Positions 1-64,000 of a stretch of 64,000 bases of DNA are shown here, in pieces; positions within the stretch are counted from its first letter, which is position 1, and the number at the start of each line of letters is the position of its first letter. The DNA is taken from the NCBI GenBank assembly GCA_017999985.1, contig JAGNKU010000015.1, positions 1 to 64,000 of the forward strand, read 5' to 3'. Made by a program: the position numbers and the translations under genes. Origin of the DNA: Phycisphaerae bacterium (GTDB taxonomy: Bacteria; Planctomycetota; Phycisphaerae; UBA1845; Fen-1342). Under the pieces are notes generated by a model, which searched no databases, was not told the DNA's origin, and worked only from the letters and a program-made list of their open reading frames with translations.

Positions 1-1921
1 CGTTGGCCCAGATGGTGCCGCAGACGGTGAAGGGCGTGCCCAGCGTGTAGGGCAGGGTTTCGAAGGCGTACGGCGTCGAGTTGCAGCCGCCGTTCGGATC
101 CGGATCCTGGTCGCACGTGGAGTTCTCGAGATAGGAGCCGGCCGGACAGGGTGGCAACGTGCAGGGTTCGCACCCCGCGGTCGTCACGGTGACCTTGTAA
201 TCTTCCGCGCAGCGGATGCCGGAGAACGTCGCCGGCGCGACCACCGCGTAGTACGTGCCCGGAGGCACGCAGCGACTGGTCAGCGTGGTGAGCACACACT
301 TGGTGCCGGAGACCGGGGCGGCTACATCCCGCGAGCCGTCGCAGTCATTGGCGCCGGCCGGGCCTTCGCGGATCAGGAAGATGACCGGGTCGAACTCGGC
401 CTCGACGGCCACGCTGATGGTCACCGGCGAGGCGCCGCCGACCGTGAAGCGGTACCAGTCCATGTCACGCGTGTTGTCGAACGTCGCGACCTCGCCGTAG
501 ACGGTCGTGCCGATGGTGATCGGTGAGAAGAGCGGCGTATCGAGATTGCAGCCGCCGTTGAAGACGTCGGGCGCGCAATCATCGGGCTCGTTCTCGAGCA
601 CGGCGCCCGGCGGGACGACCACGGTGCAGCAGCCGCCGGTCGGCCACGGAGCGCAAGTGGTGCCGGGGCCGGCCCAGTAGGGGTCCCCGGCGCGGAGCGT
701 GTCGCAGATGATCGGCAGGGAGTTGGTGCTCAACAGCGTGACGAAGGCGTTGATGTCGCCGAAGGACGGGAAGGTGTTGTCCCCGTTGATGTCGCCGTTC
801 TGCGGATCGCAGCCGGGGTACGTCACGACCCAGACGGGGTTGTTCGATAGATACAGCACGAACGGGTTGATGTCCGCGAAGCTGACCTGCCCGTCGCAGT
901 TGAGGTCGCCGTAGCAGATCGGCGGAGCGGTCTGTTCGCACTCGGCGAAGATAACCTCCTGGCAGTTTCCGTCGTCGTAGCAGCAGGCCCCAAGCGCCAG
1001 ACCACACGCAGGGCTGAACTGCGAGCAGGTGCCATTCTGGATGAAGCGGCCGCCGATGGCTTCGCAGTACTGCAGGGAAGAGTTGTTCAGGCACTCGGCC
1101 GTACGGTCATCGCAGCAGGCGCCCACGATCTTCTCGCCGAAGCAGTACTCGAGGTCGCACTTGTCGGTGACCGCCGGGCCCGGGATGGTGCCGCCGACTT
1201 CGAACCACTGATAAAACTTGTTGTCGCCCTCGGGTGAGCCCTGCCACAGGTGGTAGCAGCCCGGGGTACCGTCGCCGCAGATCGAGAACCAGCCGGTCGT
1301 GAGGTTCACGGGGGTGGTCAGGACCGCGGTGAATTCCCAGAGGATCGCGGGGACCGTCGCAAAGGTCACGGTCTGGCCCGTGTCTACGGCTGCGGCGGTC
1401 AACACTTCCGTGTAGAACGGGGCGGCGGTATTCGGCGCACCGGCGTTGTCGGTGTAGAACCGGATGCGGAACAGGTGCTGCGGCTTGGTGCAGCCGTTCG
1501 TGGCGTCGTCCACGTACACACCGCGCCACGTAATGATGCCGACCGGCTTGTTGATCGTCACACCCGGCGGCGGGAAGTTCTCGCAGCGGACGCGCTGGCA
1601 CTGGGCTCCACTGCAGAACTGCAGGTCGGTGTAGAAATACCATTGGGTGCCGGCGCACCCACCGGCGTCCTGGCCGCAGAGCGATCCGGCGGGGCAGTCC
1701 TCGCCGGCGCGATCGGCCAGCACGCTGCCCTCGAGGAGGGGCACGCCCAGCGCGTCAATGTCGTCGGCCACGAAGCCGAGAGCGCCAGCGCCGGGCGTTG
1801 TGGACGGGTGCAGCGCGGCCGCGCCGGCCTCGGCCGCTTCGACGTTGCTGATCACGGCCTCTTGCCCCAGCGCCAAGCTGCTGGCCAAGAGCAAGGTACA
1901 CAATAGACCTAGCTTCTTCAT
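1..1921 (-). CDS. Secreted dockerin/PPC-repeat protein, tandem paralogue (3' end outside window)
   Basis: An open frame runs from an ATG at 1921 to the left window edge (640 codons, no stop). GGAGG lies 8-9 bp upstream. The product starts MKKLGLLCTLLLASSLALGQ, a good signal peptide. An N-terminal beta-rich domain is followed by Cys-rich GACC modules (about residues 265-320), then a dockerin-like pair of calcium loops ([17 protein letters not shown] and [19 protein letters not shown], about 335-395), then PPC-like repeats marked by NTRDMDWYRF and CVPPGTYYAVVAP. It is closely similar throughout to the next gene upstream (2336-5611), including the leader, so the two are a tandem duplication. It is probably an exported, surface or extracellular protein. 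Calcium-loop spacing fits known dockerin loops; the binding partner is unknown. Confidence 0.85.
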   Translation of the reverse strand, partial: MKKLGLLCTLLLASSLALGQEAVISNVEAAEAGAAALHPSTTPGAGALGFVADDIDALGVPLLEGSVLADRAGEDCPAGSLCGQDAGGCAGTQWYFYTDLQFCSGAQCQRVRCENFPPPGVTINKPVGIITWRGVYVDDATNGCTKPQHLFRIRFYTDNAGAPNTAAPFYTEVLTAAAVDTGQTVTFATVPAILWEFTAVLTTPVNLTTGWFSICGDGTPGCYHLWQGSPEGDNKFYQWFEVGGTIPGPAVTDKCDLEYCFGEKIVGACCDDRTAECLNNSSLQYCEAIGGRFIQNGTCSQFSPACGLALGACCYDDGNCQEVIFAECEQTAPPICYGDLNCDGQVSFADINPFVLYLSNNPVWVVTYPGCDPQNGDINGDNTFPSFGDINAFVTLLSTNSLPIICDTLRAGDPYWAGPGTTCAPWPTGGCCTVVVPPGAVLENEPDDCAPDVFNGGCNLDTPLFSPITIGTTVYGEVATFDNTRDMDWYRFTVGGASPVTISVAVEAEFDPVIFLIREGPAGANDCDGSRDVAAPVSGTKCVLTTLTSRCVPPGTYYAVVAPATFSGIRCAEDYKVTVTTAGCEPCTLPPCPAGSYLENSTCDQDPDPNGGCNSTPYAFETLPYTLGTPFTVCGTIWAN

Positions 1922-2109
1922 GACTGACTTGCCTCCTTCGATTTGGGTGCTCTCGACAGGGCGGCGTACAGATGCCGCCCTCAACTCCGGCCCGCCCGGA
2001 ACATTCCGTGCGCTGACATGAGCCAGAGTGCGAGCCGAGGCCCGCCTGAGCTGGTTTCCTCGCGGCCTGGGGAAGGTCGGTCTGGTAAGAAGTGTCCCCA
2101 GGACGCCTA

Positions 2110-2139
2110 AGTATACCACGGCAAGTCGTCGCGGGACAA
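2110..2139 (-). promoter_or_regulatory. Candidate promoter of the first paralogue, TTGTCC-18-TATACT
   Basis: On the minus strand TTGTCC (2134-2139) is followed after 18 bp by TATACT (2110-2115). Transcription would start near 2103, giving a leader of about 180 nt before the ATG at 1921. The same TATACT box and a GCGCCTTGTCC string occur upstream of the paralogue at 5803-5822, there with only 8 bp between them, so TTGTCC may be a binding site and not a -35 box. The rest of the 414-bp gap (1922-2335) holds no gene that I can support. Confidence 0.45.
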
Positions 2140-2335
2140 GGCGCGAGCACCCCCGGAGCTCCGAAAGCGGTCTTGGACAGGGCCGGCGGAGGCAGGCAGG
2201 CGTGGTTGTTGGAGCTCAAGGGCTCCCGGCGGGCCGCAGGTTACCACGGCCCACCGGGGGCCACTGTTTATCGGAATACGCGTTCAGCCGGATCGGTGGT
2301 GGCGGTACCGACCAACCGACGGCCGCTCCCGCGGA

Positions 2336-5300
2336 TTAATTCACGCAGGTCGAGACGATCTTCCAGCGGTTGTAACCTTTCGCACACGGGTAGTAGTCGG
2401 TCGTCAACGTCCCGAACTGGTCGACGATCGTGATGCGGCCGTAGACGGTCGTGCCCTGCGGGTAGGTCGTCGTGCTCGACATGATCATGTTCGGGCACTG
2501 CGTCGTCAGTCCGAGGGTCGTGATGGCGTCCATTCCGGCGACCGGGTTGCCGCCGAGGTAATCGGTGCAACTCGCATAGACCTCGACGTGCGCGATGAAC
2601 TCCGCCGTCACCGTCAGGCGGAAGCGTTTGGCGGTGGCGTTGGTTTGCGTGATCTGGAACCAGTCGGGGTCGAAGTAACCGAGACCGTCGATCTCCTTGG
2701 CGTACACCCGCCCGCAGTACGTGCCGCCGCACGCGAACGTCATGTAATGCGGGGCCGGCCCGTCGGGGTCGTCGCAACCGGCGTTGGTGTCATAGTCGGT
2801 TACGTCGTCGCACGGATCGTCCAGGTCGGTGCCGACGCATGAGAACGAGCATGGCGAGCAACTGCCATACTCGGTCAGCGCCAGGTAATAGTACTTGCCG
2901 ATCGGGGCCAGGCCGGTCGGATAGATCCGGAGCCAGTAAGTGCCGGCGGGGTAGCAGCGGACCGTGAAGATGCCGCTGTCGGTACAAGGAGGCACATCCG
3001 CGCCTTCGACCGGACCCGCGGCGCAATTGTTCGCCGGCCAGATTTCCCAGGTCGCGGCGAAGTCGGCGTACAGGTAGACCTTGAAGCGCTGCGACGTGGC
3101 CACTGTGAACTGGTACCAGTCGTAGTCCTTCTTCAGGTCCTCACCCTCGAACCAGGTTCCGGACTGGCTGACCCATCCGTTGGCGGAGCCGAAGCCGAGC
3201 GTCAGGCGCGGCCCCGGCGGGCTGGCGGCATCGCAGCCGCTGTTGTAGGTGTCGTTGTATCCCGGGCCGAGGGCCTCAGCCGCCTCGGCGAAGCCGTGCG
3301 GCTTGGTGCTTGGGTCGCACGTGACCAGGCTCACATTGAACGTGATCTGATAGTCGGTGCCCAGGTCCACCGTGCCCATCGGGCAGGGATAGGCATACCA
3401 GACCGGCCCGTCGGCGTCCTCCGGCATGACCAGGAACCAGTACGTGCCGGGCTGATAGTACAGCGTGGCATCCCAGGTTCCGTGCACGCACGGCGTGTAC
3501 AGAGTGTCGGTCCAGATGTACGTGTCATCGCAGCTCGGCGGCGGGCCGAAGTTACCGCCGCCCAGGTCGTCAAACAGCATGGTCGCGCGGATGGGGATCT
3601 CGGTATCCACTTCCCACGTGACCTGTGCCTGCGAGGTCAGGTTGAGCGAGTACCAGTCCAGATCGCGCGTGCCGTCCACCGACCACAGGCTGCCGCACAC
3701 GGTGAACGGCGTATCGGGCTCGTAGGCCAGGGGCTCGAAGAGCGACGGCGTCTCATTGCAGCCGCCGTTCGTGTCGGTGACCGTGGTGTCCTCGTTGCAC
3801 ACGCCGGGCGTGCCGAAGACCGTGCCTTCGACATACGCCCCGGCCGGGCAGGCGGGCAGCGTGCAGGGCTCGCACGGCGCGGTGTTCACCGTGACCTTGT
3901 AGTCGGAGTAGCAGCGCACGCCCTCGAACGTCGCGGGTGCGACAATCGCGTAGTACGTGCCGGCCGGCAGGCACCGGCTGACCAGTTGCGCCTGGACACA
4001 GCGGGTGCCGGCGAGCGGCACGGCCACGCTGCGTGATCCGGTGCAGTCGCCCAGGCCGCCGGGGCCCTCGCGCCGCAGGAACAGGACCGGATCGAACTCC
4101 GCCTCGGCGGTGATCGTGATGGTGGCCGGCGTGGAGATCGCGAACCGGTACCAGTCCATGTCACGGGTGTTGTCGAACGTACCGGATTCGCCGTAGACGG
4201 TTTGGCCAACGGTAATCGGCGAGAACAGCGGCAGGGTCAGATTGCAACCGCCGTTGAAGACGTCGTCGGCGCAGTCTTCGGGTTCGTTCTCGAGCACCGC
4301 GCCGGGCGGCACGGGGACGGTGCAGCACGGGCCGGTGGGGAACGCGTCGCAGGTGGTGCCCCAGCCTGCCCAGTAGTCGCCGGTCACGCGCGCCTGCGAG
4401 CAGATGATCGGCAGTGAGTTTGTGCTCAGCAGCGTGACGAAGGCGTTGATGTCGCCGAAGGATGGGAAGCTGTTGTCCCCGTTGATATCGCCGTTCTCCG
4501 GATCGCAGCCGGCATAGGTCGTGAGCCACACGTTGTAGTTGGACAGATAGAGCACGAACGGGTTGATGTCCGCGAAGCTGACCTGGCCGTCGCAGTTCAG
4601 GTCGCCGTAGCAGGGCGGCTGCGGGCCCGTGCCTTCGCAGTCGGCGAAGGTCGTCAGCGCGCAGTTGCCGTCGTCGCTGCAGCAGGCGCCGAGTGCCTGG
4701 CCGCACGGCGGTGTGAGCTGGCCGCAGGTGCCCTGGTACAGGAAGCGGCCGCCGATGGCATTGCAGTAGAACTCGTTCGAGTTGTTGAGGCACTCGGGGA
4801 TGCGGTCGTCGCAGCAGGCGCCGACCTTCAGCTCGCCCATGCAGTACTGGATGTCGGGCGTCTGCAGGGAGCCGGCGGTCGGAGCATTCTCCCAGTAGCG
4901 CCAACAGTTGCCGTCGCCTTCGTCGGACGGGCCGAGCAGCAGATAGCACTGTCCGCCGGGCGCAATGGATGCGACCGAGAACCAGCCGCTCGCGAGCGTG
5001 CACGGCGGGTTGAGGACGACGGTGAACTCGTACTCGTCGGCGAGGACGTTGCCGCCGAAGTTGAGCTGGCCAAAGTGCGTGGCCTGGATCGGTACGAGGT
5101 TCGTGTAGGTGCACACGGGGCTGGTGACGTTGGGGGCCCCGCCGACGTTGGCGTAGAACTTGACCTCGAACAGGTGCGGCTTGGTGCAGCCGTCACTGGT
5201 GCTGTCATTGAGGTAGGTGCCATGCCAGCTCAGGATGCCGACGGGTGTCGTGAGCGGGGCCTGGCCCGGCGGGGGAAAACTCTCGCAGATGATGCGGCCG

Positions 5301-5611
5301 GATCCGTACTGGTTGATCAGGGTACGATCGCTGTATTGCCAGGTGTTGGCGGCGGTCGCGCGGTTCTGGCCGCACAGCGAGCCGGCCGGACACTCGTCCC
5401 CGGCCCGCGCGCGGGCGTCGTAAGCGACCGGCCCGGCCGGCGGGATCACGGCGTCGTCGGATTGCCCATAGACACGAGGCGCGCTGGTCTGGTCCGTGGT
5501 GGCGGTGGCGGCGTGGGGGCTCGTGAGGCCGCGGTCGCTCCGCGCCGGTTCCTGCGCCAAAGCCACGGTCGCCACGAGGACCAAACTACACAATAATCCT
5601 AGCTTTCTCAT
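2336..5611 (-). CDS. Secreted dockerin/PPC-repeat protein, 1091 aa
   Basis: Start ATG at 5611 is chosen because it begins a signal peptide (MRKLGLLCSLVLVATVALA) and has GGAGG about 8 bp upstream; the open frame itself extends 115 codons further. Order of parts: signal peptide 1-19, beta-rich N-terminal domain to about 260, Cys-rich GACC modules about 265-320, dockerin-like calcium loops about 333-400 ([17 protein letters not shown]), then four PPC-like repeats from about 440 to the end, each with an (N/D)GGC or similar opening and a DWY/DWF core (MDWYRF, LDWYSL, YDWYQF, PDWFQI). The dockerin module is internal here, not C-terminal as usual. The role is probably adhesion or display outside the cell. 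No catalytic domain is recognised. It is paralogous to the gene at 1-1921. Confidence 0.85.
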   Translation of the reverse strand: MRKLGLLCSLVLVATVALAQEPARSDRGLTSPHAATATTDQTSAPRVYGQSDDAVIPPAGPVAYDARARAGDECPAGSLCGQNRATAANTWQYSDRTLINQYGSGRIICESFPPPGQAPLTTPVGILSWHGTYLNDSTSDGCTKPHLFEVKFYANVGGAPNVTSPVCTYTNLVPIQATHFGQLNFGGNVLADEYEFTVVLNPPCTLASGWFSVASIAPGGQCYLLLGPSDEGDGNCWRYWENAPTAGSLQTPDIQYCMGELKVGACCDDRIPECLNNSNEFYCNAIGGRFLYQGTCGQLTPPCGQALGACCSDDGNCALTTFADCEGTGPQPPCYGDLNCDGQVSFADINPFVLYLSNYNVWLTTYAGCDPENGDINGDNSFPSFGDINAFVTLLSTNSLPIICSQARVTGDYWAGWGTTCDAFPTGPCCTVPVPPGAVLENEPEDCADDVFNGGCNLTLPLFSPITVGQTVYGESGTFDNTRDMDWYRFAISTPATITITAEAEFDPVLFLRREGPGGLGDCTGSRSVAVPLAGTRCVQAQLVSRCLPAGTYYAIVAPATFEGVRCYSDYKVTVNTAPCEPCTLPACPAGAYVEGTVFGTPGVCNEDTTVTDTNGGCNETPSLFEPLAYEPDTPFTVCGSLWSVDGTRDLDWYSLNLTSQAQVTWEVDTEIPIRATMLFDDLGGGNFGPPPSCDDTYIWTDTLYTPCVHGTWDATLYYQPGTYWFLVMPEDADGPVWYAYPCPMGTVDLGTDYQITFNVSLVTCDPSTKPHGFAEAAEALGPGYNDTYNSGCDAASPPGPRLTLGFGSANGWVSQSGTWFEGEDLKKDYDWYQFTVATSQRFKVYLYADFAATWEIWPANNCAAGPVEGADVPPCTDSGIFTVRCYPAGTYWLRIYPTGLAPIGKYYYLALTEYGSCSPCSFSCVGTDLDDPCDDVTDYDTNAGCDDPDGPAPHYMTFACGGTYCGRVYAKEIDGLGYFDPDWFQITQTNATAKRFRLTVTAEFIAHVEVYASCTDYLGGNPVAGMDAITTLGLTTQCPNMIMSSTTTYPQGTTVYGRITIVDQFGTLTTDYYPCAKGYNRWKIVSTCVN

Positions 5612-5802
5612 GCTGTTCTGCCTCCTTCGACTGGGCCGCCCGTGGAATGGCGGTTCCCGTTTTGCGCGCGCAACCCCAGCCGGCCCGGGACAATTCGGGC
5701 ACAACGAAAGACCGGAACCGCGAGCGCGAGCTCGCCGATGCAAGAGACCCCGGGGTCTGGCAGGACCGCTGGCAGCGGGGGAATGCCCCCGGGCATCACG
5801 TA

Positions 5803-5822
5803 AGTATATCGCTGCCGGACAA
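5803..5822 (-). promoter_or_regulatory. Candidate -10 box and shared upstream motif of the second paralogue
   Basis: TATACT on the minus strand (5803-5808) lies about 190 bp upstream of the ATG at 5611, matching the leader length of the tandem paralogue. The string GCGCCTTGTCC upstream (TTGTCC at 5817-5822) is also shared, but the spacing to TATACT is 8 bp instead of 18 bp. The -10 assignment is plausible; the role of the TTGTCC string is uncertain. Confidence 0.4.
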
Positions 5823-5885
5823 GGCGCAGAAAGGCCCCGAATTGTCTGTTTTTGTAGGCGGAATTGCAGCCCTGCAGCGCGCGTC

Positions 5886-7406
5886 CTACTCGGTGACAGC
5901 GCGCAGCGGCAGGGTGGTCGTGCGGGGCGGTGCGACGACCGACTCGATACGCCCAAAGAGGGTCAGGGCCGAGACCGCCAGCACGCGCACGTTGACGAGC
6001 GCGCCGATGTGCGCGGCGTCGCCGGCGAAGACCGCAATCAGATCCTGCGGCGTGCGTCCGACGAGCTGATCGCTGCCCGCAAGGGCGGCTTCGCTGCCGC
6101 GGGCCTGCTCGGAATCGGGCAACGGATTAGCGTGGTCATCGCCGCCGCGGGGCCGGCGGGCCATCTTGCTGTAGCCCTCGACGAGCACTTCGACGGTCTG
6201 GCCGATCAGGGCTTGCTTGTGCCGGAGACTGACCGCGCTCTGCACCTCGAGAAGCTCATTGTTGCGCCGGGCCTTGACGTCGACGGGCACAGCGTCGACC
6301 TGGCTGCGGTCGGCGGCGGTGCCGGGGCGCGGGGAGTACTTGAACACGAAAATGCTCTTGTACTCGACCCGCCGCACGAGCGCGATGGTGGCCTGGAAGT
6401 CGGACTCGGTCTCGCCGGGGAAGCCGACGATGAAGTCGCCGGCGAGCGCGATGTGGGGGACGTATTCGCGCGCCCGGTCCATCAGCCGGAGGTATTCGGC
6501 CGTGGTGTAGCCGCGCTTCATGGCCTTGAGGATCCGGTCCGATCCGCTCTGGGCCGGGATGTGGAGGTAGGGGCAGATCCGGGGGCAGTCGCGCATGGCA
6601 CGGAAGATGTCGTCATCCCAGTCGGCGGGGAAGCTGGTGACGAAGCGGAGGCGGTCAAGACCGGGCAGGTCGTGAACGCGCCGGAGGAGTTCGGCGAAGT
6701 GGATGGGGCGGCCGTTTTCCTGGTGCACGTACGAATTCACAGTTTGCCCGAGAAGGGTGATCTCGCGGCAGCCGCGCTCGATCAGGGTCTGAGCCTCGGC
6801 GACGATGTTGGCGGCGGGGCGGCTGCGCTCCGGGCCACGCGTGAAGGGCACGACGCAGTAGGTGCAGAACTTGTCGCAGCCGCGCTGGACGCGGACGTAC
6901 GCCTGCCAGGGTGTCTGCCCGGCGCCCGGGCCACGGGCGAGGTCGAGGGCCTCCAGGCTGTCGTCCTCTAGGGCCCGCGCCAAGACGTCGGTGCGCCGGG
7001 ACTGCGAGCCGGCCAGAGCGGCGACGCGGGCGTGGCCGTCCCAGACCTCGCGGAGCAGGTCGGGCAGGCGGTGGAGCTCGCCGGGGCCGCAGAGCAGGTC
7101 GAGGTGCGGGACGCTGACGAAGAGCGCCTGCTTCTGCCGCTCCGCCATGCAGCCGATAACGCCCACGACGGTCTCGGGCCGGCGGCGTTTGAGGCTCTTA
7201 AGCCGGCCCAGACGGGAGAGGACCTTGTCCTCCGCGTGTTGTCGGACGCTGCAGGTGTTGAAGAGGACCACGTCGGCCTCAGAGGCGGAGGCGACGGGGC
7301 GCAGGCCGAGCGCGCGGAGCTGCCCCGCCACGAGTTCGCTGTCCAGGACGTTCATCTGGCAGCCGAAGGTTTCGAGGTAGTACGTGGCGGGTCGGGGGTC
7401 GGGCAC
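5886..7406 (-). CDS. miaB: tRNA-2-methylthio-N6-isopentenyladenosine methylthiotransferase MiaB
   Basis: A radical-SAM methylthiotransferase of 506 aa that adds a methylthio group to i6A37 of tRNAs. The N-terminal UPF0004 domain has its three cluster cysteines C16 (TFGCQMN), C52 (NTCSVR) and C86 (GVIGCMAE). The radical SAM motif is CDKFCTYC with C177, C181 and C184, followed by VPFTRGPERSR. The TRAM domain at the C-terminus (GQTVEVLVEG ... QLVGRTPQDLIAVF) carries an insertion of about 30 polar residues. The start is a GTG at 7406, inside the 3' end of the upstream gene (55-bp overlap), which suggests translational coupling. The MiaB assignment over MtaB or RimO rests on the overall pattern and is fairly sure. 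Confidence 0.93.
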   Translation of the reverse strand: MPDPRPATYYLETFGCQMNVLDSELVAGQLRALGLRPVASASEADVVLFNTCSVRQHAEDKVLSRLGRLKSLKRRRPETVVGVIGCMAERQKQALFVSVPHLDLLCGPGELHRLPDLLREVWDGHARVAALAGSQSRRTDVLARALEDDSLEALDLARGPGAGQTPWQAYVRVQRGCDKFCTYCVVPFTRGPERSRPAANIVAEAQTLIERGCREITLLGQTVNSYVHQENGRPIHFAELLRRVHDLPGLDRLRFVTSFPADWDDDIFRAMRDCPRICPYLHIPAQSGSDRILKAMKRGYTTAEYLRLMDRAREYVPHIALAGDFIVGFPGETESDFQATIALVRRVEYKSIFVFKYSPRPGTAADRSQVDAVPVDVKARRNNELLEVQSAVSLRHKQALIGQTVEVLVEGYSKMARRPRGGDDHANPLPDSEQARGSEAALAGSDQLVGRTPQDLIAVFAGDAAHIGALVNVRVLAVSALTLFGRIESVVAPPRTTTLPLRAVTE

Positions 7407-8509
7407 GGGTCAGGTTCCAGTTGGGCTAGTGCGGCTTGGGCCAGGCCGCGCACATCGTCAGGTACATCCGGGCGCCGCAACAGCTCCGCATACACCTCGC
7501 GGGCCGCATCGGCGCGTCCCAGGCGCTCGAGCGCCATTCCCGCATAGTATAGGGCCCGCGCCCGCACCAGGGGGTCGGGGTCGTGTTCGGCGAGGCTGAG
7601 CAGACCGGACGCCGCCTCAGCGGGTTGGCCCTGCGCGGCGAGGCAGCGCCCGCGGAGGAGCTGCCAGGGACCGTCGGCCCCCCGCAAGACGTACGGGAGG
7701 GCGCGCTCGATCAGGCGGGCGGCGCGTGGCGCGTCGCTGGCGTCAAACGCGGCTTGGGCGGCACGGAGCACCACCGAATCGGACCCGAGCTGCGGTGGCG
7801 GTTCGGCCGGCGGCGCCGCGCCGGGCTCGGTCGCGGCGGGCGGCAGAATGCCCAGGGTCCGTGGCCGGGTGGGCTGGGTGCCGGCGGGCTGGGGAGCGTG
7901 GCGGGTCGGGGGCAGGAGGCCGGGAGGAAGCGGGTCCGCCTCGTCACAGAGCAGGAGTTCCAGCAACAGGGTCCGCAAGGCGGTGGTGACCGGCGCCGGC
8001 TGGTGTACCCGCAGGGCTGCCTCGATCTTGTCGCGGGCCCGACGGTTGGCGTCGGAGCCCGGCTCGGCGGGCATCGGAGGCGGCGCGGACGGGGGACCGT
8101 CGGTCAGCAGGCCGATATACACGGCGATGGCGTGGTCGTAGCGGTCGGTTCGCCCGGTCGCGGCCAGGAGGCGAAGGCGTATGAGGGCACGGAGCCAGGG
8201 CTGTTCGGCTTGGACGAGGGCTTGCTCGTAGCGCGGCAGGGCGGCGGACCAGTCGCCGCCGGCGACGGCCTGTTCGGCGGCATTGAGGTCCGGCTGTCCG
8301 TCGATGGCGAACCACTCGACCTGGCCGAGGGGCTTGCGGAGCACCTGCCCCGAGACCCCGCGGAAGACGAGGCGTTCGCCGCGAAAATCCATGATTGAGA
8401 CGTTGCGGAACGGAGGCTTGCCGATAAGCTGCACGGTGTCGGCGGGCGCGAGGCGCGACGCGGCCGCGAGTAGCAACAAAATTGATTCTGTCAGATGCCG
8501 GACACTCAC
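7352..8509 (-). CDS. Exported TPR-like protein upstream of miaB
   Basis: 385 aa from a GTG at 8509; the frame is open up to 8584. The GTG start gives a short basic N-terminus and a hydrophobic stretch (LTESILLLLAAASRLAPA), a likely signal peptide. A beta-rich segment (residues about 25-75) mentions no known motif, then helical repeats resembling TPRs (AEQAVAGGDWSAALPRYEQA; AQAAFDASDAPRAARLIERA; ALYYAGMALERLGRADAARE) are split by a Pro-rich linker. No Shine-Dalgarno sequence precedes the GTG, and TATACT lies 6 bp upstream. It overlaps miaB and is probably co-transcribed with it. Function unknown; likely periplasmic scaffold. Confidence 0.72.
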   Translation of the reverse strand: MSVRHLTESILLLLAAASRLAPADTVQLIGKPPFRNVSIMDFRGERLVFRGVSGQVLRKPLGQVEWFAIDGQPDLNAAEQAVAGGDWSAALPRYEQALVQAEQPWLRALIRLRLLAATGRTDRYDHAIAVYIGLLTDGPPSAPPPMPAEPGSDANRRARDKIEAALRVHQPAPVTTALRTLLLELLLCDEADPLPPGLLPPTRHAPQPAGTQPTRPRTLGILPPAATEPGAAPPAEPPPQLGSDSVVLRAAQAAFDASDAPRAARLIERALPYVLRGADGPWQLLRGRCLAAQGQPAEAASGLLSLAEHDPDPLVRARALYYAGMALERLGRADAAREVYAELLRRPDVPDDVRGLAQAALAQLEPDPCPTPDPPRTTSKPSAAR

Positions 8510-8515
8510 ACCGAT

Positions 8516-8521
8516 AGTATA
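8516..8521 (-). promoter_or_regulatory. TATACT -10 box 6 bp upstream of a GTG start (leaderless)
   Basis: Minus-strand TATACT ends 6 bp before the GTG at 8509, so transcription would begin at or next to the start codon. No purine-rich ribosome binding site is present and no -35 match is visible at 16-18 bp. Confidence 0.45.
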
Positions 8522-8652
8522 TTTCAGTAGGGGGCGTCGGTGGTTCCGCGATTGCGGAAAAGGCGGCCCCCCAGGTGGTTGCATCCGCCGGCGTCAGGCG
8601 GTAAAAATTGCGCTCGGCACGGACGCCGATGTTGCCGAGCGAGGGAAGGCTC

Positions 8653-9114
8653 ATGAGTGCCGACAAGCGAAACACGTCTGTCGTAATCGCGTTGATCGCA
8701 TCGATGACCGTCGGGGCCGTCGTGCTGCGCGCGCTTGAGCCGGGCCAGTTGAACTTCGAAGGCAGCGCGTTGCTGATGGCGGAGCGCGGGACGCGCGTCG
8801 ACGAAGTGCAGATCGAGTACGTCGCGCCTGGCGACGAGGGCAAGTCGCCGGCGGTCGGCACGGACGAGAGCCTGTGGCAGATCGACGCCAACGGCGTGGT
8901 CTACCCGGAGCCGCTGCAGAGCCGTGTGCGCCTGGTGGTCAAGGGCGAGTCGGCGGCGAGCGGCCCGGGCAAGGAGCAGAAGAAGAAGATCATCTCGGTG
9001 CTGGGCAGCATCAGCCAGGCGAGCAATGTGGACGTGGTGCCGGTCCGGCTGCTGGCCGACTCGCAGGCGGGGGAGCTGCGCGAGCTTCTGGAGCGCAAGG
9101 GGATCATCCGGTAG
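8653..9114 (+). CDS. Small membrane-anchored protein of unknown function
   Basis: 153 aa from the ATG at 8653, which follows GAGGGAAGG and begins MSADKRNTSVVIALIASMTV, one transmembrane segment (about residues 9-25). The frame is open from 8608 but the upstream part has no initiation signal. The remainder is soluble, with a charged segment (GPGKEQKKKI) and a helical C-terminus (QAGELRELLERKGIIR). No domain is recognised. It is divergent from the TPR gene and precedes the kinase by 115 bp. Confidence 0.7.
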   Translation: MSADKRNTSVVIALIASMTVGAVVLRALEPGQLNFEGSALLMAERGTRVDEVQIEYVAPGDEGKSPAVGTDESLWQIDANGVVYPEPLQSRVRLVVKGESAASGPGKEQKKKIISVLGSISQASNVDVVPVRLLADSQAGELRELLERKGIIR

Positions 9115-9215
9115 AGTATCGCGAGCGGAGTGCTGGCTCTGCGGTGACGGACCCGGGGCGCGCCGGGTGCCGGCAGGTGTGCTGGGCGCGCCTGAGACAC
9201 ATCGCGTTCCGCCGA

Positions 9216-9221
9216 TATAGT
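9216..9221 (+). promoter_or_regulatory. TATAGT -10 box 8 bp upstream of the kinase ATG
   Basis: TATAGT is followed by 8 bp and the ATG at 9230. A GGAG string lies only 2 bp from the ATG, too close for normal Shine-Dalgarno use. This fits a leaderless or near-leaderless transcript. Confidence 0.45.
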
Positions 9222-9229
9222 CTGGAGCG

Positions 9230-10111
9230 ATGCCGACACGCACGATTCCCATCCTGCCGGGCTACGAGGTGATCAGCCGCATCGGGCGCGGAGCCGGCGC
9301 GGTGATCAGCCTCGCCCGCGATGCGGAGCGCGGGCGGCAGGTCGCGGTGAAGCACATCATCCGCCGCACGCCGGAGGACGACCGCTTCATCGCCCAGGCA
9401 GAGAACGAATGGGCGGTGGCGCAGGGGCTGGACCACCCGTACCTGCGGAAATGTTACGACATTCTGCGTGTGCGGCGCTGGCTGCGGACCCGCGAGCTGG
9501 TGCTCGTGATGGAGTACGTCGACGGCGAGCGCCTGGAGGATGACTGCCCGCAGGAGCTGCCGCGGATCCTCGACATCTTCATGCGGGTGGCCGAGGGGCT
9601 GCACGCGCTGCACCTGCACGGCTACGCCCACGCGGATATTAAGCCGAACAACATCCTCCTGACCCGCGACGGCGGGGTGAAGATCATCGACTTCGGCCAG
9701 AGCTGTCCCCTGGGCCACACCAAGGAACGCGTCCAGGGCACACCGGACTACATCGCCCCGGAGCAGGTCTACCGCACGGCGATCGATCAGCGGACCGACG
9801 TATACAATCTAGGGGCCACGATGTACTGGGTCGTGACGGGTAAGTGGTTTCGCACGCTCGTCACGGTGGCACCCCCGACGGCCATGCGGATCGCGCTGGA
9901 GTCGCAGCGCGGCAACGCGCCGCCGCACGAGTTGAACCCGCGCATTCCGCTGCCGCTCTCGCGGCTGATCCTCGAGTGCTGCGAGACGGGCAAGGAGCGC
10001 CGGCCGCGCGACATGCGCGAGGTTCTGTCGCGGCTGGAAGTCGTGCAGCACCTGCTCGCCCTCGACGACGGCGAGCGGCGGGCGTCGGGCGACGGGCAGT
10101 CGCGCCGTTGA
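9230..10111 (+). CDS. Hanks-type serine/threonine protein kinase
   Basis: 293 aa, a single kinase domain without membrane segment or sensor domain. Visible motifs: glycine loop IGRGAGA (18-24), catalytic lysine K41 in VAVKHI, catalytic loop HADIKPNN with D136 and N141, DFG at 154-156, and APEQ after the activation segment (GTPDYIAPEQV). HRD is HAD, a tolerated variant. The domain is on the short side and seems complete. The gene is followed at 63 bp by a metallophosphoesterase in the same direction, so a kinase/phosphatase pair is possible. The substrate is unknown. Confidence 0.9.
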   Translation: MPTRTIPILPGYEVISRIGRGAGAVISLARDAERGRQVAVKHIIRRTPEDDRFIAQAENEWAVAQGLDHPYLRKCYDILRVRRWLRTRELVLVMEYVDGERLEDDCPQELPRILDIFMRVAEGLHALHLHGYAHADIKPNNILLTRDGGVKIIDFGQSCPLGHTKERVQGTPDYIAPEQVYRTAIDQRTDVYNLGATMYWVVTGKWFRTLVTVAPPTAMRIALESQRGNAPPHELNPRIPLPLSRLILECCETGKERRPRDMREVLSRLEVVQHLLALDDGERRASGDGQSRR

Positions 10112-10174
10112 CAGGTGGCCGTACGGGCCTGAACTTGAGGGTACGGCGCAGTGCCGGGCGGCGTAGAGGAACGC

Positions 10175-11035
10175 GTGAGCACGACGACGGAAGCACGGAC
10201 GGCCTGTGACACCCTGCACGAAGCCGCGCGCCTGAATCGCGAGGACCCGAACCGCACGGGCTCGCTGCTGAGCTTCGGCGGTGCTGGGCAGCTCGTGATG
10301 ACGGGGGACATGCACGGCCACCTGCGCAACTTCGAGAAGCTGCAGCGCTTCTGCGCGCTGCGGCGCAGCCCCGCCCGCGCCGTCGTGCTGCACGAGCTGA
10401 TTCACACCGAGCCGGAGCCGCCCGGCGCGCCCGACACGTCGATCGATCTGCTGGTGCGCGCGGCGGCGTGGAAATGCGAGTTCCCCGACAACGTGTTCTT
10501 CCTGCAGTCGAACCACGAGCTGTCGCAACTCTGCGGGCACGAGATCACCAAGGGCGGGCGCTGCGTGCTGGCGGACTTCGAGCGCGGCGTCGAATTCCGC
10601 TACCGGGCCGGAGCGGCGGACGTGCTGGCCGCGGTCAACGACTACATTGCCTCGCTGCCCCTGGCCGCCCGACTGGCCAACGGCATCTTCCTGTCGCACA
10701 GCCTGCCCGACGGCTTCTACGCGGAGCACTTCGACCTGACGGTGTTCGACCGCGAGCCGACAGCGGCGGACATGGCGCCGGGCGGGGCCGCGTACGCGCT
10801 GGTCTGGGGCCGCTTCCAGACGGCGGAGATCGTCGAGCAGTTCGCCCGGCGGCTGCGCGCGGAACTGTTCATCATCGGCCACACGCCGCAGGAGATGGGC
10901 TACGCGCGGACTGGGCGGTTGTTCGTGCTGGCGAGCGAACACGCCCACGGCGTGTTTCTGCCGATCGACCTGGCGCGGACCTATACGGCGGACGAGCTGG
11001 AGCGGAATATCCGGAAGTTCGTGAGCATACCGTAG
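10175..11035 (+). CDS. Calcineurin-like metallophosphoesterase
   Basis: 286 aa from the GTG at 10175, preferred over the GTG at 10151 because GAGGAA lies 4-5 bp upstream. Metal-binding motifs seen: GDMHGH (D45, H47), QSNHELS (the N-H-E core of GNHE), FLSHSLP and IIGHTP. The middle GDxxDRG motif of PPP phosphatases is not obvious (replaced by a segment around LHELIHTEPEPP), so this is a divergent member. It directly follows the Ser/Thr kinase gene and could act on phosphoproteins made by it; that is inference from position only. Confidence 0.8.
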   Translation: MSTTTEARTACDTLHEAARLNREDPNRTGSLLSFGGAGQLVMTGDMHGHLRNFEKLQRFCALRRSPARAVVLHELIHTEPEPPGAPDTSIDLLVRAAAWKCEFPDNVFFLQSNHELSQLCGHEITKGGRCVLADFERGVEFRYRAGAADVLAAVNDYIASLPLAARLANGIFLSHSLPDGFYAEHFDLTVFDREPTAADMAPGGAAYALVWGRFQTAEIVEQFARRLRAELFIIGHTPQEMGYARTGRLFVLASEHAHGVFLPIDLARTYTADELERNIRKFVSIP

Positions 11036-11065
11036 GGGGAGGGAGCGAGAGGGGAAGAGGAAACC

Positions 11066-11114
11066 GGGAACAGAGACTAGGGAACGGGGAACAGGGAACA
11101 GGGAACAGGAAACA
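11066..11114 (+). repeat. Heptanucleotide tandem repeat (GGGAACA)n
   Basis: Five contiguous 7-bp units occupy 11080-11114 (GGGAACG, three of GGGAACA, then GGAAACA), with one more GGGAACA at 11066-11072. They lie in the 189-bp gap between the phosphoesterase and ispH. No open frame needs them. They resemble short tandemly repeated heptamers known in some cyanobacteria. Confidence 0.85.
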
Positions 11115-11169
11115 GCCGACGGGCAATGGGGAGCAGCGCGAAACGGCGCCGGAGGTCCGTCGGCGGCCC

Positions 11170-11175
11170 TATAAT
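11170..11175 (+). promoter_or_regulatory. TATAAT -10 box upstream of ispH
   Basis: A perfect TATAAT sits 49 bp upstream of the ispH ATG at 11225, giving a leader of about 43 nt with GGAGGA as ribosome binding site. No good -35 hexamer is present at 16-18 bp, so an activator or extended element may be needed. Confidence 0.5.
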
Positions 11176-11224
11176 GGGGCAATCGTGTTTCCGCCGAGCC
11201 GGGCGGTGCGTGTGGAGGACGGGC

Positions 11225-12172
11225 ATGCGGGCGATCGTCGCGCGACCGCGCGGGTTCTGTGCCGGAGTGGAGCGCGCGATCCGCGCCGTGGAGCTGGCGC
11301 TGGAGATGTACGGGCCGCCAGTCTATGTGCGCAAGGAAATCGTGCACAACTACCACGTGGTGCAACGGCTGCGGGCCATGGGGGCGACGTTCGTGGACGA
11401 GCTGGACGAGGTGCCGTGCGGGGCGGTGACGATCCTCTCGGCGCACGGCTCACCGCCGGAGGTGTACGCGGAGGCCGGGCGGCGCCGCCTGCGGCTGATT
11501 GACGCGACGTGCCCGCTGGTACGCAAGGTGCACGTGGAGGTGCGGCGGTACGTGAAGCGTGGCTACCGGATCGTGTTGATCGGACACGCGGGCCACGACG
11601 AAGTCATCGGCACCACGGGCCAGGCGCGCGAGGCGACGATCCTGGTCGAGCACCTCGCCGACGTGGAGCGGCTGCAACTGAGCCCGGACGAGCGCGGGAT
11701 CATCCTGACGCAGACCACGCTCAGCCAGGACGACACGCGCGAGATCGTTGCCTCGCTGCAGCGGCGTTTTCCGCACCTGGAGCTGCCGCCCACGGATGAC
11801 ATCTGCTACGCGACGCAGAACCGACAGTCGGCGGTCAAGGCGCTCAGTGACCGCATCGATTTGCTGCTGGTGGTCGGGTCGCAGAACTCGTCGAACTCGC
11901 GGCGGCTGACGGAGGTGGCCCGGGCACGCGGCATTGCTTCGCACCTCGTCGACGGTCCGGACCAGATCGACCCGGCCTGGCTGCGGGGCGTGCAGTGCAT
12001 CGGCGTCACGTCCGGCGCGAGCGCGCCGGAGGACATCGTGCAGGGCGTGCTGGCGTACCTGCGGGCTCAGGGTGTGGACCCAATCGACGAAGTCGACGCA
12101 CCGGACGAAGGGGTAACGTTCACTCTGCCGAAGCTCACACCGCTGACGGCGGCCGGTGAGCCGGTAGAGTGA
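11225..12172 (+). CDS. ispH: 4-hydroxy-3-methylbut-2-enyl diphosphate reductase IspH (LytB)
   Basis: Last enzyme of the MEP isoprenoid pathway; reduces HMBPP to IPP and DMAPP with a 4Fe-4S cluster. 315 aa from ATG 11225, which has GGAGGA 6-7 bp upstream; the frame is open further upstream without support. The three cluster cysteines are C12 (GFCAGV), C96 (DATCPLV) and C194 (DDICYATQNRQ). Other family motifs: SAHGSPPEV, GHAGHDEVIGTTGQ, TQTTLSQDD, VVGSQNSSNSRRL and GVTSGASAPE. Length is normal. It converges on the response regulator gene, with 6 bp between the stops. Confidence 0.97.
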   Translation: MRAIVARPRGFCAGVERAIRAVELALEMYGPPVYVRKEIVHNYHVVQRLRAMGATFVDELDEVPCGAVTILSAHGSPPEVYAEAGRRRLRLIDATCPLVRKVHVEVRRYVKRGYRIVLIGHAGHDEVIGTTGQAREATILVEHLADVERLQLSPDERGIILTQTTLSQDDTREIVASLQRRFPHLELPPTDDICYATQNRQSAVKALSDRIDLLLVVGSQNSSNSRRLTEVARARGIASHLVDGPDQIDPAWLRGVQCIGVTSGASAPEDIVQGVLAYLRAQGVDPIDEVDAPDEGVTFTLPKLTPLTAAGEPVE

Positions 12173-12178
12173 TGCGGC

Positions 12179-12553
12179 TCAGGTTCGGGTGGGAGCCGGG
12201 AGCAGGTCGGCGACCAGTGTAAGCAAAGCGGACACGCGAAAGGGTTTGCGCAAGACCTGTGTGGCGCCCAGGCCGGCGGCGTTCGCCAGGAACAGCGCGT
12301 TGTCGGCGCCGCTGATCGCCAGCACCTTGATGTTGGGGTTCTGCCGCCGCACGTGCATGATCATCTCGAGCCCGTCGCTTTCGGGCATGAGAACGTCGGT
12401 GATGACCAAGTCGAACGGCGTGGCGTGCATGGCCCGGATCGCCTCGGCGCCATTGGTTGCCTCGCAGACGTCATAGCCAGCCTGCTGCAACGCAATCCGC
12501 ATGACCTGACGGATCGCGTCGTCGTCGTCGGCAATCAGAATGCTGCGCCGCAT
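12179..12553 (-). CDS. Single-domain response regulator (CheY-like)
   Basis: 124 aa from ATG 12553 with GGAAGGG upstream; the frame is open to 12676 but nothing upstream looks like protein of this family. A complete receiver domain without output domain: acidic pocket ADDDD (residues 8-12), phosphoacceptor D53 in ITDVLMPESDG, S81 in AISGAD, and K103 in LRKPF. No histidine kinase is nearby, so it is an orphan. It may signal to a diguanylate, chemotaxis or transcription partner elsewhere. Confidence 0.88.
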   Translation of the reverse strand: MRRSILIADDDDAIRQVMRIALQQAGYDVCEATNGAEAIRAMHATPFDLVITDVLMPESDGLEMIMHVRRQNPNIKVLAISGADNALFLANAAGLGATQVLRKPFRVSALLTLVADLLPAPTRT

Positions 12554-12681
12554 GGGGGCTACCCTTCCATCAATCTGAAAAGAGTATCGGCAGATCATGG
12601 GGAGTTCTGCCGGCGGGCGGTCGTAAACCGGCCGCGGGGCTGCGGGTCGGTGACGACCGCATCCGGAATCGCGCACGAGGC

Positions 12682-14250
12682 CTATTCGAACAGCCGCGGT
12701 TGGCGCGGATCGTCCGCTGTGCTGCGGAACTCGCCGTCGGCGACTTGGGTTACGAGGCGAGTTCCCCTGCGGACGGCGTTGATGGATTGGATGATCTGGC
12801 GCGTGCGCGCATCGCGCGTGATGCTGTAGCCGCGTTGCAGGAGTTTCTGCGGCGCGCAGGCTGAAATCGCTTGCAAGCGTGCCTGCAGCAGTTGACGGTG
12901 GTGGGCCAGTGCGGTGCGTACCGCCGTCCGAATACGAGCGGCGCCCTGCGCCAGATGGTCGCCGCCGCGCGCGACGCGCGCGGCCGGGTTAAGCTGGTCC
13001 ACGCGTGTCTGGCAACGGGTGAGGCGGCGCTCGGCAGTGAACGCGCGTTCGCGGAGTGCCCGCCAGGCGGCGTGTTCACGCTGCGCGAGCGCGGCAGCGG
13101 CGCGGGCGAACCGGGCGCCGGTGCCGAAGCGCAGGAGCGCCAGCTCGAGCGCGGTGAAGCGCTGCCGCTGGCAATGGGCGGTGGCGGCGAGCGCAATGCG
13201 CAGGCGGTGCTGAAACTCGTCCAGCAGTTGGCCGCGTTGTCGGAGGGCGCTCAGCGGGCGGGCGAGGCTAGTGGTCGAGGTGAGGCGGTCGAGTTCGGCA
13301 CGGGCGACGGTGAGCCGGTGGCTCAGGGTGCGCGTCGCGCGGGCGGCTGCCTGCGTCAAAACTGTGACCAACTCGGCCACGGTCGGTGCGATCAGCTCAG
13401 CCGCCGCCGTGGGCGTGGCGGCGCGGACGTCGGCGACGAGGTCGCTGATGCTCACGTCTACTTCGTGCCCGACGGCGCTGACGATGGGGATGCGGCTGGC
13501 GGCGATGGCGCGGGCGACGACTTCTTCATTGAACGCCCAGAGGTCCTCGAGCGAACCCCCGCCGCGGCCCACGATCATGACGTCGATTCCGCCGAGCGCG
13601 TCGGCGTGCTGGTTCAGCGCGCGAATCGCGGCGGCGATCTCGTCCGCGGCGCCGTCGCCCTGGACGCGGACCGGAAAGACCAGGATGTCGAGCAGGGGGA
13701 AGCGGCGGGCAAGCGTCTGGAGGATGTCACGGATGGCAGCGCCGGTCGGGCTGGTGACGAGCGCGATGCGCTCAGGGATGCGCGGCAGGGGCTTCTTGCG
13801 ACGCGCGTCGAAGAGGCCCTCACGCTCCAGCCGCTCGCGGAGCTGGCGGAAGGCGAGCTCGAGCGCGCCGACGCCGCACGGCTCCAAGCGGCGGACGACC
13901 AATTGGTACGTGCCGCGCTGGGCATAGACTTCTACCCCGCCGGTGGCGATGACTTCCAGGCCGTCTTCGGGCTCGAACTTCAGACGCGCGGCGGTGCTCC
14001 GCCACATGACGCAGCGCAGCTCGCTGGTGGGGTCTTTCAGCGTGAAATAGACATGGCCGCTGGCGGGGCGCGAGAAGTTGCTGATCTCGCCCAGAACGTG
14101 CAGCGTCGGCGGCAGGTGCTGAGCGAGGGCCCCGCGGATCAGCTCGGTTACCTGCCGGACGCTGAGCGTGCCGGTGTCCGAAGGGGACGCGTCGCCGGGC
14201 TGGGCAGGCCGGCGGATGCGGGCGGGATCGAAGAACGGGCGCTCGGGCAC
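12682..14250 (-). CDS. xseA: Exodeoxyribonuclease VII large subunit XseA
   Basis: 522 aa from a GTG at 14250 with GGAG 7 bp upstream. XseA degrades single-stranded DNA to oligonucleotides together with XseB. The N-terminal OB fold is visible (LHVLGEISNFSRPASGHVYFTLKD, in part), and the catalytic core shows VTSPTGAAIRDIL, VGRGGGSLEDLWAFNEE and SAVGHEVDVSISDLVAD. A long helical region follows, then a C-terminal segment (LQRGYSITRD). The usual small-subunit gene xseB is not adjacent: the next gene downstream is the response regulator. Confidence 0.94.
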   Translation of the reverse strand: MPERPFFDPARIRRPAQPGDASPSDTGTLSVRQVTELIRGALAQHLPPTLHVLGEISNFSRPASGHVYFTLKDPTSELRCVMWRSTAARLKFEPEDGLEVIATGGVEVYAQRGTYQLVVRRLEPCGVGALELAFRQLRERLEREGLFDARRKKPLPRIPERIALVTSPTGAAIRDILQTLARRFPLLDILVFPVRVQGDGAADEIAAAIRALNQHADALGGIDVMIVGRGGGSLEDLWAFNEEVVARAIAASRIPIVSAVGHEVDVSISDLVADVRAATPTAAAELIAPTVAELVTVLTQAAARATRTLSHRLTVARAELDRLTSTTSLARPLSALRQRGQLLDEFQHRLRIALAATAHCQRQRFTALELALLRFGTGARFARAAAALAQREHAAWRALRERAFTAERRLTRCQTRVDQLNPAARVARGGDHLAQGAARIRTAVRTALAHHRQLLQARLQAISACAPQKLLQRGYSITRDARTRQIIQSINAVRRGTRLVTQVADGEFRSTADDPRQPRLFE

Positions 14251-14278
14251 GTCGCGGCTCCGTGTGGGAACTGCGTGA

Positions 14279-14284
14279 AGTATG
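14279..14284 (-). promoter_or_regulatory. Candidate -10 box (CATACT) of xseA
   Basis: CATACT on the minus strand would start transcription near 14272, about 22 nt upstream of the GTG at 14250. It lies just after the rpsI terminator, a sensible place for a new promoter. No convincing -35 box is visible. Confidence 0.35.
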
Positions 14285-14297
14285 GGCGCGCGGCGTG

Positions 14298-14339
14298 GAA
14301 AAGGAAACGGGCCGCACCGTGTGGGTAGTGGTGCAGCCC
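14298..14339 (-). terminator. Intrinsic terminator of the rplM-rpsI operon
   Basis: Read on the minus strand: stem GGGCTGCACC / GGTGCGGCCC (14330-14339 and 14309-14318, one G-T wobble) with an 11-nt loop, then GTTTCCTTTT. It lies 27 bp after the rpsI stop. Confidence 0.8.
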
Positions 14340-14365
14340 GGAAGAATACTTGCCTGGTTGAGCGC

Positions 14366-14878
14366 CTAGCGCTTCGAGAACTGGAACCGCCGGCGGGCCT
14401 TGCGCTGGCCGGGCTTCTTGCGTTCGACGCGGCGGGAGTCGCGGGTGAGATACCCGGCCTCGCGGAGTGTCGGCTCGAACTGGGTATAGGCCTTCAGCAG
14501 CGCGCGGGCGATGCCGAGGCGAATGGCACCGGCCTGGCCGCTGTGGCCGCCGCCATGCACGTTCACGCGGACGTCCCAGTGCCGGCGGACGCCGGTGAGC
14601 TCGAGGGGCGCCGCGGTGTCGCTGCGGTCCTGGGGTTCGGTGAAGTAGGCTTCGAGGTCACGGTTATTGATGATGAGTTTGCCGCTGCCGGGCATGAGGC
14701 GGACGCGGGCGACGGCGGACTTGCGGCGGCCGGTGCCAAGGTGCACGCCGGCGCGGGGCGCAGCACCCAGGTCGGCGGGCTCAGCGGCGGTGGGCGGCTG
14801 GGTGGCGGGCTGGTCCGGGGCCACGGGCGGGGTGCTCTCGGGGGTCGCGGGTATCGGTTTCGGTTCGGAGTCCGTCAC
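14366..14878 (-). CDS. rpsI: 30S ribosomal protein S9 with N-terminal extension
   Basis: 170 aa from a GTG at 14878 with AGGAG upstream, 18 bp after the rplM stop. The S9 core begins at about residue 48 ([14 protein letters not shown]) and ends with the basic tail [16 protein letters not shown] that reaches toward the P site. The first 45 or so residues are a low-complexity Pro/Thr/Ala-rich extension not found in the standard S9. Co-transcribed with rplM, the normal arrangement. A shorter start inside the extension cannot be excluded, but no better ribosome binding site is seen there. Confidence 0.95.
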
Positions 14879-14896
14879 GGTGGTCGCTCCTGGAGG

Positions 14897-15340
14897 CTAG
14901 AGGGGCAGCGGCTGCGGTTGCTGGGCCTGGTGCGTGTGCTTGTCGCCGACGTACAGCTTGAGCTTGCTGAGCATGTGGCGGGCGAGGGCGTTCTTGGGCA
15001 GCATGCGGCGGACGGCTTCGCGGAGCACGCGCTCGGGGTGCCGCTCAAGCATGGTCTGCATGGTCGTTTCTTTGAGGCCGCCGGGGTGGCCGCTGTAGCG
15101 GTGGTAGACGACCTGCTCTTTCTTGCGGAGGCCGTTGACCTTGACGTCGCCGGCGTTGAGGACGATGACGAAGTCGCCGGTGTCGATGTGCGGCGTGTAG
15201 GTGGGCTTATGCTTGCCCATCAGCACGGTCGCGATGCGGGCGGCGAGGCGTCCGAGGACCTGGCCACGGGCGTCCACGACGTACCAGTCCTTCTGCAGTT
15301 CGCCGGTCTTGGCCTGATAACACTTGTTCGCAGTCTTCAT
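14897..15340 (-). CDS. rplM: 50S ribosomal protein L13
   Basis: 147 aa from ATG 15340, a normal length. Family motifs: WYVVDARGQVLGRLA, VLMGKHKPTYTPHIDTGD, VVYHRYSGHPGGLKE and MLPKNALARHMLSKLKLY. First gene of the rplM-rpsI operon, with a clear sigma70-type promoter 52 bp upstream and GAGAAG as ribosome binding site. Confidence 0.97.
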   Translation of the reverse strand: MKTANKCYQAKTGELQKDWYVVDARGQVLGRLAARIATVLMGKHKPTYTPHIDTGDFVIVLNAGDVKVNGLRKKEQVVYHRYSGHPGGLKETTMQTMLERHPERVLREAVRRMLPKNALARHMLSKLKLYVGDKHTHQAQQPQPLPL

Positions 15341-15391
15341 AAACGCTTCTCACAGCCGGGCTAAGCCCCGGGGTCAAAGTCAGAATCTCGC

Positions 15392-15419
15392 AGTATACGG
15401 ATTCTCGGGGCGGCGTCAA
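15392..15419 (-). promoter_or_regulatory. sigma70-type promoter of rplM-rpsI, TTGACG-16-TATACT
   Basis: Minus-strand TTGACG (15414-15419) and TATACT (15392-15397) are separated by 16 bp. Transcription would start near 15385, about 45 nt upstream of the L13 ATG. This is one of the two best promoter matches in the window. Confidence 0.75.
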
Positions 15420-15478
15420 GCGGCGCCGGCGTTGGTTCCGCGGCCGGCCGCCGGGGCAACTGGGGCCGCGCAGCGCAC

Positions 15479-15510
15479 GGGGGACGACGCACGCGTGGTG
15501 GTCGTCCCCC
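15479..15510 (-). terminator. Perfect 10-bp hairpin after the sugar-dehydrogenase-like gene
   Basis: GGGGGACGAC and GTCGTCCCCC are perfect inverted repeats around a 12-nt loop, 38 bp downstream of the stop at 15549. There is no T-tract, so it may be a Rho-dependent or processing structure and not a standard terminator. Confidence 0.4.
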
Positions 15511-15548
15511 GGTTCGCACACGGCTCCCGGAACTGGGTCCGGACTCGG

Positions 15549-17753
15549 CTAGTCGCCGCCGCTGCTCAGCAGAAGCACGAACGGGTTGATGTCGGCGAAC
15601 GACGGGAAGTTGCCGTCGTTGTTGATGTCGCCGGCGACCGCGGGGCAGCCGGGATAGGCGGCCTCCCAGGTTGCGAAGTTCGAGAGGTACAGGACGAACG
15701 GGTTGATGTCGCCGAAGTTGATGACGCCATCGCAGTTCAGGTCGCCGACGGGCGAAGCGAGTCGTAGAACGACGCCGGTCGTGCCAAAGGGCGTGCCGGT
15801 GTCGTTGGCCAGGGCGTAGATTTCACCGCTGGCATCCTGCCCGAAGCCCAGGAGCGAGCGGCCGAAGGGCGCGGCCGGGATGAGCTGGAATTCCTTGATC
15901 TCGTTGCCGGCGTCGAGGTAGAAAAGCCGGCCGTCGTTGCTGAACGTCTGGGCGAAGTCACCGAAGACGTACTTGCCGACGAGTTGCGGGTAGCGGCTGC
16001 CGCGGTAGACGAAGCCGCCGATGATCGCCCGGCCGTCGTCGTGGTCGTACTCGGCGATGGGGTCGCTCAGGCCGGCGGGCACGTCGAGCGGGACATCGGT
16101 GACGTAGCCGCCCTGGTCGCCGTTGAAGACGAAGTAGAACGAGCCTTCCTTGGCGCGCCAGCCATAGTTGCCGCCCTTGACGACTAGGCTGATTTCTTCG
16201 AGCGCGTTCTGGCCGACGTCGGCGCAGTACAGGTCGCCGGTCGCCGCGTCGAACGAGTAGCGCCAGGGATTACGCAGGCCATAGGCCCAGATTTCATCGA
16301 TGCCGGCGCTGCCGACGAACGGGTTGTCGGCCGGGACGCCGTACTGGCCGTTGGCGGAGTTGTTGCCGAGCGGGTCGATGCGCAGGACCTTGCCGAGGAT
16401 CGCGTCGAGATTCTGCCCATTGCCGCCGCAGCCGTGGCCGATGATCGGGGCGCCGAGGAAGTTCTGACCGTCGCGGTCATCGGCGCCGCCGCCATCGCCC
16501 GTGGAAATGTAGAGCCGGCCGTCGGGGCCGAATTCGAGTCCGCCGCCGTTGTGATTGAACTGGGGCTTGTCGATGCGGAGCAGCTCGCGGCGGGTGGTGG
16601 TGTCGACGACGGCGTCGGGGTCGGCGGGATTGAGTACTTGCCACTCGGCGACGACGCTCTGGCAGTTGGGCGTGGAGGCCGGCGGCATGGTGGAGAAGTC
16701 CGCGGGGCCGCTGACGGGCTCGGAGGTGAAGGTGTACAGCAGTCCGGTGGTGGCGTAGTCGGGGTGGAAGGCGATGCTTAGGAGGCCGCGCTCATCGAAG
16801 GTGTTGGGGCCGAAGACCCCGAGCGCGACGAGTCGCGCGCTGACGTCGAGGAAGACCGATTTTACGCCGGTGGCGAGGTTGACGTTCCAAACGACGCCGT
16901 TTTGATCGCTGACGTAGAGCCGGCCCGCGATGCCGGGGGCCGCGGTGCCCCAGTTCGGCGCGGTCAGCCCGGTGGCGGCGGGCACGAGGCGCGCGTAGAG
17001 GTCGCCGGCGGGGCTGGGATCGAGGACTGGGTTGAGGAGCGCGGTCGGCATCACCTGTCCGCGGATCTCGCCGCCCGGGAAATTCGTGGTGTGGACGTTT
17101 ACGTACCAACGGCCGGCGAGGACATCGGCGGCCTGGGTGGGGGTGAGAGCGGCCGAGCCGACGATGGGGCTGCCGGTGGGGAGGGTGATCTGTACGCCGG
17201 CGTTGCTGCAGGGCAGGGCGGCGCCGTGGAAATGCGCGGCGGTCTGCGCGCTGCTGAGGCTGTTGAAGGTGATGTTCCAACTGAAGAGGTTGGTGCCCAG
17301 ATCGAGCGTGGCCGTGCCGCTGCCGCTGGCGAGCGTGTTGACCGGGGTGGGGCCTTCCTGGTGGCCGTCGAGCGTGATCGTGAAGGTCTGGAGCGCGTCC
17401 GACTGGACGGTGATGAGGCCCGTCATGCCGAACGCACAATGCGGCAGGCAGAAGTACGGGATGGACGGCACGCCGGTCGGCACCACGTAGTCGAAGGTCG
17501 GGTGCGCGGCGTCGAGCGGGGCGTCGAAGAACGGCGTGTTGTGCGTGCAGCCCGTGCCCGAGGTCACCGTGTGGATGCCGTTGACCCACACCCAGTGAAT
17601 CGTGTCGCCGGGTGCCACGGTGAGATTGGCAGGCGAGAACGACGTGCCCGAGGCGGTGACATTCCAGGTGGTGGCGCTGGCGGTCGCGCTGATTGCCAGC
17701 GCGAGCATCAGCGCGAGGATGAACGGGCCGTGAGAGGTGAAACGTGTGCGCAT
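15549..17753 (-). CDS. Exported cupredoxin-CHRD-PQQ sugar dehydrogenase-like-dockerin protein
   Basis: 734 aa from ATG 17753 (AAGGAG 7 bp upstream); frame open further up without support. Signal peptide about 1-27 (ending SATASA). Domain 1 (28-115) is plastocyanin-like, with likely copper ligands in the GIHTVTSG and FCLPHCAFGM segments (His, Cys, His, Met). Domain 2 (about 120-235) is a CHRD domain (FTITLDGHQEGP ... AAHFHGAA ... GGEIRGQV). Domain 3 (about 240-650) resembles soluble PQQ-dependent glucose/sorbosone dehydrogenases (LLSIAFHPDY, HNGGGLEFGPDGRLYISTGDG, GLRNPWRYSFD, GNYGW). The C-terminus is a dockerin-like pair (GDLNCDGVINFGDINPF and DINNDGNFPSFADINPF). Probably an extracellular oxidoreductase passing electrons to the copper site; that is inference. 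Confidence 0.85.
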   Translation of the reverse strand: MRTRFTSHGPFILALMLALAISATASATTWNVTASGTSFSPANLTVAPGDTIHWVWVNGIHTVTSGTGCTHNTPFFDAPLDAAHPTFDYVVPTGVPSIPYFCLPHCAFGMTGLITVQSDALQTFTITLDGHQEGPTPVNTLASGSGTATLDLGTNLFSWNITFNSLSSAQTAAHFHGAALPCSNAGVQITLPTGSPIVGSAALTPTQAADVLAGRWYVNVHTTNFPGGEIRGQVMPTALLNPVLDPSPAGDLYARLVPAATGLTAPNWGTAAPGIAGRLYVSDQNGVVWNVNLATGVKSVFLDVSARLVALGVFGPNTFDERGLLSIAFHPDYATTGLLYTFTSEPVSGPADFSTMPPASTPNCQSVVAEWQVLNPADPDAVVDTTTRRELLRIDKPQFNHNGGGLEFGPDGRLYISTGDGGGADDRDGQNFLGAPIIGHGCGGNGQNLDAILGKVLRIDPLGNNSANGQYGVPADNPFVGSAGIDEIWAYGLRNPWRYSFDAATGDLYCADVGQNALEEISLVVKGGNYGWRAKEGSFYFVFNGDQGGYVTDVPLDVPAGLSDPIAEYDHDDGRAIIGGFVYRGSRYPQLVGKYVFGDFAQTFSNDGRLFYLDAGNEIKEFQLIPAAPFGRSLLGFGQDASGEIYALANDTGTPFGTTGVVLRLASPVGDLNCDGVINFGDINPFVLYLSNFATWEAAYPGCPAVAGDINNDGNFPSFADINPFVLLLSSGGD

Positions 17754-17988
17754 CGCCGACTCCTTTTCAGACGTCTGAACCGTGTGCGCGGCCTGTTTCG
17801 GCCCGCTGCCGAAGACGCGCGCTGCAAAGCTTCGGACGTACGCCGGGGTACAGGCCGGCGCCAGGGAAGCCGGACAACGGGGCCGCCGATACTGCGCCGG
17901 AACGCGCGGCGACGCGCAGAGGCCGGTGCGGAGGCACACTGTCCACGTTGGTCGGAGGCGCCCGCCTCCGGCTCGGTCCGAACAGTGA

Positions 17989-18651
17989 CTAAATGTGCGC
18001 AGGCGGGGGGTCGATTGCGGAAAAGTGATTTTCGCGGCGCGGAATTGTCGCAGTCGCGGGCGGGGCCAAGTCGGCCAGCGTCTGGCGCAGGAGCTGGCGC
18101 GTGCGGTGAACGTGACTCATCGCGGTTCCGGGGGGGATTCTGAGCCGACGTGCGATTTCGGCGTATGCGAGGCCCTCAACGGTCCGCAACAGCAGGCACG
18201 CGCGGGCGGGCGCGGGCACACGGGCCAGCGCGGCCAGCACGCGGTCGTCGAAGTGCGGCTGGTTGGGCGCAAGCCTGTCGCCGGTGAGGCACGCGGGCGC
18301 CGCGGGCTGCGTCACGGGCGTCGCGGCGGCGACGGCGAGCGGGACGGTCTTCCGGCGGCGGCGAGCGCGGGAATGGTTCAGTGCGACATAGTGAACGATC
18401 CGGGCCATCCACGCGTAGAAGCAACTGCCGGTCCTGAATTCCTTGAGCTTGCCCAGGGCTATCAGGGCCGCTTCCTGCACGACGTCTTCGGCCAAGGTGG
18501 CGTCCTGGACGATGCCGAGCGCCATCGACTGGAGCGAGCGGCAGGACGACTTGAAGAGCGCCCCGAACTCTGGCGCGCGTAATTCGTCACCGGCGGGGCT
18601 GAGCCGACCCGCCGGCTGGCGTACGGAACGCACATGAGGGCCCGACACCAT
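17989..18651 (-). CDS. RNA polymerase sigma factor, ECF-like
   Basis: 220 aa from ATG 18651. Region 2 shows LAEDVVQEAALIALGKLKEF and FYAWMARIVHYVALNHSRARRRR; region 4 shows VPAPARACLLLRTVEGLAYAEIA (in part) and an HTH ending GTAMSHVHRTRQLLRQ. A linker of about 35 residues joins them. No anti-sigma gene or membrane partner is adjacent. It has no Shine-Dalgarno sequence, and a perfect TATAAT lies 8 bp upstream of the ATG, so it is probably translated from a leaderless mRNA. Targets are unknown; the neighbouring genes encode exported proteins. Confidence 0.85.
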   Translation of the reverse strand: MVSGPHVRSVRQPAGRLSPAGDELRAPEFGALFKSSCRSLQSMALGIVQDATLAEDVVQEAALIALGKLKEFRTGSCFYAWMARIVHYVALNHSRARRRRKTVPLAVAAATPVTQPAAPACLTGDRLAPNQPHFDDRVLAALARVPAPARACLLLRTVEGLAYAEIARRLRIPPGTAMSHVHRTRQLLRQTLADLAPPATATIPRRENHFSAIDPPPAHI

Positions 18652-18659
18652 CTCGTGTC

Positions 18660-18665
18660 ATTATA
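18660..18665 (-). promoter_or_regulatory. TATAAT -10 box 8 bp upstream of the sigma-factor ATG
   Basis: Perfect minus-strand TATAAT followed by 8 bp and the ATG at 18651. With normal spacing the transcript begins at the start codon. No Shine-Dalgarno and no -35 consensus is visible. Confidence 0.55.
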
Positions 18666-18704
18666 GACGGGTTCGGCGCCCGGGCCCGGGCTGCGCCGCG
18701 CGGG

Positions 18705-18744
18705 GCAAAAAGAACACCGCCCGGATCAGGGGACCCGGGCGGTG
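18705..18744 (-). terminator. Intrinsic terminator of the PEP-CTERM gene
   Basis: Minus-strand stem CACCGCCCGG / CCGGGCGGTG (18735-18744 and 18715-18724), 10 bp perfect with a 10-nt loop, followed by TTCTTTTTG. It lies 36 bp after the stop at 18781. Confidence 0.88.
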
Positions 18745-18780
18745 CATGTTGCCGTACTAATTAGTCGCTGCAGGCGCGGA

Positions 18781-19770
18781 TTAGCTCCGGCGACGAGCGA
18801 AGAAGAGGCCGGCCAGCGCGAGCAGCGCGAGCGAGCCGGGCTCGGGCATGTAGGTGACGCCGAGCGTGTAGGTGCCGGCGTTGCTGCCGGGCGTGATGGC
18901 GTCGATCGTGGCGCCGAACGTCGTGTTGTAGCCGGCGGTCACGATCGTGTAGCTGCCGGCCGCGAGGGTCAGGCCGTGCAGGCCGGGCGCGAGATCCGGA
19001 GCGGCCAGGGGATCGGCCGCGCCGTAGCTGAGCTCGCTGAACAGGCCGGGGCCTTCGTCATCGCTGGTGGCGACGAGGTTGCCCAGGCCGTCATACAGCG
19101 CCATCTCGGTGTCGGTCATGCCGCCGGTGCCGCCGCCGACCATGCTGATGTTCAGGTAATCGAGGGGCCCGTTGACGCCGGCGAAATTGAACGTGAAGAA
19201 ATCGAGACCGCCCGCGACGTGCGAGCCGGGCGTGTTGACGGTGACGCCATCGCCGATCAGCGTGCCGAGGTTGCCGCCGCCATTCTGCACGGCGCCCTTT
19301 TCGCCGAACTCATAGGTCACGGTGTCCCAAATCGAATCGGGTGAATTGGCGGCGTCGTCATAGCTCTCGAACCACTCCAGATTGACGGTCCCGCCACTGG
19401 TGAGCGCGAAGGGCGTGACGCTGACCACGGTCGGGCCGATCGCGAGCGTACCGGTGTAAGAGGTGACAGTCGTGGCCTGGAAATTGAATGCAGTGAAGCT
19501 CTGGCCAGCGCCGGGCATGAAGCGAACACGCGCCTCGCTCGCATACGTGCCGCTCGCGACCTTGGTCAGCGCACCGGTGACGCGGATGGCGTTGACGTTT
19601 CCGCCGCCAGTTGCGACCCACGATCCGAGCACGTTGTCCGGGTCACCTTGGACGTCCATCGAATTGATATTCGTGAACGAAGCCGCGCCGAACACCGTGA
19701 AAGGTATTGTGCTGGCGGCGGCTGTTGCCGCGAACATCGCGGCGGCCACAATTACTAGGGTCCATTTCAT
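18781..19770 (-). CDS. PEP-CTERM sorting-signal protein, 329 aa
   Basis: ATG 19770 with GGAGGAG upstream begins a signal peptide (MKWTLVIVAAAMFAATAAAS). The body is beta-rich and resembles exported planctomycetal proteins with a PPC-like C-terminal half (VAGGLDFFTFNFAGVNG ... LAAGSYTIVTAGYNT). It ends MPEPGSLALLALAGLFFARRRS: PEP motif, hydrophobic helix and basic tail, the PEP-CTERM signal for exosortase-type processing. No exosortase gene is in the window. Surface or extracellular function unknown. Intrinsic terminator follows. Confidence 0.88.
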   Translation of the reverse strand: MKWTLVIVAAAMFAATAAASTIPFTVFGAASFTNINSMDVQGDPDNVLGSWVATGGGNVNAIRVTGALTKVASGTYASEARVRFMPGAGQSFTAFNFQATTVTSYTGTLAIGPTVVSVTPFALTSGGTVNLEWFESYDDAANSPDSIWDTVTYEFGEKGAVQNGGGNLGTLIGDGVTVNTPGSHVAGGLDFFTFNFAGVNGPLDYLNISMVGGGTGGMTDTEMALYDGLGNLVATSDDEGPGLFSELSYGAADPLAAPDLAPGLHGLTLAAGSYTIVTAGYNTTFGATIDAITPGSNAGTYTLGVTYMPEPGSLALLALAGLFFARRRS

Positions 19771-20249
19771 CAGTAACTCCTCCTCCGGGCAAAGCGCACC
19801 GCCGGGCTACGCCGCCCGAGCGTTTATTGCGCACACCATTTACGTGCAGGCGACGGCGAGCAGGGCGCGACATGCATCATTGCGGGCTCGGATCGTCGCG
19901 GAGCGCCCGCGCACGTGGCGCAAGATCGCCGATACTCCGTGCTGGAGGTGCCGATCGCGCTAGCAGGGCATACAACAAGTCTGACGTGCCACAACCAGTT
20001 CAACCCCGCGATGCGTTCGCAACCTCCTCCTCTATGACCCCAAGTCTATTGCCCCGGTGGAGATGTGTCAACGAAAAACCCGGGCGCTTGTCGCGATCGA
20101 GCGCGGCGCTGGTCGGCGCCTGGATCTGGCTGCCAAAGCTGCTGTTATGGGACTACTGGCGCCGGGCGTCCGCGGTCCAGCCGCACGCGGAGCCGCCCGT
20201 GGCGAGCGGCTCCGCGCGCGTGAAAGACAGGATCGGCTGCCGGCTTCTG
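19771..20249. other. Non-coding gap with a perfect GC hairpin
   Basis: No gene that I can support in 479 bp. A perfect 10-bp inverted repeat CGCGGAGCCG / CGGCTCCGCG (20186-20195 and 20207-20216) lies 34 bp after the stop of the gene at 20250 and may end its transcript, although no T-tract follows. The remainder should contain the promoter of the PEP-CTERM gene, but I see no convincing -35/-10 pair. Confidence 0.5.
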
Positions 20250-20711
20250 CTACGGACAGACGATCGGCAGCGGGTTGTTGCTCAGCAGCGCTACGAACGG
20301 GTTGATGTCATCGAACGCCACGGCCCCCGAGCCGTTGATGTCGCCGTTGCCATTGGGGCAACCGGGGAACGTCGTCGCGTATGCCGATGGGTTGCTCAGC
20401 CGCAGCACGAAGGCGTTGATGTCGCCGAACGAGACCTGGCCGTCGCAATTCAGGTCGCCGGCGCAGCTCGGCCGCGTGACGAACGCCCAGAAACCGCCCG
20501 TCAATTCGAAGCTGCCGCCACTGAGGATGACGGCGCCGGCGTCGGGCTGGCCGATGGTTCCGGACAGCTCGAAACCGCCGTTGGTGGCGAACATGTCGCC
20601 GCCGCCATCGACCGTGAACCAGCTCAGGTCATACGTGTCCGCCAGGGTCGCGGCCGGACCGAACAGGCCGGCTGCGAGGACGACGGCGGTGAGGATTACG
20701 TTGCGCTTCAT
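20250..20711 (-). CDS. Small exported dockerin-type protein
   Basis: 153 aa with signal peptide ([24 protein letters not shown]) and GGAGGAG upstream. The N-terminal half has the pattern [20 protein letters not shown] ... [12 protein letters not shown], which recurs in planctomycetal secreted proteins. The C-terminal half is a dockerin-like pair of calcium loops ([17 protein letters not shown] and [18 protein letters not shown]). It starts 3 bp after the upstream gene's stop, so the two form an operon; the pair may act together at the cell surface. Confidence 0.87.
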
Positions 20712-20714
20712 CGC

Positions 20715-22271
20715 TTACTCCTCCGCCGCGTTGGCGCTGCCGTGCGCGGGGTAGAGGCTCAGCTCCGCAGGCTGGTCGTACAGCTCGGGGTGCAGGTACT
20801 TGCCGCGTTCGGCGGCCGACTTCTGCTCCTCGACCTGGATGCGGTTCTGCTCGGCATACGGATCGTGCCGGATGCCGGTGACCTGCCAGGAGACCTTGAG
20901 GCCCGGCTGGCCGCCGGCGATGCGGAACGTGTTGTCCAGGATTTCCTCGGCGACGTACACCGGCGCGAAACCGCCGATGCAGGTGAGCTGGTAGCGGAAT
21001 TCCTGGTTGAGCGCCTCGAACCACTCGGGCATCTGGACGACGGCTTCGCCCTGGTCATCGAGCGTGACGTTGCCGTTGTAGATGTTCATCATGTCGGGGC
21101 TTTCGACGAACGAGTGGAGCAGGTACTTGTTGGCGGGATCGAGCGGGTGGTCGATCTTGAACGCGCCGCCGTTCTTGGAAAGCGTGCCGTTCACGTGGAC
21201 GCGGCCGTTGAAGTAGCCCGCGTAGCCGGTGCTGTTGCTGCCGCCGTTGCTGCCATAAATGCCGTAGCCGCCGCCGGTGGACTGGCCGTAGACGCCGGTG
21301 CCGAGGTTGTCGTAGCCGGCCACGCCGGCCGCGCCGGCCGCGCTGGACGAGCCGCGGACACCCTCGCCGCCGGTCGTGTTGTTGTGGCCGTAGACGCCGT
21401 AGCCGTTGCTGGCGCCGGACACGCCTTCGACGCCGGCAGTCGTCCCGCTGCCGTAGACGCCGACGCTGGAGGCGGCGGTCGTCGTGCCCGTGATGGCGTC
21501 GCCATCAGCCGTAGTCACGTCGAGTCTGGCATCCGGTGTGTTGTCGCCGATGCCGACGTTGCCTTCGTCGGTGACGATCAGCCGGTCGCCGCCGGCGTAG
21601 ACGATCCAGTCGCCGGTCGCGCCGTCGAGGTACGTCCAGGCGACCTCCGCCCCACCGGCGCTGTAACCGTAGAACGGCTGACCGCCGGCGCCATCCGTGC
21701 GGATATACATGCCGCCGTAGCCGCTGTTCACCGGGGCTTGGACGCCGAAATACTCGGCGCCCGTGACCGTCGTCGACCGGTTGATGCCGACGAAGCCGGT
21801 GGTGGTGTTATAGGTGTTGCTGCCGCTCTTGGACCACAGGCCGCTGCCGGGTGCGTTGAGGGCGTAGGCGGCGTACGGCGTGGCCGTCAGCTTCTGGCGG
21901 GGGGCGAGGTTTGTGTACGCGCCGGCGCCGGCCGGGTAGCGGACCGAGATCGCCAGCCAGCGGGCGTTGCCGTCGAAGACGGTGCTGCCGAAGTCGAGCG
22001 TGGCCGTGAACAGGCCACCGACGACGGCGACGGGCGCCGGGTTGCCGCTCGCGCCGTCAAACGTGAGCGTCGAGCCCACCTGGTTGCCGAAACTGGCGGC
22101 ATCCCACAACGTGAAGATCATGTCGACGGGGCCGGTGACGGAATTGCCGCTCAGGCGCAACTCGCCTTGGTAGGTGAACTCTGTCCCCGCCGGTGCGGCA
22201 TGAACAACGGGCGCCAGTGCGGCGCCAAGTGCGACCAGACCGATTACTACGACGCGTTTCGCGCGCATCAT
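20715..22271 (-). CDS. Exported tail-fibre-like protein with GVYG repeats
   Basis: 518 aa from ATG 22271 (GGGAGAAGAG upstream; open frame to 22289). Signal peptide MMRAKRVVVIGLVALGAALA. The N-terminal domain (FTYQGELRLSGNSVTGPVDM) is common in exported planctomycete and Bacteroidota proteins. A middle segment (about 225-365) repeats GVYG or GVRG units (VGVYGSG, YGVYGHN, GVRGSS, TGVYGQS, YGIYGSN), as in trimeric fibre shafts. A conserved C-terminal domain follows (FKIDHPLDPANKYLLHSFVE, then a beta-rich part). It ends with a charged tail. It resembles phage fibre and adhesin architecture, but no phage genes are nearby. Likely a surface fibre or adhesin. Confidence 0.75.
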   Translation of the reverse strand: MMRAKRVVVIGLVALGAALAPVVHAAPAGTEFTYQGELRLSGNSVTGPVDMIFTLWDAASFGNQVGSTLTFDGASGNPAPVAVVGGLFTATLDFGSTVFDGNARWLAISVRYPAGAGAYTNLAPRQKLTATPYAAYALNAPGSGLWSKSGSNTYNTTTGFVGINRSTTVTGAEYFGVQAPVNSGYGGMYIRTDGAGGQPFYGYSAGGAEVAWTYLDGATGDWIVYAGGDRLIVTDEGNVGIGDNTPDARLDVTTADGDAITGTTTAASSVGVYGSGTTAGVEGVSGASNGYGVYGHNNTTGGEGVRGSSSAAGAAGVAGYDNLGTGVYGQSTGGGYGIYGSNGGSNSTGYAGYFNGRVHVNGTLSKNGGAFKIDHPLDPANKYLLHSFVESPDMMNIYNGNVTLDDQGEAVVQMPEWFEALNQEFRYQLTCIGGFAPVYVAEEILDNTFRIAGGQPGLKVSWQVTGIRHDPYAEQNRIQVEEQKSAAERGKYLHPELYDQPAELSLYPAHGSANAAEE

Positions 22272-22558
22272 CTCTTCTCCCATTGGCACGGCGTCAGCGC
22301 TGCCGTCCCGTGGCGCGCGAGAGCTGGTGGCGCGGACGCAGACCCAAAGGCTGAGCCCACGTGCCGGCCGCTCCCGCTCATGGAGCGGGGCTGACGCTGG
22401 TGCGTTCAGTTTCCAAACTTTGCCAAAACGGCCCGAATCCTCGCGATTGCACCAGGGTATTACCGCGGATGAACCCCGGATATAGATCGCACGAAAATGG
22501 TACGCATTGCCCGTGCGGTTTTCAAGCGCGCGGTCCGAAAAAGCGAGGTGGCCGGCCG

Positions 22559-23716
22559 CTACGCGCGTTCGACGAGCCGGTCGATGAGGAAGTCCGACTG
22601 TTCCAGCGCGCGGGTCGTGAAGGGGCCGAAGAACTGCCGGACCTCGGCGAAGAGCGCGTCGAAGGCGGCGTGATCCTGGGCGGCGGTCAGGGTGCGCAGC
22701 TCTTCGGCGGCGCGGGCGAAGGCGGCGGTGACCGCGGCGGTGTCGGGGTTGGACATTTGGATCGCGGCGTACAAGGCGGGCGATTGCGCGAAATGGCGCG
22801 CGGTCAGGAGCAGCTCCATCAGGTAGATCGGGGACGTGAACAGCAGCGTGCGGTCAATGGGGACCTGCAACGTCGCGAGGGTCTTGCCCATCACCTCGGT
22901 GGAGAAGTGCACGAGGACCTGCACGATGGACATCGCGCGGTCGTGTTCTTCCGGCGTCGTCTCCATGAGCTCGATGCCGCGCGCGTGCAACATGCTCCTC
23001 AGCCAGGCCAGCCACTGGTCGCCGCGGCCCGGCGTGAGGACCACGCGCTGGCCCTGGAGCGAGTGGACGGTCGGCCCGAAGAGCGGGTGGGTGCCGACGA
23101 CGCTCGCGCGCGACGCGGCGAGCATGGCGCGCAGCGGGCCGGTCTTGATCGAGGTCACGTCCATCAGCAGCGCTTCCGGCCGCACCCGCGGCCCGATGCG
23201 CCGGATGACGTCTTCGGTCACATCGATTGGGACGGCGACGATCACCACATCCGCGACGGCAGCGGCCTCGTCCGGCGTGAGGGCGGTGTCGAGGTCCGCG
23301 ATCATCACCGCGTGGCCGAGGTCGCCGAAGAGCTGGGCGATGCACTGGCCCATGCCGCGCCGGCCGCCGATGACCGCGACGGTGCGTGGCTCGACCTCGA
23401 GCGGCACCTCGGCTTTGAGCGCGGCCTGCCGGTCGCGGCTGGCCCAGAGCACGAGCCGGAAGAGGCTCTCGATCAACTCGGGGTTGAGGCCGAGCGTCAT
23501 GGCGCGCGACCGACGGTCGGCGATGATCTCGCGCTCGCGGTCCAGGTCGCGGATGGGCAGATGGTGCTCGCGTTTGTGCTCGGCGATGTCGGCGATCAGG
23601 CCGTTGCGGCGGGCGAGCAGTTGCAGGATGTCGCGGTCGATGGCGTCGATCATCGCCCGCAGGACGGGCAGCGGGCGAATGGCCGGGTTCTCAGATGTAC
23701 GTTTGGCCTTGGTCAT
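22559..23716 (-). CDS. tyrA: Bifunctional chorismate mutase / prephenate dehydrogenase (T-protein)
   Basis: 385 aa. Residues about 15-95 form an AroQ-type chorismate mutase (MIDAIDRDILQLLARRN, IRDLDREREII); residues about 108-385 form prephenate dehydrogenase (VAVIGGRRGMGQCIAQLFGD, VPIDVTEDVI, VGTHPLFGPTVHSLQGQ, MSIVQVLVHFSTEVMG). The order and the sequence of the dehydrogenase (HPLFGP, SPIYLMELLLTARHFAQ) follow the fused E. coli TyrA. It converts chorismate to prephenate and then to 4-hydroxyphenylpyruvate for tyrosine. It is divergent from aroC, 141 bp apart, so the enzyme making chorismate and the one using it are neighbours. Confidence 0.92.
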   Translation of the reverse strand: MTKAKRTSENPAIRPLPVLRAMIDAIDRDILQLLARRNGLIADIAEHKREHHLPIRDLDREREIIADRRSRAMTLGLNPELIESLFRLVLWASRDRQAALKAEVPLEVEPRTVAVIGGRRGMGQCIAQLFGDLGHAVMIADLDTALTPDEAAAVADVVIVAVPIDVTEDVIRRIGPRVRPEALLMDVTSIKTGPLRAMLAASRASVVGTHPLFGPTVHSLQGQRVVLTPGRGDQWLAWLRSMLHARGIELMETTPEEHDRAMSIVQVLVHFSTEVMGKTLATLQVPIDRTLLFTSPIYLMELLLTARHFAQSPALYAAIQMSNPDTAAVTAAFARAAEELRTLTAAQDHAAFDALFAEVRQFFGPFTTRALEQSDFLIDRLVERA

Positions 23717-23792
23717 CGGGACGGCGCAACCGTAGCGGTCCGCCGCGCGGGCGTCAACGGCGGGGGCAGTTTCGCGAGGCGCGCCCCGGAAT

Positions 23793-23798
23793 TACGAT
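23793..23798 (+). promoter_or_regulatory. Candidate -10 box (TACGAT) of aroC
   Basis: TACGAT lies 59 bp upstream of the aroC ATG; no strong -35 hexamer accompanies it. It is the best AT-containing hexamer in the divergent tyrA/aroC gap. Confidence 0.3.
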
Positions 23799-23857
23799 GG
23801 GTGGGCACAAACGGACACTGCGTGGCCGGATACGGCGGCGCGTCGAGGAGCCAGCGC

Positions 23858-25084
23858 ATGGCGGAGCTGAACTATCGCACGGCAGGGGAGTCGCATGGGC
23901 GGGCCCTGACCGTGCTCATCGAGGGGTTGCCGGCGGGGCTGGCGGTGGACCTGCCGCTCATCAACGGCGAGCTGCGCCGGCGGCAGGGGGGTTACGGGCG
24001 CGGTGCCCGGATGAAGATCGAGCGCGACGAAGTGTTGATCCTGAGCGGCGTCCGCGCGGGGCAGACCATGGGTTCGCCGTTGGTGCTGCAGATTGCGAAC
24101 CGGGATTTTCGCATTGACGACGCGCCCGTGGTGCAGCGCCCGCGGCCGGGGCATGCGGATTTCGCCGGTGCGATGAAGTGGCTGACCACGGATTGCCGGG
24201 AGACGCTGGAGCGGGCCTCGGCGCGCGAGACGGCGGCGCGGGTCGCGGCGGGAGCGCTGGCGAAGTGTCTGCTAAGTGCGTTCGGCGTGCAGTGCGTCGG
24301 CTTCGTGGCCGAGATCGGAACGGTGCGGGCGGACGCGCCGGCGGATGTCGCGCCCGAGGCGCTCGTGGCGGCGCGGGATGGGAACGACGTGTACACGCCG
24401 GACGAGAGCGCGGTGGCGCCGATGCGCGCGGCGATTCGGCAGGCGAAGAAGGACCGCGACACGGTGGGGGGCGTGGTGGAGGTGCGCGTGTACGGCGTGC
24501 CGCCGGGGCTGGGGACGTGCGCGGCGTGGCAGGAGAAGCTGGACGGGCGGCTGATGCAGGCAGTCGGTTCGATCCAGGCGATGAAAGGCGTGGAGATTGG
24601 ACTTGGGTTCGAGGCGGCACGCCGACCGGGCAGCGCGGTGCATGATGCGCTGTACTATGACGCGGCGCAGCGCGACACGGCGAATTTCGGCTTCGTCCGG
24701 CGGTCGAACCGGGCGGGCGGGCTGGAGGGGGGGATGACGAACGGGATGCCGCTCGTGGTGCGCGCGGCGATGAAGCCGATCGCGACGTTGCTGCAGGGCC
24801 TCGACAGCGTGAACCTGGAGACGCGGCAGCCGGAGCGGAGCGCTTACGAGCGCAGCGACGTGTGCGCGGTGCCGGCGGCGAGCGTGGTGGCGGAAAACGT
24901 GGTGGCGTTCGAGGTGGCGCGGGCGTGGCTGCAGAAGTTCGGCGGCGACACGCTGCGCGAGGTGCGGGCGGCGTACGAGTTCTACGCGGCGGCCGTGCGC
25001 GGGTTGGGCGCTGCGCCGGAAGTCACAGCCGGCCGTGGCGGATCATCGAGATCAGCAGCACGAACCCGATCGCGCCGGCGGTGA
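23858..25084 (+). CDS. aroC: Chorismate synthase
   Basis: 408 aa from ATG 23858, with GAGGAG 8 bp upstream; the frame is open far upstream, but the family N-terminus starts here (LNYRTAGESHGRALTVLIEG). Converts EPSP to chorismate using reduced FMN. Other family motifs: GGYGRGARMKIERDEV, SGVRAGQTMGSPL, RPGHADFAGAMKW, ARETAARVAAGALAK, MKGVEIGLGF and RRSNRAGGLEGGMTNG. The last 60 bp overlap the 3' end of the convergent UbiB-like gene, and the final residues are a basic tail of uncertain value. Confidence 0.96.
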   Translation: MAELNYRTAGESHGRALTVLIEGLPAGLAVDLPLINGELRRRQGGYGRGARMKIERDEVLILSGVRAGQTMGSPLVLQIANRDFRIDDAPVVQRPRPGHADFAGAMKWLTTDCRETLERASARETAARVAAGALAKCLLSAFGVQCVGFVAEIGTVRADAPADVAPEALVAARDGNDVYTPDESAVAPMRAAIRQAKKDRDTVGGVVEVRVYGVPPGLGTCAAWQEKLDGRLMQAVGSIQAMKGVEIGLGFEAARRPGSAVHDALYYDAAQRDTANFGFVRRSNRAGGLEGGMTNGMPLVVRAAMKPIATLLQGLDSVNLETRQPERSAYERSDVCAVPAASVVAENVVAFEVARAWLQKFGGDTLREVRAAYEFYAAAVRGLGAAPEVTAGRGGSSRSAARTRSRRR

Positions 25085-26723
25085 GGAAGCCGATCAGTCC
25101 TATGACAGGTATGCCGTGCCAGGCGGGGGGGATGCGCGAGTGCACGATCAGGGATGAGCCCACGATCAGGGCGGCGAGGACGATGGCGAACGACACGCGG
25201 TTGGCCACGCGGTCAAGCGTGTCGAGCAGCCCGGCGAGGCCGCGATGCTCGAAGCCGATCGTCAGGTTGCCGCGGCGGGCGAGGCGCAGCAGGTCACGCA
25301 CGCCGCCGGGAATCTCGCGGGCGAGGTGCAACAGCTCGCCGCCGACCTCGACCGCGTCACGGAGGAGGCGGCGCGGGCGCAGCCGATCGACCTTCAGCTT
25401 CCGCACGTACGGGCGGGCGGCCGCGAAGATGTCGAGCTCGGGATCGAGGCGGGCCACAAGGCGCTCGGCCGTTGCGCCGGCCTTCATCATCATGACGAGG
25501 TCGGGCGGGATGGTGAGGCGGTGGCGGCGGACGAGGTCCAGCAAGTCCATCAACAGCTTGCCGAAGCTCAGGTCGCCAAGTACTGGCGTGATGTTCAGGT
25601 CAATGAACTCGGCCACGTCCGCTTCGAGTCGCCGGACGTCGGGATCGACGTCTTCGTCGTGCGCGGTCAGCCGGAGCAGGGCCGTCGTGGCGGCGGCTGA
25701 GTCGCGGCCGGCGACGGCGTAAAGCAAATCGGCGAAGACCTCACGGCTGCGGCGGTCGAGGCGGCCCATCATGCCGAAGTCGAGCATGCAGACGACGTTG
25801 CCGGGCAGGGCGAAGACGTTGCCGGGGTGGGGGTCGGCGTGGAAGAAGCCGTGGGCGAAGATCTGCTTGAGGGTCAGCTCGGCGCCGCGCGCGGCGAGCA
25901 CGCGCGGATCGAGGCCGGCGGCCCGCAGGGCGGCGGGGTCGGTGACGGGGATGACGTCGACGTATTCGAGGGTCAGCACGCGGCGCGTCGTGAAGGGCCG
26001 GTAGACCTTGGGGACGTAGATGGTGTCGTCGTCGAGGAACTCGCGGGCAAAACGCTCCAAGTGCGTGGCCTCGGTGGTGAAGTCGAGCTCGCGCTCCAAC
26101 ACGCGGCTGAACTCCTCGACGATCCGGCTGGGTCGATAGATGCGCCAGTCCTCCACGTGCTTCTCGACCAGCATGGCGAGGTGCAGCAGGATTTCCAGGT
26201 CGACCTCGATGACGGCCTGGATGTCGGGGCGCTGCACTTTGACAACGACTTCGTCGCCGCCGCGCAGCCGGGCGCGGTGGACCTGGCCGATCGACGCGGC
26301 CGCGATGGACTGCTGGTCGAAGCGCTCGAAGATGCTGTCCAGCGGCCGGCCAAGCTCCTCCTCGACGATGGCCCGCACTTTCTCGAAGGCGAAGGGGGGC
26401 ACCTCCTGCTGGAGCCGGGTGAGCTCCGCGGCGAGACTGGGCGGCACGAGATCGGGGCGGGTGGAGAGCACCTGGCCGAGCTTGATGAACGTCGGCCCGA
26501 GCTCCTCGATCGCCATGCGGACACGCTCGGCGGGGCTGAGCGTTTCGACCTGCTCGCGGTGCTCGCGCGAGATGAGCTGCAGGCCGATTTCGAGGTATTG
26601 GTTGATCCGCAGCAGGTCCACCAGGTTCCCGAAGCCGTACTTTATCAGCACGGTCAGGATCTGCCGGTACCGGTTGATGTGCCGGTAGGTTCGCGAGACG
26701 AGCCCGATCTTGCGGATGGCCAT
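25023..26723 (-). CDS. ABC1/UbiB/AarF family atypical kinase
   Basis: 566 aa. The family-specific KxGQ motif is at K81-Q84 (TFIKLGQVLSTRPDLVP), followed by the nucleotide loop AAASIGQVHRA, VVVKVQRP, and later motifs FFHADPHPGNVF and MLDFGMMGRLD that supply catalytic loop and metal ligands. Two hydrophobic helices close the protein (about 500-560: FAIVLAALIVGSSLIVHSR and GLIGFLTAGAIGFVLLI). Members support ubiquinone or other prenyl-quinone metabolism by an ATPase/kinase activity. It starts 2 bp after the stop of the phasin-like gene, so both are in one operon. Confidence 0.92.
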   Translation of the reverse strand: MAIRKIGLVSRTYRHINRYRQILTVLIKYGFGNLVDLLRINQYLEIGLQLISREHREQVETLSPAERVRMAIEELGPTFIKLGQVLSTRPDLVPPSLAAELTRLQQEVPPFAFEKVRAIVEEELGRPLDSIFERFDQQSIAAASIGQVHRARLRGGDEVVVKVQRPDIQAVIEVDLEILLHLAMLVEKHVEDWRIYRPSRIVEEFSRVLERELDFTTEATHLERFAREFLDDDTIYVPKVYRPFTTRRVLTLEYVDVIPVTDPAALRAAGLDPRVLAARGAELTLKQIFAHGFFHADPHPGNVFALPGNVVCMLDFGMMGRLDRRSREVFADLLYAVAGRDSAAATTALLRLTAHDEDVDPDVRRLEADVAEFIDLNITPVLGDLSFGKLLMDLLDLVRRHRLTIPPDLVMMMKAGATAERLVARLDPELDIFAAARPYVRKLKVDRLRPRRLLRDAVEVGGELLHLAREIPGGVRDLLRLARRGNLTIGFEHRGLAGLLDTLDRVANRVSFAIVLAALIVGSSLIVHSRIPPAWHGIPVIGLIGFLTAGAIGFVLLISMIRHGRL

Positions 26724-26725
26724 TG

Positions 26726-27031
26726 TCAGCCGGACTTGTCGGCCAGGGCCTGCTCGAGCTTCTCCAGGCGTGCGGTCAGCGCGGCCACGTCATCGCGCGT
26801 GGCGAGGTTGGTTTTCTTGAGCGTGTCCTGCACCATGCGCTGGATGGTGGCGTCAAGTTCGGCCCGGCCCTTCTTGGCCCGCGCGACGGCCTCGTCCACG
26901 AACGCCTGCCCCTTGTCGGCGGACAGGTTGGCGGCCTTGGCGATCTCCTGTGCGACCTCCTCAACCTTGTCCTTGGTCATGAGCGTCAGGCCCACACCCG
27001 CCAGCAGAGTCTTCTTCAGCGCCTCGATCAT
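26726..27031 (-). CDS. Phasin-like / polyhydroxyalkanoate granule-associated-type protein
   Basis: 101 aa from ATG 27031 (AGGAGG 8 bp upstream; open frame to 27061). The pattern MIEALKKTLLAGVGLTLMTKDKVEEVAQEI followed by a charged helix and a C-terminal coiled coil (LATRDDVAALTARLEKLEQAL) matches small PhaF/phasin-like proteins that often precede UbiB-like genes in other bacteria. Quoted segment is in three parts of the N-terminal 45 residues. It is translationally close to the kinase gene downstream (2-bp gap). No polyhydroxyalkanoate genes are present, so a granule role is not implied; partner of the UbiB-like protein is the likelier role. Confidence 0.8.
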   Translation of the reverse strand: MIEALKKTLLAGVGLTLMTKDKVEEVAQEIAKAANLSADKGQAFVDEAVARAKKGRAELDATIQRMVQDTLKKTNLATRDDVAALTARLEKLEQALADKSG

Positions 27032-27106
27032 CAGCACGCCTCCTGCGTAAGATTTGTTCACGGTCCGGATTCTACCTTTGGTACTACGGTCTCACCAGTG
27101 CGCGGT

Positions 27107-28135
27107 TCAGGGGCATGATGCGTAGACGCTGGGAGGGCCGACCAATTCCGGCCAGAGGCCCCGCGCCGCCAGGTATGCGCGCACATCACTGCAGAGGTGG
27201 CACTTGTCCGCGTAGCCGGCGGGCCGCTCCTGGTACCCGTGTTGCCGCGCGAGAGCGAGGAGCGCGACGCTGCCGCCGGTCACCAGCGCGCCAAGGATCG
27301 GGTTGGAGCGCCAATCAGCGGCCAGTGTGTGCCAGAGCTGTGCCACGCTGCGCGGCCCGGCCTGCCCGAGGATGATCCCGATGCAGGTGCCGGGAAAGAC
27401 GTACCCGGCGGGGTCGATGTGGACGTGGCGACTACCGAGCAGTGCCGCCGCGCAGTTCTCGCCGGCGAACGCCGCGGCTGGGCGACCGGGCAGCAGCGGC
27501 GCGAGCACCTGCGCGGCGCGGCCGGTGAGTCGGTCGCGATGGCGCGCCAGCGCTGTGCGATACGCCGCCGCGCGATCGGCCGGGGAGAGCTGCCGAATGT
27601 CGGTGGGCGCGTTGTAGAAATCCCACCAGCGGACCTGCACGCGGCCGGGGCCGAGCACCGCGCGGGCCAGTTCCACGCAGCGCCGCACGCGGTCGAACGG
27701 CACGAATTCCTGGTGGTATACGTCGGTGCTCACGATGAGCTTCTGCAGGCCGAGCGCGTCCAGCCGGGCGAGGCGCGCCCGCGTCAGTTCGTCATCCGTC
27801 GCCCAGAACGCGTTGGTCTCCACCTTTTCGAGTGGCGTCAGGCCGGCGGCGCGTGCGGCGGCGATCACGGCAACCAGGTGGTCCCAGTCGCGAAAGGGTT
27901 CCCCGCCGGCGAGGTGAATGCGCATGGTCTTGCCGTGGGTGGCGGCGTGCTCGTCGAGGCCGCGCCAGAGGGCGACGGCTGTCTCGACGTCGAGGACGCC
28001 AGCATGCTCCGGGCCGCTGTGCAGGTAGCAGATCGCGCAGCGCGCGTTGCACCAGTAGGTCAGCAGCAGGCCGGCGAATTCCCAGACGGCCAGCTGCGGC
28101 GTCTTCGCGTCGGTCATGTCGGACGGGTGTTGCAC
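27107..28135 (-). CDS. Radical SAM protein
   Basis: 342 aa from a GTG at 28135. The radical SAM cluster motif is C29-C33-C36 (CNARCAIC). It continues with the GGEP-type motif (RIHLAGGEPFRDW) and a TIM-barrel pattern (VETNAFWATDD, LIVSTDVYHQEF). C-terminal cysteines (ENCAAALL, PGTCIGIIL, DKCHLCSD) could bind an auxiliary cluster as in SPASM-type enzymes. The substrate is unknown; no precursor peptide is evident nearby. No Shine-Dalgarno sequence precedes the GTG, and TACAAT lies 6 bp upstream. An ATG at 28117 is an alternative start. Confidence 0.85.
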   Translation of the reverse strand: MQHPSDMTDAKTPQLAVWEFAGLLLTYWCNARCAICYLHSGPEHAGVLDVETAVALWRGLDEHAATHGKTMRIHLAGGEPFRDWDHLVAVIAAARAAGLTPLEKVETNAFWATDDELTRARLARLDALGLQKLIVSTDVYHQEFVPFDRVRRCVELARAVLGPGRVQVRWWDFYNAPTDIRQLSPADRAAAYRTALARHRDRLTGRAAQVLAPLLPGRPAAAFAGENCAAALLGSRHVHIDPAGYVFPGTCIGIILGQAGPRSVAQLWHTLAADWRSNPILGALVTGGSVALLALARQHGYQERPAGYADKCHLCSDVRAYLAARGLWPELVGPPSVYASCP

Positions 28136-28141
28136 ACCGGG

Positions 28142-28147
28142 ATTGTA
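28142..28147 (-). promoter_or_regulatory. TACAAT -10 box 6 bp upstream of the radical SAM start
   Basis: Minus-strand TACAAT, then 6 bp, then GTG at 28135. No ribosome binding site is present; consistent with leaderless translation. Confidence 0.45.
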
Positions 28148-28238
28148 TCGGCCGACCGACCGGAGGTCGGTCCCCCAGAGTGTGACCAGACGGCGGTCCC
28201 CGATTCGGGTCGCCCGCGCGGTTCAGGCCGGTGGCGGG

Positions 28239-29195
28239 TCAGTAGGTGAAGTCCGTGGTCCAGGCGACGTCGCGCCCGTCGCCTGACCACTGGCTGTTGT
28301 TGCCCACGAGGTCGACGGCGCCGTCGGACTGCAGCTCGTAGCCCAGTGACTTGAGCGTCTCGGCGGTGGCGTGGCCGTCGAGCCAGAGTGTGCCGGCGCG
28401 CCCCAAGTGGCGCGGATCGGCGGCCGAACGATAATCGGGGAGGTCGGCCATCTCGCCGGTGACGGGGTCGACGCGCGGCGGATCTAGGTTGAAGCCCTCG
28501 TTGCCAAAGCGGGCGGGTTCGGTCTTGGAGTCATCGTCGTATGGTTGGCGGTCGAGCGGGGCGAACGAGGCGGCGGTGCCCATGCCGTCGGCGACGCACA
28601 CCGTGCGCCCGGGGAACTTCACACTGGTGATCTTGACGGGCCACCGCTTGTACGAGGTTTCCACAGCGTCGTCGAGGAGCCGCGAGTTGCCGAGGAACTG
28701 GTAATTGTAACCGTAGCTGCCATTGCGTTCGTCGGTCCAGTTCGGGACGGACGGGCAGACATACCCGCGGTAGGAGTAGTTCTGTTGGTCGCCTGGCTCG
28801 CCGTGCATGTCCTGGACGCCCTTGCAGGCCTGGGGGTCGTCGAAGGGCGGCACGCCGACCGCGCCGCTCATCATGGTCAGAAACGTCGGGCGGAACTTGT
28901 GGCGGCCGTAGACCACGGCATAGGGGTCGCAGCTCTGGCCGGAGAGCTTGGGCAGCCGGCCGGGCGGCAGGACGTCGCGGTTGTCGTTCAGGTAGATGTT
29001 GAGTCCCTGTCCCAGGACACGGAGCTGTGACAGGCAGATGGTCCCGCGGGCCTGCTGGCGGGCGGCGGCGAGTGACGGCACGAGGATGCTGATGAGCAGG
29101 GCGATGATCGCGACGACGACCAGCAGCTCGATGAGCGTAAACGCGGTCAAGCGCGTGAGGCGGCGTGGCGTGGCTGGACAGAGCGATCGTGGCAT
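28239..29195 (-). CDS. Pseudopilin with prepilin N-terminus and H-X9-DG motif
   Basis: 318 aa from ATG 29195; the frame is open to 29249. Basic leader then LTAFTLIELLVVVAIIALLI, the type IV prepilin/type II secretion N-methylation site with Ala in place of the usual Gly before Phe. The globular domain ends with RHLGRAGTLWLDGHA, in which H is followed by 9 residues and DG: the H-X9-DG motif of planctomycetal DUF1559-type pseudopilins. Probably a minor pseudopilin or exported surface protein processed by prepilin peptidase. No secretion machinery genes are adjacent, so it is an orphan. Confidence 0.88.
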   Translation of the reverse strand: MPRSLCPATPRRLTRLTAFTLIELLVVVAIIALLISILVPSLAAARQQARGTICLSQLRVLGQGLNIYLNDNRDVLPPGRLPKLSGQSCDPYAVVYGRHKFRPTFLTMMSGAVGVPPFDDPQACKGVQDMHGEPGDQQNYSYRGYVCPSVPNWTDERNGSYGYNYQFLGNSRLLDDAVETSYKRWPVKITSVKFPGRTVCVADGMGTAASFAPLDRQPYDDDSKTEPARFGNEGFNLDPPRVDPVTGEMADLPDYRSAADPRHLGRAGTLWLDGHATAETLKSLGYELQSDGAVDLVGNNSQWSGDGRDVAWTTDFTY

Positions 29196-29488
29196 GCATG
29201 CACCTGTGGGTCGGCTCCGCCTACCCGGCGACGAAATCCGGGCCGCCACCTTCTGGTCGGTCAGCCAGAGCAGTTCGTCGGGAAGGGCAGAGCCGGCCTG
29301 TCACCTTTGAGGATAGCATTTCGGGCCGGTCAAGCCAATGGTCGCCGTGCACGCCTCGCTTGCTGCCTGTGCGTCGGTGGGCTACACTGCCCATAATTGC
29401 GGCTGGGAAAGACACTTGGCTGTCGTGCGGCACGCAGGATGCAAGGGCCGCCGGTCACGTGGGGCGGGCCGCCGAGACGGTGAACCGC

Positions 29489-30202
29489 ATGCAGATCGAT
29501 CGGATCGTTCCGCTCGCCAGGCAATTGCTCGTGCTTCCCACGGGAGACTCGCACCCGGACCTCTGGCTCTGGGAGCACGCGGAGCGCGTCATGCGTTTGA
29601 CGCAGCTCGTCGCGCGGTTGCCGGAGGTGGGGGACGTCGGCCCGGATTTGACCGCGCTGGCGGCGGCGGCCTTGTTTCACGACGCGGGCTGGGTGCTCGA
29701 GTTTCACCAGGGGCGTTTCGAACGCTGGCAGGTCCTGACGCGGCCGACGAACGACCTGCAACGCGAGCTGGGGGCGGCCATGCTGCAGGAGGAAGCCGGG
29801 CCGCTGCTGGGCGGCCCGACGACGCGCCTGGCGGGCGACGCCATCCGGCAGTGCAACGACCGGCGCACGACGCTGATCGAGGCGCGCATTCTGGCGGAGG
29901 CGGAGGCGATCGACGAGATCGGGGTAATGTACGTGTTGCGTCAGTTCCGGCAGTACCAGGCGGAAGGCCGCCCCATCCAGCAACTGGCGGACAGTTGGCA
30001 GCGGCAGAAGGAATACCGCTACTGGGAAGTGCGGCTGCAGGACGGCTTCCGGTTCGAGTCCACACGGGCGCTGGCGCGGCAGCGCCTGGCAGCGGTGGAC
30101 GCGTTCATGACCGCGCTGGCCAGCGACCTGCGCGGTGCTGACCTCACACGACTGCTGACCCAGGCTGGTGCGGCGCGGACCCCGGAGCCGTCCGAGCGCT
30201 GA
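29489..30202 (+). CDS. HD-domain protein
   Basis: 237 aa from ATG 29489, the first Met before the conserved region; the frame is open upstream to 29165. HD-type metal ligands: WEHAERVMRLT and AALFHDAGW (H-D pair), with a further Asp in LAGDAIRQC. Family members hydrolyse phosphoesters or nucleotides, such as (p)ppGpp or dNTPs; the substrate cannot be read from sequence. It is followed at 23 bp by hpt in the same direction, so a link with nucleotide metabolism is possible. Confidence 0.82.
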   Translation: MQIDRIVPLARQLLVLPTGDSHPDLWLWEHAERVMRLTQLVARLPEVGDVGPDLTALAAAALFHDAGWVLEFHQGRFERWQVLTRPTNDLQRELGAAMLQEEAGPLLGGPTTRLAGDAIRQCNDRRTTLIEARILAEAEAIDEIGVMYVLRQFRQYQAEGRPIQQLADSWQRQKEYRYWEVRLQDGFRFESTRALARQRLAAVDAFMTALASDLRGADLTRLLTQAGAARTPEPSER

Positions 30203-30225
30203 CCATCGGCCGCGGGGAGAGTGCC

Positions 30226-30768
30226 GTGGAATCCGACATCGCCCGCATCCTGATCCACAAAGACGAGATCGAGGCCCGCAACCGGGCGCTCGCGGCGGAG
30301 ATTGCGGCGACCTACAACGGCGACAACGTGGGTCTGACGCTGGTCCCGATCCTGTCCGGGTCAATGATCTTCCTGGCCGATCTGATCCGACACCTGCCGC
30401 TGAAAATGAAGATTGCGCTGGTGCAGGTGTCCACGTACCCGGGCACGGCGACCTCGCCCGGCGATCCACGCACGGTGCTGCAGCTCTCCGGCGATGTCAC
30501 CGGCCGGCACGTGCTGGTGGTGGACGACATCCTGGACAGCGGGCGGACGCTACGCCGCGTGCTGGCGATGATCCGCGAGCGGCAGCCGCGCAGCCTGCGG
30601 GCGGCGGTGCTGCTGCGCAAGCCGAGCAAGGCGCCGCCGGATGTGAAAGTTGACTTTGTCGGGTTCGACATAGACGATCTATTTGTGGTCGGCTACGGCC
30701 TGGACTTTGACGACCTGTACCGGAACTACCCGCACGTGGGCGTACTCCACCCGGAGTTGATGCCATGA
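30226..30768 (+). CDS. hpt: Hypoxanthine phosphoribosyltransferase
   Basis: 180 aa from a GTG at 30226 with GGGGAGAG upstream. Purine salvage: hypoxanthine (and guanine) plus PRPP to IMP (GMP). The PRPP loop is VLVVDDILDSGRTL, the N-terminal substrate loop is LSGSMIFLADL, and the C-terminal DFVGFDIDDLFVVGYGLDF is the family's purine-binding segment. Length is typical. Its stop overlaps the next start by ATGA, so the two genes are translationally coupled. Confidence 0.95.
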   Translation: MESDIARILIHKDEIEARNRALAAEIAATYNGDNVGLTLVPILSGSMIFLADLIRHLPLKMKIALVQVSTYPGTATSPGDPRTVLQLSGDVTGRHVLVVDDILDSGRTLRRVLAMIRERQPRSLRAAVLLRKPSKAPPDVKVDFVGFDIDDLFVVGYGLDFDDLYRNYPHVGVLHPELMP

Positions 30769-31337
30769 GCGAGTCCGAGCCCATCAGGAGCGTGACGGCC
30801 GAGTCGCCGCCGGCGGTGCCGGGGGTGCGCGTGGCGCCGGCGAAGGCCGCGGCGAAGCTGGAGCTGCTCGATGGCGATGAGGTCATCCAGCTTTCCATCA
30901 AGCCGTCACTGTGGTTCATCCCGCTGGTCGCGGCGAAGTGGGTGCTGGCCATGGCGCTGCTGGCGGCGGGGGTCGCGGTCGTGATGCGAGAGGGCTGGAC
31001 ACGCGAGGGGCTGATCGTGTTCCAGTTACTGATCGGCGTGGCGGCGATACGCGTTGGGGTGGCGACGCTGCAATGGGCCAGCCGACTGTACGTGCTCACC
31101 AACCGCCGCGTCATGCGCTTCAAGGGCATTCTCAGCGTCGACGTGGCCGAACGGCGCCTCGCGCAGATCGGCCAGATCAAGCTGCACATCCCGCGCTACG
31201 GGCACGCGTTGCGGCTGGGCTCGATCCTGATGCAACTCGCCGAGCACGACAGCACACCGCTCTGGTGGGATGACGTCGCGCGGCCGCACGAGATCCACGA
31301 GATCCTCGAGCGGGCGATCCGGAAGGCACAGACCTAG
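30765..31337 (+). CDS. Membrane protein with bacterial PH domain (bPH2/DUF304)
   Basis: 190 aa. The N-terminal 35 residues are disordered; LELLDGDEVIQLSIKPSLWF opens the PH-like unit, followed by two transmembrane helices (about 50-72 and 80-100), then the diagnostic LYVLTNRRVMRFKGILSVDV and IPRYGHALRLGSILM of bPH2. Starts within the hpt stop (ATGA), so it is coupled to hpt. Role unknown; these proteins often organise membrane complexes. Confidence 0.85.
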   Translation: MSESEPIRSVTAESPPAVPGVRVAPAKAAAKLELLDGDEVIQLSIKPSLWFIPLVAAKWVLAMALLAAGVAVVMREGWTREGLIVFQLLIGVAAIRVGVATLQWASRLYVLTNRRVMRFKGILSVDVAERRLAQIGQIKLHIPRYGHALRLGSILMQLAEHDSTPLWWDDVARPHEIHEILERAIRKAQT

Positions 31338-31352
31338 CCGTACGCCGCGGGT

Positions 31353-32507
31353 TCAGGACGGACGCAGGCGCTGGTACAGCGCTTCGAGTTGATCCACCAT
31401 CCGGCGCCAGTCGAACCGCTCCAGGCAGTGCTCGCGGCCCGCGCGGCCCAGGCGCCGGCGCAGGTCGGCGTCGGCGGCCAGGTCGCATAGGGCTTCGCTA
31501 AACGCGTCGAGGTCGTTGAGCGGCACGCAGCGGCCGGTCTGGCCGTCAAGCACGACTTCGGGGGTGCCGTCAATGTCAAAGGCGACCGCAGGCACCTGCA
31601 TGAGCAGCGCCTGCACCACGGCGCGCGGCAACCCCTCCCACTGCGACGTGTGCGCGAGCAGATCGCAGCCGGCCAGCATTTGGGGCACGTCCGCCGGCGG
31701 GATCAGGCCGACCAGCGTGGTCCGGGCGGTCAGGCCGAGGCGGGCGAGCTCGGCCTCGTATTCGGCGCGTTGCGCGCCGTCGCCGATCCAGACAAAATGC
31801 AGCCGGGGCGCGCGGGCCGCGGCCCGGGCCATCACGGGGATGAGCTGCTCGTATCCCTTCCGACGGAACAGGCGCGCGACGGTGCCGACGACGACCTGGT
31901 CGTCAGTGACGCCCCAGGCGCGGCGGGCGGCGGCGCGCAGCTCGACGTGCGGGGTGAACTGGCCGACCTCCATGCCGGAGTACACGGTCAGCAGCTTCTC
32001 GCGCCGGCAGATGCCCGCCGCGACGCTTTGGTCGATCATGGCGTCGGCGACGGCGACGATGGCGTGCGTACGCCGGGCGGTGAGCCACTCGAGCCAGGCG
32101 TAGGCGCGGCGGACGGGCCAGGGCTGCGTGCGATTGAAGCTCATGCCGTGGATGGTGTGGACGATGCGGGGGACGCGGGCGTCGGCGGCCGCGAGCCGGC
32201 CGAGGATGCCGGCCTTGCTGCTGTGGGTGTGGACGATGTCGGGGCGCAGGCGCTGGAACTCCATGGCGAGGCAGCGGCGGGCGCGCATGTCCATCCAGGG
32301 ATTGACGGCGCGGATGAGCTCGGGCAGCTCGATGAACTCGTAGCCGCCGCCGCGGGCGCGCTCGACGAGGCTGCCCTCGGGTCCGCGGGTGGGGCCACTG
32401 ATGAGGGTGACGCGGTGGCCGCGTTCGTGCAGGCCCGCGCAGGTCAGGAGCGTGTTCTCCTGGGCGCCGCCGATGATCAGACGCGTGATGACGTGGCAGA
32501 TGTGCAT
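31353..32507 (-). CDS. Glycosyltransferase, GT4 family
   Basis: 384 aa from ATG 32507. GT-B fold: N-terminal MHICHVITRLIIGGAQENTL with the family's GGA(Q)E motif and DIVHTHSSKAGILGRLAA; C-terminal donor domain VVVGTVARLFRRKGYEQLI, WIGDG, and a Glu-rich motif near HTSQWEGLPRAVVQALLM with EG and E residues binding the nucleotide sugar. Probably adds a sugar in exopolysaccharide or glycolipid synthesis; no cluster is near. No Shine-Dalgarno precedes the ATG, and CATAAT lies 6 bp upstream. Confidence 0.93.
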   Translation of the reverse strand: MHICHVITRLIIGGAQENTLLTCAGLHERGHRVTLISGPTRGPEGSLVERARGGGYEFIELPELIRAVNPWMDMRARRCLAMEFQRLRPDIVHTHSSKAGILGRLAAADARVPRIVHTIHGMSFNRTQPWPVRRAYAWLEWLTARRTHAIVAVADAMIDQSVAAGICRREKLLTVYSGMEVGQFTPHVELRAAARRAWGVTDDQVVVGTVARLFRRKGYEQLIPVMARAAARAPRLHFVWIGDGAQRAEYEAELARLGLTARTTLVGLIPPADVPQMLAGCDLLAHTSQWEGLPRAVVQALLMQVPAVAFDIDGTPEVVLDGQTGRCVPLNDLDAFSEALCDLAADADLRRRLGRAGREHCLERFDWRRMVDQLEALYQRLRPS

Positions 32508-32513
32508 GGGGGG

Positions 32514-32519
32514 ATTATG
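32514..32519 (-). promoter_or_regulatory. CATAAT -10 box 6 bp upstream of the glycosyltransferase ATG
   Basis: Minus-strand CATAAT, then CCCCCC, then ATG at 32507. No ribosome binding site. One of a series of such starts in this window. Confidence 0.5.
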
Positions 32520-32606
32520 GACCGGCGCGGGGCTGGCGTCATGCGGGGTTGGCGGGGGGCGTAGTGGGCAAGGCGCGGCGGGGCGGCGGTGGGTCGGTTT
32601 TGGGTT

Positions 32607-32635
32607 TTGACAACCGTGGGAGCTTGTCTCATACT
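32607..32635 (+). promoter_or_regulatory. sigma70-type promoter TTGACA-17-CATACT
   Basis: Consensus TTGACA (32607-32612), 17 bp, CATACT (32630-32635). Transcription would start near 32642, about 94 nt upstream of the ATG at 32736. The best promoter match in the window. Confidence 0.8.
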
Positions 32636-32735
32636 TCCGTGCCCGGAAGCGTGCCCGCGCGGCGGACCAGTCGCCGGTGATGCGGCGGCGGCGGGCATGG
32701 CGCGTGTGGCCGGTAGCGGTCAGCAGGAGTGAAGA

Positions 32736-34145
32736 ATGGCCGGTCGTCCCATGAGTCCCTACGGCGGCCAGTCGGGGCTGCTCTACGGACTGATCGCGTT
32801 TGCGTTCGTGAGCGTCGCCTCGCTGGGTCTGTTCGTGTTCCAACTGACCAAGAACAAGGCAGCGGAGAACCGGGCCCAGAGCGCCGAGCAGCGGTTGGAG
32901 CAGTATGGTCAGCCACCGCAGTACTACGCCGATGAGGGCAGTGCGCGCCGGACCAAGGTCTTCACGGTGATGACGGGCGACCTGCAGAAGGTGGCGGCGG
33001 CCGTGACCGGCGTGGAGGAAGACCTGGGGCCGACCGTGGTGGCGAAGGTCGGGCAGGCGATGAAGGACGTCGCCAAGACAGCGCAGGGCGCGGTCAACGC
33101 CAACGATGCGGCGTTGCCGGCGCTGACGGCGCTGAGCGCGGCGTACGCGAAAGAGAAAGCGGCGGCGGCGGACCTGACGCGGCAGGTGGCCGAGCTGCAG
33201 GACCAGACGGCGGCGCTGACCGCCCAATTGAAGACGACGCGCGACCAGTTCGAGTCGCAGACGGCCGCCCTGCGGGATCAACTGGCGCAGGCGCAGAGTG
33301 ACAAGACCGAGGCGCTGGCGGCGAAGGATCGCCAACTGCGCGACGTGCAGGCGTCGCTGGATGCCACGGAGGCCCAGTTGCAGGCCATGAAGCGCGAAGG
33401 CAATATGCTGGTGCGCGACAAGGACATCGAGATCGGGCAGCGTGACGCGCTGATTGCCGAGCTGCAGGACCAGATCCAGGCGCTGAAGCCAGGCACGTTC
33501 GATCCGCGGTCGATCCTGACGAAGGCGGACGGGCGCATCATGCGCGCGATTCCGGGCAGCGACGTGGTGTACATCAATCTCGGGGCCACGAACAAGATGA
33601 AGCCCGGCATGGGGTTCGAGGTCTACGCACCCAATCGCGAGGCCAGCAGCGACCTGCGCGGCAAGGCCTCGATCGAGGTCGTGACGGTGATGGAGGAGAC
33701 GGCGGAATGCCGCGTGACGCGGCGGGCGGCGGGGCAGCCGATCCTCGAGGGCGATCTGGTCGTCAACATCGCGTACGAGCGGAATCGCAGCCCGAAATTC
33801 GTGGTGCGGGGCGATTTCGACTTGAACTATGACGGCGTGATCGACCACAACGGCGTCGAGGAGATGACGGCCCTGATTCGGCAGTGGGGCGGGCAGATCG
33901 CCGAGGATTTGGACGAGTCCGTGGATTACGTCGTGATCGGTCTGCCGCCGGGGACGGGCGAGGCCGCGGTGGGCGCGACGGCGACGGCGGTGGTCCGCGA
34001 CCAGTTGCAGCAGCGGGAGCTGGAGCGGAGCAAGTTCAAGGCGCTGGTGGAGCGGGCGCAGAAGATGTTCATCCCGGTGATCACGCAGAACCAGTTCCTG
34101 TACCTGACGGGCTTCACCGGCGACGCAGCGGTGGCGCGGCGGTAG
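32736..34145 (+). CDS. Membrane-anchored coiled-coil protein with C-terminal BRCT-like domain
   Basis: 469 aa with AGGAG 6 bp upstream. One transmembrane helix (about residues 15-37, LLYGLIAFAFVSVASLGLFV), a linker, a long coiled coil (about 145-250, rich in Leu, Gln, Asp and Lys heptads such as LTRQVAELQDQTAALTAQLK), a small beta domain (about 262-345, GSDVVYINLGATNKMKPGMG), and a C-terminal domain (about 350-465) with the BRCT pattern: FVVRGDF at the start, an IRQWGGQIAEDLDESVDYVV core with GG, then a KALVERAQKM helix and IPVITQNQFLYLTG. BRCT domains bind phosphopeptides or DNA inside cells; finding one on a membrane-anchored protein is unusual. Transmembrane topology is not clear from flanking charges. 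Confidence 0.8.
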   Translation: MAGRPMSPYGGQSGLLYGLIAFAFVSVASLGLFVFQLTKNKAAENRAQSAEQRLEQYGQPPQYYADEGSARRTKVFTVMTGDLQKVAAAVTGVEEDLGPTVVAKVGQAMKDVAKTAQGAVNANDAALPALTALSAAYAKEKAAAADLTRQVAELQDQTAALTAQLKTTRDQFESQTAALRDQLAQAQSDKTEALAAKDRQLRDVQASLDATEAQLQAMKREGNMLVRDKDIEIGQRDALIAELQDQIQALKPGTFDPRSILTKADGRIMRAIPGSDVVYINLGATNKMKPGMGFEVYAPNREASSDLRGKASIEVVTVMEETAECRVTRRAAGQPILEGDLVVNIAYERNRSPKFVVRGDFDLNYDGVIDHNGVEEMTALIRQWGGQIAEDLDESVDYVVIGLPPGTGEAAVGATATAVVRDQLQQRELERSKFKALVERAQKMFIPVITQNQFLYLTGFTGDAAVARR

Positions 34146-34189
34146 CAGCCGGCCGCGGCGGGGGGCCTTAGGCGGGAGCCATCAGCTAA

Positions 34190-34218
34190 CGGCTTTCAGC
34201 CAAGCCGGCGGGGTTTTT
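34190..34218 (+). terminator. Weak intrinsic terminator
   Basis: CGGCTT / AAGCCG form a 6-bp stem (34190-34195 and 34202-34207), then GCGGGG and a run of five T (34214-34218). It lies 45 bp after the stop of the coiled-coil gene. Confidence 0.5.
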
Positions 34219-34346
34219 GTCGAAAATTGTATTGAACCGCCGGGTGGAGAGTGTTAGGTTGCGCGGGTTGAGGGGAGATTGGGCACGTCGCCCTGTCCCG
34301 CCCATGTCTGGCTGCCACATCCGCGGCAGGAGCAGGAGGAGTGAGC

Positions 34347-35081
34347 ATGAAACGACTTTTGGCCTTGGGTCTCGTTTTGTCGTGCGCTGCGGCCGGTCTG
34401 GCCAACTGGACGGACGGGTTTGAGCCGCCCTACGTCGTCGGTCCGATTGCTGGCCAGGGCGGCTGGCAGGGCTGGGGCGGTGACGCGGCCTACACCGGCT
34501 ACGTTACGGACTCGATCGCACGCACCGGCACGCAGTCGCAGGAAGTCTACGGAAATTCGGATTCGGTGCACCAGTACTCCGGGTACACGTCGGGCCAGTG
34601 GGTCTACCGGGCGTACCAGTACATCCCGAGCAGCCTGGTCGGCAAGCAGTACTTCATTTTGCTGAACAAGTACAACGACCCGTCGGGCCCGTTCAACTGG
34701 TCCGTGCAGATCACTTTCGATCCAGCCACCGGCAACCTGTCGGCCGACTGCGGGTCGTCGAACCCGGTCGTGATGCCCTTTGTGAGAGACGAGTGGGTGC
34801 TGATCGAGGCCCAGATCGATCTGGACACCGACTGGGTGCAGGTGTTCTACAACGGCACGCTCCTGGATGATCCGGCCCTGGCCGGGCTGGGCTACCAGTG
34901 GACGAAGGGCGTGTTCGGCGGCGACACGAACGGCCTGCTGAACATTGCGGCGGTCGACCTGTACTCCGGTGCACCGCAGACGCCCGCGGCGACGTCGGTC
35001 TTCTACGACGACATGGCGCTAGTGCCAGAACCGACGTCGATCCTGCTGCTGGGTGTGCTGGCGCTGCTCCGGCGGCGCTAG
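34347..35081 (+). CDS. PEP-CTERM exported protein, 244 aa
   Basis: ATG 34347 is preferred over the in-frame GTG at 34341 because AGGAGGA lies 6 bp upstream. Signal peptide MKRLLALGLVLSCAAAGLA; beta-sandwich body like concanavalin-type lectins (GGWQGWGGDAAYTGYV, VLIEAQIDLDTDWVQVFYNG, FYDDMALV). C-terminus VPEPTSILLLGVLALLRRR is a PEP-CTERM signal. Likely surface-attached after exosortase processing. A TTGAAC at 34232 may be part of its promoter but the -10 is weak. Confidence 0.85.
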   Translation: MKRLLALGLVLSCAAAGLANWTDGFEPPYVVGPIAGQGGWQGWGGDAAYTGYVTDSIARTGTQSQEVYGNSDSVHQYSGYTSGQWVYRAYQYIPSSLVGKQYFILLNKYNDPSGPFNWSVQITFDPATGNLSADCGSSNPVVMPFVRDEWVLIEAQIDLDTDWVQVFYNGTLLDDPALAGLGYQWTKGVFGGDTNGLLNIAAVDLYSGAPQTPAATSVFYDDMALVPEPTSILLLGVLALLRRR

Positions 35082-35194
35082 GTCAGCCGACCGGCGTACG
35101 GATTAATCCGCGAGGACGGCGCGTCAACGCCGTTGGCGAACGCGCCGTCCGCAGCGGCCTAAAGGGGAGGAGGGGGGCGTCTGCATACGCTGGC

Positions 35195-35545
35195 ATGCGA
35201 CGCGTGCCCTGCGCGGCGCTGCGCGAGGCGAACGTCCGCGATTGGTCGAGCGTGCAGCGTGTCGATTACCGGCCGGATAAGCGGCTGATCAAGGTGACCG
35301 TCGCGGACGACGAGGAGATTCAGCTTCACGCCGCGAGCGGACGCGTGCTGCAGGTGGCCCGGCGGCGGAGTGACTTCATCGAGGCGCTGCACGACGGTGC
35401 GCGGCTTGGGGGCGTGATCAAGCGCTGCGTCTTCCTGCCGGCCGGCCTGTGCCTGGTGCTTCTATGGGGCACGGGCGTGCATATCTTTGTGGCGCCGCGC
35501 TGGAAGCGCCGCCACTGGGCAACGCAGGGTCGCCCGCGAGCGTAG
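35195..35545 (+). CDS. PepSY-associated membrane protein, probably truncated
   Basis: 116 aa from ATG 35195; the frame is open upstream to 34898. The segment VDYRPDKRLIKVTVADDEEI ... DFIEALHDGAR ... RCVFLPAGLCLVLLWGTGVHIF is the C-terminal PepSY plus last transmembrane helix of PepSY_TM proteins. The preceding helices and first PepSY domain are absent. No good ribosome binding site precedes the ATG. It may be a small stand-alone member or the remnant of a larger gene. Confidence 0.55.
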   Translation: MRRVPCAALREANVRDWSSVQRVDYRPDKRLIKVTVADDEEIQLHAASGRVLQVARRRSDFIEALHDGARLGGVIKRCVFLPAGLCLVLLWGTGVHIFVAPRWKRRHWATQGRPRA

Positions 35546-35636
35546 GACCGGCTGGCAGCGGCGTGACGCGGCCGCTCCCAGCCGGCGTGCGCGGAAATGT
35601 GCGTGAGAAACGCGCGCGCGCCAGGCCGGGGCGATG

Positions 35637-35642
35637 TACAAT
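35637..35642 (+). promoter_or_regulatory. Candidate -10 box (TACAAT)
   Basis: TACAAT 150 bp upstream of the ATG at 35792, the only AT-rich hexamer in the GC-rich 246-bp gap 35546-35791. No -35 partner is recognised. Confidence 0.3.
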
Positions 35643-35791
35643 GGCGACGTACCGGCTCGAAGCGTTGCTGGATGAGGTCCACTGGATAACAGCCTTAGAA
35701 TTACGGGCAGAGGGATGGCGGCGCTTGGCAGTTCGCGTGCCCGCCGCGCGCCGGCGCGAGGTGCCTGGAATCTCAGGCAGGGAGGAGAGCG

Positions 35792-37663
35792 ATGTCGAGT
35801 GATCGTAACCTCCGCTGGCCCATGAGCCTGCTGGGCAGCTTGCTGCTGTTGGCTTTGCTGGCGCAATTTCCCGCCTGCGATGTGCCACCCGCGACGGTCC
35901 CGGACAATAGCGCCGACGGTGGAAACGCAGTGCCCGGCGCGCTGGAAGCGGAGGTGCTTCCAGGTGCATTCATGACCATGCGGGACCCGGCCATCCTGGC
36001 TGGACAGCCGGTCACGGTCGAGTTCACCGGCCCGGCGGGCTTCCGAGCGACGATGGAAGCCTACAAGACAAGGGCGGGCGAGGCCGCCGTGCCGATCCCG
36101 CCGCTGGTGGATGTCGCCACCGGCGAGATGGTGGCGGGCACCCTATCCTACGGTGTGCTCGGCAGCACGCTGCGCAGCACGGTGAACGTCGCGGCGCCGC
36201 CGCCGGCCGAGGATACGCCGCCCGGCGCGGTGCTGCGGATCGTACTCGAGGCCGCGGCCGAGGAGCACGAACGGACCTACGCGGCCATCACGCAGATCCG
36301 CACGGAGCTCGGGGCGAACGCGCCGAATGCGGAGTTGCCCGGCGACATCTTCGCGGAGGGCATTGCGCTGCGGGCGCGGCTGGCGACGTATGACCAGACG
36401 GGCCAGTTTGTGCTTCCATTGCGTGACGGGACGTGGCACACGATGACGGCGGAGGAGATGACGCTGGCGGATCGCTGGCTGGCGTCCCTCATGGATGGGC
36501 TCGCTGAGCAAATGGAGTTGGAGGCGGGATTGCCGACGGCCAAGCTGATTGCGCGGGCGCAGGGCCAGTCGCCGCCGCGACCGCGGATCGACACGATGGC
36601 GCAGCAGGGAGTGCAGCGCGTGCGGCAGGCGATTCAGACCGGGGCCGCGGGTGCGTCGACGCTGGCGGCGGGCGTGGGAATCGGCGTGTGCCTGATCGGC
36701 CTGGCGGTCAACACGCCGGTCGTCGTGGTGATCGGCGGGTTCTGCGCGGTGGCGGGGGCGGCGGCATCGTTCGTGAACGGGGCGGCGGGCGGGACCAACG
36801 CGGATGCTTTTCTGGCACGCGACCCGCGGCGTTTCGACGCGAGCGCGGAAGCGTTGAGCCAGACGGCGCGCTACGGACTCGTGGCGGCATCCGCGGCAGC
36901 CGGGCCGGTTGGCCAGTTGGCCAATGTCGCCAGCCTGGCCGCGAGCAGCAAGGATTTCTATGCCAACGTCCGCGCGATCCGCTGCACGTCGTCCGCACCG
37001 CCGGGGAATAAGAAGAGCCTGACGTACCAGAGCGATGAGTTCTGCGTGGGCGTTACGGGCGGGCAGCCGCCGATCTCGCCGCCGGAGTGCCCGGCGCCCT
37101 CCGGGAGCCTGTTTGTGCGGACGACCACGGAGAATGGTCAGTACAGCGAGTATTGGCTCTGGCCGCCGAATGAACAGGACGGCAAGCCGGTAGGCCTATG
37201 CCGCACGTGGTATGGGGCGGACAAGACGGTGCTGGCGACCCAGGGCTGCCGCGACAGTGACGGCCGCCTGCAGGGGCTCTACCAGGCCTGGAGCCCGAGT
37301 GGCGCGCTGCGGTCGGAGGTCCATTATACGGATGGGCAACTGGACGGCTTGGTATTCGAGTACTACCCGGGCGGCGGAGTGCTGCGCATGGCGGACTACA
37401 AGCCGTTCGGTCCGTTCTCGGCCCCGGACGGGGTCGAATACTACTACGATGAAAACGGTCGCATCGTGCAGGAAACCACGTATGCGGACGGCGTCCGGAA
37501 CGGTCGCTATCGTCGGTACCATGCAGGAAGCTCGGTGGTGTTCCTGGAGGGGTGGTATGTCGATGACAGGTCGGACGGGCACTGGTGCACCTACAATGCC
37601 GACGGCAGTCTGATGCAGGAATGTGTGTACCAACTGGGGCAGTTGGTTTCGTGCGCGCCATAA
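35792..37663 (+). CDS. Probable lipoprotein with YwqK/MORN-type repeats
   Basis: 623 aa from ATG 35792 with GGAGGAG 5 bp upstream. N-terminal signal peptide with a possible lipoprotein cysteine at C29 (LLALLAQFPACD), although FPAC is a weak lipobox. A middle hydrophobic stretch (about residues 295-335, AGASTLAAGVGIGVCLIGLA) could be a membrane hairpin. Residues about 465-620 hold MORN/YwqK-type repeats: GRLQGLYQAWSPSGALRSEV, LDGLVFEYYPGGGVLR, GVEYYYDENGRIVQE, GRYRRYHAG and DGHWCTYNADGSLMQE. Such repeats occur in toxin-associated and surface proteins, but no partner gene is seen. Function unknown. Confidence 0.75.
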   Translation: MSSDRNLRWPMSLLGSLLLLALLAQFPACDVPPATVPDNSADGGNAVPGALEAEVLPGAFMTMRDPAILAGQPVTVEFTGPAGFRATMEAYKTRAGEAAVPIPPLVDVATGEMVAGTLSYGVLGSTLRSTVNVAAPPPAEDTPPGAVLRIVLEAAAEEHERTYAAITQIRTELGANAPNAELPGDIFAEGIALRARLATYDQTGQFVLPLRDGTWHTMTAEEMTLADRWLASLMDGLAEQMELEAGLPTAKLIARAQGQSPPRPRIDTMAQQGVQRVRQAIQTGAAGASTLAAGVGIGVCLIGLAVNTPVVVVIGGFCAVAGAAASFVNGAAGGTNADAFLARDPRRFDASAEALSQTARYGLVAASAAAGPVGQLANVASLAASSKDFYANVRAIRCTSSAPPGNKKSLTYQSDEFCVGVTGGQPPISPPECPAPSGSLFVRTTTENGQYSEYWLWPPNEQDGKPVGLCRTWYGADKTVLATQGCRDSDGRLQGLYQAWSPSGALRSEVHYTDGQLDGLVFEYYPGGGVLRMADYKPFGPFSAPDGVEYYYDENGRIVQETTYADGVRNGRYRRYHAGSSVVFLEGWYVDDRSDGHWCTYNADGSLMQECVYQLGQLVSCAP

Positions 37664-37870
37664 CCGATCATTCGATCGGTCCACCAAGTGGCGGCGGTTA
37701 TTGGGGGCGCAGGACACCCCGATAGCGCCTAGGGTTTCCTCCAACCCAGACGGTAAGGGCATCTTGCGACGGGGGAGACGCTGGTACCACCCGCCGGGCG
37801 AGTCGCTTTCAAAGCGGCCGCACACTGGGTGACGGTGGTTGGCGAAGGACTGCTGGGGGCAGATGTGACC

Positions 37871-37905
37871 AAGAAGAAGGGCGGTCAGCGCGGGGCTGAC
37901 CGCCC
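37871..37905 (-). terminator. Intrinsic terminator of a PEP-CTERM gene
   Basis: Minus-strand stem GGGCGGTCAG / CTGACCGCCC (37896-37905 and 37879-37888), 10 bp perfect with a 7-nt loop, then TTCTTCTT. It follows the stop at 37954. The stem shares the GGGCGGT core with the terminators at 18715 and 47439. Confidence 0.82.
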
Positions 37906-37953
37906 GTGTGTTCATGTTCCCTGCACCGAATGCCGCGCGATGCGGTGGAATGT

Positions 37954-38871
37954 CTAGCGACGACGCAGCGCCAGCAGGCCCAAGGCCAGCAACGCCAGGC
38001 TGCCCGGCTCCGGCGTGACGTTCACGTTGTCGATCAGCGTGAACAGCAGCGCGGCGTCATTGACGTCCGTCGACGAGGTCGCGTTGATGTCACTGTGGCC
38101 GAAGAAGATGTTCCCGCCGCCGAGTGTGACAGTGTTGAGATCGATGGTGGCCATCAGCAAGCCATCAACGTGCCAGGTCAGGGTCGTGCCGGCCTTGGTG
38201 ATTTGGACGAAGTGCCACTCCATGCCGGCGCTGCCGACGGCCGTGACGCCGGTCTGCTGGGGGAAGAGGGCGAGCTGCGCCGCCGGCGCCGTGTTGCTGC
38301 CAAACCCGGCGAAATAGGGGTTCGTGTTGTTACGCGTGGTGTACGGATACACCGGGCTGCCATCGGGGTAGCCGGTGGTCGCGGCGGTGGAATAAGCGCG
38401 CCAGTCGGCCGATGAGCCGCCGTCGCCGGTGCCCGCAAACCAGACGCTGTCCTGCACGCCGCCGGGCCACTGGGGGGTCACGCCGGCGGTGCCGACGCCG
38501 AAGGTGGACAGGTTGGTCGAGCCGCTGCCGCCGCCGGGGAACGGCCCGTTGAAGTTGGCCCACCAGTCGAACTCGACGACGTAGTCACCGGCGAAGCTCT
38601 GCCCGGTCGGCGAGACGCTCATGCCGCTGAAGATGCCGTTTTCCAAATTGGCCTGGAGCTTGAGGCCGCGGGTGCCGGTGCCGTTGGGGGCGACCGGAAT
38701 GCCGACGGTGGAGTAGTCGAAGAAGAAGTCAGCGGCGGCGTCGGACGGTCCGTTGTTGAGCGTCCAGCTCCCCGTGGAATCGACCTCGAAATCCTGCATG
38801 TAGAGCGAGCCGTAGGCCGGTACGGCCACGAGCAGCACGCCCAGCGCAAGCGCACACCAGTTCGATCGCAT
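37954..38871 (-). CDS. PEP-CTERM exported protein with lectin-like fold, 305 aa
   Basis: Start ATG 38871 begins the signal peptide (MRSNWCALALGVLLVAVPAYG) and has GGAGAGGAG upstream; the open frame extends to 38979. The body is a concanavalin/LamG-like beta-sandwich (MEWHFVQITKAGTTLTWHVD, GGGNIFFGHSDIN, TLIDNVNV). C-terminus TPEPGSLALLALGLLALRRR is a PEP-CTERM signal. Surface function unknown; it resembles the plus-strand gene at 34347. Confidence 0.88.
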   Translation of the reverse strand: MRSNWCALALGVLLVAVPAYGSLYMQDFEVDSTGSWTLNNGPSDAAADFFFDYSTVGIPVAPNGTGTRGLKLQANLENGIFSGMSVSPTGQSFAGDYVVEFDWWANFNGPFPGGGSGSTNLSTFGVGTAGVTPQWPGGVQDSVWFAGTGDGGSSADWRAYSTAATTGYPDGSPVYPYTTRNNTNPYFAGFGSNTAPAAQLALFPQQTGVTAVGSAGMEWHFVQITKAGTTLTWHVDGLLMATIDLNTVTLGGGNIFFGHSDINATSSTDVNDAALLFTLIDNVNVTPEPGSLALLALGLLALRRR

Positions 38872-39296
38872 TGGGTTCTCCTCTCCTCTTCCAGCATGCC
38901 GCCGAGCGGTCGGCGGTCTCGAGACGTGGCCCTGGACTGGCGGACCAGCCCCGGACCGGGTAGCGGCCCGCGGGAACACATGTCCCCGACGAGCCGCCGA
39001 CAGTTTCCTATTTCCATCCTAATGTTTCAGGGCGCCGGGTCAATAGAAACTTTGGGACGGCCGGGGGGCGGCAGGCCGGCGGCGTGGCGGTGGAGAGTCT
39101 CAGATCTCATTCTGCCGGCCCCCGGACCCGGATGGTCCGGCTGCAAGTCCGGGGCGTTTTGCCACATAGGGAGTTATAGCGGTTCGCCGGGCTTGCGGTT
39201 GAAGTTGCCCACAGCCGCCCGCTGCGCGTTGCGGTTGCGTCGCGGCACGGGGAATTCCGCCCTTCCGCTTCACAGCGGGCAATCGGGGAAAGCGAT
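38872..39296. other. Gap with a promoter, otherwise no gene seen
   Basis: 425 bp. It contains the promoter candidate at 39016-39043 for the PEP-CTERM gene and a leader of about 138 nt. I see no supported gene or strong hairpin in the rest. Confidence 0.5.
39016..39043 (-). promoter_or_regulatory. Promoter candidate TTGACC-16-TAGGAT
   Basis: Minus-strand TTGACC (39038-39043), 16 bp, TAGGAT (39016-39021), in a locally AT-richer stretch. It would drive the PEP-CTERM gene at 37954-38871. Confidence 0.6.
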
Positions 39297-39977
39297 TCAG
39301 GGCGCGAGCTTCACGGTGCAGGTGGCCTGGGCGGAGACCACGCGTTTCGTCAAATAGTCGACGAACGTGGCGCGGACCGTGATCTCCGTGTGCTTGGGTG
39401 GTTCTTTCGGCCAGGGGCACTTGATCGTGTAGTGGCCCGTCCAGAGCTTGCCGCTCCAGAGCTTGCCGACCTGGTCGACCGGCACGAAATATTCGCCGAT
39501 GAGTTGGCCCCCGGGGGCGGCAAGGTCGTAGAGCTGAATGCGCACGTCGCCGGCGACCTTGATGACGTCGCCGTCCTTGTCCAGCGGGCGGAGATAGACG
39601 GTCACGCCGTCGTCGCCGGGTTGGCCGTCGTAATTGCCGCCGCCGGTGAGCTTGTCGATGACGAGCGTCTCCGGATAGAAGACTTTCTTGAGGTCGTCTT
39701 CCGAAATGGAGCGCGCGATGCGGAGTTGCTCGTTGACCTGGTCGAGGGCGGCCTTCTGGGCGACGAGCTGATCGTCCTTCTGCTTAAGTTTGGTATTGAG
39801 GTCGCTGATCTCACGCCGCAGGGAGATCTCGACGGGCGATTGACAGCCGGTGGTGAGGGAGAGCGCGGCGAGCAGAGCCAGCGGCCAAAGCCCCGAGCGC
39901 AGAGCCTGCGCATTGTGGCGTGGTCCGGCGACGACGCCGCCGGCACGGTGTGCCGTGGGGGGTGTTGCCGTGCACAT
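39297..39977 (-). CDS. Probable lipoprotein with coiled coil
   Basis: 226 aa. A hydrophobic segment LWPLALLAALSLTTGC ends in a lipobox-like cysteine C45. A 29-residue N-terminal extension precedes it. A short coiled coil follows (about 50-85, ISDLNTKLKQKDDQLVAQKA), then a beta-rich domain (DGVTVYLRPLDKDGDVI, VRIQLYDLAAPGGQLIGEY, ATFVDYLTKRVVSAQATC). No family is recognised. It follows clpP at 12 bp on the same strand, so it belongs to the tig-clpP operon; a role in envelope quality control is possible but unproven. Confidence 0.72.
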   Translation of the reverse strand: MCTATPPTAHRAGGVVAGPRHNAQALRSGLWPLALLAALSLTTGCQSPVEISLRREISDLNTKLKQKDDQLVAQKAALDQVNEQLRIARSISEDDLKKVFYPETLVIDKLTGGGNYDGQPGDDGVTVYLRPLDKDGDVIKVAGDVRIQLYDLAAPGGQLIGEYFVPVDQVGKLWSGKLWTGHYTIKCPWPKEPPKHTEITVRATFVDYLTKRVVSAQATCTVKLAP

Positions 39978-39989
39978 CGTGCTACCCGC

Positions 39990-40637
39990 CTATTCCACGG
40001 GCCGAAGCGCGGGCGGCGACCCGGACTCCGGCATGGCCTCCAGCAAGTGGTCCGCTAGACCATAGGCGATGGACTGCTCGGCGTCCATCCAATTATTGCG
40101 GTCGCAGTCGGCGGTGATCTGCTCGAGCGATTTGCCGGTGTGCTTGGCCAGGACCTCGTAAATCTGCTTTTGCGTCCGCATCATCTCGTCGAGTTCGATG
40201 CGGATATCCGTCGCCGGGCCGCGGGCGCCGCCGAGCGGCTGATGGATCATCGTCCGCGAGTGGGGCAGGACGAAGCGTTTGCCGGGGGTGCCGGCGGCGG
40301 CGAGGACGGCGGCCATGCTGGCGGCGGCGCCGAGTACGTACGTCGCCACGGAGCAGGGGATAAACTGCATCGTGTCGTAAATGCCCATGCCGCTGTAGAC
40401 GGACCCGCCGGGGGAGTTGATGTACAGGTGGATGTCCGCCTTCTTGTCCTCGTTGGCGAGGAAGAGCAGTTGGGCGATCACGACGTTGGACAGGTCGGAG
40501 TCGACCTCGTCGCCGAGGAAGACGATGCGGTCCTTCAGCAGCCGCGAGTAGATGTCGTAAGCGCGTTCAGCGCGGCCCTCGCGTTCGACGACGATCGGGA
40601 TCAGTTGCGATCTGGTCATGCCAGCGGTGCCTTTCAT
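39990..40637 (-). CDS. clpP: ATP-dependent Clp protease proteolytic subunit ClpP (copy 2 in operon)
   Basis: 215 aa from ATG 40637, which overlaps the upstream clpP stop (ATGA); an internal ATG at 40619 is the alternative. Catalytic triad S107 (LGAAASMAA), H132 (TMIHQPLGG), D177 (ITADCDR). Other motifs: [18 protein letters not shown] and [10 protein letters not shown]. Typical serine peptidase subunit. This copy is closer to standard ClpP than its neighbour. Together with the adjacent clpP, it probably forms hetero-oligomeric or alternative cores. No clpX is adjacent. Confidence 0.95.
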
Positions 40638-41275
40638 TTCTTCTTCTTCTCGACCCGGCTTTCTTCCAGGATCTCGTCGATCAGACCGTATTCCTTGGCC
40701 TCGGCGGCGCTCATGTAGCGGTCGCGCTCGATGTCCTGGGCGATCTGCTCGGCCGACTTGCCGGTGTGCTCGGCCAGGATGCCGATCATCGTGTCCTTGA
40801 CCCGCAGGATTTCGTTGGCCTGGATGCGCATGTCGGAGGCCTGGCCGCCGACGTAGCCCCACGGCTGGTGGATCATGATCTTGGCGTGCGGCAGCGCGAA
40901 GCGTTTGCCCTTGGTGCCGGCGGCGAGGATGAGCGCGGCGCCGCTGGCGGCCCCGCCGACGCAGTAGGTGGCGATCTCGCAGTTGAGGAACCGCATGGTG
41001 TCGTAGATCGCCAGAGTGTCGTCGATGTCGCCGCCGGGGCAGTTGATGTAGAGGTGGATGTCCTGGTCGCGCTTGATCGACTGCAGGTAGAGCATGCTCT
41101 TGATCACGTGGGAGCAGACGGTGCTGCTGTTGATCGTGATGCGCGGATCGAGCGGCAGGTCGAGGAAGATGATGCGGTTGTCGAGCAGGAGCTCATTGAG
41201 CCCCATCTGGCGCCATTCCATGCGCCCGCCGCCGCCCTGGGCCTTGAAACGGTCTGCATCCGGCCAGTATGCCAT
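40634..41275 (-). CDS. clpP: ATP-dependent Clp protease proteolytic subunit ClpP (copy 1 in operon)
   Basis: 213 aa from ATG 41275 with AAGGAG upstream. Triad S111 (GGAASGAAL), H136 (IMIHQPWGY), D181 (AQDIERD). Motifs [18 protein letters not shown] and [10 protein letters not shown]. The C-terminus is a basic tail (ESRVEKKKK). It lies 49 bp after the tig stop and overlaps the second clpP by 4 bp. Two clpP genes after trigger factor is a recognised layout; both copies here keep complete triads. Confidence 0.95.
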
Positions 41276-41324
41276 GGATTCTCCTTCCGTGGATCGCGGG
41301 TGCACGCACCCGCTGCGGAGCGTC

Positions 41325-42827
41325 TTACTCGGCCGCCGAGTCCTTCTTCTTGCGGGTCGACTTCTTCTTCGGCTTGGCCGGCTCTTCATCCTTATCGGCC
41401 GTCGCCGCGACGAACTGGGCTTGCTCCAACAAAATCGCCACGCACTTGTTGTCGCGGATCTGGTCGACGAGCTGGGTGAGCAGGCCGCGGGCCTGGAGGT
41501 CGTCGCGAACGCGGTCGAACCGGCGGTTATAAAGCTGGGCGATGCGGGCGATTTCCGTGTTGACTTCCTCGTCGTTGACGTGGACATCGAGCTGTTCGGC
41601 CACCTTTTCGAGGATGAAGCCGAGCTTGAGCTCGTTGGCGACTTCGGCCCTGGCCGAGGTGCGGAGCTCGTCGATGCGCGCCTCGATGTCGGGGATGGGG
41701 ACGCCGCGGCGCTGCAGCTCGATCACGCGGCGCATGACGGCGCGGTCGGTCTGGCGGGCCGAGAAGTGCTCGGGCAGGTCGAGCGTCGTGTTCTTGAGGA
41801 GGTAATCCTCGACCTGGGATTTCTTGGCGCGCTCCACAAGCTGGTTGCGCTCGGAGGCGAGCTCGGCGCGCACGTCCTCGCGGGCGGCCTGCTCGTTTTC
41901 GTAGCCCCAGGCCTGGAGGAAGCTCTCCAACGGTTCGGGGACGAGGCGCTTGACCTCGTGGACGTTGAAGGTGAACTGCCCGGCCTTGCCGCGCAGGTCC
42001 GCGCGTTCGTAGTCATCGCCGATCTGGCAGTCGGTGGTGCGCGTGTCGCCGGGCTTGACGCCGGCAAGCACCTCGTCGAGCGCGAGCAGCGGGATGCCGT
42101 CGAGGCGGGTGGGCCGGACGCCCAGCGCGACATTCTCCTCGCGTTTGACCTCCTGCCCGTCAACGGTCAGGGTCACATCGGCGACGAGCTGGTCGTCTCG
42201 CTCGGCGGCGCCGTCGCTGATCAACTCCATGCGGCCGCGGATCTTGCGGCGGCGCAGGATCTGGTCCGCGACCATCTCGTCCGTGATCTCGATCTCGGGG
42301 GTCTTGATCTGGATGCCCTTCAACTCGGGCAGCGTGAAGGTCGGTTTGAGCTCCACCTCGCACGCATAGACGAAGTCGCCGGACTCGGGCAGCTTGATGT
42401 GCTGGAGGGCCTCGCCGATGTCCATGAGCTTGACGCCGTCGTCCATGGGGATGACGAACAGCGGGTCGCCGAGGACGTCGAGTTTCTCGTTCTCCGTGGC
42501 GGCGAAGTAGGATTGGCCGACGATGGAGGACGTGAGCGACTCACGGACCTCGGAGCCGAAACGTTTCTCGATGAGGCGGCGGGGGGCGCGCCCCTTGCGG
42601 AAGCCGGGCACGAACGCCTCGTGCACGAGCTCGTCGTAGTTGTGCTCCATGTGGTCGGCGATGGTCTTGGCCGGGACGGTGATGCGCAGCTCCTTGCGCA
42701 GCACGCCGATGTCCTTGGTTTCGGTCTTGACCGCCGACTTGAGTTCCTCGAGTAGGCGCTCGGACTCGGCCTGCGCCTTCTCCATGGCCTCGCGGTCGGT
42801 CTTGCCGGCTACGCCGGGGATATCCAT
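41325..42827 (-). CDS. tig: Trigger factor
   Basis: 500 aa from ATG 42827 (GGGAG about 8 bp upstream; open frame continues to 43094). Ribosome-associated chaperone. The N-terminal ribosome-binding loop is FVPGFRKGRAPRRLIEKRFG; then a degenerate FKBP-like domain (about 190-275) and the helical C-terminal domain; the tail is Lys-rich (KPKKKSTRKKKDSAAE). First gene of an operon with the two clpP genes and a lipoprotein gene. An N-terminal 40-residue extension precedes the family start (LRKELRITVPAKTI). Confidence 0.93.
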   Translation of the reverse strand: MDIPGVAGKTDREAMEKAQAESERLLEELKSAVKTETKDIGVLRKELRITVPAKTIADHMEHNYDELVHEAFVPGFRKGRAPRRLIEKRFGSEVRESLTSSIVGQSYFAATENEKLDVLGDPLFVIPMDDGVKLMDIGEALQHIKLPESGDFVYACEVELKPTFTLPELKGIQIKTPEIEITDEMVADQILRRRKIRGRMELISDGAAERDDQLVADVTLTVDGQEVKREENVALGVRPTRLDGIPLLALDEVLAGVKPGDTRTTDCQIGDDYERADLRGKAGQFTFNVHEVKRLVPEPLESFLQAWGYENEQAAREDVRAELASERNQLVERAKKSQVEDYLLKNTTLDLPEHFSARQTDRAVMRRVIELQRRGVPIPDIEARIDELRTSARAEVANELKLGFILEKVAEQLDVHVNDEEVNTEIARIAQLYNRRFDRVRDDLQARGLLTQLVDQIRDNKCVAILLEQAQFVAATADKDEEPAKPKKKSTRKKKDSAAE

Positions 42828-42928
42828 GCTCAGTCTCCCGAAAAAGGTGACCGGAGGTGTAACCGTCTCCGGCGTTGCGGGGGAGCGCCCCGCGGGTTGG
42901 CCTGCTGATCCAGGATCGGCGGGCGGGC

Positions 42929-43123
42929 CTAAAGGTTGTTGGTCAGGCGGCTTACATCTCCACCGAGGAGGAACGTGACGATGATGGTCAGCCAGGTGAT
43001 CAGGATGTTGGTCCAGAAGCTGGCGAAATTGACCATGTCGAGGCCCTGGAGGATGCCCAGCGCGACGCCGCCGCTGGACAGGGCCAGGCACCATTTCCGA
43101 CTGCGAATCCAGAGCGGGTGCAT
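42929..43123 (-). CDS. Small membrane protein, 64 aa
   Basis: ATG 43123 with AGGAGAC 7 bp upstream. MHPLWIRSRKWCLALSSGGV opens a first hydrophobic segment; a second is ILITWLTIIVTFLLGGDV. Ends LTNNL. The size, basic N-terminus and LLGG near the end resemble small planctomycete membrane proteins of unknown function. It precedes tig in the same direction by 101 bp. Confidence 0.65.
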   Translation of the reverse strand: MHPLWIRSRKWCLALSSGGVALGILQGLDMVNFASFWTNILITWLTIIVTFLLGGDVSRLTNNL

Positions 43124-43620
43124 TGCACGTGTCTCCTGTCGCCTCGTGGGCAGTTGCGATCTGGCTGGTACGTTAAACGGTCCACGGGCGGTGTCAAGCT
43201 GCGCGGGGGTCGGCGGACGGCCGCCGGGCGTCGCGCAGGTTCTACGGGCGGCGTGGGGGCGCGGAGATTGCCGTGCCGCCGCGCAAACGTGGGCGGCCGC
43301 GCGGCTCGTTCCGAGAATCGGTGGACGGGGTGCGGCGGCGGCGGGAGTCGCTTCTGGGACGTGGCGCAAGATGCGCCGGGCAGCGCGCCGGGCGGTTTTT
43401 TCGCGGTGGGGCGCGCTCAAGGCGTTTTGCGGGGGTCCCCGATAGCAACGGGGAACGTGGGACGGCTGGTCACGGGAGAAGTGTGGCCGACCGGCCCGGG
43501 GAATCAACCTGTTACCGTCGGCATGGATGCTGCGGCTGCTGTGGGAAAGCCCGTTGCGGTTGCATTGTCGGACCGTGCGTGGGAGCTGCAAGCGACGGGC
43601 GCAACGCGGAGGCTCCATCC
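43124..43620. other. Gap without supported gene
   Basis: 497 bp of GC-rich sequence. An open frame that extends the B12-binding gene upstream to 43273 has no homology-like content (Arg/Gly-rich, low complexity) and is not used. No B12 riboswitch, hairpin or promoter consensus is recognised; the promoters of the small membrane protein and of the B12-binding gene should be here. Confidence 0.5.
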
Positions 43621-44343
43621 GTGCCTGAGCCGTTTCTGATTCGCTATCTGCAACCGTTGCTGGCCGGCCGGCGGGCCGAGTGTTTCGACCTCGTGAGCGA
43701 GGCACTGCAAAACGGGGTGGGCGCCGAGGAACTGATCTGTGACGTCGTCTGGCCGGCGATGGCCCAGATCGAGCGGCTCTTCCGCGATGATCGCATCAAC
43801 ACCGCGGCCGAACACCTGGCCTGCCGGATCAACCGGACGGTGGCGGACCAGTTGCAGGCACACCTGCCGAAGCGTCCGCGGCACGGCAAGCGGGTGATCG
43901 TGGCGTGCGCGGACGGTCCGCATGAAGAGCTCGGCGCGCAGATGGTGGGGGACCTCTTCCAGTCGGAAGGCTGGGAGGTGTTCTTCGTGGGCGGCGGGGT
44001 GCCGGACGACGAAGTGCTGGCGATGGTCGGTCAGTTGCGGCCGGAAGTGCTGCTGATCTTCGGCGCGGAGCCCGAGGCCGTACCGAACACGCGCGCGATG
44101 ATCGAGCGCATCCGCGACGTCGGCACGTGCCCGACGATGAACATCGTGGTGATCGGGGGGATCTTCAACCGCGCCGAGGGGCTGTGGCGTGAAATCGGCG
44201 CGGACGCCTGCTGCGATACGCCACGGGGGGCACTCGCCACCGCGGACTCACTCGGTCCGCGCGTGGCGCATGCACCGCGCGTCGGGCTGGTCAAGAAGCG
44301 CCGCCGGCGACGGAAGAACGCGCCGGCGCCAGTGCCGGTCTAA
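43621..44343 (+). CDS. Cobalamin-binding-domain protein (CarH/MerR-type sensor module without HTH)
   Basis: 240 aa from a GTG at 43621 with GGAGG 8 bp upstream; open frame continues upstream to 43273. The N-terminal helical bundle (about 1-85, LLAGRRAECFDLVSEALQNG) and the B12-binding Rossmann domain (about 90-215: RVIVACADGPHEELGAQMVG, FVGGGVPDDEVL, VVIGGIF) follow the order of B12-dependent sensors. The histidine normally just before E-L-G is shifted one position (HEELG), so axial ligation is uncertain. A basic tail (KKRRRRRKN) ends the protein. No DNA-binding domain is present. Likely a B12- or light-responsive partner protein. Confidence 0.82.
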   Translation: MPEPFLIRYLQPLLAGRRAECFDLVSEALQNGVGAEELICDVVWPAMAQIERLFRDDRINTAAEHLACRINRTVADQLQAHLPKRPRHGKRVIVACADGPHEELGAQMVGDLFQSEGWEVFFVGGGVPDDEVLAMVGQLRPEVLLIFGAEPEAVPNTRAMIERIRDVGTCPTMNIVVIGGIFNRAEGLWREIGADACCDTPRGALATADSLGPRVAHAPRVGLVKKRRRRRKNAPAPVPV

Positions 44344-44372
44344 GCTCGCGTGCCGGACACGCCTGCCGGGCG

Positions 44373-44564
44373 TCAGCCGGGCAGGGTGACGGCCGTCGCG
44401 GTCGCATTGAACACCGCTCGCATCGATTGCGCCACGGCGGAAATCGACGCCATCAACGCGACCATGACCAAGACGAGCAGGACCGCGTACTCCATCGCGG
44501 TAGGGCCGTCCTCTTCGCGCAGAAACGCGCCGAGGCGCCGCCAGATTTCGTCCTGGAATCGCAT
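44373..44564 (-). CDS. Flp/Fap-type pilin
   Basis: 63 aa from ATG 44564 with GAAGGAAG upstream. The pattern FLREEDGPTAMEYAVLLVLV is the Flp pilin signature: a short leader, G-x-T-A-x-E-Y, then a hydrophobic helix. Processed by TadV-type prepilin peptidase. No tad/cpa genes are in the window, so the assembly system must be elsewhere. Confidence 0.88.
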   Translation of the reverse strand: MRFQDEIWRRLGAFLREEDGPTAMEYAVLLVLVMVALMASISAVAQSMRAVFNATATAVTLPG

Positions 44565-44679
44565 GGTCTTCCTTCACCTTCATTCTGCGCGGAGTACCCG
44601 CGCGATGGCGCAGTCCATACAGAGTGTTCAAATGGGGCGCGCCCGGGGCAAAACAAAACGAAAATTCCGCGTGGCTGAG

Positions 44680-45603
44680 TTACCGGGCCACGGGCCGCGT
44701 CAGTTGCAGGAATGTTCTTACCCGGTCGTCCTTGGGCAGCCCACGGGCTGCCAGCCGAAACGCCGTGTAGGCCTCGTCGGTGCGTCCCTGCTGGAAGCGC
44801 ATGAAGCCGAGGAGGAACTGCTCCTCGGCGGTCGTGTCGTCGCGGGCGGCAAGGCGGGCCGCCAGGGCGTCCACTTCGTCCGCGAAGTCCGCCGGGTCCG
44901 GATATACGCTCTGCAGGTCGAGATTCATCGGCGCGAGCCGGGGCTGGAGGTCGAGGCCGCGCCGCAGGACCTTGGCGGCTTCGTCGTCGTGCCCGAGGGC
45001 CATCTGCGCCTGGGCGAGGTGGATGCGGCAGGCGGGATCAGCGTGGTTCAGGTCCGCGGCGCGCGTCAAGGCGATCAGGGCCGCCCGGTAATCGCCCGCG
45101 CGCAGCGCCGCGAGACCCTCCTCGACGGCCATCTCATGGGCGCTGAGCAGTCGCAGCTTGCGCTGTCGCATGTCGCGCACGGCGCGCCGTTCGGCGACGG
45201 CGGCGCGGGCCTCGGCCCGGCGGGCATGCTGCAACTCGCGCCATTGGCGAACGGCGGAGGGGTCGCTCAGGTCCAGATAGACGTGGTAGCGGAACTCGGG
45301 CCAGAGCGGGTTGGGCACGACGGTTTGCACGAGGCGATAGCGCCGGTCGCGGGGGCGCGCGGCGTCGCCGTCCGGAGCGGGATCCGCATCGGCCGGTGGG
45401 TTCGCGGGTGGTCGGATGACGTCATCTGGTTGAGGGGTCTCGGCGTGACTGGGTGGCCCCAGGGCCGGCACGATGAGGATCGCCGGACGCGCGGGTTGGG
45501 GGGCGGTCCGCGTGTCGGCGGCGCCGTCCTGGGCGACGGCCGCGGCGACGCTGCAGCACAACCAGCAAGCGCACAGTGGAAGCAGGGGGCGGATGGGAAA
45601 CAT
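44680..45603 (-). CDS. Exported TPR protein, 307 aa
   Basis: ATG 45603 with GAGGAGG upstream; open frame to 45633. Signal peptide (MFPIRPLLPLCACWLCCSVA). A Pro/Asp-rich linker (about 30-85) is followed by TPR-type helices: AVEEGLAALRAGDYRAALIA, ACRIHLAQAQMALGHDDEAA and EEQFLLGFMRFQQGRTDEAY. Likely a periplasmic or surface adaptor. Partners are unknown. Confidence 0.75.
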   Translation of the reverse strand: MFPIRPLLPLCACWLCCSVAAAVAQDGAADTRTAPQPARPAILIVPALGPPSHAETPQPDDVIRPPANPPADADPAPDGDAARPRDRRYRLVQTVVPNPLWPEFRYHVYLDLSDPSAVRQWRELQHARRAEARAAVAERRAVRDMRQRKLRLLSAHEMAVEEGLAALRAGDYRAALIALTRAADLNHADPACRIHLAQAQMALGHDDEAAKVLRRGLDLQPRLAPMNLDLQSVYPDPADFADEVDALAARLAARDDTTAEEQFLLGFMRFQQGRTDEAYTAFRLAARGLPKDDRVRTFLQLTRPVAR

Positions 45604-45694
45604 GATCGCTGCCTCCTCGAAGGACAGAGCCACTTCCCAGTGAAAAGTATAGCACGCCCCGAATGACGTGGGCAGGGGCGCGTCGGCGGGGGCC

Positions 45695-46561
45695 TTACAT
45701 CGCGTGCAGGAGCTCCGGGGCCAGCAGGACGACCGTCATGGTGCGCGCGTTGAAGAGCATGTGCACCAGGATGCATGGCCAGACAGAGCCGGTGGCGAAG
45801 CGCAGGTAGCCCAACACGATGCCCATCGACACGAGCGGTAGCACATCCTGGGGTTGAGCGTGCACAGCGCCGAAAGCGCCGGCGGAGACGAGGATGGCGG
45901 GCCAGGCCAGCCCGGTGTGGTGGCAGATGGCCTGGAGGAGGAGGCCGCGAAAGAAGAGCTCTTCGGCGAGCGGGGCCACGAGCACGGCGCCGATGAGCAA
46001 CTGCCAGCGCCCCCACGTGCCCCAGTCGCTGCGTTCGAGGGCCTGCAGCACCGCGTGGACCGGGGGGGCGACATCCGGGTGCAGCCAGCGCCACACGACG
46101 CGACCGGCCTCTTCCTGGAGCGTCACGATGGGCAACAGCACGAGCAGGGCGACGACGGCCGCCGCGCTGCCGCGCCACAGGCCGGGGCGACGCGCGGGCC
46201 CGCGCGCCGTGTAGGCGAGGAGAACGACGATGAGCCCGGCGACGGTGACGGCGGCGCCTTGTTCGGCGGCCATCGTGCGGTGCCAGAGGTCCGACCCGGG
46301 CGCGAGCGGCGCCGCGGCCTCGGCGGGCGGGGGCTGAACGAGGAGGCGCAGCAGGCTGAACTGCAGGGCGAAAAAGACGAGTAGAACAGCGCCGACGGCC
46401 GCCACGGTGGGACCCTGCTGAGGCAGCGCGACGCCGGCGAGCGGATCGCGCCAGCGCCCGGCCCGCGCCAGCCAGACGACCACGCCCAGACCGGCCGAGG
46501 CGCCGAGCGCCAGAAGGGCGAGGTGAATGGCTTGCAGTGTATCGGCGAGCGTGGCTAGCAT
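45695..46561 (-). CDS. CPBP family intramembrane glutamic endopeptidase
   Basis: 288 aa, multi-spanning (about eight helices). Motif 1 is APLAEELFFRGLLL (Glu-Glu followed by Arg), motif 2 is FGAVHAQPQDVLP, motif 3 is HMLFN, as in Abi/CAAX-like CPBP proteases. Substrate unknown. The ATG at 46561 has no clear ribosome binding site; the frame is open further up. It is divergent from trpC, 36 bp apart. Confidence 0.88.
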   Translation of the reverse strand: MLATLADTLQAIHLALLALGASAGLGVVVWLARAGRWRDPLAGVALPQQGPTVAAVGAVLLVFFALQFSLLRLLVQPPPAEAAAPLAPGSDLWHRTMAAEQGAAVTVAGLIVVLLAYTARGPARRPGLWRGSAAAVVALLVLLPIVTLQEEAGRVVWRWLHPDVAPPVHAVLQALERSDWGTWGRWQLLIGAVLVAPLAEELFFRGLLLQAICHHTGLAWPAILVSAGAFGAVHAQPQDVLPLVSMGIVLGYLRFATGSVWPCILVHMLFNARTMTVVLLAPELLHAM

Positions 46562-46597
46562 GGCAGCGCAAGCACTCGTACAGGCAAAGGGCACGGC

Positions 46598-47401
46598 GTG
46601 GCCACTATCCTCGCGGAGATTCTGGCGCACAAGCGAGTGGAAGTCGAGCAAGCCCGCCGCGCGCAGCCGCTGGCGGAGCTGCAAGCGTTGGCCGGCTACC
46701 ACTTGCCCCGGCGCAATTTCTACGGGGCCGTGGCAGCGCCGCACCGGCGGGGGCCGAACGTGATCGCGGAGATCAAGCGGGCGAGCCCGTCGGCGGGGCT
46801 GTTGCGGGCCGATTTCGACCCGGTGCGGATCGCGGAGCAATACGCTGCCGGCGGCGCGGACGCGCTCAGCGTGCTGACGGACCAGCGGTTTTTCGGCGGG
46901 CACCTCGAATACCTGGGCCAGGTGAAGGCGGCGGTCGGGCTGCCCGTGCTGCGGAAGGACTTCCTGGTCGATCCGTACCAGGTGCACGAGAGTCGGGCGT
47001 ACGGGGCGGACGCGGTGCTGGTGATCATGGAGGCCGTGGACCGGAGGACGGCGGCGGAGCTGGTGGCGCTGGCGCGCGAGCTGGAGCTGGGCGTGCTGCT
47101 GGAAGTGCACACGCGGGCCGCGTTGCTGGCGGTGCAAGACATGTTGCCGGGGGCACAACGGGTGGGCGTGCTGCTGGGGATCAACAATCGCGACCTGGAG
47201 ACGCAGCGCGTGGACCTCGCGACGGTCGAGCAGTTGGCGCCGCTGGTGGCGCCGGGCTGGCCGCTGGTGGCCGAGAGCGGCATGAAGTCGGCGGACGACC
47301 TGGCCCGAATGCATGCGGCCGGGGCGCGGGCGGTGCTGGTGGGCGAGCTGCTGATGCGGAGTGGGGACCCGACCCGGACACTGCGGGACTTGTTCACCTG
47401 A
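46598..47401 (+). CDS. trpC: Indole-3-glycerol phosphate synthase
   Basis: 267 aa from a GTG at 46598 with AAAGGG 8 bp upstream. TIM-barrel enzyme of tryptophan synthesis: CdRP to indole-3-glycerol phosphate. Motifs: ILAHKRVEVEQA, VIAEIKRASPSAG, LRKDFLVDPYQV, LLGINNRDLETQ and VAESGMKSADDL. Catalytic Lys/Glu positions are present in these motifs. It stands alone, away from other trp genes in this window. Confidence 0.96.
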   Translation: MATILAEILAHKRVEVEQARRAQPLAELQALAGYHLPRRNFYGAVAAPHRRGPNVIAEIKRASPSAGLLRADFDPVRIAEQYAAGGADALSVLTDQRFFGGHLEYLGQVKAAVGLPVLRKDFLVDPYQVHESRAYGADAVLVIMEAVDRRTAAELVALARELELGVLLEVHTRAALLAVQDMLPGAQRVGVLLGINNRDLETQRVDLATVEQLAPLVAPGWPLVAESGMKSADDLARMHAAGARAVLVGELLMRSGDPTRTLRDLFT

Positions 47402-47427
47402 GGGGTGGAAGCCGCGGCGGCGGGCGC

Positions 47428-47461
47428 AAAAAAGCAGACCGGGCGGTCAGTAACCGCCCGG
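47428..47461 (-). terminator. Intrinsic terminator of the flagellin gene
   Basis: Minus-strand stem CCGGGCGGT / ACCGCCCGG (47453-47461 and 47439-47447) with a 5-nt loop, then TCTGC and six T. It lies 41 bp after the flagellin stop. Confidence 0.88.
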
Positions 47462-47502
47462 CCCGAACCGAGAAGTGAGAACAAGCTTCGTAGGATCAGT
47501 GG

Positions 47503-48894
47503 CTACCGCAGCAGCGACAAGACCTGCGAGCTCTGCTGATTCGCCAAGCCGAGCAGGGACATGGCCGACTGCAGCAGGATGTTCTGCCGGTTGAGCTCGG
47601 CGCTCGCCACGGCGTAATCCAGGTCGTTGATGACGCCCTTCGCCGTTTCGAGGCCTTCCTTCGTATCATTCAGCGAGTTCAAGGCCGTGTTGACCTGGAA
47701 CTTCTGGAAACCGCCGATCCGGCCCTGCAGCGTGGCCACCTGGTTGGCGGCGACGCGGGCGATCGTGGCGGCCTGCGACGGGTCATTGATCAGCGAGTTC
47801 GCGCCACCGCTGCCCAGCGACCGGAGGTAGCCCTCGGTCGCGTTGCCCAGCGCTGCGGTGTACACGCCATCGATGCCGAGCGTGGCGCGCGTGTTGGCGT
47901 TGGTGCCGAGCTGGAACGTGGCACCGCTCCGGCCGTCGCCGCTGCCCTTGACGGTCAACGTGACGGTGCTGGTGAGCGAGCCGAGGTCGAACGCGACGCT
48001 GATGCCGCCGCCGCTGTAGTTGACGTGGTCGCCATCCACCGCCGTGGCCTGGCCGTTGACGGTGACGACGGCGTCGATACCACTGTCACTCTTGTCCTGG
48101 ACCGTGTTGCCTTCGATGAGCTTGGTGCGGACAAAGGCATCGCTGCCCGTATCCGTGCTGTAGAGGTTCAGGTGGGTGCCGCTGACCACGGCGGAGACGC
48201 CGGTCTGCGCCTTGGCCTGGTTGATCTTGTAGGCCACCGAGGAGACGTTCTCGGTGGACAGCGCGGTGATGACCGCCGTGCCGAGCTTGCCCTGCACGGA
48301 GAACGACGAATCGGCCGAAGCGCTGGTCGTCATGACGGAGGTCACGACGGCCGCGGAGGCGGCCGAGACGCGTTGGACGGTCAGCGCGACGTCGGAGCTG
48401 CCCGGCGTGCGACTGAAGACCTTGACGTCGGTGATCGCGCCGGCGGTCCCGACGTTGGTGTTGATGCCGAGCGAGCCGTCGAGCAGCTTCTTGCCGTTGA
48501 ACTGCGTGCTGCTGACGATCCGGTCGATCGCCGCCAGGGCGTCGTCGATCTGGGCCTGGTTGGCCGCGATCTCGTCCGCGGTCAGACCGGCCTCGTTCGC
48601 CGACTCGTTGGCGAGGCGCTGAATGTCGGAAATCGCGGAAGCGATCTGGCCCAGGGCGCCGTCGGCTACACCCAGGATCGCGTCGGTGCGCTGGTTGCTG
48701 GCGATGCCGGCGTTGACGCTGGTCAACTCGGAATCGATGCTCGTGACCGCCAGCAAGCCGGCGGGATCATCCGCGCCCCGGTTGATCTTGTAGCCCGTCG
48801 CCATCTGTCCGAGGACGTTGCTCTGGGCCTTGGATGTGCGGTTGAGGATGTTCAGAAGGGACAATGTGCCAACGTTGTTCACTGTCAATGCCAT
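47503..48894 (-). CDS. Flagellin
   Basis: 463 aa from ATG 48894 with AAGGAG upstream. Conserved N-terminal D0/D1 helix (LSLLNILNRTSKAQSNVLGQ, YKINRGADDPAGLLA) and C-terminal D0 (NDLDYAVASAELNRQNILLQ, LGLANQQSSQVLSLLR). The variable middle (about 150-330) is Ser/Thr/Val-rich, as in surface-exposed D2/D3 domains. Filament subunit; the organism should be motile at some stage. No flagellar export genes are adjacent. Its sigma28 or sigma54 promoter is not recognisable to me. Confidence 0.95.
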   Translation of the reverse strand: MALTVNNVGTLSLLNILNRTSKAQSNVLGQMATGYKINRGADDPAGLLAVTSIDSELTSVNAGIASNQRTDAILGVADGALGQIASAISDIQRLANESANEAGLTADEIAANQAQIDDALAAIDRIVSSTQFNGKKLLDGSLGINTNVGTAGAITDVKVFSRTPGSSDVALTVQRVSAASAAVVTSVMTTSASADSSFSVQGKLGTAVITALSTENVSSVAYKINQAKAQTGVSAVVSGTHLNLYSTDTGSDAFVRTKLIEGNTVQDKSDSGIDAVVTVNGQATAVDGDHVNYSGGGISVAFDLGSLTSTVTLTVKGSGDGRSGATFQLGTNANTRATLGIDGVYTAALGNATEGYLRSLGSGGANSLINDPSQAATIARVAANQVATLQGRIGGFQKFQVNTALNSLNDTKEGLETAKGVINDLDYAVASAELNRQNILLQSAMSLLGLANQQSSQVLSLLR

Positions 48895-49126
48895 TGCGTT
48901 TTCTCCTTGCAGCCTGTCTTTCGCGGAAAGAGACCTGCTCAAAGGCTTCAAAACGCATGGCCTGGAAAGCAAAGGGGCAACGGCGGTTTTTTCGGGGGAG
49001 TCGGCGCGGGGGTCCGCGAATGTCGCCGCTGAAGACGAGCGTCCCAGAGTAGGGGCCGGGGCGTCGGACGCGACGTGCGATTACGGGCCGGCGCGCGGAC
49101 CGGCGTTAAGCGGACGTGACGGCGGC

Positions 49127-49157
49127 ACCGGCCGCCAAAAAAAGACGGCGGCCGGTC
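49127..49157. repeat. Inverted repeat with A-rich loop
   Basis: ACCGGCCGCC and GGCGGCCGGT form a perfect 10-bp stem (49127-49136 and 49148-49157) around AAAAAAAAGAC. The rest of the 326-bp gap between flagellin and the next gene (48895-49220) shows no gene. Minus-strand reading puts eight T in the loop, not after the stem, so this is not a standard terminator. Confidence 0.6.
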
Positions 49158-49220
49158 CCGTCATGGGTATCGGGACGTGTGGCCGCCGGAGGTCGCTGGC
49201 GGGCAGGTTACCGAGCGTGA

Positions 49221-49427
49221 TCAGTCCCAGTACCAGAAATCGAAGTCGTACCAGTCGTCGTCGTACCAGTCACAGCAATCCTCATAATGATCGTCGTCGT
49301 GGAACCAGCCGTCGGTGATGACGTAGATCGTGCCGTCCCACTCCGGCAGCTCGCACGTGACGGTGCCCGCCAGGCAGATGCTGCAGAGGACGAGCGCCAG
49401 CCGCTTCAGGCTTCCGGTCCGCAACAT
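49221..49427 (-). CDS. Tiny Asp/Trp/Tyr-rich probable lipoprotein, 68 aa
   Basis: ATG 49427 has GGGAG about 8 bp upstream; open frame to 49469. Basic leader and hydrophobic segment (LKRLALVLCSICLAGTVTC) with C25 as a possible lipobox cysteine. The last 30 residues are almost only Asp, Tyr, Trp, Phe and His (HDDDHYEDCCDWYDDDWYD then FDFWYWD), with a vicinal CC. No family is recognised. The tail looks suited to metal binding or stacking with aromatic compounds. Confidence 0.68.
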   Translation of the reverse strand: MLRTGSLKRLALVLCSICLAGTVTCELPEWDGTIYVITDGWFHDDDHYEDCCDWYDDDWYDFDFWYWD

Positions 49428-49519
49428 GATTGTCACTCCCATACCCGAGGTTTCTGGCCGGTTAGACACGGCCCGGTGCCTGAGGTTGGTGGGGCTTTAG
49501 GATTTCCGCCGGCGGATCT

Positions 49520-50530
49520 TCACGGGGCCGCCTCCTCCGTCCGGGCCTCGGCCAGCCGGCCCAGGATCCGGCGCCGCTCCGGGTGGTCGGGCTGCAGTCG
49601 CAGGACCAGGCCGTAGTCGGCCGCGGCCGCGCGCGCCTGGCCGGCCTCCCACGCCGCGTCGGCGACCCGGAGCAGGAGATCGGCGTCCAGGGGGCGCAGC
49701 GCGCGCGCGCGGCGCAACCACTCCAGGTGCAGCGCCTCGTCGCCGGCCTGGCTGTAGCGCTCGGCGGCCACGAGGCAGGCGTGCACCCGGATGGCGTCGT
49801 GCTGGTGCGGGTCGAGCTCGGCACGCAGACGCTCATAGCGTAAGTAGTCCGGCAGGGCCCCCGCCGCGAGCGCCAGCTCCGAAAACGCCGCGAGCACGCT
49901 GGCGGTCGGTGGGTGCAACAGATCCGCGGCGCGGCTTTTCAGCACGGCCAGACCCAGCTCAGGTCGCCCGAGCTGTTGCCAGAGGCGCGCGTGCAGGACG
50001 TGGGCGGCGGGTTCGTTCAGGCCGGCGTCGAGTGCCTGGCGGAGCTGGTAGAGGGCGGCGTCGGGCCCACAGCAGAGGAACTGCTCGTCGCCGGGGCGCG
50101 CCTCGACGAGCAGGTAGCCGTCGATGAACTGTCCGGCGCGGCCGCCGCGCACCGTGCGCACCTCGGCCTGGCCGAGGACGGGGCCGCGGGCGGCGAGGGC
50201 CTGAGCGCAGCGCCATTGGAATTCGGGTTGGTGGCACCACGCGCGGGGCGCGCCGGCGAGTCGTTCGAGGGCCAGCGTAGGCCGGCCGGCCAGAAGTGCG
50301 GCGTCGATCCAGGCCAGCCGCAGGTCGGCGTCGGCGCTGCATTCCGCCACGGCGGGGGAGAGGAGGCGCTCGGCGCCGGCGAGGTCGTTCGCGGCGAGCA
50401 GGGCGCGGGCGGTGGCGACCGTTGCTGCGCCGCGGTTGGCCGGCGCGGTCGCGGGCGCCACGACGTCGGAGGCGCGTGTCGCTGGGCGGATGGCCAGGAG
50501 AATCAGTGTACAGGCCGCGAGCTTTCGCAT
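49520..50530 (-). CDS. Exported TPR-like protein, 336 aa
   Basis: ATG 50530 begins MRKLAACTLILLAIRPATRA, a likely signal peptide, but there is no clear ribosome binding site. The body is helical repeats of TPR type (ARALLAANDLAGAERLLSPA, LRQALDAGLNEPAAHVLHAR, LLRVADAAWEAGQARAAAAD). No catalytic motif. Divergent from mutS2, 94 bp apart. Function unknown. Confidence 0.72.
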   Translation of the reverse strand: MRKLAACTLILLAIRPATRASDVVAPATAPANRGAATVATARALLAANDLAGAERLLSPAVAECSADADLRLAWIDAALLAGRPTLALERLAGAPRAWCHQPEFQWRCAQALAARGPVLGQAEVRTVRGGRAGQFIDGYLLVEARPGDEQFLCCGPDAALYQLRQALDAGLNEPAAHVLHARLWQQLGRPELGLAVLKSRAADLLHPPTASVLAAFSELALAAGALPDYLRYERLRAELDPHQHDAIRVHACLVAAERYSQAGDEALHLEWLRRARALRPLDADLLLRVADAAWEAGQARAAAADYGLVLRLQPDHPERRRILGRLAEARTEEAAP

Positions 50531-50624
50531 AGGCTGTTGATCGCTGCCGGGCACGACGGCTGTGGATCGTGCGCGGGCACAGGCCGCATTGTGGCACGCT
50601 GAATCCGGCGTGGCAATCGAAAAG

Positions 50625-53093
50625 ATGGACGCACACACGCTCGAATGTCTCGACTTTCCGCGGATTCGCGCGTTGCTCGCGCAGTACGCGCTGACCGGGC
50701 TGGGGCGGGGGCTCGCGGAGGGGATCCACCCGATCGCGCGCGTGGCGCTGGTCGAGCGCTGGTTCGCGCAGGTGCGCGAGCTGACGCAGTTGATCGAAGA
50801 GCGCGGCATGCCGCCATTCGGCGGGATCACGGACGTGCGCGCGATCCTCGCGCGCTGCGGGCCGCCGCTGCGAGTGACCGTGGAGGAGATGGCGCAGGTG
50901 GGCGCGACGCTTGAGGGCACACACGCGCTGGCGGAGTACCTGCGCGAGCTGCCCCCTGAGCGCCCGGAGCTGTTGCATCTCGCAGGACGCATCGGGGACT
51001 TCCGCACGATCGCGGACCGGATTCGGGCGGTGATCGACGAGCGCGGGCAGGTGCGTGACAGCGCCAGCCCGAAGCTGGCGGGGCTGCGGCGCGAAATCGA
51101 GGACGCCGCGCACCAGATCCAGCACACCATCGAGCGCCTGTTGCATGACCCGGGCATCCGGCGGCTGCTGCAATACCCGAACCACACATTCCACGGCGAC
51201 CGGCTGGTGCTGCCGCTGCGGAGCGAGTATCGCGGGCGGCTCCCGGGGATCGTGCACCGGGCGTCCGACAGCGGGGCGACGCTGTACGTCGAGCCGGGCG
51301 AGGTGGTCGAGCTGAACAACCGGATCAGCAACCTGCGCAGCGCCGAGCAGGAGGAGATCGGCCGGCTGCTGTGGGAGCTGACGCACGAGGTGCATCTGAA
51401 CGGGCGGGAGATTCACAAGACGCTGGATACGCTGGCGGTGCTGGACCTGATTGCGGCCAAGGTGCGGTTGGCCCGTGATTACGGGCTGCGCTGCCCGGGC
51501 CTGGGGGCGGAGGGGACGCTGAACGTGCATGGGGCCCGGCACCCGCTGCTGCTGGAGCTGGCGCGGAGCAAGGGCGCGCCGGCCCACGACGCGGTCGTCC
51601 CGATCGACTATCGCATTGGCCAGGACTTCAACCTGCTGATCGTGACGGGGCCCAATACCGGTGGCAAGACCGTCACCCTGAAGACGATCGGGCTGCTCTG
51701 CCTCATGTACCAGGCCGGCATTCCGGTGCCGGTTGCGGAAGGCAGCGAGCTGGGCGTGTTCAGCAACATCCTGATCGACGTGGGTGACGAGCAGAGCATG
51801 CAGCAGTCGCTGAGCACGTTCAGTGCGCACCTGACGCGCCTGATTGACATGCTGCGTCACGGGGGCCCGCGCACGCTGCTCTTGATCGACGAGCTCGGGG
51901 CGGGGACCGACCCGGATGAAGGTGCGGCACTGGGGCGGGCCATTCTCGAAGAGCTGCTCCGCCTGCACTGCCGCGCGGTCGTGACGACGCACCTGGGTGC
52001 GTTGAAGGGTTTCGCGCTGATGCACGAGGGTGCCGAGAACGCCTGCGTCGAGTTCGACACGCAGACGCTGCGGCCGACCTTCCACCTCTCGTTGGGCGAA
52101 CCTGGGCAGAGCAACGCTATCGAGGTCGCGCAGCGCCTGGGCATGTCCAAACGCATGATTGCCGCGGCGCGGCGCAACCTCTCGCGGAAGGCGCGGGCGC
52201 TGCATGCGGCGCTGGAAGGCACGCGCCAGGTGAAGCGCCAGGCCGAGAGCGCCCGGCGCGCGGCCGACGATGCGCGGCTGGCGGCGGGCCACGCGCAGAG
52301 CGCGGCACACGAGGCGCAGGCGCGGCTGGAACGACAAAAGGCCGATTTCGAGCGCTGGGTCCAACGCGTCGTGCATCTGCAGCCGGGCGATGCCGTCCGG
52401 GTGCGTGACTTCGACCGCGATGGGAAGATCGTGCGGATGCGGCTGGACCAGCAACGAGCCGAGGTGGACGTCGGGGCATTCTCGGTCGAGGTCCCGCTGG
52501 GCGACGTTCTGCCGCCGGAGACGCCGCCGCCGCCGCCACGACCGCCGCGTCCGGTGACGGTCGAGAGCCTGCCGCCGCGCCGGCGCGGGGAACGCCGCGG
52601 ACCGCCGGCGGGTGCCCGGCCGGCGCCGCCGGAGCGTGCGCCACGTGCGGCGGGCCAGCCGCGCGAGGAGCGGCCGCGGCCGGAGCCGGTGATGCCGCCG
52701 CTGACGGACGAGCAGCTCGCGGCGCTGCAGCCGGAAGACCTGGTGTACGTCAAGCGTTTTCACCGCGCGGGTCGGATCGTGCGGCTCAAACCGGGCAAGA
52801 ACCTGGCGGTGGTGAACGTCGGGCTGCTGGAGGTGGAAGTGCCGTACAGTGGGTTGGCGCAAGCCAATCGTCCGCAGCCGGCCGCGCCGGCACCCCGCCC
52901 ACATGCGGAGCCGCGGCCGAAGGTGCCTCCGCCAGCGCCGAGCGCGGACGCGCCGCCGGCGCCAGCGCCCACCGAACCGGCGCCGCCGACGGCCGCGGCT
53001 GAAGGTCCGGACGCCCCGCTGCCCGAAGCGCCCACCGAGGCACCCGCGGAACCCGGTGCGGAACCGCCGGCCGCTCCGCCGGCGGCTACGTGA
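50625..53093 (+). CDS. mutS2: Endonuclease-MutS2-like ATPase lacking Smr, with two KOW-like modules
   Basis: 822 aa from ATG 50625 (family start MDAHTLECLDFPRIRALL); open frame from 50562. Core domains, clamp and ATPase are complete: Walker A GPNTGGKTVTLKTIGL (about 342-349 for the loop), Walker B LLIDELGAGTDPDEG (about 420), TTHLGALKGFA, and the stalk helix after it. After the ATPase there is a first KOW-like module (about 586-630, LQPGDAVRVRDFDRDGKIVR), a Pro-rich linker, a second one (about 702-745, LQPEDLVYVKRFHRAGRIVR), and a Pro/Ala-rich tail. The C-terminal Smr nuclease domain of typical MutS2 is missing. Acts on recombination intermediates or collided ribosomes in other bacteria; the loss of Smr suggests no nuclease activity here. 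Confidence 0.92.
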   Translation: MDAHTLECLDFPRIRALLAQYALTGLGRGLAEGIHPIARVALVERWFAQVRELTQLIEERGMPPFGGITDVRAILARCGPPLRVTVEEMAQVGATLEGTHALAEYLRELPPERPELLHLAGRIGDFRTIADRIRAVIDERGQVRDSASPKLAGLRREIEDAAHQIQHTIERLLHDPGIRRLLQYPNHTFHGDRLVLPLRSEYRGRLPGIVHRASDSGATLYVEPGEVVELNNRISNLRSAEQEEIGRLLWELTHEVHLNGREIHKTLDTLAVLDLIAAKVRLARDYGLRCPGLGAEGTLNVHGARHPLLLELARSKGAPAHDAVVPIDYRIGQDFNLLIVTGPNTGGKTVTLKTIGLLCLMYQAGIPVPVAEGSELGVFSNILIDVGDEQSMQQSLSTFSAHLTRLIDMLRHGGPRTLLLIDELGAGTDPDEGAALGRAILEELLRLHCRAVVTTHLGALKGFALMHEGAENACVEFDTQTLRPTFHLSLGEPGQSNAIEVAQRLGMSKRMIAAARRNLSRKARALHAALEGTRQVKRQAESARRAADDARLAAGHAQSAAHEAQARLERQKADFERWVQRVVHLQPGDAVRVRDFDRDGKIVRMRLDQQRAEVDVGAFSVEVPLGDVLPPETPPPPPRPPRPVTVESLPPRRRGERRGPPAGARPAPPERAPRAAGQPREERPRPEPVMPPLTDEQLAALQPEDLVYVKRFHRAGRIVRLKPGKNLAVVNVGLLEVEVPYSGLAQANRPQPAAPAPRPHAEPRPKVPPPAPSADAPPAPAPTEPAPPTAAAEGPDAPLPEAPTEAPAEPGAEPPAAPPAAT

Positions 53094-53610
53094 AATAGAG
53101 CCGGCTGGAGTAGTACACGCGCCCGTAGCGCGACACGGCCCAGTACCAGGTCTTGGCGCCGCTGTGCGACACCGTCACGTCGATGACGCCCGTCGCGGAC
53201 GTGATCACCAGGTAGCGCTTGTTGGTGGAGAGCGTCTGGAGGACGGTGCCGGCGTTGAACGTGACGGACGCGGGGGTGGTCGCAGTCACGCCACCGCCGA
53301 CGGCATCGGCCAGCCAGCAATCGAGCAGGCTGTAGGTGCCGGTGGGTGCGAGAATGTTCGTGTGAATCGTGTCGGCGAGCTCGGGATCGACTGCGAGGTT
53401 GAGAGCGGCGGCCCAATCGGGGCAGAGGCGGTCGGCGAGCTCACGGATGAAGTCGGCGTGGGCGCGGACCTCGTCATCGGAGCGCGAGAGCGGCGCGCGA
53501 ATCTGGGCCAGGGCGGTGGCGATCTGCAGGGCGCTGGTCTCGATGCGCTGTGAGCTGAACGGCCCGCGGCCCAGGTCGGGTCCGAAGAACTCGGTATGGC
53601 GTTGATTCAC
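53086..53610 (-). CDS. Unrecognised protein, 174 aa
   Basis: Starts at a GTG (53610) with AAAGGAG 8 bp upstream. The N-terminal half is helical (SALQIATALAQIRAPLSRSD, HADFIRELADRLCPDWAAAL), and the C-terminal half is beta-rich (GVIDVTVSHSGAKTWYWAVS, YGRVYYSSRLYFT). It overlaps the 3' end of mutS2 by 8 bp in convergent orientation. The beta-rich end looks like a phage or fibre structural segment but no phage genes are adjacent. Function unknown. Confidence 0.65.
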   Translation of the reverse strand: MNQRHTEFFGPDLGRGPFSSQRIETSALQIATALAQIRAPLSRSDDEVRAHADFIRELADRLCPDWAAALNLAVDPELADTIHTNILAPTGTYSLLDCWLADAVGGGVTATTPASVTFNAGTVLQTLSTNKRYLVITSATGVIDVTVSHSGAKTWYWAVSRYGRVYYSSRLYFT

Positions 53611-53736
53611 AGCGTGCTCCTTTCGGCCGCAGCGTGCGGCGGTCCGGCGGAAAGGAGTATGCAAGCGCGGCGCGGGGCAGCCAAACACGGGGTGCGGGTC
53701 TGGCGACGTCTGGCAGAATCTGGCGGCGATCTACGG

Positions 53737-55623
53737 TTACTTTCCCGTTTGGCCGGCCGCCTCGAGGATCGGCCGCAGCATGGGTTGATCGCCGTGGATC
53801 CAGCGCGGGACGACCTTGCCGTTGATGTACATCAGCGGGCTGTTCTGGAGGCCAAGCGTTTGCGCGGCTTCGACGTCGGCGGTGATGGCGGCCGCAACGG
53901 CGGGGCTTTCCATCTCCGCGAAGAAGGCGTCCACATCGAAGCCGAGGGGCGGCAACGCGGCGCGGAGCGTGTCCGCGCTGAAGATTGCCTGATTCTGCAT
54001 GAGCCAGTCGTGCAGTTTCCAGTAGCCGGCCACGTCGCCGAGGTGCGCGGCAGCCGCGGCGGCCTTCGCGGCGAGGCATGCCTGCGGATAGTCGGCGGAC
54101 TTGGCGGCTGAGTTGCACGCCGGGTCGAGCGGATAGGCGTGGAACGTGTACTGTGCATCGGCACGGTCGTTGAGATAGCCGCGAATGATACTGTCGGCGA
54201 GGGCGGTGTTGGGCTGCTGGTAGTCGCCCCAGACGACGATCTGCACGCGGGCGTCAGTGGGGCCCCGGGTCCAGCGGCCGGTCGTGGGCAGCTCGCGCAC
54301 GGACATCGACTGCCAGTCGGCGATGTAAGCCTCGCGGGCGGGCAGGGGGTGATCGTCCGTGGGGTACTTGGGCGGCAGGTTCGCCTGGCTGACCTGGTCG
54401 ATGACCTTCGTCAGAGCGAGCGGCGCGGACCAGCCCTTGAACTCGTGGCCGTTGACGAACACCAGCGGGGTCGATCGCAGGCCGAGCGCGAAGCCTTCAT
54501 CGATGTCGGCCTGCACGAGGATACGCGTCTCGTCACCGGTCATCAGGCGCTCGAATTCCGCGATGTCGTAGCCGAATTTCGTGAGGGCGGCGTGCAATTC
54601 GTCCGTGGTGAAGCGGCCGTTTTGATCGAAGAGCCAGTTGTGCATCTGCCAGAAGCCGTCGCTGCCGCGCAGCAGGCCGGCGGCTTCGGCGGCGCGCGCC
54701 GCGAGGCAGGCGCGTACGTGTGACCGGTCCCCGGCGTGCGGGTTGCAGTCGGCGTCGGCCGGCCAGTGCTTGACCGAGAAGGAAACTTCCGGGTGTTTCT
54801 CCAACAGGGCGCGCAGCTCCAGCTCGAGCAGGTGGCAGCCTTTGCACTGGTAGTCCATGAAGATCACGATGCGGATGGCGGCGGGCAACGGTCCGAGCCG
54901 ATAGCGGCCGACGAACCCGCGCCCGGGCTGGCTCTCGGTCGGGGTTGAAGTGGGCTGGGTCGCAGGGGCGGATGTCGTGGGAGGCGCAGTGACCGGTACC
55001 GATGTCGGTTGCGAGGCCGCGGCGAGGATCGCTTCGCCAGACGCGCGGGCCTGCGCCTCGGCGGTCTCACGGGCGACCGCGCGCCAACGCGTTTCGACCC
55101 CGACGAGCGCGAGGGTGGCGACGATGAACATCACCGGCAGAAAGGCGAGGCTGCGCACTGTGCCGCGCCCGCGGCGGGTCGCGAACTCCATCAGCAGCCA
55201 GAACGCGATGTTGCCAAGGTGGGTTGCGAGGCAGTACGGGCACATGTATTCGCCGACAATCATGACGGCGGTGAAGCCCAGCGAGACCAGCACACCAAGG
55301 CGGATGGTCCAGCGCGCCGCGCTGGGCACGCCACGTCGCCAGGTGAACCAGGCGACGAGCAGACCGAGGAAATACGCCAGGCCGAGGTGTGAGTTGGGCC
55401 AGCCGATGATGGGCACGCGTCCCCAGAAGCTTTCGGTGGCGCGCTGGCAGGGGCTCCCGGGGCCGCACCCGGGGATGCTGAGGCCGCTGACGTGTTCGAT
55501 GACGAGCATGAGTGCGGCGCCGGCGGCCAGCGCGAGGAGGATGGCGCCGGCAACGAGAACGGCAGGTCGAACAAGTGGGCTGGAATCGCTTACGGCCTGG
55601 GTGTCGGGCTCGGCTCGCGTCAC
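53737..55623 (-). CDS. VKOR-DsbA-DsbA fusion; second thioredoxin domain degenerate
   Basis: 628 aa from a GTG at 55623. Residues 20-175 are a multi-helix vitamin K epoxide reductase-like membrane domain with paired Cys C53 and C59 and the CPYC centre C128/C131 (EYMCPYCLATHL). A Thr/Pro-rich linker (205-232) leads to a DsbA-like thioredoxin domain with CKGC at C260/C263 (FMDYQCKGCHLLE) and the cis-Pro loop STPLVFVNG. A second DsbA-like domain (about 450-628) has the same fold landmarks (VVWGDYQQPNTALAD, NSPLMYINGK) but its active-site cysteines are replaced by Gln470 and Thr473. The VKOR part reoxidises the DsbA part in fused systems. The second domain may bind substrate or the first domain. 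Confidence 0.9.
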   Translation of the reverse strand: MTRAEPDTQAVSDSSPLVRPAVLVAGAILLALAAGAALMLVIEHVSGLSIPGCGPGSPCQRATESFWGRVPIIGWPNSHLGLAYFLGLLVAWFTWRRGVPSAARWTIRLGVLVSLGFTAVMIVGEYMCPYCLATHLGNIAFWLLMEFATRRGRGTVRSLAFLPVMFIVATLALVGVETRWRAVARETAEAQARASGEAILAAASQPTSVPVTAPPTTSAPATQPTSTPTESQPGRGFVGRYRLGPLPAAIRIVIFMDYQCKGCHLLELELRALLEKHPEVSFSVKHWPADADCNPHAGDRSHVRACLAARAAEAAGLLRGSDGFWQMHNWLFDQNGRFTTDELHAALTKFGYDIAEFERLMTGDETRILVQADIDEGFALGLRSTPLVFVNGHEFKGWSAPLALTKVIDQVSQANLPPKYPTDDHPLPAREAYIADWQSMSVRELPTTGRWTRGPTDARVQIVVWGDYQQPNTALADSIIRGYLNDRADAQYTFHAYPLDPACNSAAKSADYPQACLAAKAAAAAAHLGDVAGYWKLHDWLMQNQAIFSADTLRAALPPLGFDVDAFFAEMESPAVAAAITADVEAAQTLGLQNSPLMYINGKVVPRWIHGDQPMLRPILEAAGQTGK

Positions 55624-55667
55624 GGGTCACCTACGTTGACTGCCGCGCATGCGGCGGGTTGCGGGGC

Positions 55668-55673
55668 ATTATA
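55668..55673 (-). promoter_or_regulatory. TATAAT -10 box of the VKOR-DsbA gene
   Basis: Perfect minus-strand TATAAT over the last bases of nfo, about 38 nt upstream (transcript distance) of the GTG at 55623, which has AGGTGA as ribosome binding site. No good -35 hexamer is visible. Confidence 0.55.
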
Positions 55674-56601
55674 GCTGCTGGGCGGCGGCCGTCAGCGCAC
55701 GTGTGGCGATGGTCCGCAGCCGGCGCAGATTGACCCGATCGAAGTCACGGCCGCGGGCGTCCAGGCCCTTGGGCGTTTCCAGGATCATGGGCAGTCCCAG
55801 AAAGCGCCGATCGCCGAGCACATTGCGAAACGCCGCGGTGCCGAGCTGCCCGCGGCCGATGTGCGCATGCCGGTCGCGGTGCGCACCGCAGTCGCCCTGG
55901 CAGTCATTGAGATGCCAGCAGCGGATGCGGTCGAGCCCGATGGAGCGGGCCGCGGCGGCGATCGTGGCGGCGTATGCGTCTGGCTGGCGTATGTCGTAGC
56001 CGGCGGCGAAGACGTGGCAGGTGTCGACGCAGACGCCGACGCGGTGTGGCTCCTGCACGCGCGTGATGATGGCCGCGAGCTCGTCGAACGTACGGCCGAG
56101 CGCGGTGCCTTGGCCGGCGGTGGTCTCGAGCAGCGGCATGGTCCGCAGATCGGGGTGCGTGTCGAAAATGCGATTCAGTGCGGCGGCGACCCGGTCGAGC
56201 GCGCGGGCGGTGGAGCTGTCGCCGGCAGCGCCGGGGTGCACCACCAGATACGGGATATTCAGGGCCTGGCAGCGCAGGAGTTCTTCGGCGAACGCGTTCC
56301 GACTGCGGGCGTACAGCGTCCGGTTCGACGAGGCGAGATTGACCAGGTAGGTCGCATGGGCGACCACGGGGCCGAATCCGGATTGCGCGTGCAGACGGTG
56401 CCAGCGCTCGACGTCGTCCGGCGCGAGCGGTGCGGCCCGCCATTGGCGCTGGTTCTTCACGAAGACCTGCACGGTAGCGCAGCCCAGCGCGTGGGCCGCT
56501 TCCAGCGCGTGATGCACCCCCCCGGCGATGGACAGGTGGGCGCCGAAGCGGTGCCGCGGCGGCGCGGCGGCAGGGCGAGCTGCGCCTTTGACGAGCGGCA
56601 T
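55669..56601 (-). CDS. nfo: Endonuclease IV (AP endonuclease)
   Basis: 310 aa from ATG 56601 (ACAGGTG upstream; an in-frame TTG at 56637 is less likely). TIM-barrel enzyme with three zinc ions that cuts 5' of abasic sites. Metal and active-site motifs: GAHLSIAGGVH, LVVHPGAAGD, LLETTAGQG, GVCVDTCHVFAAGYD, RCWHLNDCQGDCGAHRDRH and ILETPKG. Length is usual for the family. Adjacent to the DNA-repair-related mutS2 only in a loose sense. Confidence 0.96.
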   Translation of the reverse strand: MPLVKGAARPAAAPPRHRFGAHLSIAGGVHHALEAAHALGCATVQVFVKNQRQWRAAPLAPDDVERWHRLHAQSGFGPVVAHATYLVNLASSNRTLYARSRNAFAEELLRCQALNIPYLVVHPGAAGDSSTARALDRVAAALNRIFDTHPDLRTMPLLETTAGQGTALGRTFDELAAIITRVQEPHRVGVCVDTCHVFAAGYDIRQPDAYAATIAAAARSIGLDRIRCWHLNDCQGDCGAHRDRHAHIGRGQLGTAAFRNVLGDRRFLGLPMILETPKGLDARGRDFDRVNLRRLRTIATRALTAAAQQL

Positions 56602-56661
56602 GGGCACCTGTCTAATAGTCTCCGTGCGGGCCGTCAAACGTGAAAGGAACGCGGGTTACCC

Positions 56662-57270
56662 GTGCATGCGGAACGCCTCATTCTAGCCTCCGCGAGCCCG
56701 CGCCGCCGAGAGCTGTTGGCGCAGGTCTACCCGGCGTTCGACGTCGAGGTGTGCGCGCTGGCGGAGCCGACGCTGCGGTCGGAGCCGGTGTCGCCGAAGC
56801 AGTGGGCGGAGGCGCTGGCGTACTACAAGGCGCGGAGCGTGGCGGAGCGGTTTCCGGAGCGTTGGGTGCTCGGGGCGGACACGCTGGTGGTGTGCGGCGG
56901 CCGGGTGCTGGGCAAGGCACGGGATGCGGCGGAGGCCCGCCAGATGCTGGAATGGCAGGCGCGGGAGCCGAGCGACGTGATCACAGGCGTGTGCCTGCTC
57001 CGGCATGGCCGGCAGCGGAAACGGCTGGCGCAGGTGGAGACGACGCGCGTCTGGATGCGGGACGACCCGATGGAACGCGAGGCGTACGTTGCCAAAGGGG
57101 ATTGGGAGGGCAAGGCGGGGGCCTACGGCATTCAGGATGTTGGGGATCGGTTGGTCGCGCGGATTGAAGGAAGCTTCTCGAACGTGGTGGGTCTGCCGCT
57201 GGAGCTCGTGGCCCGGATGCTGGCGCACGTAGGTCTGGTGGTGCGGACGCGGGCGGGCCCGGGCGGCTGA
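56662..57270 (+). CDS. maf: Maf-like nucleotide pyrophosphatase
   Basis: 202 aa from a GTG at 56662. Nucleoside triphosphate pyrophosphatase family that removes modified or non-canonical nucleotides. Motifs: LILASASPRRRELLAQV, VLGADTLVVCGGRVLGKA and WEGKAGAYGIQDVGDRLVAR. Divergent from nfo, 60 bp apart. Typical length. The gene symbol is assigned by family, not by proven substrate. Confidence 0.92.
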   Translation: MHAERLILASASPRRRELLAQVYPAFDVEVCALAEPTLRSEPVSPKQWAEALAYYKARSVAERFPERWVLGADTLVVCGGRVLGKARDAAEARQMLEWQAREPSDVITGVCLLRHGRQRKRLAQVETTRVWMRDDPMEREAYVAKGDWEGKAGAYGIQDVGDRLVARIEGSFSNVVGLPLELVARMLAHVGLVVRTRAGPGG

Positions 57271-57432
57271 TAAAGTCTGGCCCCTGTGCGCCTTGGCGTG
57301 GTATGATGTCGGACACGTGAATCGACGCGCAGGGCGGGCCGATACCACGGCTGATCGGTCGGCGCATGCGCGTGGGTGCGGCCGGCGTACCCGGCCAAAG
57401 CCTGGTCGGAGCAGTGAGCGACAGGCGGTGCG

Positions 57433-58329
57433 ATGCCCTCGAAACTGGACACAGCTCTCGGCGAGTACCTCAAGCAGATCAAGTCCTATGCGCTGCTGAC
57501 GGCCGAGGAAGAGCGTGCACTGGCGATGCAGATCCGCGCGCGGGCCGAGGCGGAGCAGCGCCTGGCGGGGGGGGAGATCAGCGTGGCGGAATACGAGCGC
57601 GCCCAGCGCAAAGCGGCCGAGGCGCGCGACCGGATGATCCAGGCCAACCTGCGGCTCGTCATCAGCGTCGCGAAGAACTTCCGCAACCGGGGCCTGCCGA
57701 TGGAGGACCTCGTCAACGAGGGCAACGTCGGCCTGATGAACGCCGTGGATCGCTACGACCCCGACGTCGGGTCGCGCTTCAGCACGTACGCCGGGTACTG
57801 GATTGATCAGGCCATCCGCCGGGCGGTGCAGAACGCACAGCAGATGATCCACATTCCCAGCTACCTGATGGAGAACATCGGGAAGATGCGGCTGGCGATG
57901 CGGGAGCTGGAAGAGCAACTGGGCCGGCCACCGACGATGGCCGAGCTGTCGCAACACATGGACATCACGCCGCGGAAGGCGGGCGCGATTTCGATGGCGA
58001 TCAAGGCGTGTACGTCGCGCATGCAGGGCAGCACGACGGTCGATGGCGAGAACACGCTGAACGAGGCACTGGAGGACACGCGGACGCCGCCGCCGTTTGA
58101 CGCGATCTTCACGGCGTCGGATTCGGAGTTCGTGTCGCGGATGCTGGAGCGGATCACGGACCGGGAGGCGTTGATTCTCCAGTTGCGATACGGATTGAGC
58201 GATCGGCGGGGGAAGCGGATGACATTGAAGGAAATTGGGGAGAAGGTCGGCCTGACGCGGGAGCGCGTGCGTCAGATCGAGCGGGAGGCGAAGCGGAAGC
58301 TCGAGGAGTATGTGAAGGAATACATGTAG
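57433..58329 (+). CDS. RpoD-like RNA polymerase sigma factor (group 2/3 type)
   Basis: 298 aa. Region 1.2 (LGEYLKQIKSYALLTAEEER), region 2 (NLRLVISVAKNFRNRGLPME, GLMNAVDRYDPDVGSRFSTY, WIDQAIRRAV), region 3 (LEEQLGRPPTMAELSQHMDI) and region 4 (MTLKEIGEKVGLTRERVRQI) are all present; region 1.1 is absent. Ends with a basic helix. Probably a second, non-housekeeping or short primary sigma factor. Downstream: intrinsic terminator and yacG. Confidence 0.94.
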   Translation: MPSKLDTALGEYLKQIKSYALLTAEEERALAMQIRARAEAEQRLAGGEISVAEYERAQRKAAEARDRMIQANLRLVISVAKNFRNRGLPMEDLVNEGNVGLMNAVDRYDPDVGSRFSTYAGYWIDQAIRRAVQNAQQMIHIPSYLMENIGKMRLAMRELEEQLGRPPTMAELSQHMDITPRKAGAISMAIKACTSRMQGSTTVDGENTLNEALEDTRTPPPFDAIFTASDSEFVSRMLERITDREALILQLRYGLSDRRGKRMTLKEIGEKVGLTRERVRQIEREAKRKLEEYVKEYM

Positions 58330-58350
58330 CCGCCGGGATCCACGACGGCC

Positions 58351-58388
58351 AGACCCCCAAGCTGTAGAACGGCGCGGGGGTCTTTTTA
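58351..58388 (+). terminator. Intrinsic terminator of the sigma-factor gene
   Basis: AGACCCCC (58351-58358) and GGGGGTCT (58376-58383) pair perfectly over 8 bp with a 17-nt loop, then TTTTA. It lies 22 bp after the stop. Confidence 0.9.
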
Positions 58389-58430
58389 TAGAATGATGCG
58401 GGTGGCTGGGTAAGGCGGCGGGAGCGTTTG

Positions 58431-58631
58431 ATGCGCCGGTACCGCTGTGCGATTTGCGAACGCGAGGTGGAGTACGACGGTCCGCTGCCGTCGCTGTACC
58501 CGTTCTGCAGCGCGCGCTGCAAGTGGGTGGACCTGGGCCGATGGCTCCAGGGGGAGTACACGATCGATCGGGACGTGACGCCGGAGGAAGTTGCGGACTC
58601 GAAGCCGAATGACCCCTCGGCGGATAGCTGA
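58431..58631 (+). CDS. yacG: Zinc-binding protein YacG (DNA gyrase inhibitor family)
   Basis: 66 aa from ATG 58431, GGGAG 6 bp upstream. Four zinc cysteines C6, C9, C26 and C30 ([30 protein letters not shown]) and the acidic tail match YacG. Family members bind gyrase subunit B and block DNA binding in E. coli. It converges on purH: stops 4 bp apart. Confidence 0.9.
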
Positions 58632-58635
58632 CGGC

Positions 58636-61122
<2,487 letters not shown>

Positions 61123-61140
61123 GCGATCTCCCAGAAAGCA

Positions 61141-61168
61141 CACGGGCCGCCGCAGCGGGCAGCCCGTG
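61141..61168 (-). terminator. Hairpin between the beta-propeller gene and purH
   Basis: CACGGGC (61141-61147) and GCCCGTG (61162-61168) pair over 7 bp; minus-strand sequence after it is TGCTTTCTG, a weak T-tract. It follows the stop at 61216 and may separate this gene from purH. Confidence 0.45.
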
Positions 61169-61215
61169 GAAGTCCAACATGCAGCGCACCATGCGGCGGG
61201 CTTCGCCGCCGTGGA

Positions 61216-62493
61216 TCATTCCGGCTTGCTCCCGGGCCTGAATTCCTGGGAGACCTTGGAGCGGCCGCCGCTCACGGGCCCGAGCCGCTCGGTGACGAGC
61301 CGGTCGACGGGCTTGGCTGCCGGCTGCGTCGTCGGGCGCGACGTCGCGCCCGCGTCGGCGGTGCGCGGCGGCTGCAGCGCGGCGAGGATTTCTTCCTTGC
61401 TTAGCGGCGTCACGCCCACGGGCCGGGCGCAGAACAGGCGGCCATCCGGACCGGCGACGTAGACCGTTTCAGCTTCAGGGGCGGGCAGGCCGAGCGTCAG
61501 TCCGTCCGCGGGAATGTCCATGACCGGGGTGCCGTCCCCGACGTTCAGGACGGCAACGGTGCCGTCGCGCGTCAGGACGTAGGCGCGGTCCTTGTGAACC
61601 GTGAGCAGCGTGCGGCCGTTGGGCAGCTTCCAGCGAATGCGCTTGTCGGTCTCGCCAATCGTCTGGCTATCGATGGCGACGAGGCCGTCGGCGGGCGTGT
61701 ACTGGTATACCATGTCGGGCGTGAGGACCGGGGCCTCATACAGCGGCCCGGACAGGCGCGCCCGCCAGCGTATATTGCCGAAGTTCAGGTCCAGCAGGTA
61801 GAGCGAGTAATCGCGCGAGGCGACGAACACGCCGCGCTCGTCCACGACGAGGTCCGCCGTGATCTGGTCGTATGTGGATGTCTGCCAGCGAAAGGTCTTG
61901 TTCTCACGCGTGCAGGCGTAGACCGCGCCGGCGTCGTTCGCGAAGTAGATCGTGTCCGCGCGGATCGTCGGCGTGGAGTTGACCGCACCGCTCGTCACGA
62001 GCCGCCAGTCCAGGTAATGCGTCCGCGCGTCGAAAGCGTACAGCCGATGGTCGACGCCGCCGAGGAAGATCCGTGCGCCATCGCTCACCGGCGCGCCGCC
62101 GGCCGGAAAACGCAGGTCGGTGCGGATGAGCGGTTCGCCGGTGCGGCGGTTGTAGACCTGGAGGTCGCTGGGGGTGACGAAGATGACCTGCTCGCCGGCG
62201 TGGCAGGGCCGGCGGACGGGGTAGCCCGAGCGGGTGATCTGACGGACCCAACGGAGGACGCCGGTGGGGGCGTGGACGGCGAAGACGTAGCCGTCCTGAG
62301 TGCCGGCGTAGAGCTGGTCATCGATGAGGTAGACGGTCTGAATGGTCTGGTCGGGTTCGAGCAGGAGCTGGAGCTGCCAGTACTTGACCAGGCCGGCGTT
62401 GGCGAGCGGGACCGGCGGGATGAAGTCCTGGGCCAGGGCGGAGGAGCAGGGCAGGATGGCCAACGTCCAAAGACAGAACTGGATACGCTGCAT
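61216..62493 (-). CDS. Exported PQQ-like beta-propeller (BamB-like) protein
   Basis: 425 aa from ATG 62493; signal peptide MQRIQFCLWTLAILPCSSALA. Beta-propeller repeats: DQLYAGTQDGYVFAVHAPTG, GGVDHRLYAFDARTHYLDWR, DAGAVYACTRENKTFRWQTS, SRDYSLYLLDLNFGNIRWRA and RDGTVAVLNVGDG. A disordered Ala/Pro-rich tail follows (about 370-425). Such propellers act in outer-membrane assembly (BamB) or as periplasmic scaffolds; PQQ-binding residues are not evident. Divergent from the OmpA-like lipoprotein gene. Confidence 0.85.
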   Translation of the reverse strand: MQRIQFCLWTLAILPCSSALAQDFIPPVPLANAGLVKYWQLQLLLEPDQTIQTVYLIDDQLYAGTQDGYVFAVHAPTGVLRWVRQITRSGYPVRRPCHAGEQVIFVTPSDLQVYNRRTGEPLIRTDLRFPAGGAPVSDGARIFLGGVDHRLYAFDARTHYLDWRLVTSGAVNSTPTIRADTIYFANDAGAVYACTRENKTFRWQTSTYDQITADLVVDERGVFVASRDYSLYLLDLNFGNIRWRARLSGPLYEAPVLTPDMVYQYTPADGLVAIDSQTIGETDKRIRWKLPNGRTLLTVHKDRAYVLTRDGTVAVLNVGDGTPVMDIPADGLTLGLPAPEAETVYVAGPDGRLFCARPVGVTPLSKEEILAALQPPRTADAGATSRPTTQPAAKPVDRLVTERLGPVSGGRSKVSQEFRPGSKPE

Positions 62494-62745
62494 GGGGGTA
62501 TCCCAGAACTACGGTCGCCAACGCGGGCGGGCGCCCACCGGTTGGCGCCCTCGTCGCGCAAGGTAACAACCGCGGGCAGCGTAGTCGGGAGGGGGGATTC
62601 CGTCAACGGGCGAGCGGGATGGCTTGCGTCGCGGGGAGGGGCGTTTTATTCTGCACCCCATCGGGCGGAGCCCGACCCGCGCCCGGACCTCCGGGTGGCG
62701 AGCGCAAGGCATGGTGGCCTGCTTCAGGCAGAAAAGGAGAAGACG

Positions 62746-63462
62746 ATGACGATGGCGCGGCGGATGACGGTCGGGGTGGGCGGGCTCGTGGTGTTGCTGC
62801 TGGTGGCGGGGTGCCAAAACCCCGATGCGTTGCGGATCCAGGCGTTGCAGGAGCAGATTGGAAAGCTGCAGCAGGAGAACGACGACCTGCGGTCGCGGTT
62901 GGCGCAGGCGATCAGCGAGCGTGACCAGGCGCGGAACCGCGTCGCGGCCCTGGAGCGTGAAAACGCGGACTTGCGCGCCCAGTTGGCGTCCAAGCCGCCG
63001 GCGGTCGAGTTGCCAGATGACTGGAAGCGATCCGGTCCGTATGCCTGGACCGAGTTGAGCACGGATTTCCTGTTCGATTCGGGCAAGGCGACGTTGCGGT
63101 CGGCCGCGCGGGCGAAGCTGCAGCAGGTCGTGAACGACATCAATGCGCGGTTCCCGAACGATGCCATCTGGGTGCTTGGTCACACGGACACCGACCCGAT
63201 CAAACAGACCAAGAATCTCTGGACGGACAACCTGGATCTGAGCTGCAACCGCGGCATGACGGTTTATCGCGAGCTGATGAACCTGGGTATCAGCCCCAGC
63301 CGCATGATGGCCGGTGGCCAGGGTGAGTACTTCCCGATTGCCACGAACTCGACGCGGGCCGGCAAGCAGCAGAATCGCCGCGTCGAAATCATCGCGGTCC
63401 CGCCGCGTGGCGCGCCTGAGACGGGCGGCACGGTGACCCCGTTCGACAGCACGACTCCATAG
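62746..63462 (+). CDS. OmpA-domain lipoprotein (Pal-like)
   Basis: 238 aa from ATG 62746 with AAGGAG 6 bp upstream; open frame starts far upstream. Lipoprotein signal MTMARRMTVGVGGLVVLLLV with lipobox VAGC and C23. A coiled coil follows (about 30-85, IQALQEQIGKLQQENDDLRS). The OmpA peptidoglycan-binding domain (about 105-230) shows LSTDFLFDSGKATLRSAARA, WVLGHTDTDPIKQ, NLDLSCNRGMTVYREL and AGKQQNRRVEIIA. Anchors outer membrane to peptidoglycan. The long coiled coil distinguishes it from plain Pal. Confidence 0.92.
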   Translation: MTMARRMTVGVGGLVVLLLVAGCQNPDALRIQALQEQIGKLQQENDDLRSRLAQAISERDQARNRVAALERENADLRAQLASKPPAVELPDDWKRSGPYAWTELSTDFLFDSGKATLRSAARAKLQQVVNDINARFPNDAIWVLGHTDTDPIKQTKNLWTDNLDLSCNRGMTVYRELMNLGISPSRMMAGGQGEYFPIATNSTRAGKQQNRRVEIIAVPPRGAPETGGTVTPFDSTTP

Positions 63463-63520
63463 CCGGCGCCGAACCGGATCGTCTTCGCGTCCGGGCGTGT
63501 TCCGGGCGTTGCAGCGCCGC

Positions 63521-63563
63521 GGCGTGAGAAGCCCGCTCGTCTGTGCGAGCGGGTTCTCGCGCC
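63521..63563 (+). terminator. Long GC hairpin upstream of hisA
   Basis: Arms of about 18 nt (63521-63539 and 63546-63563) pair with two small bulges, for example CCCGCTCG with CGAGCGGG around TCTGTG. No T-tract follows. It lies 58 bp after the OmpA-type gene and 26 bp upstream of the hisA ATG: a terminator without T-run or a leader structure of hisA. Confidence 0.5.
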
Positions 63564-63588
63564 GCCGGCGCGTTGCGGGGTGTGCGGT

Positions 63589-64000
63589 ATGGACGTTCTG
63601 CCCGCCATCGATCTGTTGGGTGGCAAGTGTGTGCGCCTGGTGCAGGGGCGCTATGACCGCGTGATCGACTACGAGAGCGATCCGCTGGAAGTGGCACGGC
63701 AGTTTCGCAGCGCGGGGGCGCAGTGGCTGCACGTGGTCGACCTGGACGGGGCGCGCAACGGGCGAATCGAAAACCTCGCCATTCTGGAGCAGATCGTCAA
63801 GGAGACCGGCGCCCACGTGCAGTTCGGCGGCGGGGTGCGCGACGAATTCGCGATCAACGCGGCGCTGCGCGCCGGAGCCCAGCGCGTCATCGTTGGCACC
63901 CGGGCGCTGGAGGACTGGAACTGGTTCGAAGCGGTCGTGCACCATCCAGAGTACGCGCGGCGGATCGCGCTGGGGCTGGACGCCCGCTTGGGCAAGCTGG
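63589..64000 (+). CDS. hisA: HisA (ProFAR isomerase), 3' end outside window
   Basis: 137 codons from ATG 63589 to the window edge. Histidine biosynthesis: isomerises ProFAR to PRFAR. N-terminal motif LPAIDLLGGKCVRLVQGRYD, then HVVDLDGARNG, VQFGGGVRDEFAI and RVIVGTRALED of the beta-alpha barrel. Expected length about 240 aa, so roughly 100 residues are missing at the edge. Upstream hairpin at 63521-63563. Confidence 0.95.
   Translation, partial: MDVLPAIDLLGGKCVRLVQGRYDRVIDYESDPLEVARQFRSAGAQWLHVVDLDGARNGRIENLAILEQIVKETGAHVQFGGGVRDEFAINAALRAGAQRVIVGTRALEDWNWFEAVVHHPEYARRIALGLDARLGKL

Follow-up and report, generated by a model that had tools for sequence, protein, structure and literature searches.

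BRCT domains are typical of DNA repair and checkpoint proteins, and the known bacterial examples belong to cytoplasmic enzymes that act on DNA, such as LigA. In the BRCT domains that bind phosphopeptides or DNA, a serine or threonine before the glycine of strand 1 is part of the phosphate pocket; RFC1 and LigA are two proteins whose BRCT domains bind DNA. Two other described proteins can be compared with the gene reported here. FlgT is a periplasmic protein with a C-terminal beta-barrel domain (PF16538). MreC (PF04085) combines an N-in signal anchor with a coiled coil and extracytoplasmic beta domains. Literature searches returned no description of the present family or of any membrane-anchored or extracytoplasmic bacterial BRCT protein, and searches for BRCT together with planctomycetes, an extracytoplasmic location or the EF-hand gave nothing relevant.

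The gene lies in a window of 64,000 nucleotides (the whole stretch of DNA that was analysed) from a Phycisphaerae bacterium. A preliminary description, made from the sequence alone, had recognised one transmembrane helix, a coiled coil, a small beta domain and a BRCT-patterned end. This observation is confirmed (Table 1), and its remark that a BRCT-ended membrane protein is unusual is shared here. The fold is known but the architecture is new, and the compartment is probably new as well.

Table 1. Features of the gene and its product, with coordinates in the window
Feature	Residues	Position	Strand	Basis or remark
Gene, membrane-anchored coiled-coil/FlgT_C-like/BRCT protein		32736..34145	+	469 aa, stop TAG
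Sigma-70-like promoter TTGACA-17-CATACT		32607..32635	+	10/12 matches; consensus match only
Shine-Dalgarno AGGAG		32725..32729	+	6 nt upstream of ATG, direct reading
Transmembrane signal anchor	about 15–37	32778..32846	+	predicted N-in/C-out
Coiled coil	126–248	33111..33479	+	AF2 helix and heptad periodicity
Beta-barrel, FlgT C-terminal domain fold	261–347	33516..33776	+	Pfam FlgT_C, AF2 model and structure search
BRCT domain	354–460	33795..34115	+	profile, profile-profile, AF2 model, structure search
EF-hand-like acidic loop DLNYDGVIDHNGVE, between strand 1 and helix 1	362–375	33819..33860	+	D-x-[DNS]-x-[DNS] in 67/89 relatives
Extended BRCT helix 2	418–443	33987..34064	+	longer than LigA's; alignments and AF2 models

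Domain Architecture

The full-length AlphaFold model was built with 69 relatives and has a mean pLDDT of 84.7. From the N to the C terminus, it consists of the transmembrane helix, helical segments, a 123-residue helix, the beta domain and an alpha/beta C-terminal domain. In the long helix (about 122–123 residues), L/I/V/M/F residues recur with a periodicity of 3.54 residues, and across the family the peak lies at 3.56, with a power of 2.24 compared with 0.21 in shuffles. The spacing between the transmembrane helix and the beta domain has a median of 228 residues (5–95% range 217–242) in 69 Phycisphaerae-type members, and it is 202–229 residues in 19 of 20 distant members.

The best structural matches of the beta domain are to the C-terminal domain of FlgT (8z5n, Z 10.1; 3w1e, Z 9.7). 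The Pfam FlgT_C profile was matched weakly by 27 of 48 members (best E 2.2e-7), the window copy scoring 19 bits against a cut-off of 27. F1-ATPase barrels rank close behind FlgT, so descent from FlgT is not proved from the fold alone. Such barrels, which share this common fold, also filled the list when the full-length model was used for the structure search. For this reason, the C-terminal domain was modelled alone. Unlike FlgT, the protein carries its beta domain on a coiled-coil anchor and a BRCT domain after it, and no flagellar gene neighbourhood was seen. The likeness to MreC concerns the build, namely a predicted N-in anchor, a coiled coil, beta domains probably outside the cytoplasm and a charge bias of the same sign. 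It does not extend to the beta domain, which is of a different kind, to the BRCT domain or to an mre operon. PF04085 was absent from the Pfam matches of the protein and its relatives, and the genome's own MreC is encoded separately (G000:C22).

Identity and Peculiarities of the BRCT Domain

Searches of Pfam, NCBIfam and the PDB with the window sequence by itself returned BRCT only under threshold, which is not decisive without relatives. Its match to Pfam BRCT (PF00533) had an E value of 0.055–0.063 and 13.9–14.2 bits, below the cut-off of 21.3 bits. The profile was matched by the C-termini of 64 of 79 relatives (best 6.1e-11). The cut-off was exceeded by the compact distant member L139 (39.4 bits, 7.4e-10) and by four more distant members (L135, 32.6; L136, 28.5; L134, 23.6; L127, 21.6 bits). 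The profile search that the preliminary description had proposed as a check thus succeeded with the relatives but not with the window copy alone. In whole-genome scans with PF00533, family members ranked next after LigA in several genomes, and some of them exceeded the cut-off (e.g., G009:C340). Profile-profile comparison with 23 LigA BRCT domains of related genomes gave a probability of 98.1% for the long form of the domain and 99.1% for the compact form.

Structure prediction, the second check that had been proposed, leads to the same fold. The C-terminal domain modelled alone (AF2) reached a pLDDT of 86.2 and a pTM of 0.76, and 49 of the best 50 PDB entries that it matched are BRCT domains, counting the BRCT-like motif N of Dbf4 (LigA, Z 8.6; Rad4, 8.4; RFC1, 8.4). 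The GG core, the aromatic and hydrophobic positions and the segment IPVITQNQFLYLTG, from which the pattern had been recognised, all find their place in this fold. G385/G386 form the GG turn before strand 2 and are invariant in alignment A3, F454 of QFL is the aromatic residue of helix 3 (nearly invariant in alignment A1, invariant in A2), and IPVITQNQFLYLTG forms the segment of strand 4/helix 3, where LigA has GVKVLSEADFETLI. The order of strands and helices, the 'TDxVVxG' strand and the 'xIPVLTxxxFLxxxG' end are likewise shared with LigA. Because of the Pfam scores of the relatives, the LigA profile match and the AlphaFold model, the C-terminus can be regarded as a true BRCT fold, and this question is settled.

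The domain differs from that of LigA in several respects. Two features mark BRCT domains that bind phosphate or phosphopeptides, the serine or threonine before the strand-1 glycine and a lysine in helix 2, and neither is conserved in the family. At position 358, in the phosphate pocket, 9 of 89 members have S or T and 80 have lost it, whereas all 23 LigA sequences have T there. The GSKLxKA start of the lysine-bearing helix 2 of LigA is neither conserved nor aligned in the family. In the class to which the protein belongs, an EF-hand-like loop and a long helix 2 are inserted. The loop is present in Phycisphaerae and in many other members; compact members of other clades are without it. The complete 12-residue EF loop, D-x-[DNS]-x-[DNS]-G-x5-[DE], occurs in 8 of 89 members, most of them having no acidic residue at position 12, and Pfam EF-hand profiles match only 2 of 79 C-termini, weakly (best 0.072). 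Since the complete pattern is found in so few members, metal binding by the loop is only hypothesised. In three members (L036, L042, L045), the helix-2 region of the BRCT domain contains a long acidic insertion rich in E, D and S. Finally, a coiled coil anchored in the membrane carries this BRCT domain, which probably lies outside the cytoplasm.

Membrane Topology

The orientation was judged from the charge bias, that is, the net charge on the N side of the transmembrane helix minus that on the C side, with MreC, AtpF and TatA from the same clade as calibration standards. Their values were +2.2 for MreC (N-in/C-out) and −2.5 and −2.8 for AtpF and TatA, respectively (both N-out/C-in). The family mean is +1.64, with 69 of 89 members positive, 11 equal and 9 negative. 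The bias of the family therefore has the sign of MreC and is opposite to that of AtpF and TatA, which supports an N-in/C-out orientation. By this rule, the coiled coil, the FlgT_C-like domain and the BRCT domain would probably lie outside the cytoplasm. The charges of the window copy balance (+1 versus +1), its free amino terminus tipping toward N-in; this balance and the nine opposite biases, partly from distant clades, count against the predicted topology. In the preliminary description, an exported C-terminus with disulfides had been named as a finding that would speak against its reading. Export is indeed probable, but the members have 0–3 cysteines each and no conserved pair.

Distribution and Gene Neighbourhoods

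The gene is present as a single copy in its own genome, and relatives were found in 57 of 61 genomes from its order or family. When the phylum was searched with the two C-terminal domains (E<=1e-12), about 240 of 294 genomes carried it. Its distribution covers nearly all of Planctomycetota, with several families being without it. Two larger counts were set aside. The domain-only count of 293/294 at E<=0.001 is inflated by the BRCT domain of LigA, most of the weak matches checked being LigA-sized frames, and the full-profile count of 371/392 may be inflated by coiled-coil matches. The named close relatives, from a contig scan with the close-relative profile, are all planctomycetes, mostly Phycisphaerae, and a plasmid search yielded no relatives. 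One distant genome seemingly has two adjacent divergent FlgT_C-like/BRCT copies (G110:C1:1689414-1691999).

In the window, the gene is flanked by genes for a glycosyltransferase and a PEP-CTERM-like protein. Some Phycisphaerae loci have it adjoining the gene of the exonuclease VII small subunit, and in some a double-zinc-ribbon gene, which we take to be ComF-like, is next door. In distant clades, it stands divergent beside polA, coaE and rho; 8 of 20 such loci adjoin polA, with coaE beyond (L126, L128, L129, L130, L131, L132, L139, L143), and 5 more adjoin coaE. In five distant loci (L133, L134, L135, L141, L142), tatC is the next co-directional gene. These polA, coaE, rho and tatC neighbours represent conserved positions rather than operons, with tatC perhaps an exception. 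In Planctopirus limnophila, polA is Plim_3011 (PMC10632474), and the orthologue in this species may adjoin it; the main text of that paper gives no essentiality for the orthologue.

Possible Functions

The reading preferred here, with a probability of about one half, is that the protein is a periplasm-spanning envelope tether on which the FlgT_C-like and BRCT domains are displayed as a protein-docking tip. It would have a structural role in the cell envelope of planctomycetes, with an MreC-like build. A short positively charged N-terminus would remain in the cytoplasm, one helix would anchor the protein in the inner membrane, and the coiled coil, about 18 nm long and self-associating, would span the periplasm, with the beta-barrel and the BRCT domain at its distal end. 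The latter would serve as a protein-protein docking module and not as a reader of phosphate or DNA, and in this class a metal ion (Ca2+) in the EF-hand-like loop would probably determine its conformation. The partner docked by the tip may lie in the periplasm, the peptidoglycan layer or the outer membrane, and docking could tether or space the two membranes or recruit an envelope machine. The domains, their folds, the conservation across the phylum and the loss of the phosphate-pocket residue are computational results, whereas orientation, self-association, metal binding, partner and role are inferred from them. Such a periplasmic ruler or tether would agree with the predicted topology, with the coiled coil and with the conserved distance from the membrane to the tip. 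The beta domain is most similar to that of FlgT, whose periplasmic location also counts for an envelope role, as do the loss of the S/T-G motif and of the GSKLxKA start, the single copy in the genome and the wide presence among relatives and in the phylum. The EF-hand-like loop in 67/89 members would suit a Ca2+-rich outside. The scarce acid at EF position 12 and the weak Pfam EF-hand matches count against the step that involves a metal, and the polA, coaE and rho neighbours would suit a DNA-linked role too, which counts against an envelope tether.

The evolutionary scenario can be offered only tentatively. A BRCT domain may have moved outside the cytoplasm in planctomycetes and become the docking tip of a nearly phylum-wide, envelope-spanning ruler. 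On the way, its phosphate pocket would have been lost and, in some classes, a metal-binding loop acquired. If true, the BRCT fold would have found a new use outside the cytoplasm. The periplasm of planctomycetes is enlarged, their classical division machinery is reduced or absent, and they rely on many genes that are specific to the phylum and have no known function (PMC10632474, PMC11958385). An envelope protein that has recognisable domains, occurs as a single copy and is conserved almost throughout the phylum would be a concrete candidate for this unexplained biology.

An unlikely alternative is that the protein is oriented N-out/C-in and that a cytoplasmic BRCT domain tethers DNA, the replication or repair machinery or phosphoproteins to the membrane. 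It would agree with the setting of the known bacterial BRCT domains, on cytoplasmic DNA enzymes such as LigA, with the divergent polA, coaE and rho genes of distant clades and with the exonuclease VII gene that adjoins it in some Phycisphaerae; the charge balance of the window copy decides neither way. The preliminary description had suggested tethering of DNA or phosphoproteins, and the analysis does not bear this out from the cytoplasmic side. The charge bias of the family has the sign of MreC, the S/T-G motif with its phosphate-pocket residue and the GSKLxKA start are not conserved, and the beta domain has its nearest match in a periplasmic protein. Moreover, the polA, coaE and rho neighbours are divergent and therefore not co-transcribed with the gene.

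It is even less probable that the protein assists protein export or the assembly of membrane proteins as an accessory factor docked at the Tat or Sec translocase. Single-pass proteins with periplasmic domains that assist Sec, e.g., YfgM/PpiD, are described in PMC9643414, and the co-directional tatC of the five distant loci points in the same direction. However, neither the window nor most of the Phycisphaerae and other loci examined show this linkage, and the protein has no chaperone or isomerase domain. A periplasmic receptor, in which the exported BRCT domain would hold incoming or extracellular DNA for uptake, is very improbable: the structure search places the domain close to the DNA-binding BRCT domains of RFC1 and LigA, and the ComF-like neighbour of some loci would suit it, but the phosphate-pocket S/T and the lysine-bearing helix are not conserved, the locus has no competence operon, and phylum-wide conservation suits a housekeeping role better than competence.

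Promoter and Other Genes of the Window

The promoter of the gene had been considered the best of the window. This holds in part, since the site shares its score of 10/12 with two others in the 60 kb scanned (all but 20001-24499). Several nearby reading frames were also noted. Two exported proteins, at 34341-35081 (+) and 37954-38979 (−), end in a hydrophobic stretch followed by RRR, like PEP-CTERM sorting ends. Between them, a lipoprotein-like protein of 623 aa at 35792-37663 (+) has MORN_2 repeats near its C-terminus (PF07661, 9.6e-13). The pseudopilin-like protein at 28239-29249 (−) has an N-methylation motif slightly under the Pfam cut-off and is similar to large planctomycete families of pseudopilin-like proteins. 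A small lipoprotein-like ORF at 39297-39977 (−), with the sequence TGCQSPVEI and a short coiled coil, adjoins a clpP-like ORF.
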